Part shown: piece after piece, positions 1 through 64,000 of the stretch
Numbering within the stretch: position 1 is the stretch's first letter
How the letters are laid out: each line of letters starts with the position of its first letter
Source of the DNA: a virus
Strand: one strand, 5' to 3'
IMG/VR virus record: IMGVR_UViG_3300036820_000008
Span: 30,580-94,579 of that record
Length of the DNA: 64,000 nt
Program-made: the position numbers and the translations under genes
Notes under the pieces: generated by a model
The model's input: the letters and a program-made list of their open reading frames with translations, nothing else
Database searches by the model: none
Told to the model about the DNA's origin: nothing

Positions 1-229
1 TAACCTTATACTTACCGCGCCTCAACTTTCTGCAAGTTACCGTGTAGTAACCGTCGGCAACGGACTGCCCTGATATTCCATACTGGTATGCAATCTCCAA
101 AGTACGTCTCGCTGTCTTGGCCGGATCGCCAGTTCCCAGTCCAACAAGCTCCGGCTCACCATAATTTTTCGCCAGGTAGTCTAGGGTGTCCTGCCCAGTC
201 ATTGGTTCTGTCAGGATGTGCTTCCCCAT
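1..229 (-). CDS. Hypothetical protein, N-terminal part (cut by window edge)
   Basis: The frame is open for 76 codons from an ATG at 227-229 to the window edge, so the C-terminus is not visible. GGAGAG four bases upstream fixes the start. It lies 77 bases downstream of the helicase stop in the same direction and probably belongs to that operon. The visible part is soluble, with a helix-like stretch reading AKTARRTLEIAYQYGIS that might belong to a DNA-binding fold. I recognise no family. Confidence 0.7.
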   Translation of the reverse strand, partial: MGKHILTEPMTGQDTLDYLAKNYGEPELVGLGTGDPAKTARRTLEIAYQYGISGQSVADGYYTVTCRKLRRGKYKV

Positions 230-306
230 AATTCTCTCCGCCTCGACATACCATGATCCCCTGATATACGATGATGACACAAATGTAAGGCTTGGACCAA
301 GATACC

Positions 307-2292
307 TTACCTGTCTGGGTTTGTCTTGTGCCACCTGGCGGCCTCCAGGGCCATTCTCCTTCTTGCCTTTGGCTTGTTTGCCTCAATGACGGCACGCTGC
401 TCGTCAGCATACGCCGCCATCCATCCATCAACAGAGTTGCGGCTGAACAGACGGTGCACCATAACCTGATGTATACGGCTGACGCGATGGATGCGGGAGA
501 CGAGCTGTGTCTCTTCATCAGAGGTCCATAGAGGGTCCATGATAACAAGATCACTGCAGCAGGCGTCTAGGGTGATTGCTTCGCCGCCAGTCTTGCTCTG
601 TACGATAAGCACCCTCGCGTCATCATCAGGATCATTGAACCTCTCCTTGATTTCGACGCGCCCTCTGTCGCTCGTAGCGCCAGTCAGGCGTAGCACAGGT
701 GTCTTGAACTCCTGCTCTATGCACACAGACAAGAGATGGACGATCTGCGTGAAGTTGGATGCAACAAGCACCTTCTCGGGATGCCCTTCCCTCTCTAGCA
801 AGAATTGCAGAATCCAATCTACCTTGTTCGAAGGAAGGCCCGGAACAAATGTGTTGCCTTCCATGTATCCGTGTGCCGTAGAAAACTGTCGTAGCCTCGT
901 GATCTCCGCGAGCGTCCCGTTGGCCGTGAGCAGGCCGCCCCTAAGTTTGGCCTCGGCGAGAGCTGCCATGCTATTGTATGATTTGGTCTGTTTGGGGTCC
1001 ATGTCAAGCCATATGCCGTTCATGCCATCGGGATCATTCTCTGGCGGCACCCCTACGTACAGAATTGGAGGCAGGTCAGGGGCGGCCATCTCCTTGGTGC
1101 GAGCTAGATAATACGGCCGAATGGCTGCATCAAATCCTTCCTGGTTCAGTGGCTTTGGAACCTTAGCTCCTCCTGCCACCACTTTACCGTATCTCCCTTC
1201 CTCGACCCCAAAGTGATTGCCGGCAAAATTCCAGTAAGACCCAAAAACATCAGGACGACACCAGTTGAGGGTGCCCCAGCTCTTGGTCAGCTTGGATCGG
1301 AACGGCGTGCCGCTCAGAGCTATCGCAAGTCCCTGTGGCCGAAGCTGGTGACGTAGTTTCATAGCACCATAGCGCCCCTGGGTGATGCTTTTGCTACCAA
1401 CGTTGTACGTAGATGCAAGTAGATTGTGGGACTCGTCGATGACAATTGCATCCCACTTGCGTTTGAATAGGAATGGCCATTCGTACTCGGGCACAACTCT
1501 GTGAGGGTGATCCTGCTTGCACTTTCCGTACTGGAGCTTGGCCGTCCACCTTCCGCTGAAGTTGCCATCCTTGCTCCAGTCCTTGTATTCCTTGCACTGC
1601 TGGAAACGCTTGGCCCTGATCATCTCGTTGTTTATAATGAGCATGCACTGCACCTCAGGCCAGTTCTTACGGAACGCCGCGTATCCGTCCATAGCGTCCT
1701 CGCGCTCAGCACGGGAACCCTGCGCCACAAACACCTGCACGTTCGGTGCCCAGCGCCTCGTCTCCCTTTCCCAGACATTACGGGTGGCTGTGCGCGGACA
1801 GCCAACGAGGATGTCTTTACAGTCAGCCTCTATCAGGGCGGCCAATGTCTGCAGGGTTTTCCCGAGTCCTGGTTCGTCCCCTAGTATACACTGCCCTGCA
1901 AGCGCGATGAAGGCTGCGCCAGCTGGCTGATAACTCCTGTCCATCATAGCGGCGTGAAGAAATGGCGACTCCGACTCAACACGGGGGAGCCGGGCTATCG
2001 CGCCGTCGCGTAGCTGTTCAAGTGCCTCTCCTGCAGCTATGGCGGCACGAGCCCATATCGATAGGGCGGGTTCTACCTGCAGCTCGGACCCGAAAACACG
2101 CCGGAATGTTCGGCATGTGTCCATTGTTAGCGGATAACGCCAGTAGAGGAACATGTCTTTCTCTCTACCCTCTACATGCTCATACACCGGCTTGGAGCCG
2201 GGTATCTTTTTTGCCCACTCAGGTCCCTCCCCTCGAGCGTACGGTATGTCCGCAAGTACGTGATTGCCATCAGTCGTTATTCTTGCGCGCAC
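307..2292 (-). CDS. SNF2-type DEAD-box-like DNA helicase/ATPase
   Basis: A 661-residue superfamily 2 helicase, probably remodelling or unwinding phage DNA during replication or repair. Motif I is GDEPGLGKTLQT (about residues 138-149), typical of SNF2 proteins. Motif II is VIDESHNL, motif III is ALSGTPF, and the second RecA lobe ends with QLVSRIHR (motif VI) preceded by a GGEAITLDAC segment. The N-terminal 130 residues are not assignable. The length fits single-chain phage SNF2 helicases. Its start overlaps the end of the upstream gene by 23 bases, which indicates translational coupling. I see no nuclease domain fused to it. The family is clear; the specific role is inferred. Confidence 0.92.
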   Translation of the reverse strand: MRARITTDGNHVLADIPYARGEGPEWAKKIPGSKPVYEHVEGREKDMFLYWRYPLTMDTCRTFRRVFGSELQVEPALSIWARAAIAAGEALEQLRDGAIARLPRVESESPFLHAAMMDRSYQPAGAAFIALAGQCILGDEPGLGKTLQTLAALIEADCKDILVGCPRTATRNVWERETRRWAPNVQVFVAQGSRAEREDAMDGYAAFRKNWPEVQCMLIINNEMIRAKRFQQCKEYKDWSKDGNFSGRWTAKLQYGKCKQDHPHRVVPEYEWPFLFKRKWDAIVIDESHNLLASTYNVGSKSITQGRYGAMKLRHQLRPQGLAIALSGTPFRSKLTKSWGTLNWCRPDVFGSYWNFAGNHFGVEEGRYGKVVAGGAKVPKPLNQEGFDAAIRPYYLARTKEMAAPDLPPILYVGVPPENDPDGMNGIWLDMDPKQTKSYNSMAALAEAKLRGGLLTANGTLAEITRLRQFSTAHGYMEGNTFVPGLPSNKVDWILQFLLEREGHPEKVLVASNFTQIVHLLSVCIEQEFKTPVLRLTGATSDRGRVEIKERFNDPDDDARVLIVQSKTGGEAITLDACCSDLVIMDPLWTSDEETQLVSRIHRVSRIHQVMVHRLFSRNSVDGWMAAYADEQRAVIEANKPKARRRMALEAARWHKTNPDR

Positions 2293-2509
2293 GCTTACGT
2301 CCTCTTCTGGGTGTTCCTTCGCCGAGTGTAGACACGAGAAGCCCTAGTCTATGCCTTGTCCAGTACAACCTATTGTATGCGTTTTCCATCGATTCTTGGC
2401 CAGCGGAGAAGTCCGAGTCAAAACGAACAGCGTGTGCTATTATCCTGATCTCGTCTGCTATAGACTCGGCCTCTGTGGCAGCGACAAGAAGGCGTTCGCG
2501 GTAACTCAC
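2270..2509 (-). CDS. Hypothetical protein, 79 aa
   Basis: Small charged protein with a helical N-terminus and a very basic tail (RRGRKRARKNND), which could bind nucleic acid. Its start overlaps the upstream stop as ATGA (2506-2509), and its end overlaps the helicase start by 23 bases, so the three genes are probably translated as a coupled unit. No family recognised. Confidence 0.7.
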   Translation of the reverse strand: MSYRERLLVAATEAESIADEIRIIAHAVRFDSDFSAGQESMENAYNRLYWTRHRLGLLVSTLGEGTPRRGRKRARKNND

Positions 2510-2727
2510 TTCATTTTCTCGATGCGGGTGATATGGTGGCCCATTCCTTCCGGGCCATACATCATCTCGACGACCGCTTGTTCGCTGGCAGATACGATGC
2601 CGGTGTGGTGTTCACCGGTACTGTCAGTACACTCGTCCGAGAATGGGCAGCGGCCGACGATCTTGTTCTGTGGGTTATGCTTCGGGTTTCTCGGAAGCTT
2701 GATGGTCACCAGGAATACGTTGCTCAC
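2506..2727 (-). CDS. Hypothetical protein, 73 aa
   Basis: Short protein with one CPF-x3-C motif near the middle and a mixed charge pattern; no membrane segment. It is joined to its neighbours by 4-base start/stop overlaps on both sides (2724-2727 and 2506-2509), the arrangement of a real coupled phage gene. Function unknown. Confidence 0.7.
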   Translation of the reverse strand: MSNVFLVTIKLPRNPKHNPQNKIVGRCPFSDECTDSTGEHHTGIVSASEQAVVEMMYGPEGMGHHITRIEKMK

Positions 2728-2936
2728 TTCGGTTCTTCTTTCTCGGGTATCAGCGTGAAGCCGTCAGGGAATGGTATCTCCATCCTCTTCGGGAAGTACC
2801 CGGCTCTCGGATAGTTAACTGGAAACACTCTTAGGTCCGCCCAGGACCCGTCCTCGGCAACTCTCTGGACTAGGCACCTGAGGCCGTTCCAGTTCCACTT
2901 CTGTCCCTTTATCACCGGGTCATACTTAGAGGGCAT
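2724..2936 (-). CDS. Hypothetical protein, 70 aa
   Basis: I chose the ATG at 2936 rather than the GTG two codons upstream because GGAG lies seven bases before this ATG. The protein is rich in aromatic and proline residues (GQKWNWNGLRCLVQRV, FPVNYPRAGYFP), as in small beta-barrel (SH3-like) folds, but this is only a guess. It overlaps the upstream gene by 11 bases. Confidence 0.7.
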   Translation of the reverse strand: MPSKYDPVIKGQKWNWNGLRCLVQRVAEDGSWADLRVFPVNYPRAGYFPKRMEIPFPDGFTLIPEKEEPK

Positions 2937-3189
2937 CTTCACTCTCCATGCACTTGTGCGGGATAGCTAGCGGAGGCATGCTATTGCATCCATCCTGGCT
3001 GCCGGGGTGATGATCTTTGCAGAACCTGCAATAGCGCAGAAGGATTACGCTGGCGTTTATGGCATTGGCTACCGTAGACAGGCTGTGGATGTCCATGCCC
3101 CATGCAGTCTTGCCATTAAGGTTTTGCATGAGGCTGCCGTTAGGCAGCCAGTATCCGTACCTCGGATTAGGTACTTGCAGAGCCATCAT
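2926..3189 (-). CDS. Hypothetical Cys/His-rich protein, 87 aa
   Basis: Contains CRFCKDHHPG, a further Cys in DGCNSM, and HKC near the C-terminus, so zinc binding is possible. Two adjacent ATGs (3187-3189 and 3184-3186) follow AGAGG; either could be used. A longer frame upstream overlaps the previous gene in a non-coding-like way, so I do not extend it. It overlaps the upstream gene by 23 bases. Confidence 0.6.
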   Translation of the reverse strand: MMALQVPNPRYGYWLPNGSLMQNLNGKTAWGMDIHSLSTVANAINASVILLRYCRFCKDHHPGSQDGCNSMPPLAIPHKCMESEDAL

Positions 3190-3523
3190 TTCCATCCTCT
3201 TGCTCTGGAGGTGAAACAAATGTGACCCCGATGATGTACTCGGCGATGATGCCTGCTGTCGTGCGCATGCCGTGAAGATCCCAGAATCCTCGGCAGGAAG
3301 CTGGCTGATAGTTATCGTCCTTGGGCATGCCAGGTAGCGTGGCGTGGCATGTGAGTAGCGAGCTAGCTCGCAGGTTGCCCTGTACAACCTCGTGCATCCT
3401 ACGGGTGCCGAGGCTCATTATGTCGCCAGGCCGAAAGATGCAAGTTTTGCACTGTTCATTCAGCACCCTGACCATACCAGAGTCCTTGTCTATCACGTCC
3501 GACCAGACGTATCTAGCCTGCAC
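3167..3523 (-). CDS. RPG-Cys phage protein, 118 aa
   Basis: Carries the pattern CKTCIFRPGD, then a CHATLPG stretch, then CRGFWD. From memory this Cys-x2-Cys-I-x-R-P-G ... C-H ... C-R-G-F order recurs in small actinophage proteins of unknown function; the four cysteines could hold a metal or Fe-S centre. It starts at a GTG with AGGAG eight bases upstream. Family resemblance is by recall, not by search. Confidence 0.75.
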   Translation of the reverse strand: MQARYVWSDVIDKDSGMVRVLNEQCKTCIFRPGDIMSLGTRRMHEVVQGNLRASSLLTCHATLPGMPKDDNYQPASCRGFWDLHGMRTTAGIIAEYIIGVTFVSPPEQEDGNDGSAST

Positions 3524-3701
3524 AGTCTTGCTCCTGTATTGCGACAGCCTGATCTACCAAGTCGTCCAGGAAACCGGTAGCCGCCAGAAACATAAGCGAC
3601 TTTTCGGCCATACGTCCCTGGTAAACGTACTTACTACCGTCCTCCAGCGTGACGGTGATTATGTCAGGCACGGGTTGCCTGGAAGTAATATGGAGCGACA
3701 T
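3513..3701 (-). CDS. Hypothetical protein, 62 aa
   Basis: Small protein with a beta-rich first half (ITVTLEDGSKYVYQGRM) followed by an amphipathic helix. It overlaps both neighbours by 11 and 38 bases. The start is an ATG without a strong ribosome binding site, so it may depend on coupling. Function unknown. Confidence 0.6.
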   Translation of the reverse strand: MSLHITSRQPVPDIITVTLEDGSKYVYQGRMAEKSLMFLAATGFLDDLVDQAVAIQEQDCAG

Positions 3702-3864
3702 CTCTGTAGATCACACGGACCTGAAGATTAGCCTCAGACTTGCCAACGACCTGAATAGCCATCGGATTGTCCGGCAGGATATTACCGTCGATGATTTCAT
3801 GCCTGAGTATTCTTTCCGAGATGTCAGACATGATCATCCTTTTGGTATCAGATAGGCTAGTCAT
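3664..3864 (-). CDS. Hypothetical protein, 66 aa
   Basis: Starts at the ATG overlapping the last codons of the ParB-like gene, with CAGG six bases upstream. The frame is open six codons further upstream, but that would lie wholly inside the ParB-like gene. The protein is soluble with no recognisable motif. It shares 38 bases with the next gene. Confidence 0.6.
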   Translation of the reverse strand: MTSLSDTKRMIMSDISERILRHEIIDGNILPDNPMAIQVVGKSEANLQVRVIYRDVAPYYFQATRA

Positions 3865-4711
3865 GGTTACCTGTCGTCCCATTCACGCCAGCGATACCGT
3901 TTTCTAGTATTGCTGGCGGCAGGAACTGAAGGTCCGGGGAGCCTGCGGTCATAAAGTCGACCTTCGTCGCCTTAGCCTCGTCCTGTCTGATGACTGTCTC
4001 CCAGCAAGCATGGCAAGCACCGGCGAACCTACGGCGCGTACCGTGCTCGCGAGCGTCGCACATCGTCTTGGCTTTGCGTGCCAGGGGATGAGATGGATTA
4101 AACGCATCCGGCTCCCAGCCTATATCGACCGGCTTTTTGCCGGTTTTCTTCCTGTCCTTGGCACGATGGGACTTAACCGCATCGACCGCCTTGTCTACGG
4201 AAAGCTTGCCGGACACGACAAGCCCCCGTGACTGGTCTGACAGTTCGAGCAGGGATAGATATCGGCTGATTGTCGTCTGCGTCACACCTAGTTGCTTCGC
4301 TATGTCCGTCTGGGACATACCGAATTCGTCTCGCATCCTGCCGAATGCATCAGCCTTCTCCAGAGCCGTTAGGTCCAGCTTGTGGATGGAGGTGATTAGT
4401 CCGGTGAATAGTGCGCTCTGAACCGGATCCTCGTCTTCACGGAGATACCGAATGGAGCATTCGAGGGAGCGGACAACGGTCCTGCCTGCGACCCAGCGAC
4501 GATAGCCATCGAGGATCATGAAGTGATCTCCGCCGAATTGCGGTGATGGCGTGACCAGGAGCGGCTGCTCGAGGGCTGGCCTCCCCTGGTCTACCAGGAC
4601 CTTAATGGAGCGTGCGAGATCTGACACGTCCCCGGCCTCGTGGCGTGGGTTGTTTGGGTTGGGATGTATCTGGGCTACAGGAATCATCCTGTGCTGATTC
4701 ATCGTGGCCAT
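3857..4711 (-). CDS. ParB-like DNA-binding protein with C-terminal Cys motif, 284 aa
   Basis: The ParB/Srx-type N-terminal domain runs from about residue 8 (MIPVAQIHPNPNNPR) to residue 90, with the nucleotide-binding-like LDGYRRW motif at 68-73. A helix-turn-helix follows at 132-153 (MSQTDIAKQLGVTQTTISRY). The C-terminal part has C218, C233 and C236 (AGACHACWE), a possible zinc site. The start is the ATG at 4711 with AGGAG just upstream; a 90-codon open extension lacks a ribosome binding site. Known relatives act in plasmid partition or as phage regulators. No ParA is present in the window, so a regulatory or replication role seems more likely than partition. Two inverted repeats sit directly upstream. 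Confidence 0.9.
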   Translation of the reverse strand: MATMNQHRMIPVAQIHPNPNNPRHEAGDVSDLARSIKVLVDQGRPALEQPLLVTPSPQFGGDHFMILDGYRRWVAGRTVVRSLECSIRYLREDEDPVQSALFTGLITSIHKLDLTALEKADAFGRMRDEFGMSQTDIAKQLGVTQTTISRYLSLLELSDQSRGLVVSGKLSVDKAVDAVKSHRAKDRKKTGKKPVDIGWEPDAFNPSHPLARKAKTMCDAREHGTRRRFAGACHACWETVIRQDEAKATKVDFMTAGSPDLQFLPPAILENGIAGVNGTTGNHD

Positions 4712-4750
4712 GTCTTGCTCCTCTGGGGTCGGGGTTGTTTCCCTGTCTGT

Positions 4751-4789
4751 CGTTTTCTGGAAAACGGGGCGGGGTGTTTTGGAGAAAAC
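4751..4789. promoter_or_regulatory. Twin inverted repeats upstream of the ParB-like gene
   Basis: CGTTTTCTGGAAAACG (4751-4766) is a perfect 7+7 inverted repeat. TGTTTTGGAGAAAACC (4774-4789) repeats the same core with arms GTTTT/AAAAC. Centres are 23 bases apart, about two helical turns, 40-78 bases before the ParB-like start. They look like a tandem operator, possibly for autoregulation, or a parS-like site. Confidence 0.55.
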
Positions 4790-4808
4790 CCTACTGTTAC
4801 GGCCGGAA

Positions 4809-5009
4809 TTACCCGGATTCCTTGCGAGAGGATGTGTGCTCTTCGCAGTTACCCTGTTTGTCGGTGGGATAGATGTAAAGGACATTAGCCACGACGGACC
4901 TTCCGTCCTCGGCCTGATACTTAACCTTCTTGTTGTTCTGCACAGATCGCAGAAAACCCATAGCCGTACCATCGGACACATCGAGGGCGATCACGAACAT
5001 CTTGCTCAT
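4809..5009 (-). CDS. Hypothetical protein, 66 aa
   Basis: Start ATG at 5009 overlaps the preceding stop (ATGA, 5006-5009), with GGAG inside the upstream gene. The protein has a beta-strand-like N-terminus (KMFVIALDVSDG) and a polar tail. No family recognised. About 97 bases separate its stop from the ParB-like start. Confidence 0.65.
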   Translation of the reverse strand: MSKMFVIALDVSDGTAMGFLRSVQNNKKVKYQAEDGRSVVANVLYIYPTDKQGNCEEHTSSRKESG

Positions 5010-5257
5010 TTGTACCACTCCGCGTGTTTCCAGATGACCTTGGGGTTACGCACGTAGTCGCTCTGATGGTCGTACCGGTCTAGCATGTTCTTTGCGGCTT
5101 CGATCTCGTACACGACGCCGAACAGAGTCTCTCCGATCAGGTTGGTGTACTCGACGATCCTTACGACAGGACCGGTGAAGCTGTCCTCGTCTCCAGGGTA
5201 GACGCCGCAATTGTTGATCAGGATGTCTACGTCTGCCCTATTGCTTATTGTAGCCAT
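5006..5257 (-). CDS. Hypothetical protein, 83 aa
   Basis: Soluble protein starting at an ATG with TGGAGC five to six bases upstream; its first codons overlap the end of the upstream membrane-protein gene by 13 bases. The middle segment (VVRIVEYTNLIGETLFGVVYEIEA) is beta-like. Function unknown. Confidence 0.7.
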   Translation of the reverse strand: MATISNRADVDILINNCGVYPGDEDSFTGPVVRIVEYTNLIGETLFGVVYEIEAAKNMLDRYDHQSDYVRNPKVIWKHAEWYK

Positions 5258-5412
5258 CCCTGCTCCACATCAAGATGCTCGTACTGCTTCTCGTACGCCC
5301 TCTGCTCTGCCTTACGAAAGTGCTCCTGCACGGCATTCTTCGCGAATAGGGCTGCGAGACCCAATGCTGAAGCGCCGAGTATTACGACTGATGAGATGAC
5401 GACGGTTTCCAT
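5245..5412 (-). CDS. Small single-span membrane protein, 55 aa
   Basis: From the ATG at 5412 the protein has an N-terminal membrane span (VVISSVVILGASALGLAALF) and a long charged tail. An alternative TTG start at 5484 (AAAGGAACG before it) would add 24 polar residues; I cannot decide between them. It overlaps the upstream gene by 31 bases. Confidence 0.6.
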   Translation of the reverse strand: METVVISSVVILGASALGLAALFAKNAVQEHFRKAEQRAYEKQYEHLDVEQGWLQ

Positions 5413-5705
5413 GCCCTTGGGTCGCCTCCCTCCTCGTTGTGCAGAGCGATCTTCCTCTGCGGGAGTGGCTGGCATATCGCGCAACGTTCCTTTCCGTGAG
5501 CATGCGCTCGGCCGGGCTCCTTTGTTTTCTTGTTTAGCTTGATTATTCGGCGCAGAAGTTTAATGCTCGTTGCGCCACTGATGTCTCGCTTTTCCTGGTC
5601 GTTCCCGTTACGCTTGTGCCTGGCTCTGCGCGCCTGTGCGCCCGGCTTCACGTCGTCCCGGCCGGTCTGCGCCGTGTAGTTGGCGATTCTTTGCTCCAGA
5701 AGCAC
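5382..5705 (-). CDS. Hypothetical basic protein, 107 aa
   Basis: Starts at a GTG (5705) with only a weak ribosome binding site. Lys/Arg-rich throughout, with HGKERCAICQ near the C-terminus. It overlaps the upstream gene by 98 bases in another frame, and the overlapping C-terminus of that gene is low in information, so the functional part of this protein probably lies downstream of the overlap. Function unknown. Confidence 0.55.
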   Translation of the reverse strand: MLLEQRIANYTAQTGRDDVKPGAQARRARHKRNGNDQEKRDISGATSIKLLRRIIKLNKKTKEPGRAHAHGKERCAICQPLPQRKIALHNEEGGDPRAWKPSSSHQS

Positions 5706-5892
5706 TTCTTGTCATCCCAATCAGTTCTGTGTTGTACCGTTGCTTCGCTTTGGCCGCAGCCCTGCAAAAGCTGCCGAACTCTGCAGTCGTCATGCCATAT
5801 GCGAGCCACTCTGGCAGGAATATGCCCAGATCTTGAAGGTCAGAAGTTATGTGTGCCTTCTGTTCCAGGGTGATCTGGCTATCTGAAATCAA
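5608..5892 (-). CDS. Hypothetical protein, 94 aa, TTG start
   Basis: The frame is open upstream, but AAGGAGG followed eight bases later by TTG (5890-5892) is the only good initiation signal, giving M-I-S-D-S-Q. The first 70 residues are helix-rich and well mixed. The last 32 residues, which overlap the next gene, are Arg/Ala/Gln-rich and look like an unselected out-of-frame tail. No family recognised. Confidence 0.6.
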   Translation of the reverse strand: MISDSQITLEQKAHITSDLQDLGIFLPEWLAYGMTTAEFGSFCRAAAKAKQRYNTELIGMTRSASGAKNRQLHGADRPGRREAGRTGAQSQAQA

Positions 5893-5989
5893 TTGCCCAA
5901 CCTCCTTCCAGAGCCCGGCTCGCACCCTTTGGGACTGCTGCCCGTCGGACAGTAAGAATGCGAGCCGGACGTCTGGCCGGAGGTGCCGG

Positions 5990-6121
5990 CTAGATCAGGT
6001 TGAAAAAGGACTGCCTGTTCTGGAAGACGAGATCCATCTCCCAGTTGTTGCCGGCCTGGTCAGGGCCGTTCTGCCAGCATTGCATGCCGTGGGTCCCGAC
6101 GTACTGGCCCTTGCGATCCAT
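5990..6121 (-). CDS. Small protein, 43 aa
   Basis: ATG at 6119-6121 preceded by AAGGAG with a six-base spacer, ending in TAG at 5990. It is compact and Asn/Gln/Trp-rich (CWQNGPDQAGNNWEMD). The strong ribosome binding site and amino-acid composition argue for a real gene. Function unknown. Confidence 0.65.
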   Translation of the reverse strand: MDRKGQYVGTHGMQCWQNGPDQAGNNWEMDLVFQNRQSFFNLI

Positions 6122-6200
6122 ATTCATCTCCTTGCATCACCAGCGCTGTTGTTGAGCTGGTCTGCGGTCTATTTCCGTATTCAGTTGTATTCAGATCACT

Positions 6201-6236
6201 CCGCGTAGCTCGCTTCTATGCGCCGAGCCTACGCGG
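6201..6236. other. Strong hairpin in gap
   Basis: Arms CCGCGTAG (6201-6208) and CTACGCGG (6229-6236) pair perfectly, and inner CTCG/CGAG pairs extend the stem. No T-run follows on either strand. It lies between the mini-ORF at 6262 and the 43-aa gene, in the 6122-6410 gap. Confidence 0.6.
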
Positions 6237-6261
6237 ACTTGCCGGCCGCGCCGAGGTGCAT

Positions 6262-6297
6262 TCACATGTTCACGTTGAAGTAGTAGAACCCAATCAA
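6262..6297 (-). CDS. Possible 11-residue leader peptide
   Basis: GAGGAGG is followed eight bases later by TTG (6295-6297) and a frame reading MIGFYYFNVNM, then TGA. The ribosome binding site is among the best in the region, although the peptide is tiny. It sits between two hairpins (6201-6236 and 6334-6395), so it could be a leader or regulatory peptide. It may also be chance. Confidence 0.35.
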   Translation of the reverse strand: MIGFYYFNVNM

Positions 6298-6333
6298 TTG
6301 AATCACCTCCTCTTGCTGTAGTTAAGTTTGGAT

Positions 6334-6395
6334 CCGGCCCGTGCTTGGGGGTATTGGCGCCATCTACCTAGCCGAGTTGACGCAGCACGGGCCGG
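6334..6395. other. 11-bp inverted repeat with 40-base loop
   Basis: CCGGCCCGTGC (6334-6344) is exactly complementary to GCACGGGCCGG (6385-6395). The loop does not fold like a tRNA and has no T-arm sequence. It starts 15 bases after the stop of the 52-aa gene on the minus strand, so it may be a terminator without a U-tract or a structured RNA. Confidence 0.55.
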
Positions 6396-6410
6396 AAGTT
6401 TGCAGAGACT

Positions 6411-6569
6411 TTAACTGGCGCTGTCCCAGTATGCGGAGTCGCTTCCATCATGCCAGACCATCTCGCACAGCTCAAGCAGCGCGGGTTCGCCTACCGGACC
6501 GAGTAGGTCGGCGACTCGCTGGTACTGTGCCTTTGCCTCTTCTGGCAGCAGGAACTTGTTGAACGCCAT
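6411..6569 (-). CDS. Hypothetical protein, 52 aa
   Basis: Starts at the ATG 6567-6569 with AGAGG seven bases upstream. Helical, acidic small protein (KFLLPEEAKAQYQRVADLL). It overlaps the end of the zinc-finger-like gene by 98 bases in a different frame. Function unknown. Confidence 0.65.
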   Translation of the reverse strand: MAFNKFLLPEEAKAQYQRVADLLGPVGEPALLELCEMVWHDGSDSAYWDSAS

Positions 6570-7263
6570 CGCTTTCCTCTCCGGCTTCCGCCTGTATGCG
6601 ATCCCATAGCTCACCCTTGCCAACCTTACCGGCGCAGGTTCGCCCCATCTTCAACACGCGGCTCGCGTACTTGGTCAGGTGAATGTTACATTTGTAGCAG
6701 TTGCCGACTTCTTTGCCATACAGCTCACCGGCGGCCTCGGGTCCTGCTTCTGATATGGCCAGTATGGCTGACCTAGCTTGCATGCCACGGACATTCTCGT
6801 CCGCGTGGCCCCCGATGACGCGCTTGACGAAAGTGTGTCCGGCCCACTTGCCTCTGTCAGGGTGATCGATTCGGAAGAAGTCAAAGTCATTGTTCCCGGT
6901 AATCGATTTGACGGCATAGTACCCTTCCGGGATGCCGTACCCCATGGCGTGGTATCCGACAGGAAGATTGCCATTGCCGGTCACCATATCGCTGGCTGCT
7001 TCAGCGGTAGGCTCCATGGTAACAGATACCCTGATGAGTAGAAGACGAGATATCTCTGCACTAGCCTCAGACAGTGTCATGTTGGCACGCGGAACGTCAG
7101 GATCGCTGCCGTCCGGCAGGAGGGTCATGTCCCTCTCCGCGAGGAGGGTGTTGATCAGATAAAGCTGCGGGTCGGTCATGCTACGCTCAGGTGCTGCCAT
7201 ATAGCAGCGCCTGGCCTCAGCGACCTTCTTGTGCTTCCCTTTGCAGTTTCCGCATGTGAACAC
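6472..7263 (-). CDS. Zinc-binding DUF6011-like protein, 263 aa
   Basis: An N-terminal CGNCKGKH motif (residues 4-11) and a C-terminal knuckle reading CYKCNIHLT ... SRVLKMGRTCAGK frame a central domain with FFRIDHPDRGKWAGHTFVK. This layout, with a Cys knuckle followed by SR-x-x-G-x-x-C, matches a widespread actinophage family that I recall as DUF6011; its function is unknown. Start is GTG at 7261-7263 with AGGAG seven bases upstream. The last 35 residues, overlapping the next gene out of frame, are Arg/Ala/Pro-rich and look unselected. Confidence 0.8.
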   Translation of the reverse strand: MFTCGNCKGKHKKVAEARRCYMAAPERSMTDPQLYLINTLLAERDMTLLPDGSDPDVPRANMTLSEASAEISRLLLIRVSVTMEPTAEAASDMVTGNGNLPVGYHAMGYGIPEGYYAVKSITGNNDFDFFRIDHPDRGKWAGHTFVKRVIGGHADENVRGMQARSAILAISEAGPEAAGELYGKEVGNCYKCNIHLTKYASRVLKMGRTCAGKVGKGELWDRIQAEAGEESDGVQQVPAARRGKGTVPASRRPTRSGRRTRAA

Positions 7264-7360
7264 TGGAGGACTCCTACTCTACGCGGGCACTAAGCTAAGC
7301 GTACCGCGTTCCCGGCTCGCGCGCTACCCTAACGGCGAAAACCGCTTTACCGGCTAGAAC

Positions 7361-7381
7361 ACCCGAACTTGTGATTCGGGT
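7361..7381. terminator. Hairpin in gap 7264-7466
   Basis: ACCCGAA (7361-7367) pairs with TTCGGGT (7375-7381) around a 7-base loop. On the minus strand the stem is followed by GTTCT. It lies downstream of the 65-aa gene ending at 7467 and upstream of the DUF6011-like gene, so a weak terminator is plausible. A possible reading frame through 7354-7575 has no start signal, and I leave it out. Confidence 0.4.
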
Positions 7382-7466
7382 ATCGTACATTGCAATACGC
7401 GCAACTGCCGTTTATGGCATGCCAGAGTCTGGTCCAATTCCAAGTTGGCCAGATAGAGATGTATTT

Positions 7467-7664
7467 TTAGCCTTTCTCGCGGTGCCAGTTTCCTGTTGTG
7501 TACCAGCGCTCGAAGTTTTCGGGGAACTCCTGGTATGCTTTCCTGATCTTGCGCCAGCGACGCTTCCAGGCCCACCTATCGAAGTTGTACACCCACGTAG
7601 CGTACAGCATAGCGTAGACCTCCCTGATGTGCTGCATCATCATCCTTCTCCTCTCGTTCTCCAT
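7467..7664 (-). CDS. Basic, Trp/Tyr-rich protein, 65 aa
   Basis: Starts at the ATG reading M-E-N-E-R-R-R. Very rich in Arg, Lys, Trp and Tyr (YNFDRWAWKRRWRKIRKAY), consistent with nucleic-acid or membrane-surface binding. Overlaps the upstream gene by 25 bases. No family recognised. Confidence 0.65.
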   Translation of the reverse strand: MENERRRMMMQHIREVYAMLYATWVYNFDRWAWKRRWRKIRKAYQEFPENFERWYTTGNWHREKG

Positions 7665-7837
7665 CTGAGATCGTTCAGGGCCAGCGAGAATGGAATGGCG
7701 GCATAAACCCATTCGCTGTTTCCTGCCCTGGCCTGCGAAAGCCTGAGCGACAGGAACCTAGCCGTGTTCACGCCTACGTGCGTAAGCTTGTTTCCCTCGA
7801 CCAGGTTCCTGTTGTTCTCTGCCAGGTTCCTGCGCAT
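7640..7837 (-). CDS. Hypothetical protein, 65 aa
   Basis: Its ATG shares one base with the preceding TGA (TGATG at 7835-7839), typical of coupled phage genes. Mixed polar N-terminus and a short hydrophobic stretch (WVYAAIPFSLAL) near the C-terminus. Function unknown. Confidence 0.65.
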   Translation of the reverse strand: MRRNLAENNRNLVEGNKLTHVGVNTARFLSLRLSQARAGNSEWVYAAIPFSLALNDLRWRTRGEG

Positions 7838-8082
7838 CAGAACGAACTCGACCCTTTGGCGATCTTGCGGAATCTGTCGGCGAGTGTTCGCTCTCCCATT
7901 GGCCTTGGGACGGGCACTGACGTCAATTGTCTTGTCCTAGCGTTGTATCCTGCGTTGGTGACAGCCTTGGCTGCAGTTACTGGTGCGCTCGCCCCTCCGG
8001 TGAGCACAAAAGCGAACAAGTGCCATCCTTTGTGGAGACGCTTGTCCTTGCGTGCGATAGCTACCTGAACGTTGCCGCCCAT
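7837..8082 (-). CDS. Hypothetical protein with hydrophobic segment, 81 aa
   Basis: AGGGAG precedes the ATG. The basic N-terminus (ARKDKRLHKGWH) leads into a moderately hydrophobic stretch (LFAFVLTGGASAPVTAA) and then a basic tail. I recall similar proteins in Streptomyces phages without a known role; a membrane-associated protein is possible. Confidence 0.7.
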   Translation of the reverse strand: MGGNVQVAIARKDKRLHKGWHLFAFVLTGGASAPVTAAKAVTNAGYNARTRQLTSVPVPRPMGERTLADRFRKIAKGSSSF

Positions 8083-8092
8083 CTCTTTCTCC

Positions 8093-8329
8093 CTAGAACG
8101 ATATCGCCCTTATCCAACCGTCTTCTCGTATGGTGTAGTATCCTGCTATGCTGACGTACGGTTGTTCGCACATCAGCTCGTGGAAAAGGCATTCTTCCAA
8201 ATCAATTCCTGATCCACGCTCATCGTCTGTATGCGCCATCCAAAACCCGGAATTGGGGTCGATGTACACGACATGAAGCTTGCCGAGGCCAAGATCAGCC
8301 TGGATTTTCTTCACCTGATCTATTGTCAA
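8093..8329 (-). CDS. Hypothetical protein, 78 aa, TTG start
   Basis: AAGAGG lies six bases before a TTG (8327-8329), the only plausible start of this frame. Compact alpha/beta-like protein with several aromatic residues. No family recognised. Confidence 0.65.
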   Translation of the reverse strand: MTIDQVKKIQADLGLGKLHVVYIDPNSGFWMAHTDDERGSGIDLEECLFHELMCEQPYVSIAGYYTIREDGWIRAISF

Positions 8330-8350
8330 GTATGGCCTCTTTTAACGCAA

Positions 8351-8587
8351 TCATTCCCCGAGAAACTCCCCGAGGATCCTGTGCACAATCGCTATCTCAG
8401 CGCGCGTAAGGTCTGTTATGGTGAATCCGTGGCTCGGGCCGTGCTTGTAGAATGTTACTCCATATCCCTGTCTTATGCTGTGCGGTTCTGGCTTGATAGT
8501 GACGTCGAAGCCATCCGTTACCTCTGGCTGTATTACGGGCTTCGGCTTGACTCTGCTCTTGCGAACCGGACGCGTTACCTTTGGCAT
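8351..8587 (-). CDS. Hypothetical protein, 78 aa
   Basis: Starts at the ATG two bases after the upstream stop (TAATCATG), so it is probably coupled. The N-terminal 20 residues are Lys/Arg/Pro-rich (TRPVRKSRVKPKPV); the rest is a small alpha/beta domain ending in a helix. Function unknown. Confidence 0.65.
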   Translation of the reverse strand: MPKVTRPVRKSRVKPKPVIQPEVTDGFDVTIKPEPHSIRQGYGVTFYKHGPSHGFTITDLTRAEIAIVHRILGEFLGE

Positions 8588-8589
8588 GA

Positions 8590-9060
8590 TTACTTCTTGT
8601 CCAGTGTTGCATGGTGCCTTACCGGACACTCGTCGTTTGCGTGTATCGCCCCGATCAGCGAGTCGAGGCGGTCATAGTACATGTCATCTGTGATCACCTC
8701 AGAGTTGAAGTCATTGTCGATGCGCTTCCCTGATTCCGTAGATAGCGCGTACTCCTCGCATTCGGTTTCATGCTGGGGAATACGCAGTTTTCTCTCTGCC
8801 TTTTTCTTAAGGCCAGCTTCGACATCTATGTTAGCCCATTCTGCAATCAGCGCCTTGAGGTTGAAAGCTTCTTGCTGGACATCTTCCGCTGACCTGTATA
8901 TCTGGAGAAGAGTCTCCTTCTTCTTGTCTTCGGTTTCATCCATGTAGCTGCCGTAACGCCATGATGTCTGTATATTGCGCAGACCAGACCGGATCTTCCG
9001 GATATGGGCTGACATGGCACGATCTTTCTCGGTCACATCACGAGATCGTCTGTAGGGCAT
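8590..9060 (-). CDS. Coiled-coil-like hypothetical protein, 156 aa
   Basis: ATG at 9058-9060 with GAGG upstream. Highly charged and almost entirely helical by composition (EDKKKETLLQIYRSAEDVQ, KKKAERKL). It overlaps the GIY-YIG-like gene by 23 bases. Function unknown. Confidence 0.7.
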   Translation of the reverse strand: MPYRRSRDVTEKDRAMSAHIRKIRSGLRNIQTSWRYGSYMDETEDKKKETLLQIYRSAEDVQQEAFNLKALIAEWANIDVEAGLKKKAERKLRIPQHETECEEYALSTESGKRIDNDFNSEVITDDMYYDRLDSLIGAIHANDECPVRHHATLDKK

Positions 9061-9373
9061 TATTCCTCGCCTGCTCTCTGCATATTGGACATCGACGGCT
9101 TGCACCACCCTGGTTCTTAAGCTGTCTCTCTCGGTTACGGTCTCCGGGTTCAGTCTTGGCTACCGTCCATCCTATTCCTCGCTGCACCGCCACCGAAAGC
9201 ATTCTTGCTCCTGTGCCTCCTGCGTGATGGGATAGTCTTGACTCTAGTGACTTTGCCCATCCTGTATAGTGCCTTGCGCGCTGTCGGACATGAATTGGTG
9301 AATCTAGGTGCAGCAGGTAAACTACGCCCATTTCGCCAGTATTCGGCTCGCCCCGTAGCGCACGATACGTCAC
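9038..9373 (-). CDS. GIY-YIG-like nuclease domain protein, 111 aa
   Basis: The order VVYLLHLD ... ARHYTGWAKSLESRLSHHAGG ... ERQLKNQGG ... RRCPIC matches a small single-domain family from actinobacteria and their phages that resembles GIY-YIG nucleases, with a YLLH/HYTG pair in place of GIY/YIG. A DNA endonuclease or structure-specific nuclease role is inferred. The GTG start (9371-9373) has no ribosome binding site, but lies directly after a TACGAT -10 box and a six-base spacer, so the mRNA is probably leaderless. Confidence 0.7.
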   Translation of the reverse strand: MTYRALRGEPNTGEMGVVYLLHLDSPIHVRQRARHYTGWAKSLESRLSHHAGGTGARMLSVAVQRGIGWTVAKTEPGDRNRERQLKNQGGASRRCPICREQARNNALQTIS

Positions 9374-9395
9374 GGCCCTATCGTACCTTATGCAA
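9374..9395 (-). promoter_or_regulatory. Promoter for leaderless GIY-YIG-like gene
   Basis: On the minus strand the bases read TTGCATAAGGTACGATAGGG followed by CC and then GTG. The -10 box TACGAT is six bases before the start codon. The block matches those at 17512-17532, 18581-18600 and 22515-22536 (core GCATAMGGTANNNTAGGG). Confidence 0.6.
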
Positions 9396-9491
9396 CGGGA
9401 ATAGCGCTACCCTATCTTACGAGCATTTTACGTGAAGGGTACTACTAATGTAACACCATACAGCCAGGAATATACCTACACCTTAGCCTCC

Positions 9492-9554
9492 GGTGCATGG
9501 CAACATGGCCATAGTGGCACGGTATGTCTTTGCGGTACCGTTTACCCATGCACC
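9492..9554. other. Post-stop hairpin after the primase-helicase gene
   Basis: GGTGCATGG (9492-9500) pairs with CCATGCACC (9546-9554). The hairpin begins at the last base of the primase-helicase TAG stop. Further short pairs lie in the 45-base loop. There is no T-run, so it may block 3' decay or act as a factor-dependent terminator. The rest of the 9396-9491 gap shows nothing else. Confidence 0.55.
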
Positions 9555-11698
9555 TATTTGTATAACTCATAATCGCTAACCCCCTGCTTTACGTCCATGA
9601 CCCAGTTCCAACCCTGGGTTCCCGGCTTCCCCCGTTCGCGAATGGCGACAGATTTAATACCGAGTGACTTCTTCGCTTTGTTTATGGTACCATGATTGGC
9701 AGTCACGCCAGACGCCTTGATCTCCCTGATGGCATCAGCAGCATCCCAAACTTCTTGGTGCTCGAACATGGACAGGAGTACCTCTATAATTTCCTCCTGC
9801 ACTATTGGCGCTGGGCCACGGCGCGTCTTTACCTCGGAGCCAGCTAGCTCGTCGGCGCTTAGCGTCAGTTCGCCTAGCCATTTGATGCATGGCGCCATAT
9901 TGCCGTCAGTGTCGGCAACGACACTACTATCCTGGATCGTATACGCGAGGGTGTATCCAGGACGACGACTTAGATGGTTGTTCTTTACCTGGGTGATGCC
10001 GAACACCCTGCCGTCGCAGTCGAACTTGGTCGCCTTCTCCTCGGGTACCTCACCGCTGACAAGCTGTATACGTGATACAGCACCGAATGCGATCGAGCCA
10101 CCTCCACGATGCGCAGCCTTGAGTGTTGTGTCCTTGTTGTAATGTCTCACGAATACGGCGCTACACCCTACGTCAGAGAGCATAGCGCTTAGCGGCGCTA
10201 GCGCCTGGCGGACGCTCGCGTCGTTGTTGCTGTTCACCTTCTCACCGAGAAATGCAGAGATAGGGTCGACAATAACTAGCTGTATGCGGTAAGCTACGAT
10301 CCAGTTCCTTAGTTTCTGAACACTCCTGGGGAAGCTTACCAGTTCATCGCCAGAGTAGGCGAGGGCATCCCTTCCCTTTTTCTTTTTCAGGGTCAGAGCC
10401 GGTCGGTACACACGACTCATATCAGCTCCGGCAGCCTCTAGGCGTCCGGCCGTTACACGATCGCTGTCCTCGGGAGCTAGCAGCAGAACTGATATCGCTC
10501 CCTGTGTACTGTCAGAGTCATCTGGCATATCTCTGCCGCGCGTCATCCTTGCCCCTACATCTAGGGTAACAAGGGACTTACCGTTACCAGCGTCACCATC
10601 AAGGATTGTTATGTCCCCTACTGCTATATACCTGCTCCATAGCCAGCTGCTAAGGCCACGATCTATTTCAGAGAATGGGGTAAGGCCCATTGGCACGGCA
10701 CGAGCTACGCTAGGACCCTCTAGGATAGACAGCTCTTCATCTGTTGCGTCTGGGATCACCCGTCCGCTGCGATGAAAGAGTGTAAGAAGCTCTCTGTCCG
10801 GGTTCCTTCCGCGAACCGGATACCATGGTCGTTTTGCGTCGTACACCGGCATATCAGCAGCGAGTTGCCTCAGCAGCACGAGTATGTCAGGCTTGTCGTA
10901 ACCCTTGCGCTCGAGCTCGTGGACGTACCGGAGAAGACTTGACCTCTGTTCCCCTGACTCAGCCTTTATGCACTCAGCTCTGAGCTTGTCTGTAGAAGCT
11001 CTGTTCCCGTGAACACCAGTCTGTCTCGTAGATCGTTGTGACTCTATCGCAGCAAGAATGTACGATGATATTTCCTCTGACGATGGATCGCCGTCAGGTG
11101 CCTTTATTGGCTCTATCCACTTGTAGGTGCCCATTCGTATGCCTTTGTCGGCATATCCTCCGGGAAGAATTCCATTCTCTCCCTCGGCCCCCTTGACTGG
11201 CCTTATCGTCGGAGGGATGAATACGAACCCACGACCACTACCCTCTGGATTGCCGCCCTTCAGGTCGATGCCCGGCATAAATCCGTTGTGGCTACCTATC
11301 CCAAGAGCTGCGATATACAGGTGCGTGCCGCCACTTGGGGTCTTGGCCATTCCGTATACTTTCGGGGCCGACTCTCCAAGTTCCTCCGACATTCTGTTGA
11401 AAGAGAACTTGCCGCCGTTCCTCGGGTCGATGTCTATGACATCAAACGTTATGCCGCAGACCGCGGCCATCGCGTCCCCCGGCCGATAGCCTGCGATAAC
11501 ATCGTAGTCAGCGGGGTAACGCTGCCAGCGCGCCCATCTCGTATCGTTCCTGTCAGGGTTTCCATCTTCATCTACTCTTGCCGGGAAAACAGGCATTCCG
11601 AATCGAACTAGTCTTCTTGCCGCGAGGAGCGCAGCGTCACGGCGCTCCTCCGAATCGGCCGAAATCGCGCGGTTTCCGGGACGATCGGCTATAATCAT
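9554..11698 (-). CDS. Primase-polymerase / RepA-like helicase fusion, 714 aa
   Basis: The N-terminal bifunctional primase-polymerase domain shows FDVIDIDPRNGG (D89, D91) and TPSGGTHLY (H126), the metal-binding and nucleotide-binding motifs of this family. The C-terminal half is a RepA/AAA_25-type ATPase with Walker A GDAGNGKS (368-375) and Walker B LVIVDP (D478). About 100 C-terminal residues end in a winged-helix-like segment. Such fusions prime and unwind DNA at phage and plasmid origins. It is the main replication protein of the window. Start ATG has GGAGG upstream at a long (12-base) spacing, so expression may also depend on the structured leader. Confidence 0.92.
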   Translation of the reverse strand: MIIADRPGNRAISADSEERRDAALLAARRLVRFGMPVFPARVDEDGNPDRNDTRWARWQRYPADYDVIAGYRPGDAMAAVCGITFDVIDIDPRNGGKFSFNRMSEELGESAPKVYGMAKTPSGGTHLYIAALGIGSHNGFMPGIDLKGGNPEGSGRGFVFIPPTIRPVKGAEGENGILPGGYADKGIRMGTYKWIEPIKAPDGDPSSEEISSYILAAIESQRSTRQTGVHGNRASTDKLRAECIKAESGEQRSSLLRYVHELERKGYDKPDILVLLRQLAADMPVYDAKRPWYPVRGRNPDRELLTLFHRSGRVIPDATDEELSILEGPSVARAVPMGLTPFSEIDRGLSSWLWSRYIAVGDITILDGDAGNGKSLVTLDVGARMTRGRDMPDDSDSTQGAISVLLLAPEDSDRVTAGRLEAAGADMSRVYRPALTLKKKKGRDALAYSGDELVSFPRSVQKLRNWIVAYRIQLVIVDPISAFLGEKVNSNNDASVRQALAPLSAMLSDVGCSAVFVRHYNKDTTLKAAHRGGGSIAFGAVSRIQLVSGEVPEEKATKFDCDGRVFGITQVKNNHLSRRPGYTLAYTIQDSSVVADTDGNMAPCIKWLGELTLSADELAGSEVKTRRGPAPIVQEEIIEVLLSMFEHQEVWDAADAIREIKASGVTANHGTINKAKKSLGIKSVAIRERGKPGTQGWNWVMDVKQGVSDYELYK

Positions 11699-11718
11699 AA
11701 GTGGGCAGGACCTCCGGG

Positions 11719-11770
11719 CTCGGGCTTAGCTAGCGGTAACCTTACCGCTCCGATCGGGGGTCCGCCCGAG
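11719..11770. promoter_or_regulatory. Palindromic divergent control region
   Basis: Between the primase gene (minus) and the plus-strand island. CTCGGGC (11719-11725) pairs with GCCCGAG (11764-11770), enclosing the 18-base palindrome AGCGGTAACCTTACCGCT (11732-11749) and a CCGATCGG palindrome. It could be an operator serving both directions or a structured leader. Confidence 0.5.
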
Positions 11771-11797
11771 AAACCCTAATACGCAGAAAGGGAGCAA

Positions 11798-11992
11798 TTG
11801 TCTCCGTCGTATTCACCGCCGTTCTGCGAGATTCATGGTACTGAAATGTACTACGACAATGTGCGTGACGAGATCCGATGCCCCGCTGACCGGCTATGTA
11901 ACGGACTGTCACTTCCCGAGATCCTCATCATGCTGGAGCACACAATCAGCTACGTGACGCTTCCGACACAGACCCTCGCGGGGAGCCTGTGA
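11798..11992 (+). CDS. Small Cys-containing protein, 64 aa
   Basis: First gene of a four-gene plus-strand island inside the minus-strand block. Starts at TTG (11798-11800) after GGGAG; the close spacing makes this start less certain. Reads CEIHGTEMYYDNVRDEIRCP, a Cys/His pattern that could bind zinc. Its stop overlaps the next start as GTGA. Confidence 0.6.
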   Translation: MSPSYSPPFCEIHGTEMYYDNVRDEIRCPADRLCNGLSLPEILIMLEHTISYVTLPTQTLAGSL

Positions 11993-12156
11993 TTTCCATC
12001 GTAGAGGATGTCGTCCCGATAGTGTTCGCCGTCATATTCCTCCTTCTCATCCTTGCCAATTACGGTGACTCTGCAAAGCGTAGGAAGTGGGAAGACAGCC
12101 ACCCCGGTATGAGCTGGGAGCAGTGGAAAGAATTCCAGAAAGGCAATCGCAAGTGA
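11989..12156 (+). CDS. Single-span membrane protein, 55 aa
   Basis: GTG start (11989-11991) with GGGGAG just upstream and a GTGA overlap with the previous stop. An N-terminal acidic segment precedes a membrane span (IVFAVIFLLLILANY), followed by a charged tail with HPGMSWEQWKEFQKG. That tail, a short SHOCT-like WEEW pattern, could be a protein contact site. Its role with the resolvase gene is unknown. Confidence 0.7.
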   Translation: MISIVEDVVPIVFAVIFLLLILANYGDSAKRRKWEDSHPGMSWEQWKEFQKGNRK

Positions 12157-12314
12157 ATATATACGAACTAGAGAACAGGATAGTAAGGCTGGCAAGGTTC
12201 CTGTTCGGGAACAGCATCACACCTGCCTGCGGAGGCCTCCTCGTGGGCGTGTTCATGTGTACACTGGCGTCCCTTCTTACATGTCTTACTGTGATGATAG
12301 CGGTAACGTCTTGA
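12153..12314 (+). CDS. Single-span membrane protein, 53 aa
   Basis: GTG start overlaps the previous gene by four bases (GTGA). An amphipathic N-terminus (YELENRIVRLARFLFG) is followed by one long hydrophobic span with three Cys (LLVGVFMCTLASLLTCLTV). Second membrane mini-protein in a row; holin-like size, but there is no lysis gene nearby, so I do not assign it. Confidence 0.7.
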   Translation: MNIYELENRIVRLARFLFGNSITPACGGLLVGVFMCTLASLLTCLTVMIAVTS

Positions 12315-12871
12315 CACCTCCACACCTGAACATGATAGCCCTCGACCCCGGAGGGACAACTGGTATCTGTATAGCCCAGGTACCGCGCATGTCTGTTTAC
12401 GGAAGCAAGCCAGGACGCTGGCTCCGGCTTGAGTGCCGAGAGGTTACCGGAGACGAGGACGTGCAGGTCGACAGTATCTGCCGTATCATCCGAGAGGTAC
12501 AGAGTCTCGACTATGGGATCGGGCCAGCTGTCGTAGGAGAGCAGTTCGACAACGATAGTCCGTTCAACGACGACGACGTATTCTCGCCTGTAAGGATTAT
12601 GGCCAAGCTCGAGTACGCACGTCACCTCGGCAAGACGGGTGATTCTAAGATTGTCTACCAGACGCGCGGAATGGCCAAGAGCACAGCTACCGATGATCGT
12701 CTGCGAGCCTGGGGTCTGTACGAGGAGACCGTAGGAAGCATGCACAAACGAGACGCCACTCGACATCTCATAACCATGCTTCGGAGGGCGCGTAAGTCGG
12801 CCAGACTACGCGACCGGCTCTGGAATTCGATGGACGACGGCATGATGGCGAGGGGGTATACGGTCGTCTAG
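12311..12871 (+). CDS. RuvC-like Holliday junction resolvase-type nuclease, 186 aa
   Basis: RNase-H-fold start MIALDPGGTTGICIA gives the first catalytic Asp. VVGEQFDND gives the Glu after strand 4, and DDGMMA near the C-terminus offers the last acidic residues. Such phage proteins resolve branched DNA before packaging. I chose the TTG overlapping the previous stop as TTGA (12311-12314); an ATG at 12332 has no ribosome binding site. Fourth gene of the plus-strand island, followed by a strong terminator shared with the convergent minus gene. Confidence 0.78.
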   Translation: MTPPHLNMIALDPGGTTGICIAQVPRMSVYGSKPGRWLRLECREVTGDEDVQVDSICRIIREVQSLDYGIGPAVVGEQFDNDSPFNDDDVFSPVRIMAKLEYARHLGKTGDSKIVYQTRGMAKSTATDDRLRAWGLYEETVGSMHKRDATRHLITMLRRARKSARLRDRLWNSMDDGMMARGYTVV

Positions 12872-12896
12872 GCTCGCACGTACCGAGCGCGGCTAG

Positions 12897-12922
12897 GGCC
12901 GGTAGCCTACGGGCTACCGGCC
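12897..12922. terminator. Bidirectional terminator between convergent genes
   Basis: GGCCGGTAGCC (12897-12907) pairs with GGCTACCGGCC (12912-12922) around a 4-base loop, followed by CTCTTCC on the plus strand. It ends the resolvase island, and its left arm overlaps the stop codon of the minus-strand gene. Confidence 0.75.
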
Positions 12923-13173
12923 TCTTCCGTCCCCGTAGGGGAGAGCTCCACATCCGGATTAACGTGCCATCCTATCTGGCACGGGATGCACCACAGCCCT
13001 GAATCGCCGGTTGTTCTCGTGCGACACAGGGGGCATATTCCTTCTGACAGCGCAGCAAGATACATTGCCTCATCCTTCGGGATAAGGATGGTCTCATGCT
13101 GAGCGGTTATGTTTTGGCCCGACCAGACCCAGTGCGTCTTGTATCCCGAAACTCTACCGTTCAATATCTGCAT
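12907..13173 (-). CDS. Zinc-ribbon-like protein, 88 aa
   Basis: CPLCRTRTTGDSGLWCIPC with a following WH supplies a four-Cys knuckle in the second half. The N-terminal half is beta-like. AGGGGAAG precedes the ATG. Probably a small nucleic-acid or protein-binding zinc protein; function unknown. Confidence 0.7.
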   Translation of the reverse strand: MQILNGRVSGYKTHWVWSGQNITAQHETILIPKDEAMYLAALSEGICPLCRTRTTGDSGLWCIPCQIGWHVNPDVELSPTGTEEAGSP

Positions 13174-13444
13174 CTTCCCCTGCTCCTCGGATCAGCGGCG
13201 CGGATATCTTCATGCTAATGTACCAGGTCGACTTTACGTCACCCCGCTTTGTGCCGTAGTCATGCCACTGGACGCCGTCCCATATAGGCGTGCCATCCGT
13301 ACCTGTGATATGCGCAAAGCCTTTGAGCGCGCCCTCGGCCTCATGTCCCATTCTGGCCTCGATAATCATGTCTCCGCCTACGAATGTGATGGATTCGATA
13401 TCACCGGATGCATCGCCAATCGTCAGTGTGCCTATGCCACTCAT
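13154..13444 (-). CDS. Hypothetical protein, 96 aa
   Basis: Start overlaps the upstream stop as ATGA (13441-13444), and its end overlaps the next gene by 20 bases. Beta-rich composition with a short turn-rich centre. No family recognised. Confidence 0.68.
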   Translation of the reverse strand: MSGIGTLTIGDASGDIESITFVGGDMIIEARMGHEAEGALKGFAHITGTDGTPIWDGVQWHDYGTKRGDVKSTWYISMKISAPLIRGAGEDADIER

Positions 13445-13848
13445 ATCTCACCAGCCTCTTTCTTCGCTTTCTCTGTGGCCGTCATTATCTTCCTGCGCCA
13501 TTCAACCCAGTAAAGCATCCATCCGTACATTGGGCCGTACAGAATGAGCACCAATGTACAGCATACCATCACAAGCCATCCAAAGCCGTTGAGCTGGTTG
13601 CCATGGACGTGCGTGAATGCCATGATGTCACCGACTATAAATCCCATAGTAGATAGTCCGATAAAGAAGTACCGGACGGCATCCTCTGCCCAGGAACAGT
13701 CTGCCTCCAGGGTTGAGATCTGCTTATACCGAAGTGTTCTTTTCTGCAGGCGGGCAATCTTGTCTTTCTTATTCTTCACCATTCTTCTTGCCCTATCGTC
13801 TGATATCTCGGCCTTTGATTTCTTCCTGCTATTGTAATCGAACGGCAT
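13441..13848 (-). CDS. Two-span membrane protein, 135 aa
   Basis: A basic, Lys/Arg-rich cytoplasmic N-terminus (residues 1-55) is followed by hydrophobic spans at about 60-78 and 90-115 and a charged C-terminus, so both ends are probably cytoplasmic. No family recognised. The 13849-13899 gap upstream holds nothing notable. Confidence 0.72.
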   Translation of the reverse strand: MPFDYNSRKKSKAEISDDRARRMVKNKKDKIARLQKRTLRYKQISTLEADCSWAEDAVRYFFIGLSTMGFIVGDIMAFTHVHGNQLNGFGWLVMVCCTLVLILYGPMYGWMLYWVEWRRKIMTATEKAKKEAGEI

Positions 13849-13899
13849 AATTCCCCTGTGTGATCATCACCTTCGTCATCTGGCTGATCCATCGGTTCC

Positions 13900-14118
13900 T
13901 CACATGATGCCCTTGGAATGCTGCGCCGTATATGCATGGGCATGGTACATACGGCGTACGTGATCAGACGGGCACTTGCTGCTGTTGAAGTGGCAGCCGC
14001 ACCGAGTGCATATATGGATGGCTAGCCCGAGCATGTCAGGGGTTGAATAGTCGCACCATTCCTTGCCGATCAGCCTAAGCCAAGGTCGCCGATGAATCCA
14101 TTCTCTTGTCTTTTGCAT
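13900..14118 (-). CDS. Zinc-finger-like protein, 72 aa
   Basis: CTRCGCHFNSSKCPSDH forms a compact Cys/His cluster. The N-terminus is basic and Trp-rich. GAGGGG six bases before the ATG supports the start. It overlaps the upstream gene by 44 bases. Confidence 0.65.
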   Translation of the reverse strand: MQKTREWIHRRPWLRLIGKEWCDYSTPDMLGLAIHICTRCGCHFNSSKCPSDHVRRMYHAHAYTAQHSKGIM

Positions 14119-14302
14119 TGCTCGCCCCTCTCGGCGGTGCCAGTATCGCCTCTCCGGACAGTGTTGTGCCTATCCGTGCACCAGGAAGCAGGAACAAGTT
14201 GCCGGTTGACTGTCCTCCGGGACAGCCACAGCAATTGTCCTTGGCATGCCTACCATGCTCACAGCGATCGAGGTCCTCTAGAAGAGGCTTCATGATGGCC
14301 AT
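14075..14302 (-). CDS. Small Cys-rich protein, 75 aa
   Basis: Starts at M-A-I-M-K with AGGAAAAG upstream. The core reads CEHGRHAKDNCCGCPGG followed by an LLPGARIGTTLSG segment, a layout I recall from small Streptomyces phage proteins of unknown function. Overlaps neighbours on both sides. Confidence 0.65.
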   Translation of the reverse strand: MAIMKPLLEDLDRCEHGRHAKDNCCGCPGGQSTGNLFLLPGARIGTTLSGEAILAPPRGASNAKDKRMDSSATLA

Positions 14303-14577
14303 CTCTTTTCCTGTTCGGGTGACGGAACTGAGTGTCCATTTACGAATGGGGCAATTAGATCCTTGTAACCTTTCGGCGGGTCCTCGCGGCCGTCGGATGC
14401 TGCTGACCTTGCTATCGCAAGAGCATCCTCTACACTTAGGCCTCCGATGTCCATGCAATGATCGTAAACGGCATCAAGGGCATTCTGGTACATATCAGAA
14501 GCACTTACGCCCTTGTCTGCGTCTTCCATCATGGACTTCTCGGCAATCGATATTGCCTGCTCTAGGACCGGATGCAT
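14290..14577 (-). CDS. Hypothetical helical protein, 95 aa
   Basis: AGGGGAAG lies before the ATG. Acidic, helix-rich, with no Cys cluster. The C-terminal 15 residues overlap the next gene. Upstream is a 41-base gap with CCTAGCCCTAGG-type palindromic bases but no clear signal. Confidence 0.68.
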   Translation of the reverse strand: MHPVLEQAISIAEKSMMEDADKGVSASDMYQNALDAVYDHCMDIGGLSVEDALAIARSAASDGREDPPKGYKDLIAPFVNGHSVPSPEQEKRWPS

Positions 14578-14618
14578 GATCTTCCCCTGTCTACCCGCGC
14601 CTAGGGCTAGGGTACCGG

Positions 14619-14801
14619 CTAGTCGGTAGTCGCGCTAGTCTCGGTATTCGGCGGCTCCTGGTGGGATACGTACTCGTAGTAGATCGCCATTCCGCCCGGA
14701 AGAACAGGATCTACTGGCATCGTCTTCACGGCAATAGTGATGATGGAGCCAGCCGGTATGTCTTCTGGCATATTGCAAAGAATTCTGCGTACTTTGTTCA
14801 C
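14619..14801 (-). CDS. Hypothetical protein, 60 aa
   Basis: GGAGGGG followed by a GTG (14799-14801) decides the start. The open frame extends far upstream, but that part lies inside the acetyltransferase gene. Beta-rich, with a Thr/Asn-rich tail. Function unknown. Confidence 0.65.
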   Translation of the reverse strand: MNKVRRILCNMPEDIPAGSIITIAVKTMPVDPVLPGGMAIYYEYVSHQEPPNTETSATTD

Positions 14802-14811
14802 TATTCCCCTC

Positions 14812-15405
14812 CTAGTGGCTGCAGAGACATGTTCCGTTGAATGCGCAACAGCAGGCACCTTCGGCACAGCATGGTACGTCCTTGAAGATGCTGGCCACCT
14901 CAGGATGGTCATGCATGTCTGTGCGGTTGCACCATGCACAAAGGCCCCAGATGGCACGGATCATGCGGATCTCTGGGCTGCGCGGGTCGGCCGGAGGCAT
15001 GCAGAACTGATCGTGCTCGCCGTAGCCATGGGCCGGGTTGCCGCAGTAAGTGTCTGGCCTCTTGGGCCAGCCAGTTCCCTCGTATTTGCGCGGCTCGCGC
15101 TTCATGTCTGTGTCTGATCCGGGGACAGGGCAGAAGCCGAGCCTCTTGTACCAGTTGCGTAGGCGGTCCTCGTCCATGTTTGGGTTAAGTATGTAGTCTG
15201 GCTCGATAGCCAGCATAAGGGTGACACCCTCTCTATCGGCGTCCTCTAGAACCTGCGCCATGAGCCGAGTAGCCGCACCACGTCCCTGGCGGCGCACTGC
15301 GATGCTGGACATGAGCGCCCAATTCTTGCTTGGCCAGAGCATCATGTCGATGGTAGCCCATGTCTCAGTCTCGAAGTATATGTGTCTCACCCGGATGTCA
15401 CGCAT
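14812..15405 (-). CDS. GNAT acetyltransferase with Cys-rich C-terminus, 197 aa
   Basis: The acetyl-CoA-binding motif reads SSIAVRRQGRGAATRLM (R-x-x-G-x-G/A), followed by a helix, a strand with AIEP, and the conserved NWYKRLGF segment near residue 100. After the GNAT core come about 80 residues with ten or more Cys, including CAWC, CCAEGACCC and CLC. The acceptor substrate is unknown. The Cys-rich tail could bind zinc or an Fe-S cluster and makes this more than an ordinary GNAT. It overlaps the upstream 61-aa gene by 8 bases. Confidence 0.78.
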   Translation of the reverse strand: MRDIRVRHIYFETETWATIDMMLWPSKNWALMSSIAVRRQGRGAATRLMAQVLEDADREGVTLMLAIEPDYILNPNMDEDRLRNWYKRLGFCPVPGSDTDMKREPRKYEGTGWPKRPDTYCGNPAHGYGEHDQFCMPPADPRSPEIRMIRAIWGLCAWCNRTDMHDHPEVASIFKDVPCCAEGACCCAFNGTCLCSH

Positions 15406-15583
15406 TTCTTCTTGGCCTGGAGTACGAGAACTTCTCGTCCCCAATGTATATTTGGCGTCTTATCTTGAACCATGAGTGGCATCGGTCGCACATTGCCGAC
15501 AACATGAGACCTGTTGATACATGTCCCCTTACTCTGCATGTTGTGTGTTTGTGCAGGAATGCCCTTACCCTGATTATCCACAT
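15398..15583 (-). CDS. Small basic Cys protein, 61 aa
   Basis: Starts at M-W-I-I-R; GAGAAATGG lies some bases upstream. Basic, with CDRCHSW in the centre, half of a zinc site. An open extension upstream would run through the structured gap and is not believable. Confidence 0.55.
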   Translation of the reverse strand: MWIIRVRAFLHKHTTCRVRGHVSTGLMLSAMCDRCHSWFKIRRQIYIGDEKFSYSRPRRNA

Positions 15584-15611
15584 GATAATTATGCCATTTC
15601 TCTGTCGCCCT

Positions 15612-15692
15612 GGAGCTCGCCCGTAACGAGCGCTAGCCCTAGCGTAGCCGGTACGCGGTAGACCGGCTAGCGGCTCCGTACGGGCGATCTCC
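15612..15692. other. Long cruciform/hairpin element
   Basis: Outer arms GGAG/CTCC and CGCCCGTA/TACGGGCG enclose CGCTAGCC/GGCTAGCG (15631-15638 with 15664-15671). A further hairpin ACCGGCTCGCCGGT lies just outside. On the minus strand it follows the stop of the gene ending at 15722, as other post-stop hairpins do. No U-tract. Confidence 0.6.
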
Positions 15693-15721
15693 ACCGGCTC
15701 GCCGGTACCGGCTACCGCTCC

Positions 15722-15910
15722 TTACTGCGGCTCGCGGGTGGGCGGGTTCGCCCTACGCTCCCGGATCCGATCTCTGTAGTATGCGGCCTCTCTGTGCACC
15801 AGACCGGTCAGTTCCTCTACGACACGGCCGTTGACGAACACAGCCCAGCTCTGGCTGTCATCGCCATTGTACTTGCGAATCGTGATCTTGTCAGCTTTCG
15901 CCATTGCCAT
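15722..15910 (-). CDS. Hypothetical protein, 62 aa
   Basis: Several ATGs lie close together (15916, 15910, 15904); I chose the middle one, with GGA six bases upstream. A beta-hairpin-like first half (ITIRKYNGDD, SWAVFVNGRVV) is followed by a basic helix. It overlaps the upstream gene by 20 bases. Confidence 0.62.
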   Translation of the reverse strand: MAMAKADKITIRKYNGDDSQSWAVFVNGRVVEELTGLVHREAAYYRDRIRERRANPPTREPQ

Positions 15911-16061
15911 TCTCATTCCGATTGCAAGAGTCGCCTGTTTTGGCGATGGCATGTACCGGACACTTCTCCCGATAGTTCGGGCATGCCATGAAGGCGCAGT
16001 GCGTGCCTTCCTCGATAGCTCCGACCGGACCGATCTTGCTGTGGTCACATCCTCTGTTCAC
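15891..16061 (-). CDS. Cys-rich small protein, 56 aa
   Basis: AGGAGG five bases before the GTG (16059-16061) decides the start. CDHSK ... HCAFMACPNYREKCPVH holds five Cys and three His, a probable zinc-binding module. Function unknown. Confidence 0.68.
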   Translation of the reverse strand: MNRGCDHSKIGPVGAIEEGTHCAFMACPNYREKCPVHAIAKTGDSCNRNENGNGES

Positions 16062-16069
16062 ATTTCCTC

Positions 16070-16243
16070 CTATATGGTCAGCAGGATCTCGTTCGGTTCG
16101 CAGAGTCCGCTCTCCGTGTTTACGGTCCCGCTCCATATGTTGATGCAGTCGCATCCCTGCAGCACAACAACCTTGCCTCTGTCCAGCTTACGCAGAGCCT
16201 CGATCAGGTCTGCCACTGTGTTCTTCTCTTCATCTTCCGGCAT
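16070..16243 (-). CDS. Hypothetical protein, 57 aa
   Basis: ATG at 16241-16243 with AGGAG five bases upstream, stop at 16070. Begins with an acidic helix and contains GCDCINIWSG. Short and well formed, with the next gene's ribosome binding site immediately after its stop. Function unknown. Confidence 0.7.
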   Translation of the reverse strand: MPEDEEKNTVADLIEALRKLDRGKVVVLQGCDCINIWSGTVNTESGLCEPNEILLTI

Positions 16244-16251
16244 GCATGCTC

Positions 16252-17475
16252 CTAGTCGAAGAATGTATCGTACTCGTCAGGCTCGGGCAGCTCTTCCTCT
16301 GCCTCATCGAACAGTTCCTCCTGCGCCCGGACTGTCTCCATCACGTCGCATACATGCCACCCCTTGTGGGTGCTACGATCCGGGAACGTCAGGACGCTGC
16401 TCTTGCCGAGACCCATTGCCATCAGTTTCGCGATCTTGTAATCGGTCAGCTTCGGGTACATCTTCTCGTCCACGGTACGCAGGTGATCGAGCAGCGTCCG
16501 GCTCGTGAGATAGACCGGCTCAGGCTCGGCCGGTAGCGACCTCAGATATGCCCCGGCGTCCCGTACGATTTTCTGCTCGGGGAGCAGGACAGCCTTGTTG
16601 GCCGAGTCGAGCGCCAGAGCCTCGAATGCCCGCTTCCACCTCGCTGGCCACTCACCGCCCGCTGCCTTGGCGATGGACCACATTGGCCCCCATATCTGGG
16701 CCTTGCGGGATGTGAGCCTCGGGTGGATGCCGCGCAGCTGCTTGTTGTACTTCTTCAGGTCCTCGATGTTCGACCGGACCCAGGCATGCAGGCAGTCCTG
16801 AAGCTCCCGAGCCTCAGCCTCAACATCCTCGTCCAGGATGTCCTCGAGCACTACGCCCTCTGGCTTGGGGCGCATCTCCCCGATAACGCACCGGGACCTG
16901 AGATCATCTGGGGCTGCCTTGCGGAGTCCCGCGAAGAAGGCTACTCCGTAGCAGCTGATGTCCTGGGCCGTTCCGTTGCTCAGGCTCAGCGTTCCCTTCA
17001 CTGAGTATCCGTCGCATGCTATCTGGTATATCGGGTTGGTCTGGCCTCGCAGCCCGTTCTCGCCGAACACCTTGCTGATCTCATGGAAGCACAGGGTCAC
17101 CGGACCCTCGATGTACTTGGCCCTGAGAGCAAACGAGGTCGGATTGGATGACCAGCCATTCAGACTTAGGTCCTCCGCGAAGTAAAGGACCGTTGACTTG
17201 CCGCACTCCTTGAATGGACTTGTGATCAGAAAGCGCGGTACCGTCCGGCTCGCGTCTAGCGCGTGGCTGACTGCTGCGCCCATGATCACCGCATCCTTCA
17301 GCTCTCGGGATGCGTAGATCGTTCTGTCGGCCAGTTCGCTGATCCTGTCCAGCGGCTGCGGCACATTCTTCTTTACTCGCTCTTTCCGTGGCCCTGGGGT
17401 CATCGGCTCTCTTGTCGCCGCGTACTCAGACGCGACCCCGACCGCCATAGCGGCTAGCCTAACTGCTGATGCCAT
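16252..17475 (-). CDS. DUF3631-like ATPase, 407 aa
   Basis: Walker-A-like SPFKECGKST at residues 86-95, a Walker-B-like LCFHEIS near 130, and a long C-terminal region. I recall this architecture from DUF3631-type proteins that sit beside or inside phage and plasmid primase-helicase systems. An ATP-driven replication role is inferred. High GC in third codon positions compared with neighbours suggests strong expression. It is preceded by a promoter-like block and twin direct repeats. Confidence 0.75.
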   Translation of the reverse strand: MASAVRLAAMAVGVASEYAATREPMTPGPRKERVKKNVPQPLDRISELADRTIYASRELKDAVIMGAAVSHALDASRTVPRFLITSPFKECGKSTVLYFAEDLSLNGWSSNPTSFALRAKYIEGPVTLCFHEISKVFGENGLRGQTNPIYQIACDGYSVKGTLSLSNGTAQDISCYGVAFFAGLRKAAPDDLRSRCVIGEMRPKPEGVVLEDILDEDVEAEARELQDCLHAWVRSNIEDLKKYNKQLRGIHPRLTSRKAQIWGPMWSIAKAAGGEWPARWKRAFEALALDSANKAVLLPEQKIVRDAGAYLRSLPAEPEPVYLTSRTLLDHLRTVDEKMYPKLTDYKIAKLMAMGLGKSSVLTFPDRSTHKGWHVCDVMETVRAQEELFDEAEEELPEPDEYDTFFD

Positions 17476-17480
17476 GATCT

Positions 17481-17532
17481 GTACCTTACCCCTCCGACGG
17501 GTCGTACCTTACCCCTAGTCTACCGTATGCAC
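17481..17532 (-). promoter_or_regulatory. Promoter block plus twin 13-bp direct repeats
   Basis: The minus strand reads GTGCATACGGTAGACTAGGGG (17512-17532, -10 box TAGACT), then two direct copies of AGGGGTAAGGTAC (17504-17516 and 17481-17493) spaced 23 bases. The repeats lie between promoter and start codon of the DUF3631-like gene and could be a repressor operator. Confidence 0.55.
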
Positions 17533-17543
17533 CCGGTAGCTCG

Positions 17544-18548
17544 CTACCGTAGCGCGTCCGGGGTCTTGCTGCCGACCCCGGTGCTGAGGTCTGCGGTGTT
17601 AGCGTGCCGGACTCCAACGCCATACGCCTGCTCGTTGAACGAGAATGTTGGTGCCTTCCGCCTGCGAGCAGGCTTGCTGTTCTTGGGGTCTTCCTCTGGC
17701 ACCTCCAGGAACATCTCGGGGTTGTCATCGCGGAATAGCGCGTCCAGATCATCGACCCTCGAGGCTAGGAGGATCTCGGTTCCTGCCTGTCGGTTGCTCT
17801 CGACCTGGCGGAGACGCTGCGTAAGCCGGGACGTGTACCCATACGCGGCGCTCTTGCGATAGGTGGCCGTTCCCCCGGCAGAGATCTTGGTCGGCTGCTC
17901 GCCCCGCTCCTTCGTCGCCTGGTAGTAAGCGCGCTTGTAGATGCCGCCGACGTGGAACTTGGTCTTGTCGTTCCCCTCGCTGTCCCGCCACATCTCGGTG
18001 CCCTCTCGCAGGCCAACCTTCGACCACCCGTACATGCGAGCGATCTCCAGCCAGTTGTACCCTGCGTTGTGGAGGCGATAGCAGTTCTCGCTCAGTGAGC
18101 TGTTCCTGTCGATGCGCGGGATCAGCACACCGAGCATGTGCAGGCGGATGGTTGTGTACAGCAGCTCGAAGTAGCGCGCGTCCGACTCGAAGCCGTACAC
18201 CTTTGCCACCCACACGCCATCCCTCCAAGCGGTGTACAGGAGAGCGCGGCACCGGCAGTGCCTGGCCACCATGTCGCACAGCGACCCGAAGTAGCCGATA
18301 ATGTCAGAGTCGCCGCCGATCTCGACCGTTATGATGATTGGCCTCGTGCGCTGCTCGGCTGGCCGGGAGGCCTCGGCCTGAGTCTCGTCGACTGCGTGCT
18401 TGAGCATCAGCGCGTCGGCCATCTCGCGATACGATGTGGCCACCTTGGGGTCGGTGTTCGGGTCCTCGGCTACTGCGATCAGCTTGCGGACCTTGCTGAG
18501 GACACTGTCGAGTGACATCTCTCGCCTGTTGTTATCCTGATCGGACAT
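17544..18548 (-). CDS. DUF2786 domain protein, 334 aa
   Basis: Residues about 18-60 (VRKLIAVAEDPNTDP ... LMLKHAVDE) form a DUF2786 domain, common in actinobacterial and phage proteins of unknown function. The middle part (80-200) resembles the segment usually following DUF2786; the last 90 residues are basic and disordered. GAGGAGC precedes the ATG, and the gene has its own promoter block. A metal-dependent peptidase-like role has been suggested for relatives, but I see no firm catalytic motif. Confidence 0.78.
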   Translation of the reverse strand: MSDQDNNRREMSLDSVLSKVRKLIAVAEDPNTDPKVATSYREMADALMLKHAVDETQAEASRPAEQRTRPIIITVEIGGDSDIIGYFGSLCDMVARHCRCRALLYTAWRDGVWVAKVYGFESDARYFELLYTTIRLHMLGVLIPRIDRNSSLSENCYRLHNAGYNWLEIARMYGWSKVGLREGTEMWRDSEGNDKTKFHVGGIYKRAYYQATKERGEQPTKISAGGTATYRKSAAYGYTSRLTQRLRQVESNRQAGTEILLASRVDDLDALFRDDNPEMFLEVPEEDPKNSKPARRRKAPTFSFNEQAYGVGVRHANTADLSTGVGSKTPDALR

Positions 18549-18580
18549 TTCCTGCTCCTCTGTCGTGTGCGGGGCTATAC

Positions 18581-18600
18581 CCCTATCCTACCGTATGCAC
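18581..18600 (-). promoter_or_regulatory. Promoter block upstream of DUF2786 gene
   Basis: The minus strand reads GTGCATACGGTAGGATAGGG, with -10 box TAGGAT (18585-18590). Start of transcription would be about 30 bases before the ATG. Same core as the blocks at 9374, 17512 and 22515. Confidence 0.55.
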
Positions 18601-18627
18601 GCCACTAGGGCTAGGGGTCGGCGGGGT

Positions 18628-18663
18628 CCGGGTGGACGCGCTATAGGGTCGGCGTCCACCCGG
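18628..18663. terminator. 12-bp perfect hairpin after the 133-aa gene
   Basis: CCGGGTGGACGC (18628-18639) pairs with GCGTCCACCCGG (18652-18663) around a 12-base loop, 24 bases after the upstream stop at 18688. No U-tract. It lies between that stop and the promoter block, so it is probably a transcription or decay boundary. Confidence 0.6.
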
Positions 18664-18687
18664 TAGTCTCGGTATTCGCGGTAGTCG

Positions 18688-19089
18688 TCAGGATTCGGCT
18701 GCCTTTGTCTTATCGGGGCACCGGCTGCACGGGGCAGACGGCATTCCAGACAGGCGGCCGCATCCTTCGCATCTTTCTGGCTCCTGTGTCCAGGGCCAGA
18801 TGTCCTCCTTGAGGCCTCTGTAGAGGAGGCGGGCCATCTCGGTCTCGGTTGTGCGATAGCCTCCTATGCTTGCCTGCCGGAATAGCTCAGCGCAGGCCTC
18901 TTGCTCGCTTCCGGTACGTGCATGGCTCTGCAGGATGGACAGGAGCTTGTAAGCCATGCTGTGGTGCTCAGCGTTGGCCAGCGGTGCGCTGTTCGGCATT
19001 TTGCGGAGGGGAATCCCCTGCCTCATGTTTCTGGCAAGCTGCTCATGTCCGCCTACCTCGCGGAAGCGACGCCTGTCCTCCTCGCTCAT
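18688..19089 (-). CDS. Zinc-ribbon-containing protein, 133 aa
   Basis: ATG at 19089 overlaps the upstream stop as ATGA, which favours it over a GTG three codons earlier. The N-terminal 90 residues are helical; the C-terminus carries CEGCGRLSGMPSAPCSRC, a four-Cys zinc knuckle. Function unknown. Confidence 0.7.
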   Translation of the reverse strand: MSEEDRRRFREVGGHEQLARNMRQGIPLRKMPNSAPLANAEHHSMAYKLLSILQSHARTGSEQEACAELFRQASIGGYRTTETEMARLLYRGLKEDIWPWTQEPERCEGCGRLSGMPSAPCSRCPDKTKAAES

Positions 19090-19520
19090 GGCCGCCACTG
19101 CCTCCTTGCCCTGTCATATGCCTGCGGGGTTACTGGAGGCCAGACCGAAATCGCTGGAGGATCTCCCTCCGTGACATACGTCTCTCCGTGCTGGGAGCAG
19201 CTGGCCGGGTCGCCAGTCTGCATGGGGCGTGGTGAGTCAAGCTCGTGCCCGCAGCTCATGGGGTAGACGTAGTTGTCCTCGGCCTGGCCGGGGCCGGGTC
19301 GAGCTGTGGTATCTCCCTCGTCCTCTTCTTTGTTATTGTAGAAGATCTGGGCGACTCCTCTTCCGAGGAACTCCTCCATCTCAACCATCGTCAGCGGGTT
19401 GGTGTACATCGGGAGGCGCTGGATGACCCTGCGCCAGTTACCGTCGTTGTCCCAGCGCTCGATCTCAGTGCCGTCCCGCAGGACGATCCTGAATGCGCCC
19501 TCTGTTAGTCTATTGTCCAT
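19086..19520 (-). CDS. Hypothetical protein, 144 aa
   Basis: AGAGG precedes the ATG. Residues 8-60 form a beta-rich domain (FRIVLRDGTEIERWDNDG); the remainder is acidic and Pro-rich, with single Cys/His residues. Coupled to the next gene by ATGA. No family recognised. Confidence 0.68.
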   Translation of the reverse strand: MDNRLTEGAFRIVLRDGTEIERWDNDGNWRRVIQRLPMYTNPLTMVEMEEFLGRGVAQIFYNNKEEDEGDTTARPGPGQAEDNYVYPMSCGHELDSPRPMQTGDPASCSQHGETYVTEGDPPAISVWPPVTPQAYDRARRQWRP

Positions 19521-19751
19521 CGTCTTTGCCTCTCGGTTTGCTCGGGTAGCTATTAGCCTACTCCACTTGGAGTGCTAGCCGCTAGGGCTTAGCGGTAGCG
19601 CGTAGCACTCCCGTAAAGCGGGCAGAGCTCGCACGTACGGAGATTAGAATCGGGGTTAGGTAGCCCGGTAGGGTCGGGCTTCCGTAGGGCCTTAGCTCGG
19701 AGCTACGGGCCGTTTATGGGAGTGCTGAATTTTGCCCCCTAAAGCCGGGAG
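19521..19751. other. Structured noncoding gap
   Basis: No gene. Three hairpins follow one another: GGAGTGCTA/TAGCACTCC (19569-19611, with inner CCGCTA/TAGCGG), AGCCCG/CGGGCT (19662-19680) and CCGTAG/CTACGG (19682-19708). With the terminator at 19752 this makes a densely folded 230-base stretch that might be a small RNA or a long structured leader. Confidence 0.5.
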
Positions 19752-19780
19752 AGCCCGGCACCTGACATGGGTGCCGGGCT
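19752..19780 (-). terminator. Strong terminator-like hairpin
   Basis: AGCCCGGCACC (19752-19762) pairs with GGTGCCGGGCT (19770-19780), 36 bases after the stop of the 334-aa gene. It resembles the hairpin at 28613-28644, which also follows a monocistronic gene. Confidence 0.7.
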
Positions 19781-19815
19781 TCTCGGTGTGGACGGGTGGA
19801 CGGGCGGTGTGCGGG

Positions 19816-20820
19816 TCACTCGTCCGTGGTGTCCTGTGTGGTGTCTTCGCTCGCGGTGTCCTGTGTGGCGTCGGTGGGGGTGTCGTCGGTTGCCTCCGCG
19901 TCCGTGGGGGCCTCCGTGAGGCCTGCGGCAGTTTCGGACTCGGTGAGCCAGTCACTTCTCTGCGGCCGGGGGAGGTGCTTCAGCCACTCGTCACGGTCGG
20001 CCGGGAAGTGGTGGATCCACTGGGCCGCGCACTGCCGGGCCTCAGCGAGCCCGCCGATGCCGGCCAGGATGCCGTTGGGGTCGGAGCCGGTAGGGTCGGC
20101 CGGGTTATCGAGGCTGTGGATTGCCGCACCGATGGCCTCGACGAGAACGAGTGCGAGGTCACGCTTGGCCTGCCGGGATGCGGACTTGCCAGTGCCTTTG
20201 CCCGATCCTGTGCCCTTGGCCGTGGCCCAGACTCCACCGAGTTTGGCGACGCAGGTGTGGATGTGGACCGCGCCGGTGTATCCGTTCTCGGCCAGCCAGG
20301 CGTCGCTGGGGTCGGGGTCGGTCATCTCCGTGCTGGGGTCCGCTGGGTCGGCCTTGGGGTGCACGGGCTGGGGAGGGGTGCCGCTGGGGTCGTCCTCCTG
20401 GGTCCAGGACTCGCGGATCTGGTCATCCCACAGCTGGCAGATGAGGTCGTGCGGATCCTCCACCAGTGCGGAGCCGGGACGCTCGTAGTCGGACTTCCGC
20501 GTGTCACGCTTGAGTATGGGGCACTTGGGGGTTTCCTCGTCGCCGGTGACGTGAACCTGGAAGTCTCCGTCCTTGAGAACGAAGCTGAGCAGGTCGCGCG
20601 GGTCCTCCACTTCGTGGGCCGGGATCTTGGCCGGGGAGAGCTTGCCGTTCTTGCGGGAGACCCGGATCTTCAGATCCTTGGCCGTGAGCCCGCACTCCGG
20701 GCAGCCAGGAAGGCTCGAGGTTGCTGCTGTGTTCGTCCTTGGGTCCGTGGAGTCACCTTCTGTCTGGGGGATGTAGACCCAGGCCTGGTTCTCACCGGCG
20801 CACTCAATGATGGTTGACAT
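19816..20820 (-). CDS. Hypothetical 334-aa protein with HHFPADR C-terminal domain
   Basis: N-terminal half has a CPEC knuckle, acidic stretches and an IHTCVAKLGGVWATAKG segment. Near the C-terminus, WIHHFPADRDEWLKHLPRPQ matches the end of the protein at 27289-27723. A Thr/Asp-rich disordered tail follows. Very high GC in third positions, its own promoter and a strong terminator indicate a highly expressed single gene. No family recognised; Ser/Gly/Lys-rich linkers suggest a multi-part protein. Confidence 0.72.
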   Translation of the reverse strand: MSTIIECAGENQAWVYIPQTEGDSTDPRTNTAATSSLPGCPECGLTAKDLKIRVSRKNGKLSPAKIPAHEVEDPRDLLSFVLKDGDFQVHVTGDEETPKCPILKRDTRKSDYERPGSALVEDPHDLICQLWDDQIRESWTQEDDPSGTPPQPVHPKADPADPSTEMTDPDPSDAWLAENGYTGAVHIHTCVAKLGGVWATAKGTGSGKGTGKSASRQAKRDLALVLVEAIGAAIHSLDNPADPTGSDPNGILAGIGGLAEARQCAAQWIHHFPADRDEWLKHLPRPQRSDWLTESETAAGLTEAPTDAEATDDTPTDATQDTASEDTTQDTTDE

Positions 20821-21137
20821 GACTGCCTGCTTTCCTCTGGGGTTGCTGTTTGTTTGCTTTCGGTTGGTTTTCCGGGGGTTTGCTTTTGTTCTTTCGGTTC
20901 CTGCTGGTTTCTCGTCAGCCCGGCGGCTCTTACCTCGTCCCGGGCGGGACGCTAGTCAAACTATACCCTGTGATCGGCCGGTATGGGTAGGGTAGGGGGA
21001 GGATTCTTAGGCTCTATTTTCGACTACTTTGAGTTAGCATACCATGCGGTCTGCCTACGTGCAGTAACGGGTGGCTCCTGGCTGGGGTGTGCCGGTGTGT
21101 GCCGGTGTGTGCCGGTGTGTGCCGGTGCTGGGGTATC
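20821..21137. promoter_or_regulatory. Promoter region and leader of the 334-aa gene
   Basis: No gene in this 317-base gap. On the minus strand a TATAGT -10 box lies at 20960-20965, followed by a 130-base leader rich in CCC/GGG and pyrimidine-purine blocks. A tandem repeat (21086-21127) lies further upstream. Confidence 0.45.
21086..21127. repeat. 10-bp tandem repeat, about four units
   Basis: The unit GTGTGCCGGT repeats four times with exact 10-base period, placing a CCGG palindrome once per helical turn. It begins 10 bases after the stop of the minus-strand 197-aa gene. It could be a protein-binding array or a transcription pause region. Confidence 0.8.
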
Positions 21138-21731
21138 CTACTGCTCGTACTGGATGTAGTCACGCTTGTGATCGCTCCATCCATCGCGGAGTGTGATCTC
21201 GTCCGGCGGGATACAGGTGTGGCAGAACTTTGTGTGTCGTATGTAGCCGTGTTCCTTTAGCCACTTCTTCGTGGGGACGAGCCAGTATCCTGGGTAGTCT
21301 GGATCTGTATGGTCTATGCGCCATCCCCTGGGTCCTGGCTCGCTCCTGTTTATCTCGCTCCTGTTTCTTTTGTTGCCATTTCTGCTCGCCCTTCTCTCCT
21401 CCTCGGCCCATGCGAGCTTGATGCTTTCCTGCCAGACCTGGACTATTGCGTCCTTGCGCGTGAATGCCCAGAGGAGATGAATGAATGGCTCTGCCTCTGT
21501 TCTCTTGGGCCGACCTGCTCGGGCATAGTCTCGTTTGATGCCAGGACATCCGGGTAGGTGGATCTTGTATGTGTTCTCGTCGTAGTCTGTGTAGATCATC
21601 TGGAGCTCGGGGTATGGGGCTATTCGCTGGGCTGGTAGCTCTCCGTTCATTATTGCTATCTCACGGAGGGTGGGGATCATGTTGGCGGTTGATCCGACCT
21701 TTTGCTTGAATTCTCTTGATCCTCTAGGCAT
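21138..21731 (-). CDS. Hypothetical protein, 197 aa, leaderless
   Basis: A TATAAT box lies seven bases before the ATG (21739-21744), with no ribosome binding site, so the mRNA is probably leaderless. Contains GYWLVPTKKWLKEHGYIRHT and CHTC near the C-terminus, and a central RKDAIVQVWQESIKLAWAEE helix. No family recognised. Confidence 0.7.
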   Translation of the reverse strand: MPRGSREFKQKVGSTANMIPTLREIAIMNGELPAQRIAPYPELQMIYTDYDENTYKIHLPGCPGIKRDYARAGRPKRTEAEPFIHLLWAFTRKDAIVQVWQESIKLAWAEEERRASRNGNKRNRSEINRSEPGPRGWRIDHTDPDYPGYWLVPTKKWLKEHGYIRHTKFCHTCIPPDEITLRDGWSDHKRDYIQYEQ

Positions 21732-21738
21732 AGGCGGT

Positions 21739-21744
21739 ATTATA
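21739..21744 (-). promoter_or_regulatory. -10 box of leaderless gene
   Basis: TATAAT on the minus strand, in GGTATAATACCGCCTATG. The spacer to ATG is seven bases. Confidence 0.65.
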
Positions 21745-22514
21745 CCTCGTCCCGTCCGGGGTCTCGTGCAACGTCTTGTGCATGTTGCGTCCTGCGTTCC
21801 CCTCCCTGCCTTCCCCGCTCTCGCGCGCGTAGGCGCGCGTATATCCCTACCCTAGGGAATTCTACGACTTCTAAACCGTTACAGTAACTTCTCACCTCCT
21901 GCAGGAGCGGGTGCTGTGTGGGGATTGGATGGGGATTGAGCGGGGGTGGAGAGGGGGCTAAATTTCCGTCCGGGCTTGTGGGAGTGTTGATGGGTCCCTT
22001 ATCATATATTGAGAATATATAGTAGGTACGTAAGAAGCTATTGAAGCTAGCGGGTATAGGGTATAGTAACTCACCCGTGCAGTCGTTTTCTGGCACGCAA
22101 CAGCCGGAAAATTTCCGAAGGGGTATTCAGGGGTATTCAGGGGGTATTTCAGTGGTATTTACTGTTATTTCACGTGCTTCGAGGCAGTATAAGCCGTCTT
22201 TCGGCTGTTTCGAGGTCGTTTCCAGCCATAATTAACCGTGGAAACGACCCCTGCACACATGAAAAGTGCATGATTTCAGCGATTTTCGGACGGCTGCACC
22301 GCCCACATCGCCGCAGCGTACGGGTAGAAATCGTAGGTAGTTTTCGGCCTTTTCGGGAGAAAGCTGTAATCAGTGCCGCAAACCATGTGTGCGCATCTAA
22401 ATTCGCCCATTTTCAGCACTAAATCGCCATCTCGAGGGCATAATCTGTCTCAGCAGCAGGCGAGATCGTTAGCGGCGCTAAATAAGAGCCATATGCATCG
22501 GAATCATGGCTGTA
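21745..22514. other. Noncoding control region with iterons; candidate origin
   Basis: No believable gene in about 770 bases. Base composition drops in GC. Repeats reading GGGTATTCAG occur at 22121 and 22131, with a variant GGGGTATTTCAG at 22141, all about 10-11 bases apart. Two further TATTCAGG copies lie at 22911 and 22933. TTTTCGG recurs at least four times. One 32-bp element lies at 22467-22498. Iterons plus AT-rich DNA suit an origin of replication, but a pure control region cannot be excluded. Confidence 0.5.
22467..22498 (-). repeat. 32-bp element, copy A (inverted)
   Basis: Read on the minus strand it starts ATGCATATGGCTCTTA and ends TTTAGCGCCGCTAACG. It matches copies B (22798-22829) and C (23567-23598). 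It ends 26 bases before the -10 box of the plus-strand leaderless promoter, with its ATGCAT end nearest the promoter. Confidence 0.8.
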
Positions 22515-22536
22515 TTGCATACGGTATAATAGGGAC
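22515..22536 (+). promoter_or_regulatory. Consensus leaderless promoter
   Basis: TTGCATACGGTATAATAGGG then AC and ATG. The -10 box TATAAT is at 22525-22530, six bases before an ATG at 22537. The best copy of the promoter block found four times in the window. Confidence 0.75.
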
Positions 22537-22546
22537 ATGAGCGCCT

Positions 22547-22759
22547 ATGTCAACTTCGATTTTGTACGGCAAACATCACGAGAAACTGGTTTGCCTCAGG
22601 ATCCAGGCAATTGTACGGCCTCCAGAAGAGGCTGCCGAATGGCTCCTCGGCGAATTTTATCCTGGTGCAGAGCTCATCAGGGTGAAGCGTGTGGCTGCTG
22701 GCGGCAAGCCAGTCAAGATGAAAGGGCTGCAGAACAGGCCGATTCGCAGACGATCGTAG
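22547..22759 (+). CDS. Small protein, 70 aa, paralogue of the gene at 23261
   Basis: Its core EEAAEWLLGEFYPGAELIRV and basic tail align with the minus-strand gene at 23261-23497 (EVAAYILHERYPSAEFLL, basic tail), so the two are paralogues. Transcription should start near the ATG at 22537, but the conserved frame begins at the ATG at 22547, leaving a 10-base leader. A 93-codon frame from 22537 lacks this similarity. The paralogue starts MSA at exactly the leaderless position, so a small indel may have moved this start. Possibly a small DNA-binding regulator; function unknown. Confidence 0.65.
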   Translation: MSTSILYGKHHEKLVCLRIQAIVRPPEEAAEWLLGEFYPGAELIRVKRVAAGGKPVKMKGLQNRPIRRRS

Positions 22760-22797
22760 GGGCTCGGGATGTCCGTCCACCGGGTTCTCAGAAACGA

Positions 22798-22829
22798 ATG
22801 CATAACGTTCTTAATTAGCGGCGCTAACG
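22798..22829 (+). repeat. 32-bp element, copy B
   Basis: Starts ATGCATAACGTTCTTA and ends ATTAGCGGCGCTAACG. It lies in the gap after the 70-aa gene (22760-22931), which otherwise holds only TTTTCGG and TATTCAGG repeats. Confidence 0.8.
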
Positions 22830-22931
22830 GCTGTACCAGAGAATGGAACGACGAGCCTGCTAACGATATCGCCGCAGGCCCGCCGCCGTTTTCGGTTTTT
22901 CGGGGTTGTCTATTCAGGTGCTATTTTTGGC

Positions 22932-23057
22932 CTATTCAGGCTCCTCGCCCATGTCCTCGAGCTGAGCGTAGGCCTCCTCGAGGTCGTCTGCGAGGCCAAA
23001 GTCGACGAGTGCCTGGGCCTTGTCGTCGAATGATAGATCCTTGCCGAGATCGGACAT
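22932..23057 (-). CDS. Acidic small protein, 41 aa
   Basis: ATG at 23055-23057 with AGGG upstream, TAG at 22932. Almost wholly acidic and helical (DDLEEAYAQLEDMGEEPE). Such proteins can be DNA mimics or adaptor peptides, but nothing here proves that. It is the last gene of the minus-strand operon starting at 23497. Confidence 0.65.
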   Translation of the reverse strand: MSDLGKDLSFDDKAQALVDFGLADDLEEAYAQLEDMGEEPE

Positions 23058-23063
23058 TTTGCC

Positions 23064-23264
23064 CTACTTTCTTGTTATCTCTAGTGCGATTTTCTCTCTG
23101 GTGTGGAGATGCCACTCGTCTCGAATGGCATCAATGGCGTGATTCTCGTCCAGATTCGTCAGTGCGAACCGGAGAATCTTGTCCAGTCCCTCCTCGTTCA
23201 GGAGACCATTGGACGTGATGCCCTGTAGGTTGTCGATGAGTGCGTCGACCTCATTCTCGGTCAC
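23064..23264 (-). CDS. Hypothetical helical protein, 66 aa
   Basis: Overlaps the upstream stop as ATGA. Acidic N-terminus, helix-rich, no Cys. Middle gene of the leaderless operon 23497-22932. Function unknown. Confidence 0.68.
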   Translation of the reverse strand: MTENEVDALIDNLQGITSNGLLNEEGLDKILRFALTNLDENHAIDAIRDEWHLHTREKIALEITRK

Positions 23265-23497
23265 CGCTTTGCCCTCCTTACGGGCTTGGCGTCCAGCTTG
23301 CGCGCGTCCACCTTGCCGATCTTCTTTGTGGGGCTGTATGCCGCGCGCTTCGTCAGTAGGAACTCCGCGGAGGGGTACCGCTCGTGTAGGATGTAGGCTG
23401 CGACCTCGGGGGTGGGGGTTGCCACTGCCCGCATGTTAACGATCACAGGTCCACGCTTAGTCTTGCCGTGTATCTCGTAGTCTGCAAGCGCGCTCAT
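23261..23497 (-). CDS. Small basic protein, 78 aa, leaderless; paralogue of 22547
   Basis: TATAAT (23504-23509), six bases, then ATG: a leaderless start without ribosome binding site. The YILHERYPSAEFLLTKRAAY segment and the Lys/Arg-rich tail match the 70-aa plus-strand gene. The basic tail suggests nucleic-acid binding. The gene is read toward its paralogue, and both promoters have a 32-bp element upstream in the same relative orientation. Confidence 0.7.
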   Translation of the reverse strand: MSALADYEIHGKTKRGPVIVNMRAVATPTPEVAAYILHERYPSAEFLLTKRAAYSPTKKIGKVDARKLDAKPVRRAKR

Positions 23498-23503
23498 AGC
23501 TCT

Positions 23504-23509
23504 ATTATA
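23504..23509 (-). promoter_or_regulatory. -10 box of leaderless operon
   Basis: TATAAT on the minus strand followed by AGAGCT and ATG. Copy C of the 32-bp element lies 58 bases upstream. Confidence 0.7.
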
Positions 23510-23566
23510 CCTCCTGCACGAGCGTATGGATAGCTTATATAAGTTCGTTATGCAGTATCCGGGTGT

Positions 23567-23598
23567 ATGCATAAGAGCCTTAATTACCGGCGCTAACG
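23567..23598 (+). repeat. 32-bp element, copy C
   Basis: Starts ATGCATAAGAGCCTTA and ends ATTACCGGCGCTAACG. Relative to the minus-strand promoter at 23504 it has the same orientation as copy A has to the plus-strand promoter. It lies in the 23498-23671 gap, which holds no gene. Confidence 0.8.
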
Positions 23599-23671
23599 AA
23601 GTGCATGCCACTGAGAGCATATCGTTCCTCGCCGAACGAGCCTCGCGGAGACGCACCACCTCGTGTGGCTG

Positions 23672-23902
23672 TCAGGCCTGGCACTCGCTTATTTCGTGCA
23701 TCAGACGGGTGCCGTCGATGACCGCTTGGTACCACTCTTCGGTACCCCATGTCAGGCCTGCTGTGTCAAGTCGACCGTCGGAGGTGGTCAGGAAGTATGC
23801 CTCGCAGGCAGCGTTGGTGTAAGGTGATCCATACCACTCGGCCGCTGGGCATTCTTCCGGAATGTGCTCTACTGGGCTTGGGCACTCTGAGCATCCTGCC
23901 AT
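23672..23902 (-). CDS. Hypothetical Cys-containing protein, 76 aa
   Basis: AGGAG before the ATG. N-terminal CSECPSPVEHIPEEC pattern plus two more Cys could bind metal; the C-terminal half is helical. No family recognised. Confidence 0.68.
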   Translation of the reverse strand: MAGCSECPSPVEHIPEECPAAEWYGSPYTNAACEAYFLTTSDGRLDTAGLTWGTEEWYQAVIDGTRLMHEISECQA

Positions 23903-23911
23903 GGCTATCTC

Positions 23912-24211
23912 CTAGTCGTTGAATATGATGACGCGCCAGTCCAGCTTGGTGTCCACTGGCTTGAGGACCCACCACTGGGTGTCATTATCGTTGTCGACTT
24001 CGACGCTGTCCAGGACACATACAACCTGGTCTTTGCCGTCGTACTGAGACTCCATTGTGAAGCCCTCGTCGCAGGCATCGTCGTACACGCGGCCGAACTG
24101 GAAGCCAGCTCGCAGACCAAGGTCGGATGCCTCGGCGACGTATGATTTGTCCTTCTTGCTCCACGTGAATTTCTTGGAGCTCAGGATGGGCTGTGGCCTG
24201 AGTACTGTCAT
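23912..24211 (-). CDS. Hypothetical protein, 99 aa
   Basis: Starts at the ATG one base after the upstream stop (TGACATG), so it is probably translated by coupling. Beta-rich, with several Asp/Asn turns. No family recognised. Confidence 0.65.
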   Translation of the reverse strand: MTVLRPQPILSSKKFTWSKKDKSYVAEASDLGLRAGFQFGRVYDDACDEGFTMESQYDGKDQVVCVLDSVEVDNDNDTQWWVLKPVDTKLDWRVIIFND

Positions 24212-24212
24212 G

Positions 24213-24359
24213 TCACACCATCGGGATTCCGCGTCGGCGCTGCTGCTCGTAGTCAGCCTCCTGGACTGTGCCGGGAGTGAACTGCTCCGGATTGGCCGCG
24301 ATGTACTCGAGACTGGCGTCCGACATGTCGTATATCTCACGATATGTTTTGCTCTGCAT
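24213..24359 (-). CDS. Small protein, 48 aa
   Basis: ATG shares a base with the preceding TAA (TAATG), stop TGA at 24213. Reads YIAANPEQFTPGTVQEADYE followed by a basic end; polar and soluble. The stop/start arrangement with both neighbours supports it as a gene. Confidence 0.62.
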   Translation of the reverse strand: MQSKTYREIYDMSDASLEYIAANPEQFTPGTVQEADYEQQRRRGIPMV

Positions 24360-24595
24360 TACTGTGCCTTCCTGATCATCTTGACGTACATCCGGTATAC
24401 GTACTCGCTGTCGTCGAACTCGAATGACGTATCTGTGTCGGTGCCGACTACGATTGTGGTGTCTATGTCCTCGAATATCGGATGGCCCTGAATCGTCTGT
24501 GCAATGGCCCTAGCCTGCGGCGATGTGGGGTCCACGAATTCCACCTTGCCATCGAGAATGTCCTCGAGGTAGATGTCCTTGCCGGTGTCTTCCAT
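24359..24595 (-). CDS. Hypothetical acidic protein, 78 aa
   Basis: AAAAGGAG before the ATG decides the start. Acidic with a Thr/Asp-rich centre, which may be a beta sheet. No family recognised. Confidence 0.68.
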   Translation of the reverse strand: MEDTGKDIYLEDILDGKVEFVDPTSPQARAIAQTIQGHPIFEDIDTTIVVGTDTDTSFEFDDSEYVYRMYVKMIRKAQ

Positions 24596-24617
24596 TGTGC
24601 TCCTTTTTATTTGGCTG

Positions 24618-24842
24618 TTATTCTGGAATCGGGTAGCTGGCATCCAGCTGCTCTTTGGACGCTCCTAGCGCCCAGTATGCTGCGCGAGCCCTCAGAACGC
24701 GCTGTAGGTATTCGTCTGGCGGAATCTGTCGGTTCATGGCCTCCTTGATCCTTGTGACAGTAGCATCGTCCAGATGCTCGCCATCAGGAATGGAGAAAAC
24801 ATATAGGTGATCGCCATCGGGGGTGTCGGATTGGCTAGGCAT
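24618..24842 (-). CDS. Hypothetical protein, 74 aa
   Basis: GAGGAG before the ATG. Beta-hairpin-like start (DHLYVFSIPDGEHL) followed by helices. Preceded by a long hairpin in the gap to the upstream gene. Confidence 0.68.
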   Translation of the reverse strand: MPSQSDTPDGDHLYVFSIPDGEHLDDATVTRIKEAMNRQIPPDEYLQRVLRARAAYWALGASKEQLDASYPIPE

Positions 24843-24867
24843 TGTTCTCCTCTGGGATTGTCCGCTT

Positions 24868-24922
24868 CCTGTGGACACCATCCTCGCCGGTACTCAGCAA
24901 CCGGCGGGATGGAATCAACAGG
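24868..24922 (-). other. Post-stop hairpin with three stacked stems
   Basis: CCTGT/ACAGG, CCATCC/GGATGG and CGCCGGT/ACCGGCG pair in order around an 8-base loop, with internal loops between the first two. It begins directly after the upstream stop codon and ends before the next ribosome binding site. Confidence 0.65.
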
Positions 24923-25234
24923 TCAGCCGTGTAGCTGGCTAAGGGTTCTGTCGTAGATCGGGGACATATCCTCGGCACAGTCCTGGGTGCGGATAGCCTC
25001 GGCCAGGCTGTGAAGGAGGGCTGCGACTGTTTCTCGATCGATGCCTTCGCCGAGAGCCATCTTGGCGGCGACGGTAGTGTTGTAGCTGAACATGTCCATG
25101 GCGAGGTGTACGTCGCAATCGTGATCTTCGTTGACACCCATCCACAGAGCGCAGTGGTGACACCACCTGCTTTCGCCGTTGATCTGATGTGGGACGTTCA
25201 TGACGTCGACGGTATTGTTCTTGCCGTTTGACAT
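24923..25234 (-). CDS. Zinc-binding-like protein, 103 aa
   Basis: Starts M-S-N-G-K, sharing a base with the preceding TAA (TAATG), and with GAGG upstream. CHHCALWMGVNEDHDCDVH is a compact Cys/His site; the rest is helical. Function unknown. Confidence 0.7.
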   Translation of the reverse strand: MSNGKNNTVDVMNVPHQINGESRWCHHCALWMGVNEDHDCDVHLAMDMFSYNTTVAAKMALGEGIDRETVAALLHSLAEAIRTQDCAEDMSPIYDRTLSQLHG

Positions 25235-25584
25235 TATCGGTTCCTCGCAGCCTCGGAGTCGGCCATGTCGCTGTCGTAAGTATCCTCGGCTCGAACACAT
25301 GTGCCAGGCACGGGGTTGGGCCCCATCGTGACGGCGTCGGACAGCCGACAGATGCGCTCTATGGTGGCGTCGTCTTCGGCGTACTCGACATTCATGATCT
25401 CGGATCCGTTGAGCTGGACGCCTGTCTCGCCATACGTGATTACGACAGCTACGTCGGATGGCTGACAGCGATAATTGTGGACGAGCTCTCTGGTGACCAG
25501 GACGGTCGTCGTGATCTGATCAGCATCAAAGCTGATCAGAGTGACCATCACCGGCTCGTTCAGGAGCCATGCTGGAATGGACAT
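25234..25584 (-). CDS. Hypothetical protein, 116 aa
   Basis: Starts M-S-I-P-A-W after GAGGGAG. Beta-rich first half and acidic second half. Directly downstream of the first copy of the covarying RNA element. No family recognised. Confidence 0.68.
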   Translation of the reverse strand: MSIPAWLLNEPVMVTLISFDADQITTTVLVTRELVHNYRCQPSDVAVVITYGETGVQLNGSEIMNVEYAEDDATIERICRLSDAVTMGPNPVPGTCVRAEDTYDSDMADSEAARNR

Positions 25585-25610
25585 TTCATTCTCCCTCTGA
25601 GCTACTATCG

Positions 25611-25666
25611 TGGTAGCTCCCCCGGTCGTCCCGCAGGGAAGTCGGGACGGCCAGAGCAGCTCGCCG
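25611..25666 (-). other. Conserved structured RNA element, copy 1
   Basis: Outer AGCT/AGCT pairs (25615-25618 with 25658-25661) and adjoining C/G pairs close an inner hairpin CGTCCCG/CGGGACG (25627-25633 with 25643-25649). The flanks (GGTAGCTCCCCCG and CCAGAGCAGCTCGC) nearly match copy 2, but the inner stem has a different sequence that still pairs. It fills the space between a stop codon and the next ribosome binding site. Confidence 0.7.
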
Positions 25667-25987
25667 CTAGAGATCTCCGCAGGGTCCGTCCTGAAGGCCA
25701 GGGGTCTCGTCCTCGTCTTCGTACGGACAGGAGATGTACTGTTCCCAGAGCTCACGCTCTCCGTCGATCTCCATCTCATCGAACATTGAGACGAATGGCA
25801 TGAAGTCATCGCCGACATCGACGAACTGGCCATTGAGCCACATCTTGCCGTCTGGGAAGAAGGTGATGAGCATCACGTCCCTGCCATTCTCAGGGAATCG
25901 CAGTGCTAGGTACTGTCCATCGCCGATCCTGCTCAGGGCAATCTTCTCGGTGATTACCCAGTCGTACTCGGGGGTCGGGAATTCCAT
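25667..25987 (-). CDS. Hypothetical acidic protein, 106 aa
   Basis: AAGGAAA precedes the ATG. Beta-rich (YLALRFPENGRDVMLITFF) with an acidic C-terminus. Its stop is followed immediately by RNA element copy 1. No family recognised. Confidence 0.7.
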   Translation of the reverse strand: MEFPTPEYDWVITEKIALSRIGDGQYLALRFPENGRDVMLITFFPDGKMWLNGQFVDVGDDFMPFVSMFDEMEIDGERELWEQYISCPYEDEDETPGLQDGPCGDL

Positions 25988-26024
25988 CTTGTTGGTTTCC
26001 TTTCGGAGCGCCGGTACTGCTACT

Positions 26025-26087
26025 AGTCTACCCTACCGGGCAGCCTGCCCGCTACCCCTAGCCGACGGCAATATCGGCGTTGGGGTA
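26025..26087 (-). promoter_or_regulatory. -10-like box and hairpins in gap 25988-26103
   Basis: TAGACT on the minus strand (26025-26030) would start transcription about 30 bases before the 106-aa gene. Just upstream, GGGCAG/CTGCCC (26038-26050) and the nested TACCCC/GGGGTA with GCCGA/TCGGC (26053-26087) form hairpins following the stop of the 73-aa gene. Confidence 0.5.
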
Positions 26088-26103
26088 TCAGGCTAGTCAA
26101 CCG

Positions 26104-26325
26104 CTAGCTTGGCGGCTCGATCTCATCGGTGATCGTGAAGCGCAGCTCCCCGATGAGGAACTCCTCTTCAGCCTCGACCGTGAATGGCCCGAACTGCTTC
26201 TTCTCGTATCCGTACACGGGAAGGGCAGATAGGGCCGTGAACATGTCCTGGCCCTCAGGGCCGCTGTAATTGTTGACCAGGAACATGGCCGTCTGCGTGG
26301 ACGTCAGGTTGTCGAACTTGGGCAT
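26104..26325 (-). CDS. Hypothetical protein, 73 aa
   Basis: ATG shares a base with the preceding TGA (TGATG). Contains FGPFTVEAEEEFLIGELRF, beta-like. Part of a coupled three-gene unit with the 86-aa gene and the 18-aa membrane peptide. Function unknown. Confidence 0.68.
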   Translation of the reverse strand: MPKFDNLTSTQTAMFLVNNYSGPEGQDMFTALSALPVYGYEKKQFGPFTVEAEEEFLIGELRFTITDEIEPPS

Positions 26326-26585
26326 CAGCCGAACTCCCCGTCGTTGATCGTCGAGCGGGCTCGGATCAGCCCGTTGTAGGAGTCATGCCCGTACTGTTCG
26401 GCAGTGCACTTCTGGGCGATGACGTAGTAGCCGAAGTTCTGCGCCTGCTCGGCGGTGAACAGCGTCCACTCGGTGCCGACCACCGTGAATGGCTCCGGCT
26501 TGATGGGGTGTTTCTCTCGCCAGCGGTCGATGTCGGCGAGATAGCTGTCGAACTCTTCAGGGGTCATGTCCCCGATGTTCGGCAT
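26325..26585 (-). CDS. Hypothetical protein, 86 aa
   Basis: ATG overlaps the stop of the 18-aa peptide as TGATG. Acidic helical N-terminus (TPEEFDSYLADIDRWREKH) then a beta-rich part. Function unknown. Confidence 0.7.
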   Translation of the reverse strand: MPNIGDMTPEEFDSYLADIDRWREKHPIKPEPFTVVGTEWTLFTAEQAQNFGYYVIAQKCTAEQYGHDSYNGLIRARSTINDGEFG

Positions 26586-26641
26586 CAGAAGATCACGATG
26601 ATCAGGATGATGATCACGGCGACCCAGAACAGCTTCTTCAT
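26585..26641 (-). CDS. 18-residue membrane mini-protein
   Basis: ATG at 26639-26641, preceded by GAGGAGAGG, encodes MKKLFWVAVIIILIIVIF and stops in TGA that overlaps the next ATG. A basic start and one hydrophobic helix make a tail-less membrane peptide. The strong ribosome binding site, coupling and clean hydrophobic pattern argue that it is real. Confidence 0.7.
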   Translation of the reverse strand: MKKLFWVAVIIILIIVIF

Positions 26642-26670
26642 GAGGCTTCCTCTCCTCTGGCTACCTACCT

Positions 26671-26725
26671 TGGTAGCTCCCCCGAGCCATCCGTATAGGC
26701 ACGGATGGCCAGGGCAGCTCGCAGC
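26671..26725 (-). other. Conserved structured RNA element, copy 2
   Basis: Same flanks as copy 1 (GGTAGCTCCCCCG and CCAGGGCAGCTCGC). Inner hairpin CCATCCGT/ACGGATGG (26687-26694 with 26701-26708). It lies between the stop of the 120-aa gene and the ribosome binding site of the 18-aa peptide. Confidence 0.7.
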
Positions 26726-26731
26726 TAGGAA

Positions 26732-27094
26732 CTACAGGAACCTGATCGGGATGTAATTGTCGCATGCCTGACAGTATGCTGTCGGATTGTCACCGGCGAA
26801 CACGCCGGGGTGCTCGCATTCGCTACTGGCTCTGGGTGCTGGGCTGTTGACGTGGAGGGCGTCGTACGCGACCCTGAGAGCCGTCATGGCATCCTGCAGC
26901 CGGTCGAACGGAAGAGACACCACGCTCTCGTTGAAGCGCACATACCAGCGCTTGGATTTGGGGTTGCTGATGATGTCCCACTTGGCGTCCGCCTTCAGCA
27001 CGTAGTGCCGGCTGGCGAACCTGCGGGTCATGTCGTACGGCAGGTGACTGTCCAGGCGAAAGTACCTGCCGTACGGCGGGATTGCTCCGGTCAT
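26732..27094 (-). CDS. Hypothetical protein, 120 aa
   Basis: Central beta-rich segment (KWDIISNPKSKRWYVRF), a helix, and a C-terminal CEHPG ... YCQACDNYIP that could bind zinc. Follows the 27-aa membrane peptide by a few bases. No family recognised. Confidence 0.7.
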   Translation of the reverse strand: MTGAIPPYGRYFRLDSHLPYDMTRRFASRHYVLKADAKWDIISNPKSKRWYVRFNESVVSLPFDRLQDAMTALRVAYDALHVNSPAPRASSECEHPGVFAGDNPTAYCQACDNYIPIRFL

Positions 27095-27097
27095 GGC

Positions 27098-27181
27098 TCA
27101 GTAGCCCCAGCCCATGGCCAGCATGGCCACGCACAGCATGATGGTCCAGATCGTGCCTACGATGATGCTCTTGGTGCTCAT
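27098..27181 (-). CDS. 27-residue membrane mini-protein
   Basis: ATG at 27179-27181 with AGAGGG upstream. Sequence is one hydrophobic span (IIVGTIWTIMLCVAMLAMGW) after four polar residues. A longer open frame upstream has no start signal and unnatural composition. Confidence 0.62.
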   Translation of the reverse strand: MSTKSIIVGTIWTIMLCVAMLAMGWGY

Positions 27182-27232
27182 TTGACGTACCCTCTCTCGG
27201 AACGGCATCCCAACGGGCTGCCTCCCCGGCAT

Positions 27233-27255
27233 CCGCGCCTCGGCGTGAGGCGCGG
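27233..27255. terminator. 9-bp hairpin after the 144-aa gene
   Basis: CCGCGCCTC (27233-27241) pairs with GAGGCGCGG (27247-27255) around GGCGT, 34 bases after the upstream stop. No U-tract on the minus strand. Confidence 0.55.
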
Positions 27256-27288
27256 CTACCAGGGGGACGGACCGGCGTGACCTAGCGC

Positions 27289-27723
27289 CTAGGCGGTCTC
27301 GGCCTCGGTGTTCCAGCCAGCGCGCTGCGGCACGGGCAGGAAGTTCTTCCACGTCTTGCGATCGGCGGGGAAGTGGTGCACCCACTGGGCGACGATCTGG
27401 TCACGCTCTTCGGTCGTACCGACAGCGTTGGCCGGGTGGTCGGCGGGGAGCGCCTTGAGGGCGGAGCCCATGGCCTCGATCATCGCCGTGGCCAGGGCAG
27501 CCTTGGCCGCGCGCTTAACGGCGGGCGACGGCTTGGTCAGTTCGGCGGTAAGGGCGGCCATCTTGGCCTCGTACTTGGCCGTGATCTCGGCCGTCACGCG
27601 GGCCTCGATCTCAGCCGGGGTCTCCCGCTTGCTGTTCTTGGCCGGGCTGGGAACGGCCGCCAGCTTGACGGGCGCGCCCTCAGTGCTCTCGGTACCGGCC
27701 GGGGTGGGGTTGGTCTCAGGCAT
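27289..27723 (-). CDS. 144-aa protein with HHFPADR C-terminal domain
   Basis: Starts M-P-E-T after AGAGGAAG. A Pro/Thr-rich start, a helical coiled-coil-like middle (PAEIEARVTAEITAKYEAKM) and a C-terminal WVHHFPADRKTWKNFLPVPQ that matches the 334-aa protein at 19816. High GC in third positions. The shared domain is unknown to me and may mediate a common interaction. Confidence 0.72.
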   Translation of the reverse strand: MPETNPTPAGTESTEGAPVKLAAVPSPAKNSKRETPAEIEARVTAEITAKYEAKMAALTAELTKPSPAVKRAAKAALATAMIEAMGSALKALPADHPANAVGTTEERDQIVAQWVHHFPADRKTWKNFLPVPQRAGWNTEAETA

Positions 27724-28612
27724 TTTCTTCTTCTTCCTCTGGGTTAGGTCCCTATCTGGGGCCTCTAACGTCCTAGCCGGGTAGATTACCGCAGCCCGCC
27801 TAGGGCGAAAGAGGTCATAGGGTAGCGCCGCCACAACAGCGCTAGCTATGGCCTTACAATTGGTTGGGGTCCTAGTCGTTGGTCTAGGCGTCCCCCGGCG
27901 TCAGTAGCCTTACTAGAGTCCTCTCCCTAGCGGTTCTACAATCCGGCCCGTCAGCACGGGCGTCGTTATTAGGTAGGCGTCGGTCGCTCTGATTTCTCAG
28001 TGGGAGTCATGTCTCCTAGCCGCACGTGCCGCTTTCTACAGCAGCCTTTACGCGCTAGGGGCTCGGACCAAACCGCCCAGTTCTTAAGTTTTGGAGTAGG
28101 ATCGGCGCGCGTCACGCACGCCCCCGCGCACCCCGCGCGGCCCCGGCCTTACCCTTTTTCCTTTTTCGCTTACAGCTTAAGCTTACCGTACCGGGGTGGT
28201 AAAACCTAGGAAATGCAGTAACGGAATGGTAACGTTACACTGTAACTTTAGGTAGTGCACGACTACCTGCAGTAGCGCCCTGCCCTGGGGTTAACGTGCG
28301 CGTTAACTAACAGCGCTAGTATTATGGTAACCAAGGCGTCTGGAAGAACAGCGCTAGCGCTTAAAGTGTCCTAGAAATACTGGAGAACGATTTTACACTT
28401 TCCAGCAAAGTGCACTCCGAATTCATATACTGGAGAACAATTTTACAGTTTTGGAAGGACTGCACTCCATCGCTATCACTTTTGCAGAATTTCCAGCCGC
28501 TTGTCAGGGCAATTCCTGGAATAGCGCGGACAATGGAAATGTGTTTCCAGGGGAGTGTAGGAAGATAGCCGCCCAAGAGAGGAGGGAGTGGAGGGGAGAA
28601 TGGCGCAAGAGA
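27724..28612. other. Long noncoding region with direct repeats and palindromes
   Basis: About 890 bases without a believable gene. It holds three AACAGCGCTAG copies (about 27835, 28307, 28346), the palindrome GTTAACGTGCGCGTTAAC (about 28290-28309), an AGGTAG/CTACCT hairpin just before it, and a 50-bp-period direct repeat at 28378-28468. A pyrimidine run lies near 28150. This could be a second control or replication region. Confidence 0.5.
28378..28468. repeat. Two direct repeats with 50-bp period
   Basis: ATACTGGAGAACGATTTTAC (28378) and ATACTGGAGAACAATTTTAC (28428), each followed by a near-matching TTT segment and then TGCACTCC. On the minus strand each contains GTAAAAT, a possible -10 box, so the pair may be tandem promoters or operators for genes to the left. 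Confidence 0.75.
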
Positions 28613-28644
28613 GGGCCGGGCTCCCCGATGAGGAAGCCCGGCCC
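28613..28644 (-). terminator. Terminator after the lectin gene
   Basis: GGGCCGGGCT (28613-28622) pairs with AGCCCGGCCC (28635-28644), 38 bases after the lectin stop; TCTCTT follows on the minus strand. Confidence 0.7.
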
Positions 28645-28681
28645 GAGAGATGCGGCAGGCGATAAGAGGAGCGATAAAGGA

Positions 28682-29227
28682 CTAGGAGTCGGTCCGATTC
28701 CACTTCTGGTACGAGGCAGGCACAGAGCCAGTTTTCAGCCCGATCACCCAGGCTCCATTGAACTGGCCGCCGTAGTCATCCGTCATTACTTCGCAGAGAT
28801 CTCCGCCAGAGGCCTCATTGCAGATGAAGCCGCCAGTTCCGCCGTACATAAGCCACTGCTGGTCGCTATCGCCATCGCACGGGGCCATGTCGAGGTGAAT
28901 GTTGTCGTCACCGCCTGAGTCGTCGACGCATTTGCCGGACGCCTCAGAGACGATCGTTCCCCAGTTGCCGATGCCCCCGGACATCGCCCATTCCTGGGAG
29001 CTCTGTCCTCCACAGCCCTGTAGATCGAGGTCTCCGGCATTGTTCTGTATACAGTACGCGGGGTTCGCGTTCAGCGCGAGGTGATGGTATGTTACGGCAG
29101 AGGCACTGGAGACGCCAGCCGAGCTAGTTCCGGCGGAGACGCCGAGTCCAGCCAGGAGGACGCCAACAGCGAGCAGTACGGTCAGGCCAAAGAATCTTCC
29201 GCGAGATCTGAGTCTCTTGAATCCCAT
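28682..29227 (-). CDS. Secreted ricin-B-type (beta-trefoil) lectin, 181 aa
   Basis: From the ATG at 29227 a basic n-region (FKRLRSRGRFF), a hydrophobic core (LTVLLAVGVLLAGLGVSAG) and a Ser/Ala-rich end form a secretion signal, cleaved probably near SSASA. The mature part has three repeated units, each with a Q-x-W motif or variant: SSQEW, DQQWLMY and YQKWNR, typical of ricin-type carbohydrate-binding domains, plus paired Cys. No catalytic domain is attached. It is flanked by its own promoter and terminator and lies next to the strand switch. A start at 29257 is possible but has no ribosome binding site. Role in the phage is unknown; host acquisition is plausible. Confidence 0.85.
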   Translation of the reverse strand: MGFKRLRSRGRFFGLTVLLAVGVLLAGLGVSAGTSSAGVSSASAVTYHHLALNANPAYCIQNNAGDLDLQGCGGQSSQEWAMSGGIGNWGTIVSEASGKCVDDSGGDDNIHLDMAPCDGDSDQQWLMYGGTGGFICNEASGGDLCEVMTDDYGGQFNGAWVIGLKTGSVPASYQKWNRTDS

Positions 29228-29247
29228 GCTACGTGAATTCCTTTCTA

Positions 29248-29338
29248 GAGAGGACATGGAAGAGATGCACGGGATAGTATACCGTACGCTATAATACCGA
29301 TCACGACCGAGTCAGGGAGAGGACATGGAAGAGATGCA
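29248..29338. repeat. 22-bp direct repeat around divergent promoters
   Basis: The bases GAGAGGACATGGAAGAGATG followed by CA occur at 29248-29269 and 29317-29338. The second copy is the ribosome binding site and first codons of the 159-aa gene. The first begins a 12-codon remnant (MEEMHGIVYRTL, stop at 29292-29294). It looks like a relic of tandem duplication. Confidence 0.75.
29276..29295. promoter_or_regulatory. Overlapping divergent promoters at the strand switch
   Basis: TATACT on the minus strand (29276-29281) serves the lectin gene. TATAAT on the plus strand (29290-29295) serves the operon beginning at 29325. The -10 boxes are eight bases apart, so the two promoters probably exclude each other. 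Confidence 0.65.
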
Positions 29339-29804
29339 GGGAGAAGACCCGAGGCCATACAGGACCTTCAGCGAGGTGCTGGAGGAGACGGTGGCCCAGA
29401 TCGACAGGAGCTTTCCGGCGGCGGCAAGTTTTCCCGAAACCGTGCAGTGGGCGGCCAATGATGTGGCGAAGGTTGTGTGGAGCGAGCAGTGCTCCTATGA
29501 CCACGACTCCGTTAGGGAGGCGGAGGACCCGCTATACCCTGGCAGGATATGTGTAGAGTGGAGAAGAGACCAGGGATATCTGGGCGATTACGGCATGGAC
29601 AAGGTGGAGGTGAGGGAGCTTATCGTTCAGCTGAATAATGCGCTGGGCGATGACGCCTTCCTCCTCGCGGAGGTGAAGGGGCCGGTGGATCCGGCTGGCG
29701 TGATGGCAAGGTCCAGGATGGCAAGGGATCGTGCGAGGATCACGCGAATAGCAGATGACGGGAAGCTCGAGAACGCTACCGGCCCGGACCCGGACACGGT
29801 ATAA
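29325..29804 (+). CDS. Hypothetical protein, 159 aa; paralogue of next gene
   Basis: GAGAGGAC before the ATG. The N-terminal 70 residues (PYRTFSEVLEETVAQI ... SFPETVQWAA ... CSYDHDSV) align with the start of the following gene. Helical and acidic; no catalytic motif seen. First gene of the plus-strand RtcB operon. Confidence 0.72.
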   Translation: MEEMQGEDPRPYRTFSEVLEETVAQIDRSFPAAASFPETVQWAANDVAKVVWSEQCSYDHDSVREAEDPLYPGRICVEWRRDQGYLGDYGMDKVEVRELIVQLNNALGDDAFLLAEVKGPVDPAGVMARSRMARDRARITRIADDGKLENATGPDPDTV

Positions 29805-29805
29805 T
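29800..29805 (+). promoter_or_regulatory. -10 box overlapping a stop codon
   Basis: TATAAT overlaps the TAA stop of the 159-aa gene and lies six bases before the ATG of the next gene, giving a leaderless internal transcript. Confidence 0.65.
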
Positions 29806-29811
29806 ACCGCT

Positions 29812-30690
29812 ATGACCGAGACATCAGGGGATAAGGCAGAGCGCAGGTCCGGCGAGTACGGCGAGTACGGCGAGTACCGTTCATATGAGCAGGTGTTCAG
29901 CGATGTTGGTGAGCGGATTAGGGCGGACTTCCCGGCGACCGCGGCTTTCCCAGAGATCATGGAGCGCCTACGGGTCGAGATGGCGAACGCTGAGTGGAAG
30001 ATGCAGTGTGCATACAACCACGATACGGTAACCCCCGACAGCTGTAAGGACGGCATCCTGGCCATTTACTGGTATGAGGCGCAGAACAACGGCAAGGGGA
30101 GTACGGGTGCCAGAAAGGATGGCCAGCGGGATAGACCGGATATTCCTATCACAAGAGATGGCGCACCGATCGGACGTGACTTTATTGTCACCACGATCAC
30201 CCGCAAGGAGGCGCGAGAGCTGGCCCACCAGATCCTCTATGCGATAGGGGATCCCGTCCCTCTTCGTGTCAGCGATACCGGCGACGTGTATACGGCAGGC
30301 ATGGTGACAGCAAGCCAGACAGGCATGGTGTCGCCAGATCCGTCTGGCTTGCTGTATTCGTTCTCCGATCCTCCGGTTAAGATCGTTGACGCTCCGTCTG
30401 GCATGCGGCCGGGGTATCAGGGCGATATCGAGGTCGACACCAGACAGAAATTGTCTAGGGCCGAGGCAGAGGATCTCCTGGCTAGTGCTGAGGCCGATGA
30501 TTCGGGCGGCGGCATATGCCGTGGGGCGGGCCTGTCTGGGGCCGAGAAGGACGCAGATGCAGGTCAGCATAGCATGTCTCTGTCAGAGTCCGTCCAGGCC
30601 CGGGTTACTCGAGACAGAGAGGATCGCGCCACCCTCGCACAGCGTCGTCAGCTGGCCCGTATCGAGGGCCGTCCAGAGCCGAGGTACTGA
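29812..30690 (+). CDS. Hypothetical protein, 292 aa, leaderless
   Basis: TATAAT, six bases, then ATG; no ribosome binding site. Near the N-terminus GEYGEYGEY is coded by a 9-base tandem repeat. Residues about 25-80 (SYEQVFSDVGERIRADFPAT, CAYNHDTV) match the upstream paralogue. The C-terminal half is Ser/Asp/Glu-rich and probably disordered, ending in a basic helix. No enzyme motif recognised. Confidence 0.72.
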   Translation: MTETSGDKAERRSGEYGEYGEYRSYEQVFSDVGERIRADFPATAAFPEIMERLRVEMANAEWKMQCAYNHDTVTPDSCKDGILAIYWYEAQNNGKGSTGARKDGQRDRPDIPITRDGAPIGRDFIVTTITRKEARELAHQILYAIGDPVPLRVSDTGDVYTAGMVTASQTGMVSPDPSGLLYSFSDPPVKIVDAPSGMRPGYQGDIEVDTRQKLSRAEAEDLLASAEADDSGGGICRGAGLSGAEKDADAGQHSMSLSESVQARVTRDREDRATLAQRRQLARIEGRPEPRY

Positions 30691-30692
30691 CG

Positions 30693-30923
30693 ATGCCATT
30701 CATTCCTGATGAGTATGACGGTACGGGCGGCAAGGACGCCTCAGAGGAGCCGGTGCCTGCTCTGATACAAAATGCCGCTGAGGCGCACGAGCTATTCACG
30801 GCTTATGCCCATGTCGGATTCACGCGCGACGAGGCGCTCAAGATCGTCATTGCGATTACGCTCGAGAACATGCGGTTCAACCTCAACAGGCGAGCGGCCG
30901 AGCAGGAGCGGGGCAACGACTGA
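30693..30923 (+). CDS. Hypothetical protein, 76 aa
   Basis: Two bases after the upstream stop, and one-base overlap with the next ATG. The helix AAEAHELFTAYAHVGFTRDE and the following IAITLENM look like a conserved small phage domain, but I cannot name it. Confidence 0.7.
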   Translation: MPFIPDEYDGTGGKDASEEPVPALIQNAAEAHELFTAYAHVGFTRDEALKIVIAITLENMRFNLNRRAAEQERGND

Positions 30924-31147
30924 TGGCTGAGGTAAGGGTGACACCAGCGATCGCCGAAGGGCTGTCGATAGTCTTCGATGACGATCACATCAAGGGCATC
31001 GAGATGTCACGCGGGATCATCCGGGACAGCGTAACAGACAATCCTGAGTTCGACGGCACGTTTCGACTAGTCCTCCGTTTTGCTGCGGAGCAGGCTCCGC
31101 ACTGGGCTGATAGCAATGGCAGGCAGATCGAAACGAGCCAGGACTAG
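30923..31147 (+). CDS. Hypothetical protein, 74 aa
   Basis: Starts on the last base of the previous stop (TGATGG). Mixed alpha/beta with no Cys. Sits directly before rtcB with an 18-base gap. Function unknown. Confidence 0.68.
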   Translation: MAEVRVTPAIAEGLSIVFDDDHIKGIEMSRGIIRDSVTDNPEFDGTFRLVLRFAAEQAPHWADSNGRQIETSQD

Positions 31148-31165
31148 ACTGCAGAGGCGGATGGT

Positions 31166-32365
31166 ATGGAGCAGATAAACAAGAAGCTGTTTAACTGGGC
31201 TTCTATTCTCGAGGATGGTGCCCGGGAACAGACGATCCGAACAGCAAGCATGCCGTTCATACACCCGCATGTGGCCGTCATGGCCGATGCTCACTGGGGC
31301 AGAGGAGCAACCGTAGGGTCGGTTATTCCGACGGTCGGGGCGATCATTCCAGCGGCCGTGGGAGTAGATATCGGGTGCGGGATGATAGCGCACAGGACAT
31401 CGCTGACGGCCGAAGATCTGGCCGATCCTGTGATTCGCCGCAGGATCCGCGAGGAGATCGAGCGCTGTATCCCGCTGTCTATGGGGATGTACAATCAGAG
31501 CCTCTGGGATCACAAGACAGAGCGTCGCGTCCAGGAGCTCGAGTCGATATCTGGGGCGGCGGATGCGAATGAGATCGCAGATTGGACCATGCAGATTGGA
31601 TCTCTCGGGTCAGGTAACCACTTCATCGAGATCAGCATCGACGAAGAGGACCGTATCTGGCTGTTTCTGCACTCAGGTTCCAGGGGCGTCGGCAACAAGC
31701 TGGCGATGAGGCACATCAAGATCGCCCAGGAGTTCTGCGAACGGTACTGGATTGATCTTCCTGATCCCGACCTTGCGTATCTGGTCGAGGGGACGCCTGA
31801 GTTCGACAACTATCTGAGGTGTCTCACCTGGGCGCAGCATTTCGCTCTGCTCAATCGGGAGGAGATGATGCACAGGGTAGAGGAATCTGTCTATCACGTC
31901 ACCGGCAGGAACTGGTTCGTCGACGAGCGCGTCAACTGCCACCACAACTACACCGAGCAGATGAGCGGCGAGCTGATCGCCAAGTGGAAGTACCCCAAGG
32001 GGCGTAAGGGGCACATATGGCTCTCCCGTAAGGGTGCCATCGATGCCACCGAAGGCAGGCCGGGGCTGATTCCTGGATCGATGGGGACGCGCTCGTATGT
32101 CGTCGAGGGCAAGGGGAACCTGCTCTCGCTCAACTCGTCTCCGCACGGGGCGGGGCGTGAGTACAGCCGTTCTGCGGCCAAGAAGACGTTCACACGCGCG
32201 CAGCTCGACGAGGCGATGATCGGCATCGAGTGGCGGCATAGCGATGCCTTCCTGGACGAGATTCCACAGGCATACAAGGACATCGACGTAGTGATGAATG
32301 ATGCATCGGATCTAGTCCGCATCAGGCACACTTTGCGTCAGATCATCAATGTCAAAGGAGACTGA
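31166..32365 (+). CDS. rtcB: RtcB-type RNA ligase, 399 aa
   Basis: RtcB joins RNA ends carrying 2',3'-cyclic phosphate (or 3'-phosphate) to 5'-OH using GTP and Mn2+. Signature residues are all present: VDIGCGM (D68, C71), GSLGSGNHFIE (N151, H152), HSGSRGVGN (H169), HHNYTE (H259/H260), and SSPHGAGR with H327, the expected guanylylated His. Length is typical of the short bacterial form. No Archease gene is visible. In a phage the likely job is repair of tRNA or mRNA cut by host anticodon nucleases or toxins. It is embedded in a plus-strand operon of small unknown genes. Confidence 0.95.
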   Translation: MEQINKKLFNWASILEDGAREQTIRTASMPFIHPHVAVMADAHWGRGATVGSVIPTVGAIIPAAVGVDIGCGMIAHRTSLTAEDLADPVIRRRIREEIERCIPLSMGMYNQSLWDHKTERRVQELESISGAADANEIADWTMQIGSLGSGNHFIEISIDEEDRIWLFLHSGSRGVGNKLAMRHIKIAQEFCERYWIDLPDPDLAYLVEGTPEFDNYLRCLTWAQHFALLNREEMMHRVEESVYHVTGRNWFVDERVNCHHNYTEQMSGELIAKWKYPKGRKGHIWLSRKGAIDATEGRPGLIPGSMGTRSYVVEGKGNLLSLNSSPHGAGREYSRSAAKKTFTRAQLDEAMIGIEWRHSDAFLDEIPQAYKDIDVVMNDASDLVRIRHTLRQIINVKGD

Positions 32366-32366
32366 T

Positions 32367-32558
32367 ATGACCAGCAAAGAGGCGACGGAGTTTCTCGTCG
32401 AGCACGGGGAGTCTTTCACCTGGGCGCTGGCCGTCGTCAGCGACGCCCGGTTCGACGGCACCGCCAACCTGCTCAAGTGGGACATCGCGTACGACGATGA
32501 GAAACAGTTCACGATAACCCCACGCGAATACGCCGTGAGAGATGGTGCCAGAGAATGA
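32367..32558 (+). CDS. Hypothetical protein, 63 aa
   Basis: AAAGGAG before the ATG at 32367. Compact, with an acidic helix start and beta-rich end (KQFTITPREYAV). Overlaps the next start as ATGA. Function unknown. Confidence 0.7.
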   Translation: MTSKEATEFLVEHGESFTWALAVVSDARFDGTANLLKWDIAYDDEKQFTITPREYAVRDGARE

Positions 32559-33064
32559 ACATTCAACCACAGCCATATGTAGATCCGGAGCTATTCATTA
32601 CGCAGCGGTTCGCGGAGGAAGAGTATCTCATCAATCGATGCGGTGGCCTGCTCGACTCCGGAACGATATACGAGCTTGTAGATGATCTGCGCCACTTCCT
32701 ATGGCGTGGCAAGCCGATATCCGAAGATAGCATCCTGTACATTTCGCATTTCCGGCCGCATCGTATGGCGCTTGAATATGAGGCCAAGAAGGCGCTGATG
32801 CGTCGTCACGAGATGCGTCTGGTCGATCGTAATCCGGCGAAGCGAATGTGCTCTCACTGTACGATTCTGCACGATGCTCATGGCGATGGCGGGTGGGAGC
32901 CGTGGCCCTGCGAAGACATTCGGATCATGATGTCCGTATGGTCTGATCACCCCGACTATCGCAAGATGATGATGTCGGTCGGCGCTATTCGTGCAGAGGA
33001 CCCCGTGAGGCCAGAGAATCCTGCCCAGAGTCGTATGAAATGGAACGGGAGCGGAGTAACGTGA
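32555..33064 (+). CDS. DUF6221-like protein, 169 aa
   Basis: The middle and end (EYEAKKALMRRHE ... CSHC ... PWPCEDIRIMMSVWSDHPDYR) follow the pattern I recall for DUF6221 proteins: a residue block AKR, a Cys/His pair, and a final YADHPGYR-like motif. That family is common in actinobacteria and their phages, with unknown function. Start coupled by ATGA. Confidence 0.75.
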   Translation: MNIQPQPYVDPELFITQRFAEEEYLINRCGGLLDSGTIYELVDDLRHFLWRGKPISEDSILYISHFRPHRMALEYEAKKALMRRHEMRLVDRNPAKRMCSHCTILHDAHGDGGWEPWPCEDIRIMMSVWSDHPDYRKMMMSVGAIRAEDPVRPENPAQSRMKWNGSGVT

Positions 33065-33339
33065 GTCTACGGGGCTTCATGTTCGAGCCTGTCTGTGTTG
33101 TGCACGGCCCGATGAGATTCAAGATCGAGGGCTGCTGGTTTTTGTGCAATGGGTGGGATGGATCCCCCTGCTGTGCGCTGTCGTCTGAACAGGTAGCAGA
33201 TAACCCGGCCGCCTATGCCAGAGTCAGGCCTTCTGCGGATAGTCACCGGTCTATTCACGGTTACGTTATGGCGATACCAGAAGAATCACCTGCAGGACTT
33301 TCCGCTGATATGTACACGGAGGGTTCTGCGCACCCATAA
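33061..33339 (+). CDS. Hypothetical Cys-containing protein, 92 aa
   Basis: GTG start overlapping the previous stop (GTGA). CVVHGPMRFKIEGCWFLCNG and CCAL give a possible metal site. Last gene before the 159-base gap and late promoter. Function unknown. Confidence 0.65.
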   Translation: MSLRGFMFEPVCVVHGPMRFKIEGCWFLCNGWDGSPCCALSSEQVADNPAAYARVRPSADSHRSIHGYVMAIPEESPAGLSADMYTEGSAHP

Positions 33340-33429
33340 CTTTCAGCTAATTACCGCTATTTACCTGCGGAAATAATTCTGGCCTTATACCTTGCACGCC
33401 CTTTCGGCTGACCGCTTAGCTGAGGGGGC

Positions 33430-33459
33430 TTTACTTGTGCCCGCCGCGTACCCTATACT
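33430..33459 (+). promoter_or_regulatory. Probable late promoter
   Basis: TTTACT (33430-33435), an 18-base spacer, and TATACT (33454-33459), about 33 bases before the first packaging gene. The only -35/-10 pair of this quality in the 33340-33498 gap. Confidence 0.6.
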
Positions 33460-33498
33460 TGTGCCTGAGGATGGCTGGAAGCAGGGACAGGTGGCAAG

Positions 33499-34428
33499 AT
33501 GGTCGAGGAGGCACCGCGACGGAGGGTCAGGAAGCCAGCGTCGGGGCAGACGACCGCAGCTCGTGGAGGACGGGTTGCGGCACGCCGCTCTGGAACGCAG
33601 GCCGAGGCCGCCGTTCGTGAGCCGGACGACCAAGATGCAGTAGACGAGGTAATCTCGGACCTCGACGAACCATCGGAGCTTCAGCGGGCTCCACATGCGC
33701 CTGTCCCTCCTCCAGCCTCCCGGCGTACGAAGCCGGCTGCTGCCAAGACCCGCAGGAAGCGCACCGTTACGACGGAGCGTGAAGATGCGGATGACATGCA
33801 CACCATGGACGGGCATGTAGCCGAGAGGGCTGTGCGGCCCCGCAACCCCCTCATCGAAGTTCCTGACAAGGCTGAGGCTGCCGAGGACCCTGGTTCGGGC
33901 GAGGCAAAGCTGCAGCGCCGAGTTCTTGATCCCACCCAGCTATATCGCGGGCGCGCGAGGATGGCTCTCATGCGCGATCTCGCCATGGGCGAGTGGACGA
34001 ATGAGACTATAGCCAAGTCGGTTGGCGTACATCCTGAGTTCATACGGGACTTCGCAGAGACGTATGCGGAGGACATCGCCGAGGTACGCGCCGCGCTACA
34101 GGGACAGGTCGCTATTGAGTCGGGCGGCCTGTGGATAAGCAAGCGCGTAAACCGCCTCGCGGAGCTCCAGGGTGACTATGAGGACATTGACCTCGTGGTC
34201 GAGGAGATGCGCAAGAACTGGCGAGAGAAAACAGAGACTGACGCCAACATGACTCTTGGGTCTCGTAGGCACCAGGCACTGCTCAGGGCGAAGATATCGA
34301 TCCTCAAGGCAGTCAGTGACGAGCTGGCCCCGAGCAAGGCGAAGCAGGACGAAGACATGGACCGGAATACCGTACGATACGTCATTGAGCAGGACGATGG
34401 CGACGACATAATCGAGGCACTAACGTGA
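33499..34428 (+). CDS. Terminase small subunit candidate, 309 aa
   Basis: The N-terminal 140 residues are basic, Ala/Pro-rich and disordered. Residues about 166-190 (WTNETIAKSVGVHPEFIRDF) form a helix-turn-helix as in small terminases, followed by a helical oligomerisation-like region. It opens the late operon, six genes before the large terminase. Small subunit is inferred from position and fold; a general DNA-binding protein is the alternative. Confidence 0.65.
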   Translation: MVEEAPRRRVRKPASGQTTAARGGRVAARRSGTQAEAAVREPDDQDAVDEVISDLDEPSELQRAPHAPVPPPASRRTKPAAAKTRRKRTVTTEREDADDMHTMDGHVAERAVRPRNPLIEVPDKAEAAEDPGSGEAKLQRRVLDPTQLYRGRARMALMRDLAMGEWTNETIAKSVGVHPEFIRDFAETYAEDIAEVRAALQGQVAIESGGLWISKRVNRLAELQGDYEDIDLVVEEMRKNWREKTETDANMTLGSRRHQALLRAKISILKAVSDELAPSKAKQDEDMDRNTVRYVIEQDDGDDIIEALT

Positions 34429-35141
34429 ACCGAGATCACGATCAGGAAGTAGTCAATCGGCATGTGTGCATAAAGCATGCTGATCACACGCGCGAAGATG
34501 TGCTTGCAGAGATCGACGTTGAGAGTGGGCTGTATCCGTCGCCGGATATCGCTAAGGCCATACGTGACTACTATGACTTTGGCGGCTGGGACAGGGTCGC
34601 AAACGACATTCGGCACAAGGATGAGGCCGAAAAGCAGGCTGACGAGATAGTATTCGGCCATAACTGGATGCCCGATGGCATCTTCGGGGTACAGTTCGAC
34701 CCAACTCCGCTGCAGCTGTACTACAGCCCGCCGGATGAGGCGCGGCAGAACAACCAGCGCATGCAGGAAGACATTTGGCGCAGGCGTTTCGGTGGCCTTG
34801 CGGCGCGCGGTAATCCGATCCAGGCGGCTAGCAGTTACATCACGGCCCGGTACTCGCGTATTGACGACGATATGCCATGGGCTTGCATCCGGCCGATGGA
34901 AGAGGGATCCTTTGTCCCTCCGGACGTGCTTGATGATTTGCGGCGTAACCTCGAGTACTGCATGCTCAGCAACGTCTGGGCCATGGGGCCGTCCGTAACG
35001 ACATACGAACCGCCCATTCCTACGCTGTGGCAGCGATTCGTGGTCGGATTCAGGGCGTTGCGTAGGGATCTGGCTGAACTGGCATACGAGATGATATCCG
35101 GCCGTGAGTTCCCGGGTGATGACGCGCTGGAGGACCGGTAA
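34425..35141 (+). CDS. Hypothetical protein, 238 aa
   Basis: GTG start overlapping the previous stop. Contains a GVQFDPTPLQLYYSPPDE segment and many aromatic and Arg residues; no membrane span. In late operons such genes are often accessory packaging or head proteins, but nothing here proves that. Confidence 0.72.
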   Translation: MNRDHDQEVVNRHVCIKHADHTREDVLAEIDVESGLYPSPDIAKAIRDYYDFGGWDRVANDIRHKDEAEKQADEIVFGHNWMPDGIFGVQFDPTPLQLYYSPPDEARQNNQRMQEDIWRRRFGGLAARGNPIQAASSYITARYSRIDDDMPWACIRPMEEGSFVPPDVLDDLRRNLEYCMLSNVWAMGPSVTTYEPPIPTLWQRFVVGFRALRRDLAELAYEMISGREFPGDDALEDR

Positions 35142-35416
35142 TGGCATCGGTACCTGTCCCCCAAACTGTCTCTGGGATCATTATAGCAGCGACTAGCGTT
35201 GCCGTCTGGTCCGTCCAGACATACGTGTTCCATGGGGCAATGCCTGCGTATGTGTCCGCTTCGCTGGGCGGCGTGATATCTGGTGTAGTCGGCGCGATTG
35301 TGGCGCATATCAATCTGTACAGGATCCCTCCGGACCTCAAGGCGACATTCGGCCGCTGGCTTGCAGAGCGGCGCAAGGCTGAGTCTGCCGAGAGACTTGC
35401 GGGCGGTGCGGCATGA
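35141..35416 (+). CDS. Two-span membrane protein, 91 aa
   Basis: Hydrophobic spans at about residues 10-28 (VSGIIIAATSVAVWSVQTY) and 37-56 (YVSASLGGVISGVVGAIVAH), then a basic amphipathic tail. This is the size and layout of a class II holin, but the position among packaging genes is unusual for one. Confidence 0.7.
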   Translation: MASVPVPQTVSGIIIAATSVAVWSVQTYVFHGAMPAYVSASLGGVISGVVGAIVAHINLYRIPPDLKATFGRWLAERRKAESAERLAGGAA

Positions 35417-35811
35417 GGACCGAAGACGGCATCTGGTGTGATGTCAAGAAGTGCAGGATAAAGGCTTTCCGAATACACAGTTGCAATGTGGAGCAGTCTG
35501 AATTCGCATTCTGCGAGCAGCACAACAAGGATTGGGTAGAGAAGACGCGCGGAACCCAGCAGGCATTTAGATGCCCGCGGTGTCTGCCGAATTTCCTTAC
35601 GCAGCAGGAGAACGCTGCGAATCTGCCCAATCACGCTCTGGTGCAGCTTCCTCCTCCGATTGTCGGGCCGTTGGCCATGGCCATCGAGGATGCGATGATG
35701 CGCGAGGGCGTCCTGAGTCACAACAGGATCAAGGTGCTGCAGCGCCTCGCGGCGTGCGATGACCCATATGTCTCGGCTATCTTCCGAAGTACAGCCGAGG
35801 TGACAGTGTGA
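35413..35811 (+). CDS. Cys-rich hypothetical protein, 132 aa
   Basis: Coupled by ATGA. CDVKKCR, FCEQH and CPRC in the first 60 residues suggest one or two zinc sites (LIM-like spacing), followed by a helical C-terminus. Function unknown. Confidence 0.7.
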   Translation: MRTEDGIWCDVKKCRIKAFRIHSCNVEQSEFAFCEQHNKDWVEKTRGTQQAFRCPRCLPNFLTQQENAANLPNHALVQLPPPIVGPLAMAIEDAMMREGVLSHNRIKVLQRLAACDDPYVSAIFRSTAEVTV

Positions 35812-35990
35812 ACGGAGACGTGATTGGTATGGTGTGGCGCTCAGGTCGTCATCGGCCGCGTCACATCTATGCCCAGGTCGGTCCTGTCCCAGATGACTTG
35901 GACCAAGAGGTCGTGTTCTGCGAGACAGAAGAGATAGCTGCACATGTTATTGCATCGCACAATGCAGGAATCGGCGGTGCTACGGAATGA
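35808..35990 (+). CDS. Hypothetical protein, 60 aa
   Basis: GTG start overlapping the previous stop (GTGA). Compact alpha/beta, acidic end. Overlaps the next gene by ATGA. Function unknown. Confidence 0.66.
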   Translation: MNGDVIGMVWRSGRHRPRHIYAQVGPVPDDLDQEVVFCETEEIAAHVIASHNAGIGGATE

Positions 35991-36295
35991 GCATGCAGGT
36001 GCCGGGCATGTCCGCCGAATGCTATTACTACCAGCAGTGCGTGTGCGATTCTGGATGCGCGAACTTCGTTAAATGTATGGATCTTGGTCCTCTGCACGAA
36101 GAGGAAGTCACACAGAGATTCACTGCCAAGTCATCCGTACTCGTCTGTGTCATCTGTGGCGGCGACCATCCGTTTGATTTTAGCGCCGACAGCATTGAGC
36201 GCTGTCTGAAGAAGAGAGACGATGACTACCACAACGATAGGCTGCGATCGTACGTAAACGACCATCTTCGCCAGATCACGGTGATTCCGAGATGA
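35987..36295 (+). CDS. Cys-rich hypothetical protein, 102 aa
   Basis: CVCDSGC, CMD and CVICGGDHPF give a probable zinc knuckle pair; the C-terminal part is charged and helical. Coupled on both sides by ATGA. Function unknown. Confidence 0.68.
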   Translation: MSMQVPGMSAECYYYQQCVCDSGCANFVKCMDLGPLHEEEVTQRFTAKSSVLVCVICGGDHPFDFSADSIERCLKKRDDDYHNDRLRSYVNDHLRQITVIPR

Positions 36296-36666
36296 AGATC
36301 ACGGGAGCTCGTCGGGTGCCCACTTTCGACGACATCGAGAATGCTGGCGATTACTCTGGCCCACACCCTCTGCAGAAGGGTGAGTGCGAGGTCAAGGTCA
36401 TCTGGTTCCTTCTGCCGATACACAAAGGCAGGGACAAGTTTGACCGACCGGATGAGGGCAGTGGAATTCATGGCGTGTATGATCCGCCGTGGACATTCAC
36501 TGAGTGTCCTGATGGCTCGGTTGAGATTCGTGCTTCGATAGGGTGCGGGGCCAGCGACAAAGGATACTACTGGCACGGATACCTGGACAGCGGTAATGTC
36601 TGGAGGCAAGTGTTATGTCTACCCAGGCAGTCCATCGATACGGGCCACGTAAGGCCTGCCGGGTAG
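36292..36666 (+). CDS. Hypothetical protein, 124 aa
   Basis: Contains HGVYDPPWTFTECPDGSVEI and GYYWHGYLDSGNVW, beta-rich. I recall similar short proteins with a PPW-T-F pattern in actinophages, without known role. It overlaps the large terminase start by 52 bases. Confidence 0.7.
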   Translation: MKITGARRVPTFDDIENAGDYSGPHPLQKGECEVKVIWFLLPIHKGRDKFDRPDEGSGIHGVYDPPWTFTECPDGSVEIRASIGCGASDKGYYWHGYLDSGNVWRQVLCLPRQSIDTGHVRPAG

Positions 36667-38054
36667 CTATGCGTGCACGTGACCCTGAGGTGCTTATTGC
36701 AGGACCAGCTGGCACCGGGAAGAGTCGTGCATGCCTAGAGAAGATCCACTTGATGGCTTTGGTCAACCCTGGGATGCGCGGGCTAATCTGTCGAAAGACT
36801 GCCACTACACTATCCTCCACAGCCCTTGTGACGTGGCAGCGATTCGTGGCGAGGGAAGCCCTGGATTCTGGCGAGGTTCGATTCTATGGGGGTTCAGCCC
36901 AGGAACCCCCTCAGTACAAGTACAGAAACGGGTCCGTGATCGCTATCGGCGGACTCGACAAGATCGACAAGATAATGTCATCCGAGTACGACGTTATCTA
37001 CGTGCAAGAGGCGACAGAGCTGAGTGAGGACGACTGGGAGAGCCTGACTACTCGGCTACGTAACTGGAAGATTAGTTTCCAGCAGCTCATTGCAGACTGC
37101 AACCCAAGTTTTCCGACACACTGGCTGAAGCGTCGGTGCGACGATGGTCGCACCCTGATGCTTGAAAGCAGGCACGAGGACAACCCTATTCTTTTCGATC
37201 CATCCGGGCGTATCACGGAGCGTGGACGCGATTACATATCCAAGCTCGACAATCTCACAGGAGTTCGGTACCAGCGCCTACGAAGAGGAAACTGGGTTGC
37301 TGCCGAGGGTGTCATTTACGAAGACTTCTCTAATGCTCTTCACGTCCTCTCCAGAGAAGCCTTCGCCACACTGCACGCTGATGACGAGCCACTAGACGCA
37401 TTCGGTATACCGTTCGCATGGCCTCGTTACTGGTCTGTCGACTTCGGATTCGTCCACCCGTTCGTGTTGCAGAGCTGGGTCGAGGATCCTGATGGTCGCA
37501 TGTACCTGTATCGCGAGATTTACCACACGCATCGCACGGTAGACCAGCATGCCCAGCAGATGCTGGAGATTGTTGCCCCTTGCCGCAAGGCAGGGTGCTC
37601 GCACACAACTAATTTCCGTGGCGACAAAGAGTGTGAGCGTGAGTGGCTAGAGCCTAAGCCTACCTCCATCGTCGCGGATCATGATGCGGAAGGTCGTGCC
37701 GTACTCGAGCGCGAGCTAGAGATGACCGTACAGCCTGCGCACAAGGCGGTGACTGAGGGAATTGAGGCCATACAGGTACGCCTACGCCCGGAAGGTGACG
37801 GTCGACCCAGGGTCTATCTACTTGCCGACGCTGTGGTTGAGCGCGACCCTGAACTTGTCGAGGGCTCGCGTCCTACGTGTACGCTGGAGGAGATCCCTGG
37901 CTACGTATGGTCCGATAAGGGCAAGGAGGAGCCGTCCAAGGTTGACGACGACGGTTGCGACGCAATGAGGTACGCAATTGCCGACCGAGACTTCGGCATC
38001 CGTGCACTGTACAGGAGCTTTATAGCGTTATGGCAAACATTCCAGATGAAGTAG
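36615..38054 (+). CDS. terL: Terminase large subunit, 479 aa
   Basis: ATPase motor and nuclease that cuts and packages phage DNA. Walker A GPAGTGKS (30-37) and Walker B IYVQEATE (128-135, acidic QEA) mark the ATPase. The RNase-H-like nuclease has YWSVDFGF, IVADHDAEG and DDDGCDAMRYA, which supply the three acidic metal-binding positions. Length is normal for a phage TerL. It overlaps the previous gene by 52 bases and the following gene by 25 bases. Confidence 0.95.
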   Translation: MSTQAVHRYGPRKACRVAMRARDPEVLIAGPAGTGKSRACLEKIHLMALVNPGMRGLICRKTATTLSSTALVTWQRFVAREALDSGEVRFYGGSAQEPPQYKYRNGSVIAIGGLDKIDKIMSSEYDVIYVQEATELSEDDWESLTTRLRNWKISFQQLIADCNPSFPTHWLKRRCDDGRTLMLESRHEDNPILFDPSGRITERGRDYISKLDNLTGVRYQRLRRGNWVAAEGVIYEDFSNALHVLSREAFATLHADDEPLDAFGIPFAWPRYWSVDFGFVHPFVLQSWVEDPDGRMYLYREIYHTHRTVDQHAQQMLEIVAPCRKAGCSHTTNFRGDKECEREWLEPKPTSIVADHDAEGRAVLERELEMTVQPAHKAVTEGIEAIQVRLRPEGDGRPRVYLLADAVVERDPELVEGSRPTCTLEEIPGYVWSDKGKEEPSKVDDDGCDAMRYAIADRDFGIRALYRSFIALWQTFQMK

Positions 38055-38365
38055 AGCTGAAGGTTAAGCTCAGCTTCAGAGACGATCTTCTTCCGTACAT
38101 GGCCGCCATCGTTCGGCCCGGTGACACGATGGTCGTTTCATTCGAGGGGCGCATCACCATGCAGCAGGCGAGCGAGCTGCAGGAGAGATGGCACGTTATC
38201 ACAAAGGGAACCAGCAATATTGCTTTCCTGGAGAATGTTGCCGAGATTACTGTCCTTCGTCCTGACGAGAATATCGTCGTCGAAGACAGGCCATTCTTCG
38301 AGAGTCTTCGGGATGTCCGTGAGGCCGTAAGTGCTGCGAACGGCCAGGAGGAAAAGACAGAGTGA
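38030..38365 (+). CDS. Hypothetical protein, 111 aa
   Basis: Starts M-A-N-I-P inside the end of the terminase gene, with AGGAG 12 bases upstream. Beta/alpha pattern (TMVVSFEGRITMQQASELQE) resembling a small regulator fold, but no family is clear. Common type of small gene between terminase and portal. Confidence 0.7.
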   Translation: MANIPDEVELKVKLSFRDDLLPYMAAIVRPGDTMVVSFEGRITMQQASELQERWHVITKGTSNIAFLENVAEITVLRPDENIVVEDRPFFESLRDVREAVSAANGQEEKTE

Positions 38366-38694
38366 TTATCGCCCTGTATGCCGCTCTTGCGATGATTCTG
38401 CAGGACATACTTGCCGTGTGTCTAGTGCAGGCGGAGGCGCGCAATAGGGCTGTGGCTGCAGGGCTGCTTGATTGTGCCGGCTGGCTGGCAACTATAACGA
38501 CCGCGGCCATAAGCATAACTACGCTCCAGGGCAATGATTTCCGACTCAAGGTGTTCGTACTGTTGTTCGTCACTGCCGGTAACTTCATCGGCTCGTACAG
38601 TGGTGTTAAGATTGGGCAGAGACTGATCAAGGAGACCGTCTGCCCCTGCATAAATTGCAGCCCTAGCGTAGCCAAGTCAAAGGTGGCACTATGA
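38362..38694 (+). CDS. Multi-span membrane protein, 110 aa
   Basis: GTG start coupled by GTGA. Three hydrophobic spans, at about residues 1-22, 33-52 and 62-82 (LKVFVLLFVTAGNFIGSYSG), then a Cys-containing tail. I recall similar proteins with an LQD-x-L start and AEARNR motif in actinophage late operons; function unknown. Confidence 0.72.
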   Translation: MIIALYAALAMILQDILAVCLVQAEARNRAVAAGLLDCAGWLATITTAAISITTLQGNDFRLKVFVLLFVTAGNFIGSYSGVKIGQRLIKETVCPCINCSPSVAKSKVAL

Positions 38695-39086
38695 GTGGAC
38701 ATGGCTGGGTCGTCCCCCTTCCGAGCGGAGCAAAGGCTCGATGTGGCGGCCCCGGAATCTGCAAGGAATGCCGCAGTGAACTCCTTCCGATGCGCAGCGA
38801 TGATGTCCAGGAGAAGATGAAGTGGCTGCTTGCATACGATCACCTTCCGGAAGGTGACGTCAGACAGACTAGTGCGCGTGTAGCTAACCTCGCGATAAGC
38901 ATGCTTCTGCACCTCAAGGACGGCCCTCAGCTTGTAATTGGATTGCAGAGACTTGTAGATGCGAAGGACGCACTTGTAAGGCAGGCGATCGCAGATGGGC
39001 AAACAAGCCCGCAAACCGACCCAGCTGCAGGATTCACCTCAGATCCCTCCCCTGATACAAGGCCGAGACAAGATGTACTGTGCTGA
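38691..39086 (+). CDS. Hypothetical protein, 131 aa
   Basis: Coupled by ATGA. N-terminal CGGPGICKEC zinc-like motif, a long helical middle, and a polar disordered tail. Overlaps the next gene by 14 bases. Function unknown. Confidence 0.7.
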   Translation: MSGHGWVVPLPSGAKARCGGPGICKECRSELLPMRSDDVQEKMKWLLAYDHLPEGDVRQTSARVANLAISMLLHLKDGPQLVIGLQRLVDAKDALVRQAIADGQTSPQTDPAAGFTSDPSPDTRPRQDVLC

Positions 39087-39195
39087 GATGTGCGGAGTCA
39101 ATTGGGTCGGGCGTGGCCGCAAGAGGGCACGCAAGATCAAGCCTCGCTACCGGGTTCATTACATGAGGAAGCATTTCGAGGTGGACGAGACATGA
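39073..39195 (+). CDS. Small basic protein, 40 aa
   Basis: ATG at 39073, reads CAEMCGVNWVGRGRKRARK with a basic RVHYMRKH end. Probable nucleic-acid-binding zinc peptide; coupled to the next gene by ATGA. Confidence 0.6.
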   Translation: MYCAEMCGVNWVGRGRKRARKIKPRYRVHYMRKHFEVDET

Positions 39196-39332
39196 GTTTG
39201 CACGTTCACGACTCGTATATGTGTCCGGCGCACGTTGGCGCCTGCAATTGCCCAAACATCGAGGAATACCTCTGTAACCCGTACTATGTGGCCGGACACT
39301 GCCCTGACAATATCGAGGTTATGCCGTTATGA
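39192..39332 (+). CDS. Small Cys/His-rich protein, 46 aa
   Basis: ATG overlaps the previous stop. HVHDSYMCPAHVGACNCP and two further Cys form a tight metal-binding pattern. Function unknown. Confidence 0.62.
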   Translation: MSLHVHDSYMCPAHVGACNCPNIEEYLCNPYYVAGHCPDNIEVMPL

Positions 39333-39610
39333 GCGCTACCAGGGCGCTCCCTCGCCACGGGTATCAGAATGTCACAAGCCTCGAGACACGCAAACAGAAG
39401 TGGAAGCGCAAGTCCAGAATTGCTAGCGAGAGCATCCGTGGTTTCGCCAAGGTTGCTGTGTACCCCAGATTGCGTCACGCCGCAGAGCACACATACACAA
39501 TTGCTGCTATCGTTTGCGCCGATTGGGCCGCCTGGTTGTGGAATGATAAGGCTGGCCTTATAACAGCTGCTATCCTGCTGATTCTCTTCGAGCTGAAGGT
39601 CGGCAGCTGA
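39329..39610 (+). CDS. Membrane-associated protein, 93 aa
   Basis: Basic first half (RKQKWKRKSR), then hydrophobic segments around residues 58-70 and 75-90 (LITAAILLILFELKV). One or two C-terminal spans. Function unknown. Confidence 0.68.
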   Translation: MSATRALPRHGYQNVTSLETRKQKWKRKSRIASESIRGFAKVAVYPRLRHAAEHTYTIAAIVCADWAAWLWNDKAGLITAAILLILFELKVGS

Positions 39611-39795
39611 TGAAGACTGTGGTCGTCACCTGGATGGATGGCAAACAAGAGGTTTATACCTGCGGCAAAGATCTTGTCGGAAATGGTTTTCTGGAGCTTC
39701 GTCCGTCAAGGTACCCGGCGACCGGAGATGACCGTGTAAAGGTTATTCCCCTGGATAATGTTCGGATATACACGGTAGATGGGACGGAGTCGTGA
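39610..39795 (+). CDS. Hypothetical protein, 61 aa
   Basis: Shares a base with the previous stop. Beta-rich (TVVVTWMDGKQEVYTCG, VKVIPLDNVRIYTV), the pattern of a small phage protein often found just before the portal gene. Function unknown. Confidence 0.7.
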   Translation: MKTVVVTWMDGKQEVYTCGKDLVGNGFLELRPSRYPATGDDRVKVIPLDNVRIYTVDGTES

Positions 39796-41261
39796 CTAAG
39801 TCTCTGATCAGGGCTCTGGCCAGCCGTACGGCCGGAGCAGGCCCGATTCCTTTTAACTCGCGCTGGAATGCCAACAATGGCAATCTGTACGGCTCGGGCC
39901 TGCAGGATCGATTCACCCAGCTGAACGCGATGAGCGGTACTGGCACGCTGTTTGCGATCATCCAGCTTCTGAGCACCGGGGCTCAGGCTAGCGGCGGCTG
40001 GAAGATGTATGACAAGAACACAGACGGTCGGGTTCGGTACTCGCAGCACGACAAGGGATCCGACCAGAGGAAAGAGGTCCTGAGGCACTGGGCCCTCGAG
40101 CTCTGGAACAAGCCAAACGCATACATGACTGGCGACCAGTTCCGAGAGATCGGATGGCAGTTCATGGAGCTGGTCGGCGAGTGGTACTGGGTCCTCAACC
40201 GTGGCGCTAGCGGTACGGGTACGCCGGTCGAGATGTGGCCGGTACGCCCGGACCGCATGGAGCCCGTTCCGGATCGAGAGAAGTTCCTCGCTGGCTGGGT
40301 GTACTCCGGCCCTAACGGTGAGCAGGTTCCTCTGCTTCCTAGCGAGGTTATCCAGATCAAGTACCCAAACCCGCTGGATATGTACCGTGGCTTGTCTGCG
40401 ATTCAGTCCCTGCTCGCGGATATCGACTCAGCTAAGTATACGGCAGAGTGGTCTCGCAACTTCTTTCTGAACTCTGCCACGCCCGGCGGCATCGTAACGT
40501 TCGCCAAGAGGCTAAGCGACACCGAGTTCAAAGAGTTCACGAATCGCTGGCGTGAACAGCATCAGGGGGTGGCACGTGGACATCGTGTGGGTGTACTTGA
40601 GCAGGGTGCCACATGGGATCCGAACACGTACACGATGCATGACATGCAGTTCGTTGAACTTCGTAATCTTTCTCGAGACGTCATTCGAGAGGCTTACCGA
40701 ATTCACCAGGCGATGCTCGGGAATAGTCAGGATGTTAACCGCGCTAATGCCGAGACAGCCGAAGAGGTGCACACAACCTGGCATGAGATTCCTCGTCTCA
40801 AGCGTCTGCGTACCGTCTGCAATCACATGTACCTGCCCATGTTCGGCAGCACGGCTATTGGCCGTGAGATGGACTTCGACGATCCGACGCCGAGCAGTTC
40901 AAATGATGCAAACGACGAGCTGACGGCTAAGTCGAAGGCAGCACAGATCTTGGCGACAACCGGGTGGCATCCGGATGATGTGCTCGAGTGTGTCGGTCTT
41001 CCGAATATGCGCTGGATCGGACCGCCAGCCAAGCCAGTGGCGGCCGTCGGGGCTGGCGACAGCGTGCCCGCTATTGGGCCGGGTAATGATGACGATAATC
41101 CACAGCCCGGCAATGTCGGAACGTCCCCGGAGGTCACCCCGATAAGCTCTGGCGATAAACTGAGTGACCTCGACGATCTCCTTATCATGGAGTTTGCAGG
41201 AGTCATAAAGGACGCATTCACCGTTCAGAGGATTAATGGCCATGAGCTGGAGATGGTATGA
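39792..41261 (+). CDS. Portal protein, 489 aa
   Basis: HK97/SPP1-type portal, the dodecameric ring through which DNA enters the capsid. Typical segments are the N-terminal LFAIIQLLSTGAQASGGW, ELWNKPNAYMTG, GEWYWVLNR, EVIQIKYPNPLDMYRGLS and NRANAETAEEV. The C-terminal 90 residues are disordered and Pro/Gly/Asp-rich. GTG start coupled to the previous gene. Position between terminase and protease supports the call. Confidence 0.93.
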   Translation: MTKSLIRALASRTAGAGPIPFNSRWNANNGNLYGSGLQDRFTQLNAMSGTGTLFAIIQLLSTGAQASGGWKMYDKNTDGRVRYSQHDKGSDQRKEVLRHWALELWNKPNAYMTGDQFREIGWQFMELVGEWYWVLNRGASGTGTPVEMWPVRPDRMEPVPDREKFLAGWVYSGPNGEQVPLLPSEVIQIKYPNPLDMYRGLSAIQSLLADIDSAKYTAEWSRNFFLNSATPGGIVTFAKRLSDTEFKEFTNRWREQHQGVARGHRVGVLEQGATWDPNTYTMHDMQFVELRNLSRDVIREAYRIHQAMLGNSQDVNRANAETAEEVHTTWHEIPRLKRLRTVCNHMYLPMFGSTAIGREMDFDDPTPSSSNDANDELTAKSKAAQILATTGWHPDDVLECVGLPNMRWIGPPAKPVAAVGAGDSVPAIGPGNDDDNPQPGNVGTSPEVTPISSGDKLSDLDDLLIMEFAGVIKDAFTVQRINGHELEMV

Positions 41262-42751
41262 ACACTTACAGGCCCTGGGTTGATGCCCGGAAGATCGTGG
41301 CCTTGTCCACCGGGAAAGCTCCCGAGTGGTACAAGATCAAGAACCTGGCGAACGGCCCGACGCAACTATACATCTACGACGAGATCGGGTATTTCGGCCT
41401 GAGCGCTAGCGACCTTGCACGCGAGCTTGCCGAGATCAGCGGCCCGGTTGACTGCCACATCAACTCTCCCGGCGGGGAGGTGTTCGACGGCATCACGATC
41501 TACAACTGTCTGCAGGCTCGCGGCGACGTTGACGTATACATCGACGGACTCGCGGCTTCCATCGCTAGCGTCATCGCCATGGCCGGCAGAAAGGTGTTCA
41601 TAGCCAAGAACGCCAGGTTCATGGTGCACGACGGTTTCTCGATGGCCGCCGGCAATGCATCCGACATGCGTGAGATGGCCGACCGTCTGGACGACGCCAG
41701 CAACAACATCGCTTCCATCTACGCCGAGCGCACCGGTGACACGGTGGCTCACTGGCGCGAGATCATGCGTGGTGAACGCTGGTACACCGCGCAGGCTGCA
41801 ATCGATGCTGGCCTGGCTGACTCGATGATCGTACATGGCTCAGTGGCGGAGACAAGAGAGGATGCTTCTAATCACTCTCACACTCCGATGACAAACCACA
41901 TTGTGTCAGGAGACCCGACACAGACTGGCTTGAGTAATGCTGCCTCGCACCCGTACCACAGCGAGCACAGCATGATGCACGAGCCGATGACCGGCACGCA
42001 CGCCCATAACCACGCTTGCTTTGAGTGCGGCGATGGAGACGATGGCGTTCACCAGCACGCCCACATGCACGACAACGATGCCGTACACAACCATGGTCAC
42101 ATGACGCACAGCCACAGTCACGATCACGGCATCGGCGATGGTGCACATGACCATGCACACGAGGCAGGACAGAGCTCCTATGGTGCTCACAGCCACGACC
42201 ACGTGCACCACAATGCCTCTGGCCACATCGACCCGGATCATGACGGTGACAATGACGCCACGGCGGCTGGCGACACCGACCACGATTACTGGGCGGGGCC
42301 GGTGACGAACGCAGCTGACAAGGAGCAACGCGCGTACCTGAGGGCTCACATAGATCTGCACGATGCCTCGTACGACAGCACTCCTTGGGATGGTAGTGCT
42401 GCCATGTCGGCCGCCGCTCACAGCGACAATCCGGCCTCGGCCCTCTCCGCAATATGTGCTGGCCGCAGGAGTGGTGATGCCTCGACCGAGGCGGCGCACG
42501 CGCTCCCGCACCACAAGCACCCGGGATCTCCGCCGAACAAGGCCGGAGTAACTGCTGCCCTCGGGCGGCTGAATCAGACACAGGGTCTGAGCAACAAGAG
42601 CGCCGCTGAGGCGCACCTGAAAGCCCACGCGTCTGCATGGGCGAGCGGCTCCGAGGACCACGACCACACCGACATTGGTGACGGTCCGTGGATCAACCCC
42701 ACGGACGAAGAAATAGCCAATTGGACAAAGAACATGAAGGGAATCAAGTAA
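41258..42751 (+). CDS. ClpP-like prohead protease with His-rich segment, 497 aa
   Basis: Residues about 35-195 form a ClpP/S49-type serine protease: HINSPGGEVFDG, catalytic S101 in DGLAASIASVIAMAG, and H124 in FMVHDGFS. It should trim scaffold and capsid protein during head maturation. Residues about 200-350 are extremely His/Asp-rich (HAHNHACFE, HGHMTHSHSHDHG), unlike usual prohead proteases, and could bind zinc or other metals. The C-terminal part (HHKHPGSPPNKAGV, QTQGLSNKSAAEAHLKAHA) resembles the small C-terminal module seen in some maturation protease fusions. Overlaps portal and capsid genes by 4 and 1 bases. Confidence 0.9.
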   Translation: MNTYRPWVDARKIVALSTGKAPEWYKIKNLANGPTQLYIYDEIGYFGLSASDLARELAEISGPVDCHINSPGGEVFDGITIYNCLQARGDVDVYIDGLAASIASVIAMAGRKVFIAKNARFMVHDGFSMAAGNASDMREMADRLDDASNNIASIYAERTGDTVAHWREIMRGERWYTAQAAIDAGLADSMIVHGSVAETREDASNHSHTPMTNHIVSGDPTQTGLSNAASHPYHSEHSMMHEPMTGTHAHNHACFECGDGDDGVHQHAHMHDNDAVHNHGHMTHSHSHDHGIGDGAHDHAHEAGQSSYGAHSHDHVHHNASGHIDPDHDGDNDATAAGDTDHDYWAGPVTNAADKEQRAYLRAHIDLHDASYDSTPWDGSAAMSAAAHSDNPASALSAICAGRRSGDASTEAAHALPHHKHPGSPPNKAGVTAALGRLNQTQGLSNKSAAEAHLKAHASAWASGSEDHDHTDIGDGPWINPTDEEIANWTKNMKGIK

Positions 42752-44163
42752 TGGCACCATCGCTTGTTATTCCGGACACAATGGAGGGCCTCGAAGAGAT
42801 GCTCTCCGACACCACCAGGGTCCGCGCCATGATGGGCGAGCCGGGGTCGTTCAAGGAGTTCGTCAACAAGTACGCCCAGAAGCAGTGGGAGAAGGACAAC
42901 GACCTGAAGGCTCAGGTCCGTGACCAGGTTCAGATCACGATGGCCGAGTTCGCCCGCGACAATGGCCTTGGTGGCTCCAGGCTGAACTTCGGCAACAAGA
43001 TCCCGAACATGTCCGTTGCCGACAACAACCGGCGCGTCTCGCACGGCAAGGGTGCGGCGTACAACAAGGCGAGCTACGGCGCGCGGCTGGAGACCGAGCA
43101 GGGTCCCGACAACCAGTTCGAAACATCGGCTGAGTTCTTCCAGGCCATCTGGCCGAAGTTCGAGACGCTGAAGAACTCCGAGACCTTGCGACGCAAGCGT
43201 GACAGCGCGCTGAAGATCCAGAACAGCTACGGCTCCGAGGTTCCCGCCGATGGTGGCTTCCTCATCCCGGAGCGGCTGCGCTCGGACATCCTCGAGGTTG
43301 CCCTGGAGACCGCGATCGTGCGGCCGCGAGCCCAGGTGATCCCCATGGACTCCCTCAGGGTGCCGATCCCCATGATCGACACCACGAGCAACGTGTCGTC
43401 CGTGTTCGGTGGCGTCGTCTGCTACTGGACCGAAGAGGGCGCGGCGCTCGTGGAGTCGCAGGCCACCTTCGGTCGTGTCACGCTGGACGCCAAGAAGCTC
43501 ACCGCGTACGCCGAGGTGCCGAACGAGCTGCTGGCCGATGCTCCCGCGTTCTCATCGTTCTTCGACACCATCTTCCCCCGCGCGATCGCGTGGTACGAGG
43601 ACGTGGCGTTCATGAACGGCACCGGCGTTGGCGAGCCGCTCGGCTTCGTCAACTGCCCGGCCTCCGTTCAGGTCGCCAAGCAGTCCGGCCAGTCGGGCAG
43701 CACCATCGTCTGGGAGAACATCATCGGGATGTTCGCCCGGATGCTCCCGACCGCTCTGGGTAACGCGGTGTGGATCGCGTCGATCGACACCTTCCCCGAG
43801 CTGGCGACCATGGCGCTGTCCGTCGGCACCGGCGGTGGCCCGGTCTGGATGGGCAACTACACCAACCCTGGTGCGTCCACCCCGCCAATCACGATCCTGG
43901 GTCGCCCGGTCCACTTCACGGAGAAGACCCCGCAGCTGGGGACCACCGGTGACATCAGCTTCGTGGACTTCTCGTACTACCTCATCGGTGACCGGCAGAT
44001 GATGCAGTCAGCATCGAGCGAGCAGTACCGGTTCCAGAACGACAAGACGGCGTTCCGCGTCATCGAGCGTCTCGACGGTCGGCCCTGGATCCAGAGCTCG
44101 ATCACCCCTCACAACGGCGGCCCCAACCTGTCTCCGTTCGTCCAGCTCGCGACCCGCTCCTAG
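42751..44163 (+). CDS. Major capsid protein (HK97 fold), 470 aa
   Basis: N-terminal 110 residues are helical and charged, as in a scaffolding delta domain removed by the protease. The rest has the HK97 hallmarks: SEVPADGGFLIPERLRSDI, AYAEVPNELLADA, EDVAFMNGTGVGEPLG and IGDRQMM. Start ATG shares a base with the protease stop. Codon use is much richer in G/C at third positions than in neighbours, as expected for the most expressed protein. Confidence 0.93.
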   Translation: MAPSLVIPDTMEGLEEMLSDTTRVRAMMGEPGSFKEFVNKYAQKQWEKDNDLKAQVRDQVQITMAEFARDNGLGGSRLNFGNKIPNMSVADNNRRVSHGKGAAYNKASYGARLETEQGPDNQFETSAEFFQAIWPKFETLKNSETLRRKRDSALKIQNSYGSEVPADGGFLIPERLRSDILEVALETAIVRPRAQVIPMDSLRVPIPMIDTTSNVSSVFGGVVCYWTEEGAALVESQATFGRVTLDAKKLTAYAEVPNELLADAPAFSSFFDTIFPRAIAWYEDVAFMNGTGVGEPLGFVNCPASVQVAKQSGQSGSTIVWENIIGMFARMLPTALGNAVWIASIDTFPELATMALSVGTGGGPVWMGNYTNPGASTPPITILGRPVHFTEKTPQLGTTGDISFVDFSYYLIGDRQMMQSASSEQYRFQNDKTAFRVIERLDGRPWIQSSITPHNGGPNLSPFVQLATRS

Positions 44164-44207
44164 TAGCTACGCCGAAACAATTCTCACGAAGATAAGAGGA
44201 TGAGGAT

Positions 44208-44426
44208 ATGGCGCCAAAATCCCTTCAGGATGGCTCTGCAGAAACAAGTTTTGTCGAGTCATTCGGTCTGAATCCAGCAAATGTCTTCAGGTTTGTTCGC
44301 AAAGCCGATGGGGTCATCGAGTTCCATTTGCTGCTCGATGAAGCACCGCCTGAGCTTGCAGAACTGAGGGTGCTATACCCAACGGCAGAGATCACCGTTG
44401 CCGTTTCGGTCCAAGGGAGGCTGTAA
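44208..44426 (+). CDS. Hypothetical protein, 72 aa
   Basis: AGAGGATGAGG precedes the ATG. Small alpha/beta protein with the pattern LNPANVFRFVRKADG; unknown role between capsid and connector genes. Confidence 0.68.
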   Translation: MAPKSLQDGSAETSFVESFGLNPANVFRFVRKADGVIEFHLLLDEAPPELAELRVLYPTAEITVAVSVQGRL

Positions 44427-44427
44427 G

Positions 44428-44706
44428 GTGAGTTTCTCATTCTCTGCAGGAGGGTCGCTCGAGGAGACGCTAGCGTCCCTGAACAGCAACAAGCATGACA
44501 ACATGTCTGATGACGGCAAGCTCATTCTTGGGCTAGTCGTCAATTACCTGAAGGATGCACCTGCAGAGATTAGCGGCAGGCCGATTCCGTACTCGGTGTC
44601 CGCCAGTGGGCACCGTGGCAGCGGTACACCGAGCCTGAACATCATGATCTCGGCACCGTACTCGAATCCGTCAATGATACCGAACTCATCGGCTGGCGGA
44701 ATCTGA
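44428..44706 (+). CDS. Hypothetical protein, 92 aa
   Basis: GTG start with GGGAGG upstream. Helical middle (DDGKLILGLVVNYLKD) and a Ser/Gly/Pro-rich end. Similar small proteins follow the capsid gene in some actinophages. Function unknown. Confidence 0.68.
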   Translation: MSFSFSAGGSLEETLASLNSNKHDNMSDDGKLILGLVVNYLKDAPAEISGRPIPYSVSASGHRGSGTPSLNIMISAPYSNPSMIPNSSAGGI

Positions 44707-44723
44707 ATTGCCCCTAGGCCGTA

Positions 44724-44738
44724 CCCGGACAGTCCGGG
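44724..44738 (+). terminator. Short hairpin after the capsid cluster
   Basis: CCCGGA and TCCGGG pair around CAG, 18 bases after the stop. It could lower transcription beyond the capsid genes; no T-run follows. Confidence 0.45.
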
Positions 44739-44788
44739 AGTAGGCTAAACCAGCTGGGCATTGAAACCCCCAGCGGAGAGGTATTGAA

Positions 44789-45262
44789 ATGTCTGGAATG
44801 GAGAGCCTGGGAAGGCTAAACAATGTCATCCCTGTCGCCGCTGGCGCTGCCTTCAAGATGCGGGGCGCGTCCGTCGCACAGATCGTCTGCACAATCGCGT
44901 CGGGTTCCGACACCTTCACGGTGAGTGAGGCCGACAACTTCGCGATGGACGGAAGTGCCACCCTCAACTGCATCAAGAACATCTACTGGGCTACCGCGCT
45001 GGACGGCACCGAGGCGTGGAACAAGTTCACCTGGGCTGGCGGCACGCCTCTCGATGCGATCACCCTGAACGCGTCCAGCACGGGTACGCCGTCAGCGCTG
45101 TCTGACGCCAAGGTCGGCGTGTTCCACATCTTCACGTCGCAGCTTTCGGATCCGAACGACTACCTGCAGGTGAACGTGGGTGGCTCCGGTCTCGTCGCTG
45201 TTATCCTTGGCGACCTGGTCTCCCAGAGGAACCCGGCCAACCTCGAAGTCCTCGGCTCCTGA
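44789..45262 (+). CDS. Probable minor head/structural protein, 157 aa
   Basis: Beta-rich, Ser/Thr/Gly-rich, with no Cys cluster, as in head decoration or structural proteins (DTFTVSEADNF, DYLQVNVGGSGLVAVI). Placed in the structural block. Role inferred from context only. Confidence 0.65.
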   Translation: MSGMESLGRLNNVIPVAAGAAFKMRGASVAQIVCTIASGSDTFTVSEADNFAMDGSATLNCIKNIYWATALDGTEAWNKFTWAGGTPLDAITLNASSTGTPSALSDAKVGVFHIFTSQLSDPNDYLQVNVGGSGLVAVILGDLVSQRNPANLEVLGS

Positions 45263-45302
45263 CCGGTACCAGCATATAGTACCGAACAGGAGGTAAGGCA
45301 AG

Positions 45303-45785
45303 ATGAGTGCTCTATCAGGCTACAACCTCAAGCAGCTGCTTGGGGAGAACGGCATTGGGGTTGCACCGCAGCTTGCGGTTCAGCCTGCCAAGGTCCTGCC
45401 CGCTACTGCTACAGGTACGCTTTTCACGGTGTCTGGCGCGGTCGTGGTGCTAGGCCTGACTGGCGTCATATCCACAGTGTTCTCGGCAACGGATGTTAAT
45501 CCGACGCTGGGGATCACGAATGAACCGGCAGCTATAGCAGCGGCTCCAGCTGCTGCATTCACCGATAACGCCGTCGGCGATGCCATCAAACTGCCGTCTG
45601 TCCTCGGCGGAGATCTACCGGCCTCGGTTCATGCAAAGGGGTCGGGAGCTTCTCTGGACGCCTTCGTAGTCGAGAACACCAACATCACGATAACAACGGA
45701 CGCGACGAACACTGGCGCGATCACCTGGGTCCTGGCCTGGGTGCCGCTGAACCGCAAGGTTCCCGGTTCCGTCTCGGCCCCGTAG
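45303..45785 (+). CDS. Structural protein, 160 aa; paralogue of next gene
   Basis: AGGAGGTAAGG before the ATG. Ala/Thr/Val-rich beta protein. Segments GTLFTVSGAVVVLGLTGVI, the TLGITNEPA block and TGAITWVLAWVPL match GTADLFTVSGGLVLLT and TGAIKWYLTYVPL in the next protein. Probably head or tail decoration; inferred. Confidence 0.7.
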   Translation: MSALSGYNLKQLLGENGIGVAPQLAVQPAKVLPATATGTLFTVSGAVVVLGLTGVISTVFSATDVNPTLGITNEPAAIAAAPAAAFTDNAVGDAIKLPSVLGGDLPASVHAKGSGASLDAFVVENTNITITTDATNTGAITWVLAWVPLNRKVPGSVSAP

Positions 45786-45795
45786 GAGGTGTGAT

Positions 45796-46296
45796 ATGTC
45801 GGTAATCATCCAGGGGTACCAGCTGCGAGAAATCGCATTTGGCGAGCAGGTCATCACCGAGGACCTCACACTCCCGCAGACAGGAACAGCCGATCTGTTC
45901 ACGGTGTCCGGCGGCCTCGTTCTGCTAACGAGTTTGATCGGCGTTGTCACGACGGTGATCGCCAGCAGCGACCCGGAGCTTACGCTTGGTCTGCACCCAT
46001 CGGCCGGAACAGCGGAGACGGCTGGTCTTGCGACCTCGGAAGCCCTGACGTCGGCAGAGGTTGGATCTCTGATCGGTCTGTCGGACACCTCCGTCGTGTC
46101 TGGCGACCCTGACGTATTCACCGTCGGCCCGCTGCAGGTTGGCGTGCACGCCGGTAATGGGCTGTCTCTTATCAAGCCAATGGTAATCCCGTCGGGATTC
46201 ATCACATGGACAACTGGTGCAAATAAGACCGGTGCGATCAAGTGGTACCTGACTTACGTACCGCTTGACACTGGCGCGTCGGTCGCGGCGAGCTAG
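45796..46296 (+). CDS. Structural protein, 166 aa; paralogue of previous gene
   Basis: AGGAGGTG before the ATG. Same fold pattern as its upstream paralogue over nearly the full length, so the pair arose by tandem duplication. Both lack transmembrane segments and enzyme motifs. Confidence 0.7.
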   Translation: MSVIIQGYQLREIAFGEQVITEDLTLPQTGTADLFTVSGGLVLLTSLIGVVTTVIASSDPELTLGLHPSAGTAETAGLATSEALTSAEVGSLIGLSDTSVVSGDPDVFTVGPLQVGVHAGNGLSLIKPMVIPSGFITWTTGANKTGAIKWYLTYVPLDTGASVAAS

Positions 46297-46305
46297 GGGT
46301 CTGAC

Positions 46306-46638
46306 ATGTGGGATTGTAAGCACTGTGGGTCCAGGATGATCGCAGGCACGCTTGTCGTGTGCCCACAGTGCCGCAAGGCAAGGTCTCCGGGTTCTGCGGA
46401 AACTGAGCCATCGGAAGCGGTAGGGGAAGGATCCGCAGAAGCCGTAGGCTCCGAAATAAGCCCCTCGGCCGACGCTACCCCTACCGCTACCCCCGCGACG
46501 CCCGAAACCGGCCTAGGCTCGGAGCTCCCACCGGACGCCAAGGGATTTACCCCGCCCTCGGCCGGGCCGTCGGAGGCGGATCCGTCTGCCGGAGGCTTTC
46601 TCACGAAAGGATGGGGTGAGTTACATGCCCCGCGTTAG
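46306..46638 (+). CDS. Zinc-ribbon protein with disordered tail, 110 aa
   Basis: N-terminal CKHCGSRMIAGTLVVCPQC is a rubredoxin-like zinc ribbon. Residues 28-90 are Ser/Pro/Glu/Ala-rich and probably disordered, ending in a short GGFLTKGWGELHAP motif. Function unknown; overlaps the next gene by 14 bases. Confidence 0.72.
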   Translation: MWDCKHCGSRMIAGTLVVCPQCRKARSPGSAETEPSEAVGEGSAEAVGSEISPSADATPTATPATPETGLGSELPPDAKGFTPPSAGPSEADPSAGGFLTKGWGELHAPR

Positions 46639-47248
46639 TTCAATCGGTGCCTCGAATGCTGACTTGGCAAGAGAGGCGCTCCGCAGAAAGTGGGGTGTGC
46701 CATCAGCTGGTATCAGCTCCTCGACATCCGCAAGACGGCCCGTACGGAGTGGCTCCAATCGCCGGGCAACGGTGCGACAGACCCGATCGCCTGCCCCCGC
46801 TGTGGAGAGCCCCTCCGCAACGGACCAACCAGCCAGTCAAGCCCCGTCCTCTACTGCACCTTCGACGGATGGCAGTACCCAAGAGACTGGACAAGACCCA
46901 GTCCCCCAACAGGTCTCTTCGGAGGCATCAGCTCCAGCGACTCCAGTTACACCGGATACTACTGAGCCGCCGGCAAGCATTCCTTCGCCCAAGTCACCGC
47001 CCGAGCCAGCTCCGGCTAAGACACAGAAGAAGGCGACTCTGACAACGACACCTTCTGACGAGGCCAAGCCGGTTGCGACAGACGCCAGTACTGCACTACA
47101 TCTGGCTCGCGAGGCTTTCGACATCGGCGATTATGACGCCGCTGAAGAGCTGCTGAACGAGGCCGCTGCCGACAAGTCGCTAGCCCCGATGATTGGGGCT
47201 GCCAGATCTGACATAGCAAGGAAGCGCGCGCAGGCAAAGGCGAAGTAA
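46625..47248 (+). CDS. Low-complexity protein with helical ends, 207 aa
   Basis: Starts M-P-R-V-S (a GTG three codons earlier is also possible). The first 24 residues (IGASNADLAREALRRKWG) and the last 55 (LHLAREAFDIGDYDAAEELL) are ordered and helical, the latter TPR-like. Residues 25-140 are Ser/Pro/Thr/Ala-rich. That middle part is read in another frame by the nested zinc-ribbon gene, and its odd composition may be a result of that overlap. Function unknown. Confidence 0.65.
   Translation: MPRVSSIGASNADLAREALRRKWGVPSAGISSSTSARRPVRSGSNRRATVRQTRSPAPAVESPSATDQPASQAPSSTAPSTDGSTQETGQDPVPQQVSSEASAPATPVTPDTTEPPASIPSPKSPPEPAPAKTQKKATLTTTPSDEAKPVATDASTALHLAREAFDIGDYDAAEELLNEAAADKSLAPMIGAARSDIARKRAQAKAK
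46690..46965 (+). CDS. Nested zinc-ribbon protein, 91 aa, in another frame
   Basis: The frame from the GTG at 46690 reads ISWYQLLDIRKTARTEWL and then IACPRCGEPLRNG ... LYCTFDGWQYP. I recall this ISWYQLL ... CP-x-x-GEPLR ... FDGW pattern as a conserved small actinophage head-region protein. It lies wholly inside the 207-aa gene, shifted by one base. No good ribosome binding site precedes the GTG, so initiation could depend on coupling or frameshifting from the outer frame. Conservation of the pattern makes coding likely. Confidence 0.65.
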   Translation: MGCAISWYQLLDIRKTARTEWLQSPGNGATDPIACPRCGEPLRNGPTSQSSPVLYCTFDGWQYPRDWTRPSPPTGLFGGISSSDSSYTGYY

Positions 47249-47328
47249 CCGCCTCATGCAACACAACTTAATAATAGCCATAACCCACCCCGCAAGGGGT
47301 TCTCGCCAAGAAAGCAAGGGACAGGTAA

Positions 47329-48447
47329 ATGGCATCGACGATATACCGTCCGTGCTACGCCACGCGCGAAGAGGTGATGCGCGCGCTGGACATCAAGGCT
47401 GCCGCGTATTCATCGCAGCAGGTAGATCGCAAGATCAATGCTGCATCAGACGCCGTCGACGCCATGTGCCAGCGTGTGTTCTTTCCTACGGACGGGACTA
47501 ACAGGTGGGACTGGCCAAACTACCAGTATACGTACCCTTGGAAGCTTTACTTTGATCAGCTTGAAATGGCTGCCCAGCCGACGCTTGTCGTGACAGGATC
47601 GCTGCTGGAAGTTCCTGTGGTGATCCCGTCCGGCAATTACATCATGGAGCCTGTCAACGAAGGTCCTCCCTTCACATGGATAGAGCTGCGCCGAGATCTC
47701 AACTCTGCCTTTGGAAGTAATGATACTCCTCAGCTTGACATAGCTATAACCGGAACTTTCGGATACTGGACGAAGACCACTCCAGTAGGCATGATCGCTG
47801 CCGCGATAGCCGATGATGTTGTGACGACTGTACAGATGTCTGCAGGCCCGCTAGCCGGAGCAGGTACCGGCGACGTCCTGATTGTTGATGCCGAGCGGAT
47901 GCTCGTTACTGACTCGCAGTATGTGTCTACGGGCATAACTCCGATATCAGGATGTACGTCCAAGTCTGCTGCCGACAACACTATGGTTGTTGCAGACGGA
48001 ACACAATTCAGCCCAGACGAGATTATTCTCTATGACTCCGAGCTGATGCTTGTCCAGACAGTAATGGGCAATAATCTGATCGTCAAGAGGGCATGGAGCG
48101 GATCAGCTCTTGCTACACATAGCGGATCTGATCTTTGGGCCAATAGGCTGCTGACCGTTCAACGGGGCGCTCTTGGGACCACGGCAACGTCACACACTAG
48201 CGACACTAATGCATATATCAGTACTGTGCCAGGATTGGTAAAGGACGTCGCGATAGCCACCGCTCTGACCGGCGTCGCGAATGAGCCCGCCGCGTACGCG
48301 GTTCAGATGGCCGCTAGCTGGTATGGCAGCAACCCAAGGCTTGAGGGGTCGCAGCGAGAGTCGGCTCCTGGCATTGGTCTGCCAGGCCTTGTTGCTCAGC
48401 TCACGGACAGCATTTATGTCCGCAAGGCCCGGAGCCGGGTGATATGA
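47329..48447 (+). CDS. Head-tail connector/adaptor protein, 372 aa
   Basis: N-terminal 60 residues (TREEVMRALDIKAAAYSSQQVDRKINAASDAV shortened here to its TREEVMRALDI start) resemble head-completion adaptors. The middle holds two similar modules with GDVLIVDAERMLV and DEIILYDSELMLV, each about 60 residues. The C-terminal MAASWYGSNPRLEGSQRE looks like the usual adaptor end. Longer than normal gp6/gp15-like adaptors because of the inserted modules. AAGGGAC precedes the ATG. Call is inferred from pattern and position. Confidence 0.68.
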   Translation: MASTIYRPCYATREEVMRALDIKAAAYSSQQVDRKINAASDAVDAMCQRVFFPTDGTNRWDWPNYQYTYPWKLYFDQLEMAAQPTLVVTGSLLEVPVVIPSGNYIMEPVNEGPPFTWIELRRDLNSAFGSNDTPQLDIAITGTFGYWTKTTPVGMIAAAIADDVVTTVQMSAGPLAGAGTGDVLIVDAERMLVTDSQYVSTGITPISGCTSKSAADNTMVVADGTQFSPDEIILYDSELMLVQTVMGNNLIVKRAWSGSALATHSGSDLWANRLLTVQRGALGTTATSHTSDTNAYISTVPGLVKDVAIATALTGVANEPAAYAVQMAASWYGSNPRLEGSQRESAPGIGLPGLVAQLTDSIYVRKARSRVI

Positions 48448-48767
48448 TAATCATCTGGCACTGCATCGTTCACCTTATGGGGGTGGACTATGGCCTTCCG
48501 TACGGGCACTGGGGGTGGTACAACTTCTGGTCAGGAATCGCTGGATCATTCCTGGTCGGGGCTACGGTGTTCTGCGTGACGTGGTACCTCAATCAGACAT
48601 GCCACGATTCCTGGCGATGCCTCCGGCGCGGGAAGTATGAAGCTGCCGGTGGAATGTTCAAGTTGTGTCGCCATCACCACCCTGATCTTAAAGGGCAGAA
48701 GCCGCACCGAGAACTCATACACAGGTTGCACGCAGAGCATCTAGAACGAGTGGGAGGCAAATCGTGA
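48444..48767 (+). CDS. Single-span membrane protein, 107 aa
   Basis: Trp/His/Tyr-rich N-terminus, one span at about residues 32-50 (GIAGSFLVGATVFCVTWYL), then a basic, Cys/His-rich tail (WRCLRRGKY, CRHHHPD). Unusual within connector genes. Function unknown. Confidence 0.68.
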   Translation: MIIIWHCIVHLMGVDYGLPYGHWGWYNFWSGIAGSFLVGATVFCVTWYLNQTCHDSWRCLRRGKYEAAGGMFKLCRHHHPDLKGQKPHRELIHRLHAEHLERVGGKS

Positions 48768-49102
48768 AGCATCATCACATAGCACTTGTCACGATAGCCG
48801 GATCCCTCATCACAGCCGTTATCCTCGGCCTCGCGTACTCTGCGGTTACACCTGGTCTGCCGTGGTGGCATGGCGTGTACTGTGCATTGGCGAATGCTGT
48901 CACTGATGGCGGTGACGTACAGCCAGTGAACAAGCCTGGATATGCCATACAGTCTGCGGAATTCCTGACGGTCGTTCCCTTGTTCGTCGCATCGTTCAGC
49001 TTGTTCACGTCTGCTATGTCTGCCGTAAATCAGCGTGCTAGTGAGAGCCGGATAAAGAGACATATCGAATTGCACTCTGGCACAGAAGGGGATGCATCGT
49101 AA
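48764..49102 (+). CDS. Two-span membrane protein, 112 aa
   Basis: GTG start coupled to the previous gene. Spans at about residues 6-28 (LVTIAGSLITAVILGLAYS) and 65-86 (EFLTVVPLFVASFSLFTSA). Adjacent to another membrane protein, so the pair could work together. Function unknown. Confidence 0.68.
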   Translation: MKHHHIALVTIAGSLITAVILGLAYSAVTPGLPWWHGVYCALANAVTDGGDVQPVNKPGYAIQSAEFLTVVPLFVASFSLFTSAMSAVNQRASESRIKRHIELHSGTEGDAS

Positions 49103-49578
49103 TGGGGAACATACGCATAAAGTTCGATGTGTCTCTGCACGGAGCAATTGCGGACGACATGGTCGAGCCCATACTGGACCGATATGCGCATCATCTTGAG
49201 GGTGTGCTGGCCGATAAGGGCGTCGCCATGATCCGCGCCTACCTGCCCACACAGTACATGTACCTCGGGGCCAATGGCGGAGACCCGTTCCGTAACCGCG
49301 TGCCTCCAGGTGCCGGGCACCTTGTCACAACGATCCACGATATATCCGTTGCAGATTATGCCCTGATCGTCCAGGACGAGGGGGTGTACGGGCCATGGAT
49401 CGAGGGCGAGGCTATAGGCAACAACTTCTTCTGGCCCGGTCGGGTTAGGCGTGGTCTGTCACCAAGATTCTCTGGGTATCACACATTCAGGAAAATCGCC
49501 GACGCCCTGGATGACATGGCCGAGGAAGTTGCCGAGGAAGAGATACAATATTACATTCGAGAGATAAATAACTACTGA
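49102..49578 (+). CDS. Head-tail connector (HK97 gp10-like) protein, 158 aa
   Basis: The size and layout (helical N-terminus with DDMVEPILDRYAHHLEGVL, central GYHTFRKIADAL and acidic helical end) suit the gp10/minor tail-neck class. The next genes fit a tail terminator and tail tube, which supports the position. Specific family not certain. Confidence 0.62.
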   Translation: MGNIRIKFDVSLHGAIADDMVEPILDRYAHHLEGVLADKGVAMIRAYLPTQYMYLGANGGDPFRNRVPPGAGHLVTTIHDISVADYALIVQDEGVYGPWIEGEAIGNNFFWPGRVRRGLSPRFSGYHTFRKIADALDDMAEEVAEEEIQYYIREINNY

Positions 49579-50063
49579 TGGCAAATTTCGACGCAGATGC
49601 GATAAATGACATAATAGACAAGATAACGAGTTTCGAACTCGGACTTGCGATATTCGACTCTGTCAACCTACACGAGCCGAAGAGCGCTCCTGGAACGGGC
49701 ATAACGTGCTCTGTGTGGTGTCAGTCGATCAAGCCAGTGCCGGAAGCATCCGGCCTCGCGTCGACGTCAGGTGTCGTATTGTTTGCCTGTCGTATATACA
49801 TGCCATTCACATCTCAGCCTTATGACATGATTGATCCTCAGGTCATGTCTGCAACCACAGATACCATCGGTGAGCTAAGCGGCAATTTTGACTTCGGCGG
49901 AGACTCTGGGGTGAGAGCTCTAGACCTTCTGGGGATGTACGGAACATCAATCTCCGCAACGGCGGGGTATGTAGAGATAGACAGGAAGATGTTCAGAATT
50001 ATGACCATCAACATTCCTGTGATAGTTAACGACATGTGGGCGCAATCCGTATCCGTATCCTGA
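49578..50063 (+). CDS. Tail terminator-like protein, 161 aa
   Basis: Starts on the last base of the previous stop. N-terminal helix (AINDIIDKITSFELGLAIFD), then a beta-rich domain with CSVWCQSIKPV and FACRIYMPF. Size and position fit the neck protein that ends tail-tube growth. Inferred. Confidence 0.62.
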   Translation: MANFDADAINDIIDKITSFELGLAIFDSVNLHEPKSAPGTGITCSVWCQSIKPVPEASGLASTSGVVLFACRIYMPFTSQPYDMIDPQVMSATTDTIGELSGNFDFGGDSGVRALDLLGMYGTSISATAGYVEIDRKMFRIMTINIPVIVNDMWAQSVSVS

Positions 50064-50078
50064 AGGGGGTAATGCACG

Positions 50079-51023
50079 ATGGCCAAAGCTAGTGGACTCG
50101 GAGACAACTTCTGCATCGGTGGCTTTGATCTATCCGGTGATGTCGCCTCTCTTGACAAGATCAGTGGACCGGTAGCGCCGCTTGAGGCAACGACAATCAA
50201 CGAGTTCGCAGAGGACAGGCTATTCGGTCTGCGATCCGGAACGATGCAGTTCACGACATATTTCGACAACACCGGTACGACAACTGCGCCTGATCTTCCG
50301 GACACGACCGTCCCTCTGGTGAGCACATTCCCCTGGTATGTGTTCGCCACTATCTCCGGTGGCACAGTAACGGAGGTGAATGTCAACGGGGTTAACGTTG
50401 GATCTGGAGACGGAACATACCTGATCCCTCCCCTTGGCACCGTAATTCTCACTTACACCGGGACGCCGACCTGGGTATGGCTAGGAGTCAATGCCGAGCA
50501 TAACGCGCTTTCCACCCTGCCACGGACCGACACTATCGCCACATACCTGCGCGGTACGGCGCTTGGCAATGCAGCAGCATCATGTCTCGGTGTTCAGCTC
50601 AACTATGACCCCACACGCGATAACACCGGAAACCTGACGCTACAGGTAGAAGTTGACGCGGATGGATACGGCCTTGAGTGGGGCATCCAGCTTACGCCTG
50701 GCCTAAGAGCCGATGTCGCCGACACGAACGGCACTTACATCGACAGCGGTGCGGCCTCTTCCTTTGGTGCACAGGCATATTTGCAGCTCGTGGCAATCAT
50801 AGGAACTAGTGTCGATGTAGTCGTTCAGCACTCCCCGGACCACTCAACCTGGGCTACGCTCATTGATTTCGGGAGCAAGACCAACATAGGATCGTTCCGG
50901 GAGGCGCTGTCGAATACGGCTGCAGTGGATCGTTACGTCAGGGTTATCACAACCGGGACGTTCACGTATGCCCAATTCGCAGTGATGTTCAACCGGAACC
51001 AGGTAGCGGGCACGAGGTTCTGA
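50079..51023 (+). CDS. Major tail protein candidate, 314 aa
   Basis: Starts MAKASGLGDNFCIGGFDLSG, a typical actinophage tail-tube start, with Ser/Thr/Gly-rich beta composition. The C-terminal half (VDVVVQHSPDHSTWATLIDF) resembles an added Ig-like or jelly-roll domain. AGGGGG precedes the ATG. The short MAKTSGLGG protein two genes downstream shares this start and is the alternative tube protein. Confidence 0.68.
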   Translation: MAKASGLGDNFCIGGFDLSGDVASLDKISGPVAPLEATTINEFAEDRLFGLRSGTMQFTTYFDNTGTTTAPDLPDTTVPLVSTFPWYVFATISGGTVTEVNVNGVNVGSGDGTYLIPPLGTVILTYTGTPTWVWLGVNAEHNALSTLPRTDTIATYLRGTALGNAAASCLGVQLNYDPTRDNTGNLTLQVEVDADGYGLEWGIQLTPGLRADVADTNGTYIDSGAASSFGAQAYLQLVAIIGTSVDVVVQHSPDHSTWATLIDFGSKTNIGSFREALSNTAAVDRYVRVITTGTFTYAQFAVMFNRNQVAGTRF

Positions 51024-51490
51024 TGACAAGATGGAACAAGGCGCACAACCGTTTCGAGTCTAGCCTTCCGCCGGAGCGTGTTAAGACATACTCGATGACC
51101 GCTCCCCTAAGCTCGCACTGGCGCAGAGCTACATGCCAGGAGTACGAGTGCGAAGGGATCGTAAACGGGTTCGTTATAACAGTGGACACGGGAACTGAAC
51201 TCGGACAGAAGCAGTTTTACTATCTCACGCACGATACCGACCGTAAGTACAGCATGCAGCGTGTCGACCAAACGCTGTTCAAGTTCCTGTACGGCCCAGG
51301 CAATCCGTGCTTCCGTAGGGGCGATCATCGTGTCCCCATCGGACGTCCACCATTTTACCTGGTGGCAGAAGGTGACTGGCGTGGCAATCCGCGCGGTACC
51401 CCGGCTTTCCGTCACAGGAGGGTCGAGGATTGGGTGGATGAATTCGCCAATCACCAGAATTCAATTGCAGCAGCGATCAAGAGGGGATAG
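51023..51490 (+). CDS. Conserved tail-region protein, 155 aa
   Basis: Starts on the previous stop. Contains RRATCQEYECEG, FYYLTHDTDRKYSMQR, FKFLYGPGNPCFR and LVAEGDWRGNPRG. I recall this CxxYxCxxxxxGW-like pattern with a final AEGDWR-GNPxG as a conserved actinophage tail-block protein of unknown function. Confidence 0.72.
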   Translation: MTRWNKAHNRFESSLPPERVKTYSMTAPLSSHWRRATCQEYECEGIVNGFVITVDTGTELGQKQFYYLTHDTDRKYSMQRVDQTLFKFLYGPGNPCFRRGDHRVPIGRPPFYLVAEGDWRGNPRGTPAFRHRRVEDWVDEFANHQNSIAAAIKRG

Positions 51491-51496
51491 CCCAAC

Positions 51497-51910
51497 ATGG
51501 CAAAGACTAGCGGCCTTGGCGGCATTATCGTCGTCGGGGACAGCTCCAACACTCCGCAGACGATCACGAACGACGTCACCAACTGGTCGTTCACCAATCC
51601 GCGTAACACCCAGGACATCACGGGCGTCGACAAGTTTGCGAACGAGACCCTGCTCTTGCTCGCCGACTTCACCGTCACCCTGAACGGCGTGTTCAACACT
51701 GCGTCCGACATGAGTCACGCGGTGTTCTCGACCATTACCACGAACAGCACGTATCGGACGGTGAGCATCTACCCGATCGGCGGCGATACGCCGGTCATGC
51801 AGAACAACTGCATGCTCACCGACTACCAGATCACGCGTGACAATACCGGTGAGCTTACCTGGCAGGTTCCGGGGCAGCTCGCGGATGGCACGGTCCCAAC
51901 CTGGGCGTAG
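51497..51910 (+). CDS. Second tail-tube-like protein, 137 aa
   Basis: MAKTSGLGGIIVVGDSSNTP start parallels the 314-aa protein two genes upstream, and ITRDNTGELTW matches its TRDNTGNLTL. High GC in third positions, like the capsid gene, suggests heavy expression, which favours this as the tail tube itself. Confidence 0.7.
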   Translation: MAKTSGLGGIIVVGDSSNTPQTITNDVTNWSFTNPRNTQDITGVDKFANETLLLLADFTVTLNGVFNTASDMSHAVFSTITTNSTYRTVSIYPIGGDTPVMQNNCMLTDYQITRDNTGELTWQVPGQLADGTVPTWA

Positions 51911-51985
51911 CCGCCTATGCAAGACCTGTTCCTTCTACTCCAGCTACTTCTATCGATAACCTATGTAATAGCAACGGAGGCTGCG

Positions 51986-52420
51986 GTGGGATTTACACCG
52001 GAACCAACAGTGTACACTCTCGAGTTCGAGGAGGGGACGCCGTTGCATGGACTGGTGGTAAAAGCGTCTCCTTGCACGATCGGGGAGTGGAATGACATGC
52101 TGCGCATGAGCGGTGAGACCAGAACCAACCTGAGGGAAACCGCCGATTCGAACGAGCGCGTAGCAGAACTCATGCTCAGCCACCTCGTTAGCTGGAACCT
52201 GGAGATCCCGACGGGAACTCCAGTTCCGGCCACCCAGGAAGGCTTCCGTCTACTCGAGAATCCTCACGGAAGCATGATCATCTCTGCTTGGCAGAGGGCG
52301 ATGGTCGATGTCCCTACGAACTCGCCGAAGAGCTCAGATTCTGGCAAGATTTCGGCGGAAGAACAACTCGGACTGGGGAATTCATCGGAAAGCCTCCCGA
52401 ACTGGGGCGGGCCGAGCTGA
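51986..52420 (+). CDS. Tail assembly chaperone (G-type), 144 aa
   Basis: GTG start (51986) with GGAGG upstream; an earlier open stretch is hydrophobic and has no start signal. Beta-rich start (YTLEFEEGTPLHGLVVKA) and helical remainder, typical of siphovirus G proteins. The last 30 residues are Ser-rich and lie in the overlap with the T frame. Directly before the tape measure, as expected. Confidence 0.78.
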   Translation: MGFTPEPTVYTLEFEEGTPLHGLVVKASPCTIGEWNDMLRMSGETRTNLRETADSNERVAELMLSHLVSWNLEIPTGTPVPATQEGFRLLENPHGSMIISAWQRAMVDVPTNSPKSSDSGKISAEEQLGLGNSSESLPNWGGPS

Positions 52421-52536
52421 TCGTTGGAATGTGCCAGCGTTTCAACTCCCTACCTAGGGCAGGAGGCATACTAGATCAGCCAGCAGACTTCATCAGAATG
52501 CTCAAGATAGTCCAGATGGGCTCCAGGAAGGAATGA
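51986..52536 (+). CDS. Tail assembly chaperone frameshift product (G-T)
   Basis: A second frame, one base back, is open from before 52240 to 52536 and reads LAEELRFWQDFGG ... RFNSLPRAGGILDQ. A -1 shift at GTC-CCT (codons 52310 and 52313), with the Pro tRNA moving from CCT to CCC, would join MVDVP to YELAEELRF. The product would be about 184 residues. Frameshifted G/GT chaperones are the rule in siphoviruses. The exact slip site is my inference; no classic X-XXY-YYZ heptamer is seen. Confidence 0.65.
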
Positions 52537-52543
52537 CTTCGCA

Positions 52544-55500
52544 ATGCCGAACGAAGTCAATATCCGCATAACTGCAAACGACATGACGAACTCCGCGTTC
52601 GCTGGTGTCATGGGTCGTCTCGCTGCCGTCAAGAAGGCTGCAGATGATGCAGCAGTTAACCGGAACATCAGTTTCGGGATCGGTGATATCCTGGGCAAAT
52701 TGGCAGAAGTAAAGGCAGCGGCTGACGATGCTGCAGCTGGCGATAGACAGATCAGTTTCGGGGTGGGCAATGCCCTGACGAATATCGCAGCACTTGACGC
52801 TGCTGTACAGGGCGTTGCCAATGGCGGAGAGATCAAATTCGGCATTGGTGACGCCCTGGGGGAGATTGAGACCCTGAAGGCTGCTATGTCGGGCATGAGC
52901 TTCGGCAATGTGGATGTCAGTAAGCTAGGCGTCGCACTCTCGGCTCTTCGGTCCAAGCTGCAGTCAATGGGTATCGCTGACCTGGCTGACATCGACGTTC
53001 AGCCGGGTAAGATCATGACGCAGCTCCAGCTGCTTAAGCGTTTGATTCAGCAGGCCGGTATATCAGACGTTCTTGACTTCAACCTTAACTCCGGCCAGTT
53101 GATGGACCAACTGCAGAAACTCGGCAACATAAGTTATGACATCCCCGTTAATTATGATGTCGGACAGATACCGAAGCTGCAGGAAGAATTTACGGTACCG
53201 ATAAAATTCGACACCAGTAATATTCCGAAATTCGGAGAGACAGTCGATCTACCCGTCGACCTGGTGCCGCACAACATAAGCGCCCTTGAACAGATGGTTA
53301 TTGACATGCCCGTCAATTTCGATCTTGGGAAGGTGCCAAAGCTCGGCGAAACCGTTGATCTGCCTGTTACTTTTGTGCCTCAGAATCTTGCTGAACTACG
53401 TGCTGTACTGGACATACCCGTTGATCTTGTCCCCCTGAACCTTGGCGCAATAGAGCAGGCAATAAATCTTCCTGTTGTCCTGGACCTTGCTTCCATAGGA
53501 TCAGGTGCTGCCGAGTCATCCCTTGGCGCGCTAAAGGATGATATATCCCAGGTTGATACGGCCATAAAAAGCGTCGTGTTTGACTCTAAGATAATGGCAT
53601 CTTCCATATTCAGGAATGCCGGCATCCTAACAAACCTAAGCATTGCAGCCGAGGATGTCGCAAAAGCTGAGGTAGAGCTGGGCGGTGCGATCGGAGACGT
53701 CACTGACGACACTGCTGCCCTTGCAAAGGCAGTTAACGAATCTGCAGAATCTGTCAGCAAATTTGGCACTTATGTAGGGGATGCTGCAGCTACCACAGAA
53801 GGCGTCAAGAACGACCTCCCATCTACGACAAAGGCCATACTAGATATGGCCGACTCCCTGCAGCAAGGAGAAAAGTACGCCGGAGGGCTTGGCGATGCAT
53901 TCTTCAATATGGCTCCCCATGTCAATGTGTTCGGGAACTATGTCATAGACCAGCTTATTCCGGCAATGACCCACTTCGGTAGTGAGTCTGCCATGCTAAC
54001 GAACGTCGCGTTGTCCGGGCTCGGCTCGGCACTAGTTGCTGTTGGCGTGAAGATGGGCAAGCTGAATGACAATGTGTCCCTGGGCCTTCCCATGTGGAAG
54101 TCGACCGGCGGATACTGGGGCATTCTGACAGGACACCTTGAGCTTTTCGGAGGCGCGCTAACGCAGATAGGCGTGCCGTCCATAATTGCAACTGCAAGTG
54201 GTTTGCACATTCTTACAGACGCCATCATTGAGGTGTCCGCAACTCTGATCCCGGCTATTGTCGGTCTAGGCGCGTTCGCGGCAGCAGGAGTTGATACTGC
54301 TGACGAGGTATACACGCACTTCCAGGCTCTTGACAAGGTCAATGATGAACTTAGCGGGTCTATGTATCCGCTTACCGGTGCATTTGGCAAGATGAATGAA
54401 GCCGCTCAGCCTGAAGTGTACGTACTTCTTGGAGAGGGTCTCCAGGTAGTCGCCAAGAACTCCGGGCTTCTGCAGAATGTTGCATTGCAGGCTGGCAAGG
54501 CACTGGACGATCTTGGCGCCAGATTTACATACGCCATGAACAATGGTGACGGTTTTGGCGTGTTCATGAAGAACTCTGCATCCGACATAACGGGCTGGGG
54601 AACCCTGATAGGGAATATCGGCGGCATCCTCGGCAACTTCCTGAAGATCATGCCAGGGTATGCAGAGATCATCCTACAGGCTGCAGACGACACCACACAA
54701 TTTGTAGAGTCTCTAACTTCAAACAATATTGTGCAGGCCATAGGTGCCGTAGGCCTCGCGATGCACGGTGCGATCCTGTACATCGGCATCCTTGGAACTG
54801 GATTCGCTAAGCTAGCGTCTGGCATCCTAACTACGGCTGCTGCCGGTGCATACAAGCTAGCTGACGGACTTAGTGCAATTGGCATATCCGGAGCTGACGC
54901 GGCAGTTGTTGGATTCACAGATGCTGCCGAGGGTGCGGCTGCTTTGCCATGGGGATGGATCGGAATAGCAGCAGCTGGCGTCGGCGTCCTAGTATATGAC
55001 CTGATCAATGCTGGCGATGCCATGAACGCATTCGCCTCAGCGGTGCAGAACAAGATAACGAGCACCCCGATTCAGAATCTCGGGGATACAATCAAGAATA
55101 CGCTAGCGACTTCTATCGTAGATGTCCAGAAGGCGACGCTAAACTGGTATACCGTACTCGGAGAGACGCAGTACTATAACACGAGCATCACGAAGACTGC
55201 AGCACAGGCGCAGGCATTTGACAATGCAACGCAGTCCCTGGCCAACTACAAGGCTACCGTAGTTGTTGCCCGGCAGGACCTCGCAACGTACAACTCCAAT
55301 ATGGCATATGCGGCACAGGTCCTAGGCGGCACCAAGGCGGCTCTGGTTGACCTTACCGGGGCTGGCGTCACTAGCGCCCAGATGCTAACGAAAAACAAGC
55401 AGTCTCTGGCTGAAGCAGTCATCGAGGCTGAAGGGTACAATCAGGCGATACGCGCGGTTAGCGATGGCACGGGGCGGTTTGCAGCAGCGCTCAATGCTCT

Positions 55501-58216
55501 GTCTGGACCGGAGCAGTATCTGGGCGACATGCTACACTCGATTCAGTCTATCACGCAGGCTCAGGACAATCTGATCCAGATCGTGACTTCGAGCGAGAAC
55601 GCATTTGACACTTTTGGCCTGGGACAGGCAACTATAGCAAGTAACTTCACTGCTGCGGCAAAGGCTGCCGGTACCGCTACTCACAGTCTTGATGGGGTTA
55701 CGTCGAAGGTCTCTCTGGCCGGAGCGGCGATTGGCGGTCTCAGCCAGGCTAGCCTAACCCTGAACCAGTCGTTCTATTCTCAGGTTACTTCCGGACAGAG
55801 CCTCATCGACTCTTTGGAGCAACAGGAAGCTACTACCACAGACCTGACGACAGCTACTGCGACTATATCTAAGCAGCTCCTCCAGTATGCCGGGAACAAC
55901 ACGGCGGCTCGAGCAACAATTGTCGCGCTGATCAACGATGCGCTCGGACCGAACACCGTTAGCCTGCAGAACCTTAATACATGGGTGAAGAACAACAGTA
56001 CATCGATGCAGGGTCTTGACAGCATCGTAACTAAGGCCACCCTGAATGCCGGCAATCTTGCGAATGTCTTGAAGAGCGATCTCACGCAGCAATTTCAGGC
56101 AGACGTGCTCGCGTCGTCCGGAGCTACCGGAGAACTCAAGAAGTTCACGGATGCAGTTGTAAATGGCGGCGGAGACACAAAAGCATATGAATCTACCAGA
56201 AAGCAACTCATAACAGATCTAGAGAACACAGGTGAGTCTGCAAAGGAAGCCATATCGTACGTAGATGGCCTTACCGACTCCCTCGGCAAGCTGCCAAAGT
56301 CAATTGCGACAAGCATAGACATCGTGGCGGCCGGTAGCGGAGTGCTGACTGCTAGTGGTACGGCAGCTGGCCAGAAGATCAGCGACATGATTGACTTCAA
56401 GGCTGCCGGCGGATCCATCATCGGACCGGGTGGCCCCAAGGCCGATAAGATCCCGATCTGGGCCAGCAATGGCGAATTCATGATGCAGGCCAATGCCGTC
56501 AATAAGTATGGCATAGGATTCATGGACGCCGTTAACTCCGGTAGATATGCAGGTGGCGGATCGATAAACCTCGGTGGAGCCACTAACTGGATGACCGGAG
56601 TGGCCGACGATTGGGCCGCTACGTCCGCAGAGAACTTTATGCAGAAGAGCATAGAGGGATGGAAGACCGTATACCAGAACGCTAATAGGGTAGGCGTTGG
56701 GCCAGGCTCCCCAACCGGTGCCGGGGGTGGCGGTAACCCATCCGCGAACTCCGCGCTAGCTCGGGCTATATTCCCTCAGTACACAAGCGATCCTACGATC
56801 TGGAATGCCTGGAATTACGTCGCGATGCGTGAGTCTGGGTGGAACCAGTACGCTGACAACCCGAGCTCTGGTGCGTATGGCATAGGTCAGGCTCTGCCGT
56901 ATACCAAGATGCCCAAGGCAGCATGGCCTTCGTGGGCCGGAGGATCTAGCGACCCCAGGACACAGATTCTGTGGATGTGGGATTACATGGCGCAGAGGTA
57001 CGGCGGCCCGTATGGCGCTGCGGCCCATGAGAAGGAGTACAACTGGTATGCTACGGGCGGTCTCGTGGAAGCAGCCAAGAAGAAGGTTCTGGCGTTCGGG
57101 GCGTCCACCACTCAGGGCTACGGGGCGACCAAGGGTCATGACTATGTCTCTGACCTTATCGGTCTGGTCGGTGGCAAGTATGACATCATCAACGCCGGAC
57201 TAGCGGGCAACGAGATACTTTCCTCGGCCGTCGGCTTGCAGGGTGACAAGCGATTCACCGGATGGCTTGCCGGCATGAAGGCTGCAATCATCTGGGAGGG
57301 CAACGACGACATAGCGGCCGGTGCTAAGGCTGGCCCTATCGAGAGCGGCTACAGGCAGATGCTAGAGAAGGCTCACGCTGACAACATGAAGGTCGTCGGT
57401 GCTACGCTACAGCCCAGCAACTTCCCGGCGGGCGAAGAGAAGCAGCGCCTAGCCGTAAACCAGTGGATAAGAAGTAGCGGTGCATTCGATGCGGTTGCTG
57501 ACTTCGCTGCGGTACTGCGCGACCCCAAGAATTACGACCATATGGCATCTTGGGTGTACAACAAGGGTCAGGTACATGGTGTCCATCCCGGCGACGCCGG
57601 TTACGCGGCCATCGCTCCTGTGGCCGCTTCCGCCCTGAACAAGGTGCTGGCCACGTCTGTGGCAAAGACCGCAAAGACGACGGCCAAGACGCTGAGCCTT
57701 GAATCAGAGGCCACTCTGAAGAACCACTACAAGGAGTATGCGGCTGGCAATAAGAATGCAATGAGCCCGTTCGAAAAGCATCTCTGGCATCTCCTGCACA
57801 TAGGCGATAGTTGGAGCCAGATAGAGAGCATGTATGGCGGAAAGCCGAAGTCGAGTTCCTCGTCAGGGTCGACGAACCTTGACTATGTGTTCAATCCTGG
57901 CACAGGGAATTTTGCGGATGCAGAGAATGGTGCGCTCATACAGGAGATGTTCCGTGCGGGCGGCGGCAGCATAGTCGGAGTTAACTCCGGCACGTATGAT
58001 AATGGCGGCTGGCTACAGCCTGGGTACACAATGGCCTATAACGGGACTGGGCAGCCGGAACAAGTCATGGGCCCGAACAGCGGTGGCGGCCCGATGACTC
58101 TAGAAGTGGTATCAGGAGGACAAAGTGCATTCGAACAGTTCATGCTCCAGGCTATCAGAAACTGGGTCAGAGTCAAGGGAGGCGGAGACGTCCAACGAGC
58201 ATTCGGAAGTAAGTGA
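52544..58216 (+). CDS. Tape measure protein with lytic transglycosylase and SGNH domains, 1890 aa
   Basis: Length suggests a tail near 280 nm (about 1.5 angstrom per residue). Residues 30-320 hold repeated units (SFGIGDILGKLAEVKAA, ISFGVGNALTNIAALD; FGETVDLPV). Hydrophobic spans lie at about 500-590 and 730-830. A tail-associated motif (PIWASNGEFMMQANAVNKYG) sits near 1305. Residues about 1400-1500 form an SLT-like lysozyme domain with E1430 in MRESGWN and SSGAYGIGQALP. Residues about 1514-1705 form an SGNH/GDSL hydrolase: S1521 in FGASTTQGYG, N1587 in WEGNDD, H1681 in HGVHPGDAGY. The usual catalytic Asp three residues before that His is replaced by H1678. The enzyme domains are placed to act on the cell wall at DNA entry. 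Confidence 0.93.
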   Translation: MPNEVNIRITANDMTNSAFAGVMGRLAAVKKAADDAAVNRNISFGIGDILGKLAEVKAAADDAAAGDRQISFGVGNALTNIAALDAAVQGVANGGEIKFGIGDALGEIETLKAAMSGMSFGNVDVSKLGVALSALRSKLQSMGIADLADIDVQPGKIMTQLQLLKRLIQQAGISDVLDFNLNSGQLMDQLQKLGNISYDIPVNYDVGQIPKLQEEFTVPIKFDTSNIPKFGETVDLPVDLVPHNISALEQMVIDMPVNFDLGKVPKLGETVDLPVTFVPQNLAELRAVLDIPVDLVPLNLGAIEQAINLPVVLDLASIGSGAAESSLGALKDDISQVDTAIKSVVFDSKIMASSIFRNAGILTNLSIAAEDVAKAEVELGGAIGDVTDDTAALAKAVNESAESVSKFGTYVGDAAATTEGVKNDLPSTTKAILDMADSLQQGEKYAGGLGDAFFNMAPHVNVFGNYVIDQLIPAMTHFGSESAMLTNVALSGLGSALVAVGVKMGKLNDNVSLGLPMWKSTGGYWGILTGHLELFGGALTQIGVPSIIATASGLHILTDAIIEVSATLIPAIVGLGAFAAAGVDTADEVYTHFQALDKVNDELSGSMYPLTGAFGKMNEAAQPEVYVLLGEGLQVVAKNSGLLQNVALQAGKALDDLGARFTYAMNNGDGFGVFMKNSASDITGWGTLIGNIGGILGNFLKIMPGYAEIILQAADDTTQFVESLTSNNIVQAIGAVGLAMHGAILYIGILGTGFAKLASGILTTAAAGAYKLADGLSAIGISGADAAVVGFTDAAEGAAALPWGWIGIAAAGVGVLVYDLINAGDAMNAFASAVQNKITSTPIQNLGDTIKNTLATSIVDVQKATLNWYTVLGETQYYNTSITKTAAQAQAFDNATQSLANYKATVVVARQDLATYNSNMAYAAQVLGGTKAALVDLTGAGVTSAQMLTKNKQSLAEAVIEAEGYNQAIRAVSDGTGRFAAALNALSGPEQYLGDMLHSIQSITQAQDNLIQIVTSSENAFDTFGLGQATIASNFTAAAKAAGTATHSLDGVTSKVSLAGAAIGGLSQASLTLNQSFYSQVTSGQSLIDSLEQQEATTTDLTTATATISKQLLQYAGNNTAARATIVALINDALGPNTVSLQNLNTWVKNNSTSMQGLDSIVTKATLNAGNLANVLKSDLTQQFQADVLASSGATGELKKFTDAVVNGGGDTKAYESTRKQLITDLENTGESAKEAISYVDGLTDSLGKLPKSIATSIDIVAAGSGVLTASGTAAGQKISDMIDFKAAGGSIIGPGGPKADKIPIWASNGEFMMQANAVNKYGIGFMDAVNSGRYAGGGSINLGGATNWMTGVADDWAATSAENFMQKSIEGWKTVYQNANRVGVGPGSPTGAGGGGNPSANSALARAIFPQYTSDPTIWNAWNYVAMRESGWNQYADNPSSGAYGIGQALPYTKMPKAAWPSWAGGSSDPRTQILWMWDYMAQRYGGPYGAAAHEKEYNWYATGGLVEAAKKKVLAFGASTTQGYGATKGHDYVSDLIGLVGGKYDIINAGLAGNEILSSAVGLQGDKRFTGWLAGMKAAIIWEGNDDIAAGAKAGPIESGYRQMLEKAHADNMKVVGATLQPSNFPAGEEKQRLAVNQWIRSSGAFDAVADFAAVLRDPKNYDHMASWVYNKGQVHGVHPGDAGYAAIAPVAASALNKVLATSVAKTAKTTAKTLSLESEATLKNHYKEYAAGNKNAMSPFEKHLWHLLHIGDSWSQIESMYGGKPKSSSSSGSTNLDYVFNPGTGNFADAENGALIQEMFRAGGGSIVGVNSGTYDNGGWLQPGYTMAYNGTGQPEQVMGPNSGGGPMTLEVVSGGQSAFEQFMLQAIRNWVRVKGGGDVQRAFGSK

Positions 58217-58328
58217 AGTTGACGCTGAGGGGACAGAGACCGAAGCGCCACAAGTCATCACGTGCAGCGGCGGTATGAGCATGAGGCCGCTCGGCATGCG
58301 CCAGGTCCCGAAGGCACCCAATGCCTAA
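58125..58328 (+). CDS. Acidic small protein overlapping tape-measure end, 67 aa
   Basis: AGGAGG five bases before a GTG (58125-58127) inside the last 92 bases of the tape-measure gene. Acidic (SEVSEVDAEGTETEAPQ) with a short CSGGMSMRPLG end. Its stop overlaps the next start by 8 bases. The ideal ribosome binding site is the main reason to accept it. Confidence 0.55.
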   Translation: MHSNSSCSRLSETGSESREAETSNEHSEVSEVDAEGTETEAPQVITCSGGMSMRPLGMRQVPKAPNA

Positions 58329-58731
58329 TAACCCAACGTACTATGACGGGAGCGTAGAAGACTCCGTCAATGCTGTAACGGCCAATCTCGACAGCGGATA
58401 CCTACGCATCTATAGCGGATCGCAGCCTGCCCTCAATGCCTCACTAACCGGCACCCTCCTCGCGTCCCTGACATTTGGCGCGACCGCTTTCGGCGCAGCT
58501 AGTGCTAGCGGTGGGGTGGTGACGGCAACTGCCAACTCTATCGCCAATGAGACGAATGCTGTGAGTGGTACGGCCGGATACTTTGCTTTGGTCGAGAGTG
58601 ATGGGTCAACAGTTGTAGGGACAGGCACGGTAGGCACCGCTGGTTCCGACTTGAATATGTCTAGCATTGTGTTCTCAAGCGGCGCTACCGTTGCATGCTC
58701 CAGCTTCTCCATCGTCCAGCCTGAGACATAA
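58321..58731 (+). CDS. Minor tail protein, 136 aa
   Basis: Ser/Thr/Ala/Gly-rich beta protein (YLRIYSGSQPALNASLTGTLL), with a FGAASASGGVVTATAN segment typical of small actinophage tail proteins that I recall upstream of tail-fibre genes. No enzyme motif. Confidence 0.7.
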   Translation: MPNNPTYYDGSVEDSVNAVTANLDSGYLRIYSGSQPALNASLTGTLLASLTFGATAFGAASASGGVVTATANSIANETNAVSGTAGYFALVESDGSTVVGTGTVGTAGSDLNMSSIVFSSGATVACSSFSIVQPET

Positions 58732-58743
58732 GAGAAGATCTGA

Positions 58744-61290
58744 ATGGTCACCCTAACCACACCGCAGGCTACTGCAGCACTTGCTGGCGGATACACCCTG
58801 TACGTCAATGAGTATAACTCAAATGCCGCAAACTCGCTGACATCAGATGGGAATCCAGATTTCACGATCGCAACGTCTGGCATCTCCGTTTCGCATAGCG
58901 GTGCACCGGGTGCCTATAATTGCATGTACTTCGGCAATCATTGGGGAACTCTAAGTGCACCGGCAACAACAACAAAACTGCCGATTCAAGTATCGGCAAT
59001 TGCAGGCGGAGGCGTAGCACTAACATCAGTCAACATCACCGCGTCTGGCGTGGCTGGTGGAAGTGCATATGACTGTGCGTATGACATATGGTTCGTCCCC
59101 ACAGAAACTGGAAATCAGAATGGCACAGATTATGAATTGATGATCTGGCTGCAAGACGCCGGAGGAATTCAGCCCGCTGGTTCTGTCGTGGCATCGAACG
59201 TCATGATATCTGGCGTTAGTTGGACGGTGTGGAGTAATGGTGCCACAACCAGCTATGTAGCCACGAACCCCCAGACACAATTGGTTAATGCAGACATCGG
59301 ACTATTCGCGGCCGACGGAGTGGCACGAGGATACATAAGCGATACTTGGTGGCTAATTGATGTCGAGTACGGATTTGAACTTTGGACAAATGGTGCTGGC
59401 CTTAAGTGTAACTCCTTTAGCGTATCTATCGGGGGCGTAACTCCTCCGGTTGGTAGTAACGTAACTGTTGACTTTACCACTAACATTTGCACGATTGATC
59501 CTCTGGCCGTTGGATTTGTCGCCTCCGAATTTGGAACGTCGCAGGGGAGCAATCCTGTTCCAATAGTCGGTAGCGGAGGGAACGCTGCCTGGAAGACCGC
59601 TTTGGCTGCACTCGCTCCGGGGCACGTACGCTGTTCGCTAGCCTGGTATGGCGGTAACCCTAGCTACGGCGCAGGAGGTAGCCCCGGAGAGCAGGGGTCC
59701 GGAGGCAGTACTGCCACCGCCCTGATTGACGCCATCAAATCTATTGGCGCTCTTCCGCTCGTTTCGTTCAACGGCAATACAACTGATAACAATTTTGTGC
59801 CAGCCGACGGTGGCAGCATCGTTCATTTCTTCAATGATGATGGCGGCCAGAATGGCGGCCCGATCCACTACTGGTCTATTGGAAATGAGCCAGACAATAC
59901 CGGAGGCACTGGCCCGTACATGTCAGGAAGTGGGACAGGATCCGCCACCGCGACCCTCGCGGCTATGCGTGCCGCTGACTCTACAATTAACATTGGCATA
60001 CCAGCTGCTGCTTACTGGGATACAGCACTCCTGTCGTGGGCTGGCGAGCAATCTAACGTCGGAACTCTGTCTTACCATGCTTATGACGGTGGCAATACCG
60101 ACGGCACAGGATTCCCAACAGACCCACAAATGTACCAGCATATAAACAAGGACCTGCCGAATTACAAATCAGGCATAAATTACGGCGTTGAGGAATGCAA
60201 CTGGAATCCTTCATATAGCGGACAGACGCAGTTTTACGATTGGCACAACACATGCTTCATTGCAGATAACTGTGGACAAGCTCTAAGCGCCGGTGGACAC
60301 CTGACGATCTATGCTGACGCGAACGAAGCGCTAGGGCTGATGAACGACGGGTCGGGCGGGCAGAACCAGCCCGGATCATTCGGCACCAAGTTTCCGTCGT
60401 ACTGGGGTCTCGGCATATGGACCGGCATGAATGGCCAGTTCAAGCGCTGGGGCACTCACATGGTGTCTGCCAGCACAACATTCGCACAGGGAGTGCTGAC
60501 GGCATTCGCTAGCGATAGTGGCAAGATCGTGATCGTAAACAAGGATGGATCTAATAGCCATCCGCTGACCATAAGCGTAAAGCTAGCGGGCGCGGTCACG
60601 ACCGGCACGTATGTTATCAATGCGACACAGTTCAGCAACCCGACCGGAGCAATCCAGCAGGTTGCTAGTGGATCATTTTCCGGCAGTGTTATCAGCTATA
60701 CCATTCCGGCTGGCACCGCAATCAGCGTAGATGTCACAGCCGGCAGCGGTGGTGGCGGTGGCGGAGGCCAGGGCGGTGGCACTGCCTTTCTCAGGAACGA
60801 CTTTGAGGAAGGTACGAACGGGACTACGATCACCACTGCTAATAGCGCGGGCATAAACGAGAACCCGTTCGACGCTGTCACGATCGGCTCTGGCAATACG
60901 GTAGCGTTCAGCAATACAGAATTCGAAGGAACGCTATCGGGCAAGTTCGCGACTAGCTCAGGCGGGGGCGTCGCGTCGGTAACCTGGTCTACTGCTCTGG
61001 GCGGAACGCTCCCCGCTGTATATGGCCAGGTGTACCTGTTCCTTACGGCCAATCCTACAGAGAATGATGCGATCATAAGGTTCCATTTGAATGGAGCCTC
61101 AACGTGCAGCATACACATCGACACTAGCGGCAAGATAGAGATCTATGACGCTACGTCCACTAGCATCCACACGTTCACTAATGCTGTTCCGCTAGGACAG
61201 TGGGTCCGTATCGAATACTACATAGTGTTCAGTGCAACAACCGGGCAAGTTACTGTCAATATGTACTGCAATCCTAATAGCCCAGGATAG
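58744..61290 (+). CDS. Tail glycoside hydrolase: GH12-like plus clan-A-like domains, 848 aa
   Basis: Residues about 18-232 match the GH12 cellulase/xyloglucanase fold: NHWG, E131 in DYELMIWLQDAGG (expected nucleophile) and E212 in EYGFELWTNG, followed by NSFSVSI. Residues about 245-668 form a second hydrolase with a TIM-barrel pattern: E382 in WSIGNEPDN (acid/base) and E483/E484 in NYGVEECNWN (nucleophile), then a beta-sandwich ending in SYTIPAGTAISVDV. After a Gly-rich linker comes a LamG-like domain (FEEGTNGTTITTANSAG) shared with the last gene of the window. Located among tail-tip genes, so probably a virion depolymerase acting on surface beta-glucan. Confidence 0.85.
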   Translation: MVTLTTPQATAALAGGYTLYVNEYNSNAANSLTSDGNPDFTIATSGISVSHSGAPGAYNCMYFGNHWGTLSAPATTTKLPIQVSAIAGGGVALTSVNITASGVAGGSAYDCAYDIWFVPTETGNQNGTDYELMIWLQDAGGIQPAGSVVASNVMISGVSWTVWSNGATTSYVATNPQTQLVNADIGLFAADGVARGYISDTWWLIDVEYGFELWTNGAGLKCNSFSVSIGGVTPPVGSNVTVDFTTNICTIDPLAVGFVASEFGTSQGSNPVPIVGSGGNAAWKTALAALAPGHVRCSLAWYGGNPSYGAGGSPGEQGSGGSTATALIDAIKSIGALPLVSFNGNTTDNNFVPADGGSIVHFFNDDGGQNGGPIHYWSIGNEPDNTGGTGPYMSGSGTGSATATLAAMRAADSTINIGIPAAAYWDTALLSWAGEQSNVGTLSYHAYDGGNTDGTGFPTDPQMYQHINKDLPNYKSGINYGVEECNWNPSYSGQTQFYDWHNTCFIADNCGQALSAGGHLTIYADANEALGLMNDGSGGQNQPGSFGTKFPSYWGLGIWTGMNGQFKRWGTHMVSASTTFAQGVLTAFASDSGKIVIVNKDGSNSHPLTISVKLAGAVTTGTYVINATQFSNPTGAIQQVASGSFSGSVISYTIPAGTAISVDVTAGSGGGGGGGQGGGTAFLRNDFEEGTNGTTITTANSAGINENPFDAVTIGSGNTVAFSNTEFEGTLSGKFATSSGGGVASVTWSTALGGTLPAVYGQVYLFLTANPTENDAIIRFHLNGASTCSIHIDTSGKIEIYDATSTSIHTFTNAVPLGQWVRIEYYIVFSATTGQVTVNMYCNPNSPG

Positions 61291-61303
61291 ACAAGGATCG
61301 AAA

Positions 61304-61900
61304 ATGCCTGATGACCTGAAGTGGCACGCAGCACTACACATCGACAAGTACAGCGAAGAGCAGACCGCTGATATCGCGGCCCTTGAGGGTATCGATATAA
61401 GTGAGGTGACAGGAGAGCACTTTGCCAAGTACGAGATGGTGCCCGCTGACACCCAGGATATCGACGGAAATCTGCTCGTCACGGTCGGCCTCGCTGCCAT
61501 TACGAATGTCCTGATCGGATCAGGACAGGCGATGACTGCGACACGCACCGGAATAGGTGTCGGATCTACGGCCACCACAGCCGTCATCGGAGACACCCAT
61601 CTGGGAGCTGACGGATCAGCCGCCAACGGTACAACGGGTGCCTGGTACAGCGTCGTTGACAGCGCTCCCACCCACGCGAACGGCGTGCTTACGTTCATCT
61701 GCACATTCACGGCTGTCTCTAACAACGCCTTCGCGTGGGCCGAGTGGTGCATCTTTACTGCTACTGGTACGATCACTGCCGGTGACACCCTAGCATCCAC
61801 TGCTACCGGCACGATCATGATCAACCACAAGATACAGTCTCTTGGCACGAAGACATCTGGCGCGGCCTGGGTTCTGACCGCAACGATCACCCTGTCATAG
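61304..61900 (+). CDS. Minor tail protein, 198 aa
   Basis: Starts M-P-D-D-L-K-W with AAGGA upstream. The N-terminal part (DKYSEEQTADIAALEGID) is followed by a beta-rich domain ending in SGAAWVLTATITLS. I recall similar proteins beside tail hydrolases in actinophages. No catalytic motif seen. Confidence 0.72.
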   Translation: MPDDLKWHAALHIDKYSEEQTADIAALEGIDISEVTGEHFAKYEMVPADTQDIDGNLLVTVGLAAITNVLIGSGQAMTATRTGIGVGSTATTAVIGDTHLGADGSAANGTTGAWYSVVDSAPTHANGVLTFICTFTAVSNNAFAWAEWCIFTATGTITAGDTLASTATGTIMINHKIQSLGTKTSGAAWVLTATITLS

Positions 61901-61925
61901 AAACCGCCGTCAGAGAGGAGGCGGG

Positions 61926-64000
61926 ATGACACTTCTAGTCCAGAGCTTCGATGGCGGCACCGCCACTAATGGTACCACCCTGACCACCACCAATCTTGGC
62001 GGTGCTGGCCAGAACGAATTTAACGTGGTGACCATTGGCTCTACTGCAGCGGCAGTTGCTAGTAGCACCGAGGCTCACTCTGGCACGCTCTCTGGCAAGT
62101 TCACGACCGGTGCGACGTCAGGTGCATCGTATGTCGCATGGACAACATCACTCGGGTCCAACGGAACCGTCTATGGCCGTGCGTACGTATATCTGACTGC
62201 CAATCCGGTAGCGGATACGAACATAATTTATTTCGCTCTGTCCGGTACATTTGGCGGTGGCATCATGATCGCCTCCTCCGGACAGCTCCGAATCCAGAAT
62301 GTTGCATTCGGTGAGGTTAGCGGCGGCCCGACAATGCCGCTGAATGCGTGGTTCCGCCTAGAGTGGGAAGTTGTCTGTGGAACTGCAGGATCCGCTTCAT
62401 GCACGGTAAACTACTATGCAAGCCCTGACTCTGCAACCATAACGAATACCGTACAGGACACAACCGGCGGATACGGTTCTGCCGGAGACATCAACACCGT
62501 AGAGTTCGGGTGGACGGCTAGCAACATAAGTCAGCCTGCCATGTACCTGGACGATGTTGGTGTCTCTACGACAGGATTCCTTGGGCCAACAGTCACCGCT
62601 ATATCCGGCGCTGATACTGGTGGTGGCGCAGACAATGCAACGCTTGCAGCCACGTTGTCGGATAATGACACCGGATCTGGCGTTGATAGCGCTACCGTTG
62701 TAGCTCCTGTGTCTGACTCTGACACGGGCAGCGGTGCTGATAATGCCATTGTGTCCATACCGATATCCGGTGCCGATACAGGTAGTGGCGCAGATACAGC
62801 GTCTGTGACATCCATATCCGTATCGGCTGCGGACACGGGATCTGGCGCTGACTTGGCTGTTGTGTCGACTCCGATGTCGACGCTTCAGGACAACTTTGAG
62901 ACAGACGACCTTGCGACGTTGTGGGCCGGTACTTACGGTAATGTAGATGTATCTGACAATCAGTGTTCCATTGAGTGCGACGTAGATTACGACTCTGCCC
63001 TTTACAGCACTAACACGTACTTCCTGACCGGCTCCTATCTCTATGCACAGGTGATCCCGTATAATGCGGCTTCTGCCCAGACTTTCTTCTTTGCTGCAGC
63101 TAGCGATGGAGACGGTCCGGGATGGATGTACAGTGCAGGAGAGCTATCTGCAATACTTACGCAGGGTGGCGTTCAGGGAACGATTGGTTTTGCAAGCTAC
63201 AATCCGGTTAATGATCTGTGGTTGAGGATACGAGAGTCCTCTGGGACGATATACTGGGACGTCGCTCCGGATGGTGTGACTTGGACCAATCTTTACTCGT
63301 CCACGTATAGCATAGATGTGAGTGCCCTATACGCAGGATGTAGTGCTGGCGACTATGGGTCAGATCCTCCTGGGTTCAGCTATATAACTGACTTCAATGT
63401 CCCGATGCCAATACCGCCTGCAGTAGATTTCGGAGCCGGTGGTGATTGGGCAACTGTTGCAGGTTCTGTCACCACAACTGAGTCGTATACATCTGCAGCC
63501 ACAGAGAATTTCAGCACAGGATTTAACTCAGTAGACTTTGGCTGGACGAACGGCAATGCTAGCCAGCCAGCAATGTATCTCGATAATCTTGAGATGTCCA
63601 CCTCTGGATTTGTCGGGCCTGTCACCCTGATAACGTCAGTCGGTTCTCTGGCTATGGGGCAGCTTGGATACGGTGACGAAAGTTCTGTGTCCACAGGTAG
63701 CGATAGCGTTACATCGCATGGATCCCTAGCCATGCAATCGCTCGCAATGGCAGGAATTGCGTATGAGCCGGTGCCATACTTCCCTGCTCAAACTCTTCTT
63801 CCGATAAAGGTGGAGCTCCTACTTAACGGTACCTGGACCGATATCAGTTCTTATGTGTACCAGCGTGATGACATCTCTATCACGCGCGGGCGTCCGGACG
63901 AAACCCAGACGGTTACCGGTAACCCACAGCAGCAGACCATGACGCTGAACAATAGGAATGGAACATTCTCTCCCAACAACACGAACAGCCCATTCTATCC
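61926..64000 (+). CDS. Tail protein with LamG-like modules and repeats, N-terminal 691 aa (cut by edge)
   Basis: GAGGAGG before the ATG; the frame is open to the window end. Residues 1-210 form a LamG-like module close to the C-terminal domain of the preceding hydrolase (GTLSGKF, YLTANP). Residues about 220-315 hold five degenerate repeats of 18-19 residues with core DTGSGADNA. A second beta-sandwich (320-485) and a repeat of the FGWT-x-x-N-x-SQPAMYLD motif follow. The last visible part (ISITRGRPDE, LNNRNGTFSPNN) is the conserved signature of a distal siphovirus minor tail protein. Probably a tail-tip adhesin. Confidence 0.8.
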   Translation, partial: MTLLVQSFDGGTATNGTTLTTTNLGGAGQNEFNVVTIGSTAAAVASSTEAHSGTLSGKFTTGATSGASYVAWTTSLGSNGTVYGRAYVYLTANPVADTNIIYFALSGTFGGGIMIASSGQLRIQNVAFGEVSGGPTMPLNAWFRLEWEVVCGTAGSASCTVNYYASPDSATITNTVQDTTGGYGSAGDINTVEFGWTASNISQPAMYLDDVGVSTTGFLGPTVTAISGADTGGGADNATLAATLSDNDTGSGVDSATVVAPVSDSDTGSGADNAIVSIPISGADTGSGADTASVTSISVSAADTGSGADLAVVSTPMSTLQDNFETDDLATLWAGTYGNVDVSDNQCSIECDVDYDSALYSTNTYFLTGSYLYAQVIPYNAASAQTFFFAAASDGDGPGWMYSAGELSAILTQGGVQGTIGFASYNPVNDLWLRIRESSGTIYWDVAPDGVTWTNLYSSTYSIDVSALYAGCSAGDYGSDPPGFSYITDFNVPMPIPPAVDFGAGGDWATVAGSVTTTESYTSAATENFSTGFNSVDFGWTNGNASQPAMYLDNLEMSTSGFVGPVTLITSVGSLAMGQLGYGDESSVSTGSDSVTSHGSLAMQSLAMAGIAYEPVPYFPAQTLLPIKVELLLNGTWTDISSYVYQRDDISITRGRPDETQTVTGNPQQQTMTLNNRNGTFSPNNTNSPFY

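Follow-up and report, generated by a model that had tools for sequence, protein, structure and literature searches.

A Repeated Two-Hairpin RNA Element under Structural Selection in the Small-Gene Gaps of a Soil Phage

Introduction

Hairpins between phage genes are familiar from T7, in which intergenic RNase III sites are the places where the early mRNA is processed. The early region of the actinophage phiC31 reportedly carries rho-independent terminators without poly-U tails, at which Ingham and colleagues are said to have measured termination in 1995. The ESAS and SAS of cluster K mycobacteriophages are repeated inverted repeats in the gaps before the starts of nonstructural genes, with a consensus that differs by subcluster (PMC3203893, PMC11373665). 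In T4-like phages, promoter early stem-loops (PeSLs) join an early promoter to a stem-loop terminator, in the form in which a later article relates them (Arbiol 2010, cited in PMC4503421).

Here we describe a repeated intergenic element in the window, by which we mean the whole 64,000-nucleotide stretch of DNA that was analysed, part of a 94.6-kb viral record (IMGVR_UViG_3300036820_000008; G000). The nearest relative of this soil phage is an 88-kb IMG/VR record (IMGVR_UViG_3300036792_000176; G001); among cultured phages, terminase similarity places Thermobifida phage P1312 (57%) and Streptomyces phages, Dagobah and phiSAJS1 among them, closest to it. The host is likely actinobacterial, an assignment with terminase similarity as its sole basis; a search of bacterial genomes with the terminase found no relative and hence no host. 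The window also encodes an RtcB-type RNA ligase (31166–32365, plus strand; Pfam PF01139, 6e-113) and a small protein that combines a hydrophobic stretch at its N terminus with a ricin-type beta-trefoil lectin domain (28682–29227, minus strand). A 958-nt noncoding stretch contains a 25-nt direct repeat whose two copies (28377–28401 and 28427–28451) are 92% identical and 50 nt apart.

Structure of the Element

The surrounding genes run leftwards and the element is read as RNA on their coding strand, the minus strand, on which its parts follow one another in the order stop codon TAG, flank, hairpin H1, hairpin H2, Shine-Dalgarno sequence (SD), and start codon. The two hairpins stand back to back. 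H1 comprises at least 12 bp of copy-specific sequence, with an outer stem of about five pairs running into an inner stem of at least seven, and in six of eight copies a bulge or mismatch separates the two stems (structural alignment A5). H2 has about 7 bp of conserved sequence (GGCTACC-ACGGTA-GGTAGYC or a variant) and, like the outer flanks, keeps its sequence across copies. Both copies proposed by the sequence-only reading were found where it had placed them (25611–25666 and 26671–26725), although its limits were slightly short and cut off the 3′ arm of H2; the covariance model R1 sets them at 25599–25669 (copy 1, also from alignment A5) and 26658–26727 (copy 2). The respective R1 scores are 59.6 and 64.9 bits and are not independent evidence, since the model was built from all eight copies.

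Copy 1 lies between an upstream 106-aa gene (25667–25987, minus strand; 71% identical to G001 20695–20982) and a downstream 116-aa gene (25234–25584, minus strand), neither of a known family. Its TAG is followed by the flank CGGCGAGCTG and by H1 (25620–25656), in which a C·A mismatch stands between the outer stem and the inner stem CGTCCCG/CGGGACG. H2 (25599–25619) reads GAGCTAC-CACGATA-GTAGCTC, and the SD AGAGGGAG follows directly 3′ of it (25591–25598), ahead of an ATG at 25584–25582. Folds and counted pairs define both hairpins. Copy 2 has a bulged U separating the inner and outer stems of H1 (26680–26714; fold and counted pairs) and an H2 of AGCTACC-AAGGTA-GGTAGCC (26658–26679; counted pairs). 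Upstream of it is a 120-aa gene of no known family (26732–27094, minus strand) and downstream an 18-aa hydrophobic ORF (MKKLFWVAVIIILIIVIF; 26585–26641, minus strand) that has an SD and a stop overlapping the next start.

The claim that each element starts at a stop codon holds in that a TAG heads the element, but the gene upstream of copy 2 has its own TAG a few bases further upstream and the element nevertheless retains a TAGC. The other boundary was read correctly, each element ending just before the next SD. Spacing is constrained on both sides: the distance from stop codon to H1 is 10–11 nt in five copies and 14–17 nt in three, and H2 ends 13–21 nt before the start codon in seven of the eight (17 nt in copy 2) and 61 nt before it in the other. 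Readthrough of the stop codon (UAG-CGG context) was considered and rejected, the open frames after the stop being inconsistent in length, from 3 to 48 codons. Single-sequence folding gave z scores of −1.3 (copy 1) and −4.95 (copy 2) in 101-nt windows; over the gaps alone the values were −2.8 and −3.7. What decides that the element exceeds chance is the finding of six more copies in G001 together with the covariation result.

Covariation and Strand

The data support an RNA on whose structure selection acts, the copies of one genome differing by compensatory changes. As the sequence-only reading had proposed, the differing inner stems of the two window copies both pair (CGTCCCG/CGGGACG and CCATCCGT/ACGGATGG) and the outer stem keeps its pairing by including U-G pairs. 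Across the eight copies of alignment A5, 96.5% of cells are paired and 14 of 22 pairs show two-sided change (37 cells). This structural alignment was made by hand, since MAFFT (alignment A2) had put the stems in the wrong place; N stands in it for gaps and also for the extended top of H1 in the G001 copy at 18157. The covariation score of 0.662 compares with 0.236 ± 0.035 in shuffles, none of 500 reaching it, and with at most 0.136 in slid versions; the copies are mutually related, so the shuffle counts are not probabilities and more weight falls on the slid versions and on the independent families described below, and the structure was derived from the same eight sequences, which favours it somewhat. 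The signal sits in H1, which is kept as a duplex of at least 12 bp whose sequence is free to change while pairing holds. H2 alone covaries weakly (27 of 500 shuffles reach its score), since its core is invariant.

It is the mRNA that folds: the coding strand shows an excess of G-U pairs over A-C mismatches (17 cells against 3, counted from the covariation table; reading the opposite strand would swap the numbers), and R1 scores are strongly biased to the sense strand (53–72 bits, against at most 26.7 antisense). A DNA-level site, such as an operator bound by a dimer or a site of recombination, with palindromes that only resemble hairpins, is already disfavoured by this asymmetry and by the lack of sequence conservation in H1. 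Although cluster O mycobacteriophages do carry repeated palindromic sites between genes (PMC4351075), we regard such a site as very improbable here. A palindromic word resembling an operator, TTAGCGCCGNTAATTA, recurs elsewhere in the window, at 22466–22484, 22812–22827, and 23581–23596 among other places (4 matches against 0.03 expected), and in G001 gaps near 23.6–25.0 kb.

Further Copies and Parallel Families

A search of related phages for further members and for covariation, on which the sequence-only reading had staked itself, returned both, including six copies in six consecutive gaps of G001 (18157–19848). Copy 2 and the G001 copy at 19764 occupy syntenic positions and share 85% identical DNA (G001 19758–19826). 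A third, divergent copy lies in the window at 26025–26106 (minus strand; R1 21.6 bits), beginning exactly at the stop TAGCGG of the gene at 26104–26325, and is syntenic with a divergent seventh copy in G001 (20358–20434; 16.9 bits) that likewise begins at a stop codon. Where G001 has another family copy, the window has a stop-to-start gap with a strong hairpin of unrelated sequence (27209–27288, minus strand).

The sequence family occurs in none of the other IMG/VR or cultured phage records examined. The exact H2 pattern, searched across viral contigs, and scans with two neighbouring proteins each led to G001 only, and megablast of the element region against cultured phages gave no match. A distant blastn search with copy 2 yielded only chance matches in Pseudomonas phages (best E = 3). 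Rfam had no match above the gathering threshold in the window or in L076, L083, and L020, and a relaxed search gave a single sub-threshold match on the other strand. A degenerate H2 pattern hit 50 stretches, which we do not count as members as they score at most 20 bits with R1 outside the two phages, on preselected sequence. The element thus represents a real new RNA family of modest reach, of a kind, repeated intergenic phage hairpins, that is already known.

Neither H2, nor a family of eight or more copies, nor the parallel families that the analysis brought to light in sister phages had been part of the sequence-only reading. Five gaps of the sister phage G012 share GTAGGCTGGT...GCCGGCCGGCC around differing inner stems, with 97.8% of cells paired, two-sided change in five pairs, and a covariation score of 0.350 against 0.150 (0 of 500 shuffles). 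Three gaps of G003 share TGARTCACCGGG...CCGGGC, again with differing inner stems, all cells being paired and 9 of 21 pairs changed on both sides (0 of 500 shuffles). These families, from more distant relatives, are unrelated in sequence to that of the window and have the same design of a fixed outer part and compensating inner stems. Strong hairpins occur in small-gene gaps across the group, cultured Streptomyces phages included: in 11 of 11 genomes tested, folding is stronger in stop-to-start gaps than in coding windows from that genome, most clearly in phiSAJS1 (z below −2 in 17 of 18 gaps), with genes called by a simple purpose-written caller that may have misplaced some gap limits. In two phiSAJS1 gaps (L110, NC_029005.2; 26295–26403 and 28460–28571) a TTGCAC or TTGCAT provided by the 3′ hairpin arm lies, by eye, 17 nt before TACTGT or TATAGT; a terminator-like hairpin and a promoter may overlap there.

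Proposed Punctuation of a Small-Gene Operon

As the likeliest reading we propose, at a probability of roughly 45%, that the repeated element acts as mRNA punctuation inside a small-gene operon, through 3′-end formation or protection or through processing. H1, 10–17 nt past the stop codon, would form and protect the 3′ terminus of the message upstream, either as a terminator without a U-tail, partial since there are six in a row, or as the product of processing; H2, flush with the SD, would give the downstream message a defined 5′ leader, and each small gene could thereby be expressed as a semi-independent unit. We counted in favour of punctuation the fixed geometry, the covariation, the strand asymmetry, the independent families of G012 and G003, and the folding of the gaps. 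An RNA role within the operon is further favoured because the copies hold none of the signals sought there, namely a −10-like word (0 of 8 copies), a U-tract terminator, or a sigma-70 promoter.

A role at the start of transcription would read the same gaps differently, as a cassette of promoter and stem-loop resembling the T4 PeSLs or the early gaps of phiC31, with H1 terminating, the H2 region acting as a phage-specific promoter, and the shared flanks letting gene cassettes recombine. Across the gaps of the group −10-like words are commoner on the sense than on the antisense strand (42 against 21 of 164), and hairpin gaps with TATACT after them occur in the sister phages G004 and G005. Most H2 copies contain ACGGTAGG, common to a repeated promoter-like CATACGGTAGGATAGG; the H2 word, however, is one base shorter and lacks TANNNT. 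Of the six genes that immediately follow the G001 copies, five lack a homologue in the window phage, but the enrichment for gene cassettes is not significant (p = 0.083). With no −10-like word in the copies themselves, and a G-U bias that indicates selection at the RNA level at least in H1, we consider this arrangement unlikely. A promoter-like word, CATACGGTAGRMTAGG, occurs elsewhere in the window at 17514–17529, 18582–18597, 9377–9392 (minus strand), and 22518–22533 (plus strand), four matches with at most two mismatches against 0.06 expected, and a similar word is present in G001 gaps.

The conservation of H2, the most conserved part of the element by sequence, could instead reflect translational regulation, in which H2 beside the SD binds a phage protein or competes with P0, a pairing of the 5′ flank with the 5′ arm of H2, and ribosomes at the upstream stop alter how accessible the next start is. 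P0 is paired in 93.8% of cells, and by free energy copy 2 prefers P0 and the other copies H2, so that a P0/H2 switch is suggestive only. Against it, P0 covariation does not rise above shuffles (177 of 500), H2 covariation is weak, and the SD is covered by neither structure, making such a regulator quite unlikely. We give equally little credence to a broader version, a genome-specific multicopy RNA switch or protein-binding site in which the ribosome at the upstream stop would set the P0/H2 alternatives and the consensus of each lineage would co-evolve with its own RNA-binding factor.

The roles suggested by the sequence-only reading, a processing site, a decay barrier, or a target of a phage RNA-binding protein, are all compatible with the sequence data. 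At the elements a GC-rich stem-loop stands downstream of the stop with no T-run tail; the missing U-tract after H1 and the empty terminator scan count against punctuation by termination. Were six elements in a row full terminators, with no promoter recognisable among them, the genes downstream would moreover be silenced, so termination would have to be partial or overcome, or else is not the function. Because of the phiC31 precedent we infer termination without a U-tail as the first choice and processing as the second. A rival reading, in which H1 is a double-strand-specific site of RNase III type where a read-through polycistronic message would be split by cleavage, as in T7 early mRNA, and its ends protected by H1 remnants and H2, is possible though rather doubtful. 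H1 is a long, near-perfect duplex of free sequence with a bulge or mismatch recurring in most copies, and the absence of promoter and U-tract from the elements suits such a site; H1 by itself, however, would be one of the shorter substrates of this kind, and the conserved H2 sequence would be left unexplained.

If mRNA punctuation is correct, phages that are probably actinobacterial punctuate their small-gene operons with repeated RNA elements of which each lineage has its own version, the stems diverging within a single genome through compensatory changes and the flanks staying fixed. The expression of long runs of small genes of unknown function as separate units is thereby made directly testable, and the copies offer a natural set of matched hairpins for the study of U-tail-free termination or processing in high-GC hosts.

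Comparison with Known Systems

The element resembles the phiC31 terminators in coming from a probable actinophage and in having a GC-rich stem-loop after the stop and no U-tract, a likeness drawn by description rather than by sequence comparison; the measured termination is that of phiC31, whereas the hairpins here are predicted from sequence. To our knowledge, H2 and the repeated flanks are not part of the phiC31 terminator description. T7 RNase III sites are similarly hairpins between genes, unlike the element in that it has a conserved second hairpin at the SD, and cleavage here is hypothetical. With the T4 PeSLs, as far as the citing article portrays them, the element shares repeated stem-loop gaps among small genes that differ between relatives; it differs from that portrayal in that the copies contain no recognised promoter (a phage-specific one is possible), T4-like myoviruses are unrelated, and cassette shuffling is only suggestive.

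Turning to cluster K, the 13-bp SAS GGGATAGGAGCCC sought at starts has one match with two mismatches in the window, against 1.96 expected by chance, and SigA-like −35/−10 hexamers were not found at the elements; because of these two results we do not file the element as an ESAS. ESAS keep the sequence of their arms, vary the spacer, and contain SigA-like promoters, whereas the window element varies the arms of H1 with compensation and has no recognised promoter. As inverted-repeat elements in gaps before starts, with a lineage-specific consensus, the ESAS are nevertheless the closest described repeats.

Follow-up and report, generated by a model that had tools for sequence, protein, structure and literature searches.

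A ribbon-like phage gene nested in a second open gene appears to start at AUC or ACG

In a 64,000-nucleotide stretch of viral DNA (IMG/VR record IMGVR_UViG_3300036820_000008, positions 30,580 to 94,579; hereafter the window) and in more than 100 relatives, a small gene nested within another open gene appears, from sequence comparison, to start at AUC and sometimes at ACG. We consider it highly probable that two overlapping genes are both translated here, the inner one being initiated at AUC/ACG, probably under gating by IF3. In the proposed arrangement, the outer gene would start at ATG 46625 and be read across the entire inner gene in the +1 frame, while ribosomes recruited within it by a strong Shine-Dalgarno (SD) sequence would initiate at AUC 46702, or at ACG in some relatives, with the initiator tRNA.

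The nested pair sits in a virion-head module, and all features described here lie on the + strand. The outer gene (46625..47248) is an open frame of 207 aa, running from ATG 46625 to a stop at 47246-47248, with a conserved N-terminus (MPR.S..G.SNAD) whose loose pattern matches 121/129 ATC/ACG loci. As originally predicted, a frame at 46690-46965 is open inside it in another phase. The inner gene is delimited here as 46702..46965, comprising 87 codons plus a stop at 46963-46965, on the basis of its conservation and its start column across 196 representatives, together with an ATG at the same column in the isolated Streptomyces phage Dagobah, where the inner homologue HUN42_00015 is annotated as a gene of its own. 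Begun at ATC 46702-46704, the proposed product would read fMet-SWYQLLDIRK...ACPRCGEPL...YCTFDGWQYPRDW. Within the putative dual-coding overlap (46702..46965), the outer frame corresponds to the inner frame +1 and is rich in Ser, Thr and Pro. The frame offset and inner codon usage suggest that this composition is largely dictated by the inner gene, because inner third positions, often C, are outer second positions, and NCN codons specify S, P, T or A. On the 5' side, a gene of the same module (46306..46638) encodes an N-terminal CxxC..CxxC ribbon followed by a low-complexity tail and shares 14 nt with the start of the outer gene. On the 3' side, a head-tail adaptor-like gene (47329..48447; phrog_442, E 5.5e-4) provides a synteny anchor, sharing 37% identity at 93% coverage with Dagobah HUN42_00016, which follows the inner-gene homologue in that phage. 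In Streptomyces prophages (e.g. L093, L099, L102, L106, L108, L117), a second small ribbon gene (CxxC...CPxC) was regularly observed 5' of the outer gene.

The first scan returned 13 close viral relatives, and the layout recurs in 12 of them (L001-L012) and on many independent contigs; an assembly error or indel near 46685, the caveat attached to the original prediction, is therefore excluded. Wider viral scans yielded 359, 526 and 522 relatives, the best 80 of each being taken, and bacterial genomes contributed 24 relatives, mainly from Streptomyces, plus matches in 9/295 Streptomyces genomes. The inner frame has hundreds of relatives among actinobacterial phages and prophages. Usable placement was obtained for 290 of the 291 records, and merging near-copies left 196 representatives. 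One locus, L226, has ACG at the start column and ATG two codons upstream; it is included in the sets of 129 ATC/ACG loci (SD energy and outer openness), scored as non-AUG in the tree, and excluded from the 128-locus sets (slippery-motif scan, SD codon choice and start-column codons). In the phage and plasmid collections, the single phage homologue of the inner protein was that of Dagobah, no homologue was found in the plasmid collection searched, and neither the window's own inner protein nor the outer-type query gave a match.

At the start column, the 196 representatives carry ATC (121), ATG (26), GTG (16), ACG (7) or TTG (2), the ordinary codons ATG, GTG and TTG together accounting for 44/196; in the remainder, ATC lies five codons earlier (2) or an ordinary start lies upstream (22). 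No ATG, GTG or TTG follows the last in-frame stop in 107/128 ATC/ACG representatives. Where Val, Thr or Leu would be read at column 1, the codon is GTG, ACG or TTG in 28/36 cases. At most other columns the share of these codons is far smaller, for instance 3/181 at column 6 and 2/119 at column 7, columns 8 (8/16) and 9 (11/32) being less clear-cut. Judged by codon usage, this choice of start-type codons marks the column as a start and not as an internal codon of a fusion.

Pairing with the anti-SD at ≤ -6 kcal/mol was found at 129/129 ATC/ACG loci (median -12.7), each thus having a ribosome-binding site at the proper distance, against a background of 17% among 5,348 other ATC triplets within 1.5 kb. 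The family's ordinary starts, which form a mixed and more divergent control set than the ATC/ACG loci, reached this threshold in 66% of 44 cases and paired more weakly (median -7.2). In the window, the SD-like stretch of the inner gene, recognised by its duplex energy, lies within the outer gene at 46690..46699. The outer codons spanning this signal are strongly skewed: Gly at -11 in the outer frame is written GGT in 48/72 cases vs 64/488 in the background, and at -2 the outer codon has A as its third base in 128/128 loci, vs 90/1,386 S/V/P/T codons elsewhere. In two relatives with extra residues after the start (L107 and L153), it is nevertheless ATC, and not Trp, that stays at the SD (dG -16.5 and -11.6). 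The codon skew indicates that selection acts on the nucleotides of the SD upstream of ATC/ACG. Directly after the inner start, a short inverted repeat, AGCTG....CAGCT, was spotted by eye at inner codons 2-6 (46705-46718 in the window, and in many relatives), and could form a small hairpin.

The outer frame continues past the start column in 121/121 ATC loci vs 11 of the 44 loci with ordinary starts, the others showing an exact NTGA stop-start overlap (16) or being otherwise closed (17). Five of the 11 open ordinary-start loci (L160, L179, L230, L266, L272) resemble chance arginine-rich frames, whereas in L116 an outer gene is recognisable, with a GTG start. In 21 representatives the outer frame runs beyond the inner stop, and in this C-terminal part the differences at codon positions 1/2/3 are.24/.24/.44 (22 pairs, 21 loci). 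For the window, AF2 modelling of 46967-47245 placed helices at residues 40-52, 56-66 and 70-92, in a block with pLDDT 81-95; this predicted TPR-like, three-helix C-terminus of the outer protein (47084..47242), 3' of the inner stop, also gave weak Pfam TPR matches (E 0.17-0.82). Within the overlap, the slowing of third positions was modest, and its comparison between ATC and ordinary-start loci, drawn from few control pairs, lent weak support. Separately, a SAP domain (PF02037) was observed at the C-terminus of outer genes ending at the inner start in two relatives (L092, E 2.5e-9; L115, E 1.8e-15).

The arrangement in the window would be ordinary if the inner gene began at GTG 46690 (MGCAISWYQ...), the start given in the original prediction. 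This codon is in frame, four codons upstream of ATC 46702, and has a weak SD (-7.9 kcal/mol), but it falls within the SD-like stretch of ATC 46702, which pairs more strongly (-15.4 kcal/mol). Moreover, an ordinary start within 12 codons occurs in just 8/128 ATC/ACG representatives, the window included; four ACG relatives (L033, L045, L049, L050) also have an alternative GTG start upstream. GTG 46690 was discarded as a non-conserved start, the conserved column being ATC 46702, and a start there appears very unlikely; on comparative grounds, the inner gene most probably starts at ATC 46702. Another account would hold that the inner gene alone is functional and that outer read-through is a chance result of inner codon bias. 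Codon resampling indeed gives a mean chance of 76% that the +1 frame is open, but over 128 of the 129 loci it predicts 96.7 open frames where 116 were observed. Furthermore, the outer phase is free of stops across the whole inner gene at 117/129 ATC/ACG loci vs 15/33 controls, namely relatives in which the outer frame terminates no later than the inner start (p 7e-8), and the helical C-terminal part past the inner stop evolves as a coding sequence, so that read-through by chance is scarcely credible. Both frames appear translated, because outer openness exceeds that of controls and of resampled sequences, and because the outer C-terminal part evolves as coding and is predicted to be helical. 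By these comparisons, the pair represents same-strand nested overlapping genes with both frames under selection; with the inner frame conserved in hundreds of loci, the evidence favours joint translation, one of the two options originally put forward.

The other option was a frameshift joining the outer N-terminus to the inner domain, in which a programmed -1 shift near the ATC would generate the fusion and the outer-only product would be the non-shifted form. In its favour, frameshifting can be stimulated by SD-like elements, every ATC locus (121/121) has an outer frame that stays open as far as the column, and some Z_ZZN tetramer occurs in the wider permitted interval at 46/128 loci, where a weak shift is conceivable. 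However, an X_XXZ_ZZN heptamer is present at 1/128 loci, and at 75/128 the inner frame is closed by a stop no more than 5 codons upstream, 69 of these 75 having neither Z_ZZN nor X_XXZ_ZZN and 6 having such a motif. The slippery motif is termed mandatory for -1 frameshifting (PMC4066793), and the motif scan led us to reject a -1 shift as the main route, the slippery site being absent in 69/75 tightly bounded loci. A frameshift would also leave unexplained the start-type codons at the column, the travelling ATC in L107 and L153, and the separate ATG gene in Dagobah. Because slippery motifs are mostly absent and start-type codons occupy the column, frameshifting is the weaker reading compared with two genes, and we regard it as unlikely.

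If two genes are translated, they likely originated from an adjacent pair with an ATGA/GTGA stop-start overlap. Outer genes end in NTGA at ordinary starts and are open at all ATC loci, so one change would open the outer gene and make the start AUC; a substitution such as ATGA to ATCA would remove the outer stop and create the AUC start in one step. A one-base change of this kind was probably the actual evolutionary path. Homologues with one frame open, which the original prediction would have held against it, do exist as a minority (e.g. L013, L057-L071, L092, L115); rather than refuting the overlap, they point to the origin of the nesting, because several of them have an outer gene that terminates at the start codon of the inner one. 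In a short, unrooted tree based on 64 columns, L233 (ATG, stop) and L250 (ATC, open) share a supported branch (98), and a further group (96) unites L043, L053 and L094, all ATC and open, with L057, L059, L064, L068 and L071, which have GTG or TTG and a closed frame or a stop. Start type and outer state agree in 3.7 of 4 supported independent pairs (p 0.125). The family informs how overlapping genes can arise through one base change in a stop-start overlap.

The zinc ribbon attributed to the inner protein is degenerate: one CP..G knuckle and two invariant Cys were recovered, but not the two CxxC knuckles of a zinc ribbon. Across 82 aligned relatives, the only invariant residues are the two Cys of CP..G.PL...C, the second CPxC Cys being often replaced by Asp. 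The AF2 model consists of a helix and a small ribbon-like part (mean pLDDT 77.7), with no PDB match at E ≤ 0.001 in Foldseek. Profile searches against the PDB returned a designed zinc-finger protein (3.8e-8), with no stretch passing alone, and zinc-ribbon-like matches such as L37Ae (E 4e-4), and among the curated families of Pfam, PHROGs and NCBIfam matches were sub-threshold at most. Its position among head genes suggests that the inner protein may serve the virion or virion assembly.

IF3 would be expected to discriminate against near-cognate starts such as these, so that the small inner protein is likely to be made at a low dose compared with the outer one, and in an IF3-sensitive manner. 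In Streptomyces, the start codon of infC is ATC, and initiation at the GTC of sigR is repressed by IF3 (PMC5472188); it is because of these precedents that the inner gene is proposed to be held at a low, IF3-sensitive level. More tentatively, and with considerable doubt on our part, the AUC/ACG start may have been retained in the actinophage lineage as a translational rheostat, in which IF3, itself encoded in Streptomyces hosts by a gene that begins with AUC, would set the ratio of inner to outer dose and so tie virion assembly to host initiation-factor status.

Non-AUG starts and nested genes are each already known. The inner gene resembles infC and sigR in its non-canonical start in Actinobacteria, infC having the same ATC codon, but these are host genes, not described there as nested (PMC5472188), whereas the phage gene is nested and exchanges ATC/ACG with ATG/GTG/TTG among relatives. 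ORF3a of poleroviruses and luteoviruses, which starts at ACG in TuYV, is likewise a non-AUG start in a viral ORF that is small and conserved, and was discovered by comparative analysis (PMC4422679); it is translated by eukaryotic ribosomes in plant RNA viruses and has no homology to the inner gene, for which an SD-driven start within an open phage gene is proposed. The hidden HNH endonuclease in phage methylases (PMC11855218) is also an out-of-frame gene inside an open phage gene, but it is a homing element with a GTG start, and its protein is unrelated to that of the inner gene. Dagobah HUN42_00015, the homologue occupying the same place before the head-tail gene, has an ordinary ATG and is not nested, its 4-nt ATGA overlap being with an upstream gene unlike the outer gene. 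Searches of the open-licence literature on non-canonical initiation in phages and bacteria yielded, among the matches listed, neither a phage gene starting at AUC/ACG nor a nested phage gene in which such a start is shared across a family. Gene finders limited to ATG/GTG/TTG would miss the inner protein in exactly those phages where it is nested. Experiments have characterised very few non-canonical starts (PMC5472188), and more than 100 natural AUC starts and some ACG starts, with close relatives using AUG/GUG/UUG at the same codon, constitute a ready-made natural experiment bearing on why and how AUC is used and on IF3 discrimination in Actinobacteria.

A further observation concerns the C-termini of proteins encoded in this region. 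A GGF tail pattern, itself too narrow, matched 2 ORFs of the window and 95 other loci of the 291 records. A GPSEADPSAGGFL-like tail is encoded close to the 3' end of the upstream ribbon gene in the window (46306-46638) and ends the outer genes of L008, L010, L026, L033, L039, L045, L049-L052 and L060; it is perhaps a portable tag, involved in capsid binding or packaging.

Follow-up and report, generated by a model that had tools for sequence, protein, structure and literature searches.

Enzymes encoded by a phage and directed at a cellulose coat on the surface of its bacterial host have a clear precedent in the Erwinia amylovora phage S6, which needs host cellulose as its first receptor and which encodes the proteins gp094, of the GH48 family, and gp095, of the GH5 family (PMC9544554; Knecht et al. 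2022). The kind of system to which the locus described here would belong is, therefore, already known, and the claim of a first-pass annotation of this locus that a cellulase-like depolymerase would be new is too strong, given the GH5 and GH48 enzymes of S6. A candidate maker of the glucan that may be the target here is the Streptomyces cellulose synthase CslA/GlxA, of which GlxA constitutes one half; in vitro, the S. lividans CslA-GlxA enzyme produces cellulose (PMC11022532). This synthase would be a possible target pathway and not a component of the phage itself. Further points of reference are the secreted GH12 endoglucanases of actinobacteria and several glycoside hydrolase families of clan GH-A.

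The window analyzed here is a 64,000-nucleotide stretch (positions 30580-94579 of a 94,579-base IMG/VR virus record) that reaches the end of the contig. It encodes an 848-residue protein, which we consider with moderate confidence to be a depolymerase carried at the tail tip of the virion of a soil phage that infects actinobacteria; its GH12 domain would cleave a host beta-1,4-glucan, and its clan GH-A domain would act on a second glycan.

The hydrolase gene and its setting in the tail block

The gene is a single open frame with an ATG start and no internal stops, placed between the tape-measure gene and a tail-tip gene with a phrog_5313 region. The features of this neighborhood are as follows.

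52544..58216, plus strand: tape-measure protein of 1890 aa (phrog_12661, phrog_4197), with transglycosylase-like and GDSL/SGNH hydrolase domains
58321..58731, plus strand: virion structural protein of 136 aa (phrog_3758, 4.3e-22), 42-50% identical to its counterparts in relatives
58744..61290, plus strand: predicted tail-tip protein of 848 aa, with a GH12 domain, a putative clan GH-A hydrolase domain, and a truncated Cip1-like jelly roll, and without a visible signal peptide
61304..61900, plus strand: 198-aa protein (phrog_23653, 1e-26), encoded downstream of the hydrolase gene and ahead of that for the tail-tip protein
61926..64000, plus strand: tail-tip protein with a full Cip1-like domain first and then the phrog_5313 region (1.5e-24), running off the contig end

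The tape-measure protein has its transglycosylase-like domain at about residues 1420-1502 and its GDSL/SGNH hydrolase domain at residues 1517-1689 (PF13472, 6.5e-14), so that the tail as a whole has at least four predicted enzyme domains.

Homologues of the clan GH-A domain are present at four distinct viral loci in IMG/VR (L007, L092, L095, and L096; 54-63% identity) and in a prophage of Trebonia kvetii (L107), where the gene encodes 1008 aa with a 53% identical domain. In L007, L092, and L095, the domain forms the N-terminus of a protein of 2382-2513 aa that ends in phrog_5313, and in these three loci, as in the prophage, the cassette comes after the tape measure. A homologue of the 136-aa virion structural protein stands before the clan GH-A gene in the relatives. 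The order in the prophage is a 1028-aa protein, which matches the phage tape measure (27% identity over 722 aa, E 3e-29), then the clan GH-A protein, and then a phrog_5313 protein, all in a region of 59-65% GC set in a chromosome of roughly 70% GC. The position of the gene and the covalent fusion to the tail-tip protein in the viral relatives make a virion location probable, and with it the earlier placement of the 848-residue protein in the tail. We infer that the protein is present in the virion of this phage, that it is enzymatically active, and that its target is a host glucan.

In Thermobifida phage P1312, as in Streptomyces phage Dagobah, the phrog_5313-type tail gene follows the tape-measure position with no other gene in between; the cassette is thus an insertion at the tape-measure/tail-tip junction. 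Over the stretches compared, the similarity of the window to the Trebonia prophage and the viral relatives is confined to the tape-measure, 136-aa, hydrolase, and jelly-roll parts; hence, the module seems to be passed among phages that are otherwise unlike one another. Elsewhere, the window encodes a tRNA splicing ligase, RtcB (31166-32365; phrog_1075, 1.8e-134), although no tRNA genes were found within its 64,000 nucleotides, and a ParB-like partition protein (3857-4981; phrog_6218, 8e-23), which possibly reflects a plasmid-like prophage state.

The GH12 domain

Three features define the N-terminal part of the protein.

58774..59439, plus strand: GH12 domain, residues 11-232
59134..59136, plus strand: E131, GH12 catalytic Glu in the motif ELMIWL
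59377..59379, plus strand: E212, GH12 catalytic Glu in the motif GFELW

The domain matches the PF01670 profile with 80.3 bits (E 2.9e-22) against a curated cutoff of 27 bits, and its nearest solved structure by sequence is the GH12 domain of Acidothermus GuxA (7mks, E 1.6e-36, over residues 11-230). In a full-length model built from a 46-row alignment, the GH12 part has a pLDDT of about 90, and Foldseek ranks GH12 structures at the top with TM scores of 0.85-0.90 (7mkr, E 4.1e-22, TM 0.85 on target). Both glutamates are invariant in the alignment; thus, the earlier recognition of a GH12 domain with the catalytic pair E131/E212 holds at the level of profile, residue, and predicted fold. Among 41 bacterial GH12 sequences, 45 positions are conserved in 90% or more of the set, and the phage version keeps 37 of these. 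Taken together, these observations suggest that the cellulase domain is apparently intact, with a predicted retaining beta-glucanase activity.

Three of the eight lost positions are the cysteines C31, C65, and C70, which are present in 97-100% of the bacterial GH12 domains and replaced in the phage; the second Cys motif was present in each of the 37 bacterial GH12 open reading frames checked. The same 37 frames have at least 40 residues upstream of the domain, and most of these frames have a secretion-type leader, whereas the phage domain starts at about residue 11 without any such leader. The missing leader and the replaced cysteines fit folding in the cytoplasm. Further, the GC3 of the phage domain is 0.47, against a bacterial GH12 mean of 0.93, which argues for long residence, and its best identity to any bacterial GH12 found does not exceed 51%. 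In our reading, the enzyme has resided in the phage for a long time and has been remodeled to fold in the cytoplasm, which would illustrate how a phage can adapt a secreted enzyme of its host for use on the virion.

These properties bear on two other accounts of the gene. As the fusion is present in a single contig and no second phage has it, GH12 could have been joined to the phage gene by an error of metagenome assembly; the one uninterrupted frame, the lost cysteines, the codon composition, and the divergence speak against such a chimera, and we give it a negligible probability. In soil viromes, glycoside hydrolases are often interpreted as auxiliary metabolic enzymes, and on that common interpretation the protein would be a cellulase that feeds the host and forms no part of the virion. 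We find this very improbable for a protein with no visible signal peptide, without the conserved cysteines, and encoded within the tail block, with relatives in which the accompanying clan GH-A domain is fused to a tail-tip protein. The case is also a warning that cellulases reported from soil viruses may serve entry into the host, as opposed to the carbon cycle.

A related alternative accepts the virion location and proposes that GH12, perhaps with the clan GH-A domain, acts on plant or soil polysaccharides such as litter cellulose or xyloglucan, or anchors the virion to them, so as to localize it in a niche that cellulolytic hosts inhabit. Several of the GH12 structures matched by Foldseek are xyloglucanases, and the bacterial relatives of the domain are secreted enzymes of soil-type actinobacteria that are often longer and have further domains. 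However, the domain forms part of a tail-tip gene, the tail tip being the usual site of receptor-directed enzymes, the relatives link the clan GH-A domain covalently to the tail-tip protein, and litter cellulose lacks host specificity. Hence, we regard this alternative as unlikely and favor an entry enzyme directed at the host envelope.

GH12 appears to be rare among phages. A tblastn search with the domain recovered none in 50,697 phage records, to an E value of 10, and degenerate motif scans of IMG/VR, which miss divergent copies, recovered none either. No GH12-like viral protein was among the best matches in BFVD, where the top hits had low, uninformative TM scores, and the literature on GH12 together with viral auxiliary genes yielded no clear phage GH12; a match from the Moringa phageome was set aside on finding that its text concerns GH120. 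In these searches, GH12 was seen in one contig only, and no relative with the clan GH-A module has it. Within the collections searched, and as far as we know, what is new in this phage is the GH12 domain, its fusion to a second enzyme, and a Gram-positive setting.

The predicted clan GH-A domain and the C-terminal jelly roll

The remainder of the protein comprises the following features.

59452..60747, plus strand: predicted clan GH-A hydrolase domain with a C-terminal beta-sandwich, residues 237-668
59887..59889, plus strand: E382 in the motif GNE, predicted acid/base
60193..60195, plus strand: E484, predicted nucleophile
60787..61287, plus strand: Cip1-like beta jelly roll, residues 682-848, truncated at its C-terminus and common to the next tail gene and the viral relatives

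Single-sequence searches of Pfam and PDB with the clan GH-A domain gave nothing usable and no match to a glycoside hydrolase family. A profile including its homologues, when compared with PDB, recovered the barrels of GH51 (5e-12), GH39 (2.7e-11), and GH79 (8e-8), as well as the C-terminal sandwich of GH44 (5e-13), and the Pfam GH39 model (PF01229) matches 13 of the 19 aligned homologues, at best with 3.3e-7. As the PDB matches spread over four families, we call residues 237-668 a predicted clan GH-A hydrolase that we leave unassigned to a family, with GH39, GH51, GH44, and GH79 as its near neighbors. In the 19-row alignment, E382, which aligns with the GNE of GH51, is invariant together with E484, N486, H445, Y447, and R296. 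The first-pass annotation had proposed a second hydrolase with E382 and E483/E484 as its catalytic pair; the clan type, E382, and E484 are upheld by the profiles and the alignment, but E483 is not conserved in the cellular homologues, which leaves E484 as the second catalytic residue. A model of the domain alone, from five sequences, has a pLDDT of 43.6, and in the full-length model the barrel part, at about 40-65, displays alternating strands and helices at low confidence.

In Trebonia kvetii, a genome search recovered two homologues of this domain, that of the prophage (E 2.9e-182) and a cellular one (E 1.1e-24), and secreted cellular homologues were found in about 18 further genomes of Streptosporangiales. 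These secreted proteins (L109:4542-6029 and L111-L127) are mostly of about 590-600 aa, have an additional C-terminal domain that is PA14-like by eye, and are only weakly similar to Pfam GH39; they may represent a glycoside hydrolase family that has not yet been assigned.

The wider distribution of the clan GH-A domain, present in all the relatives and the Trebonia prophage when GH12 is found in this phage only, raises the possibility that it is the working depolymerase, acting on a host exopolysaccharide other than cellulose, with GH12 as a recent accessory or a domain that only binds. Its nearest profiles likewise include enzymes with noncellulosic substrates. Nevertheless, the retention of both catalytic glutamates and so many conserved positions in GH12, despite the length of its branch (see below), exceeds what binding would need. 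We consider this alternative somewhat unlikely, though a serious one, and continue to favor a reading in which both domains are active.

The C-terminal domain had been described as LamG-like. No LamG profile matched in nine members of the family; instead, the domain looks Cip1-like, on the basis of subthreshold matches (PF21340, 2.8e-5, on the paralogue at 61926; PDB 3zyp, E 0.044). The copy in the 848-residue protein is without the last 45-50 or so residues of those in the relatives, and it could be a decaying module. Genes of Microbacterium phages labeled "glycosylhydrolase" were rejected as relatives, since the match is to the Cip1-like jelly roll only; the neighboring protein with that label is of a different sequence.

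Probable host, possible target glucan, and comparison with known systems

The terminase of the phage is nearest to those of Thermobifida phage P1312 (57%) and Streptomyces phage Dagobah (51%). In a tree of GH12 domains, the phage version groups, on a long branch (1.12) and with support of 95/92, with those of Treboniaceae, Streptosporangiaceae, and Actinospicaceae, which shows that the domain originated in actinobacteria. This grouping and the cassette in the Trebonia prophage together favor such a host over Streptomyces, which had been assumed at first; hence, the host is probably of the Treboniaceae/Streptosporangiales type.

In Trebonia kvetii, a GlxA orthologue (4unm, E 8e-164) adjoins a GT2 gene (L139:4980-9007), and this pair is thus found outside Streptomyces as well. 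Across the class, 14 of 198 genomes gave a GlxA match. Six more genomes that encode close GH12 relatives were searched for GlxA and yielded no hit, and among nine genomes examined it was seen only in Trebonia; these absences are uncertain, as the marker PF09118 missed two Streptomyces genomes and its replacement, PF21110, missed both too. The phage of the Trebonia lysogen is without GH12, and the GlxA of its host therefore has no direct bearing on the target of GH12. The earlier suggestion of a CslA/GlxA glucan has nonetheless been strengthened, in that cellulose is now established as what CslA/GlxA makes (PMC11022532) and that the lysogen of a relative encodes GlxA by a GT2 gene. A cellulose-like host coat is, on this basis, a plausible candidate target.

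Based on the above, we postulate that the ancestral part of the protein would have been a clan GH-A hydrolase with Cip1-like jelly rolls on its C-terminal side, situated at the tape-measure/tail-tip junction. A GH12 beta-1,4-glucanase, acquired from a host of the Treboniaceae/Streptosporangiales type, would have been added at its N-terminus, with the module being carried here as a separate protein. At the time of adsorption, GH12 would attach to a beta-1,4-glucan in the host envelope and cleave it; the most likely candidate for this glucan is cellulose from a CslA/GlxA-type synthase. The clan GH-A domain would attack a second glycan, or one linked to the first, and thereby open the way for the tail.

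Little has been established about the receptors of phages that infect filamentous actinobacteria. One more specific possibility, which we advance tentatively and with some doubt, is that the cellulose coat produced by CslA/GlxA in these bacteria is the entry receptor of a Gram-positive phage and is cut by the tail-tip GH12. If true, this would, to our knowledge, extend such receptor systems beyond Gram-negative hosts for the first time and provide the first case of a GH12 carried by a virion. A cellulase at the tail tip would in itself connect phage entry with the cellulose coat in a concrete way that can be tested.

Among the known systems, S6 resembles this phage in encoding cellulases: it directs two glycoside hydrolase families against a bacterial cellulose coat, with multidomain proteins in its adsorption region. 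However, its GH5 and GH48 enzymes are encoded by separate genes, whereas GH12 is here fused to a clan GH-A domain in one protein; S6 is also a podophage of a Gram-negative host with genetic and biochemical proof. The secreted GH12 endoglucanases of actinobacteria, typified by Acidothermus GuxA (7mkr/7mks), share the fold, the catalytic glutamate pair, and the 37 conserved positions with the phage form, which differs in having neither the leader nor the three conserved cysteines and in being fused to a tail-type module. With GH39, GH51, GH79, and GH44, the second domain shares an alignable GNE acid/base and a later glutamate nucleophile, and with GH44 also the C-terminal beta-sandwich, but unlike these families it passes no Pfam family threshold on its own. 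The architecture is also like that of the IMG/VR relatives and the Trebonia prophage, which have clan GH-A domains 53-63% identical to that described here along with Cip1-like jelly rolls; what sets the present phage apart from all of them is the GH12 domain, and it differs further from L007, L092, and L095 in that there the clan GH-A domain is fused to the tail-tip protein.
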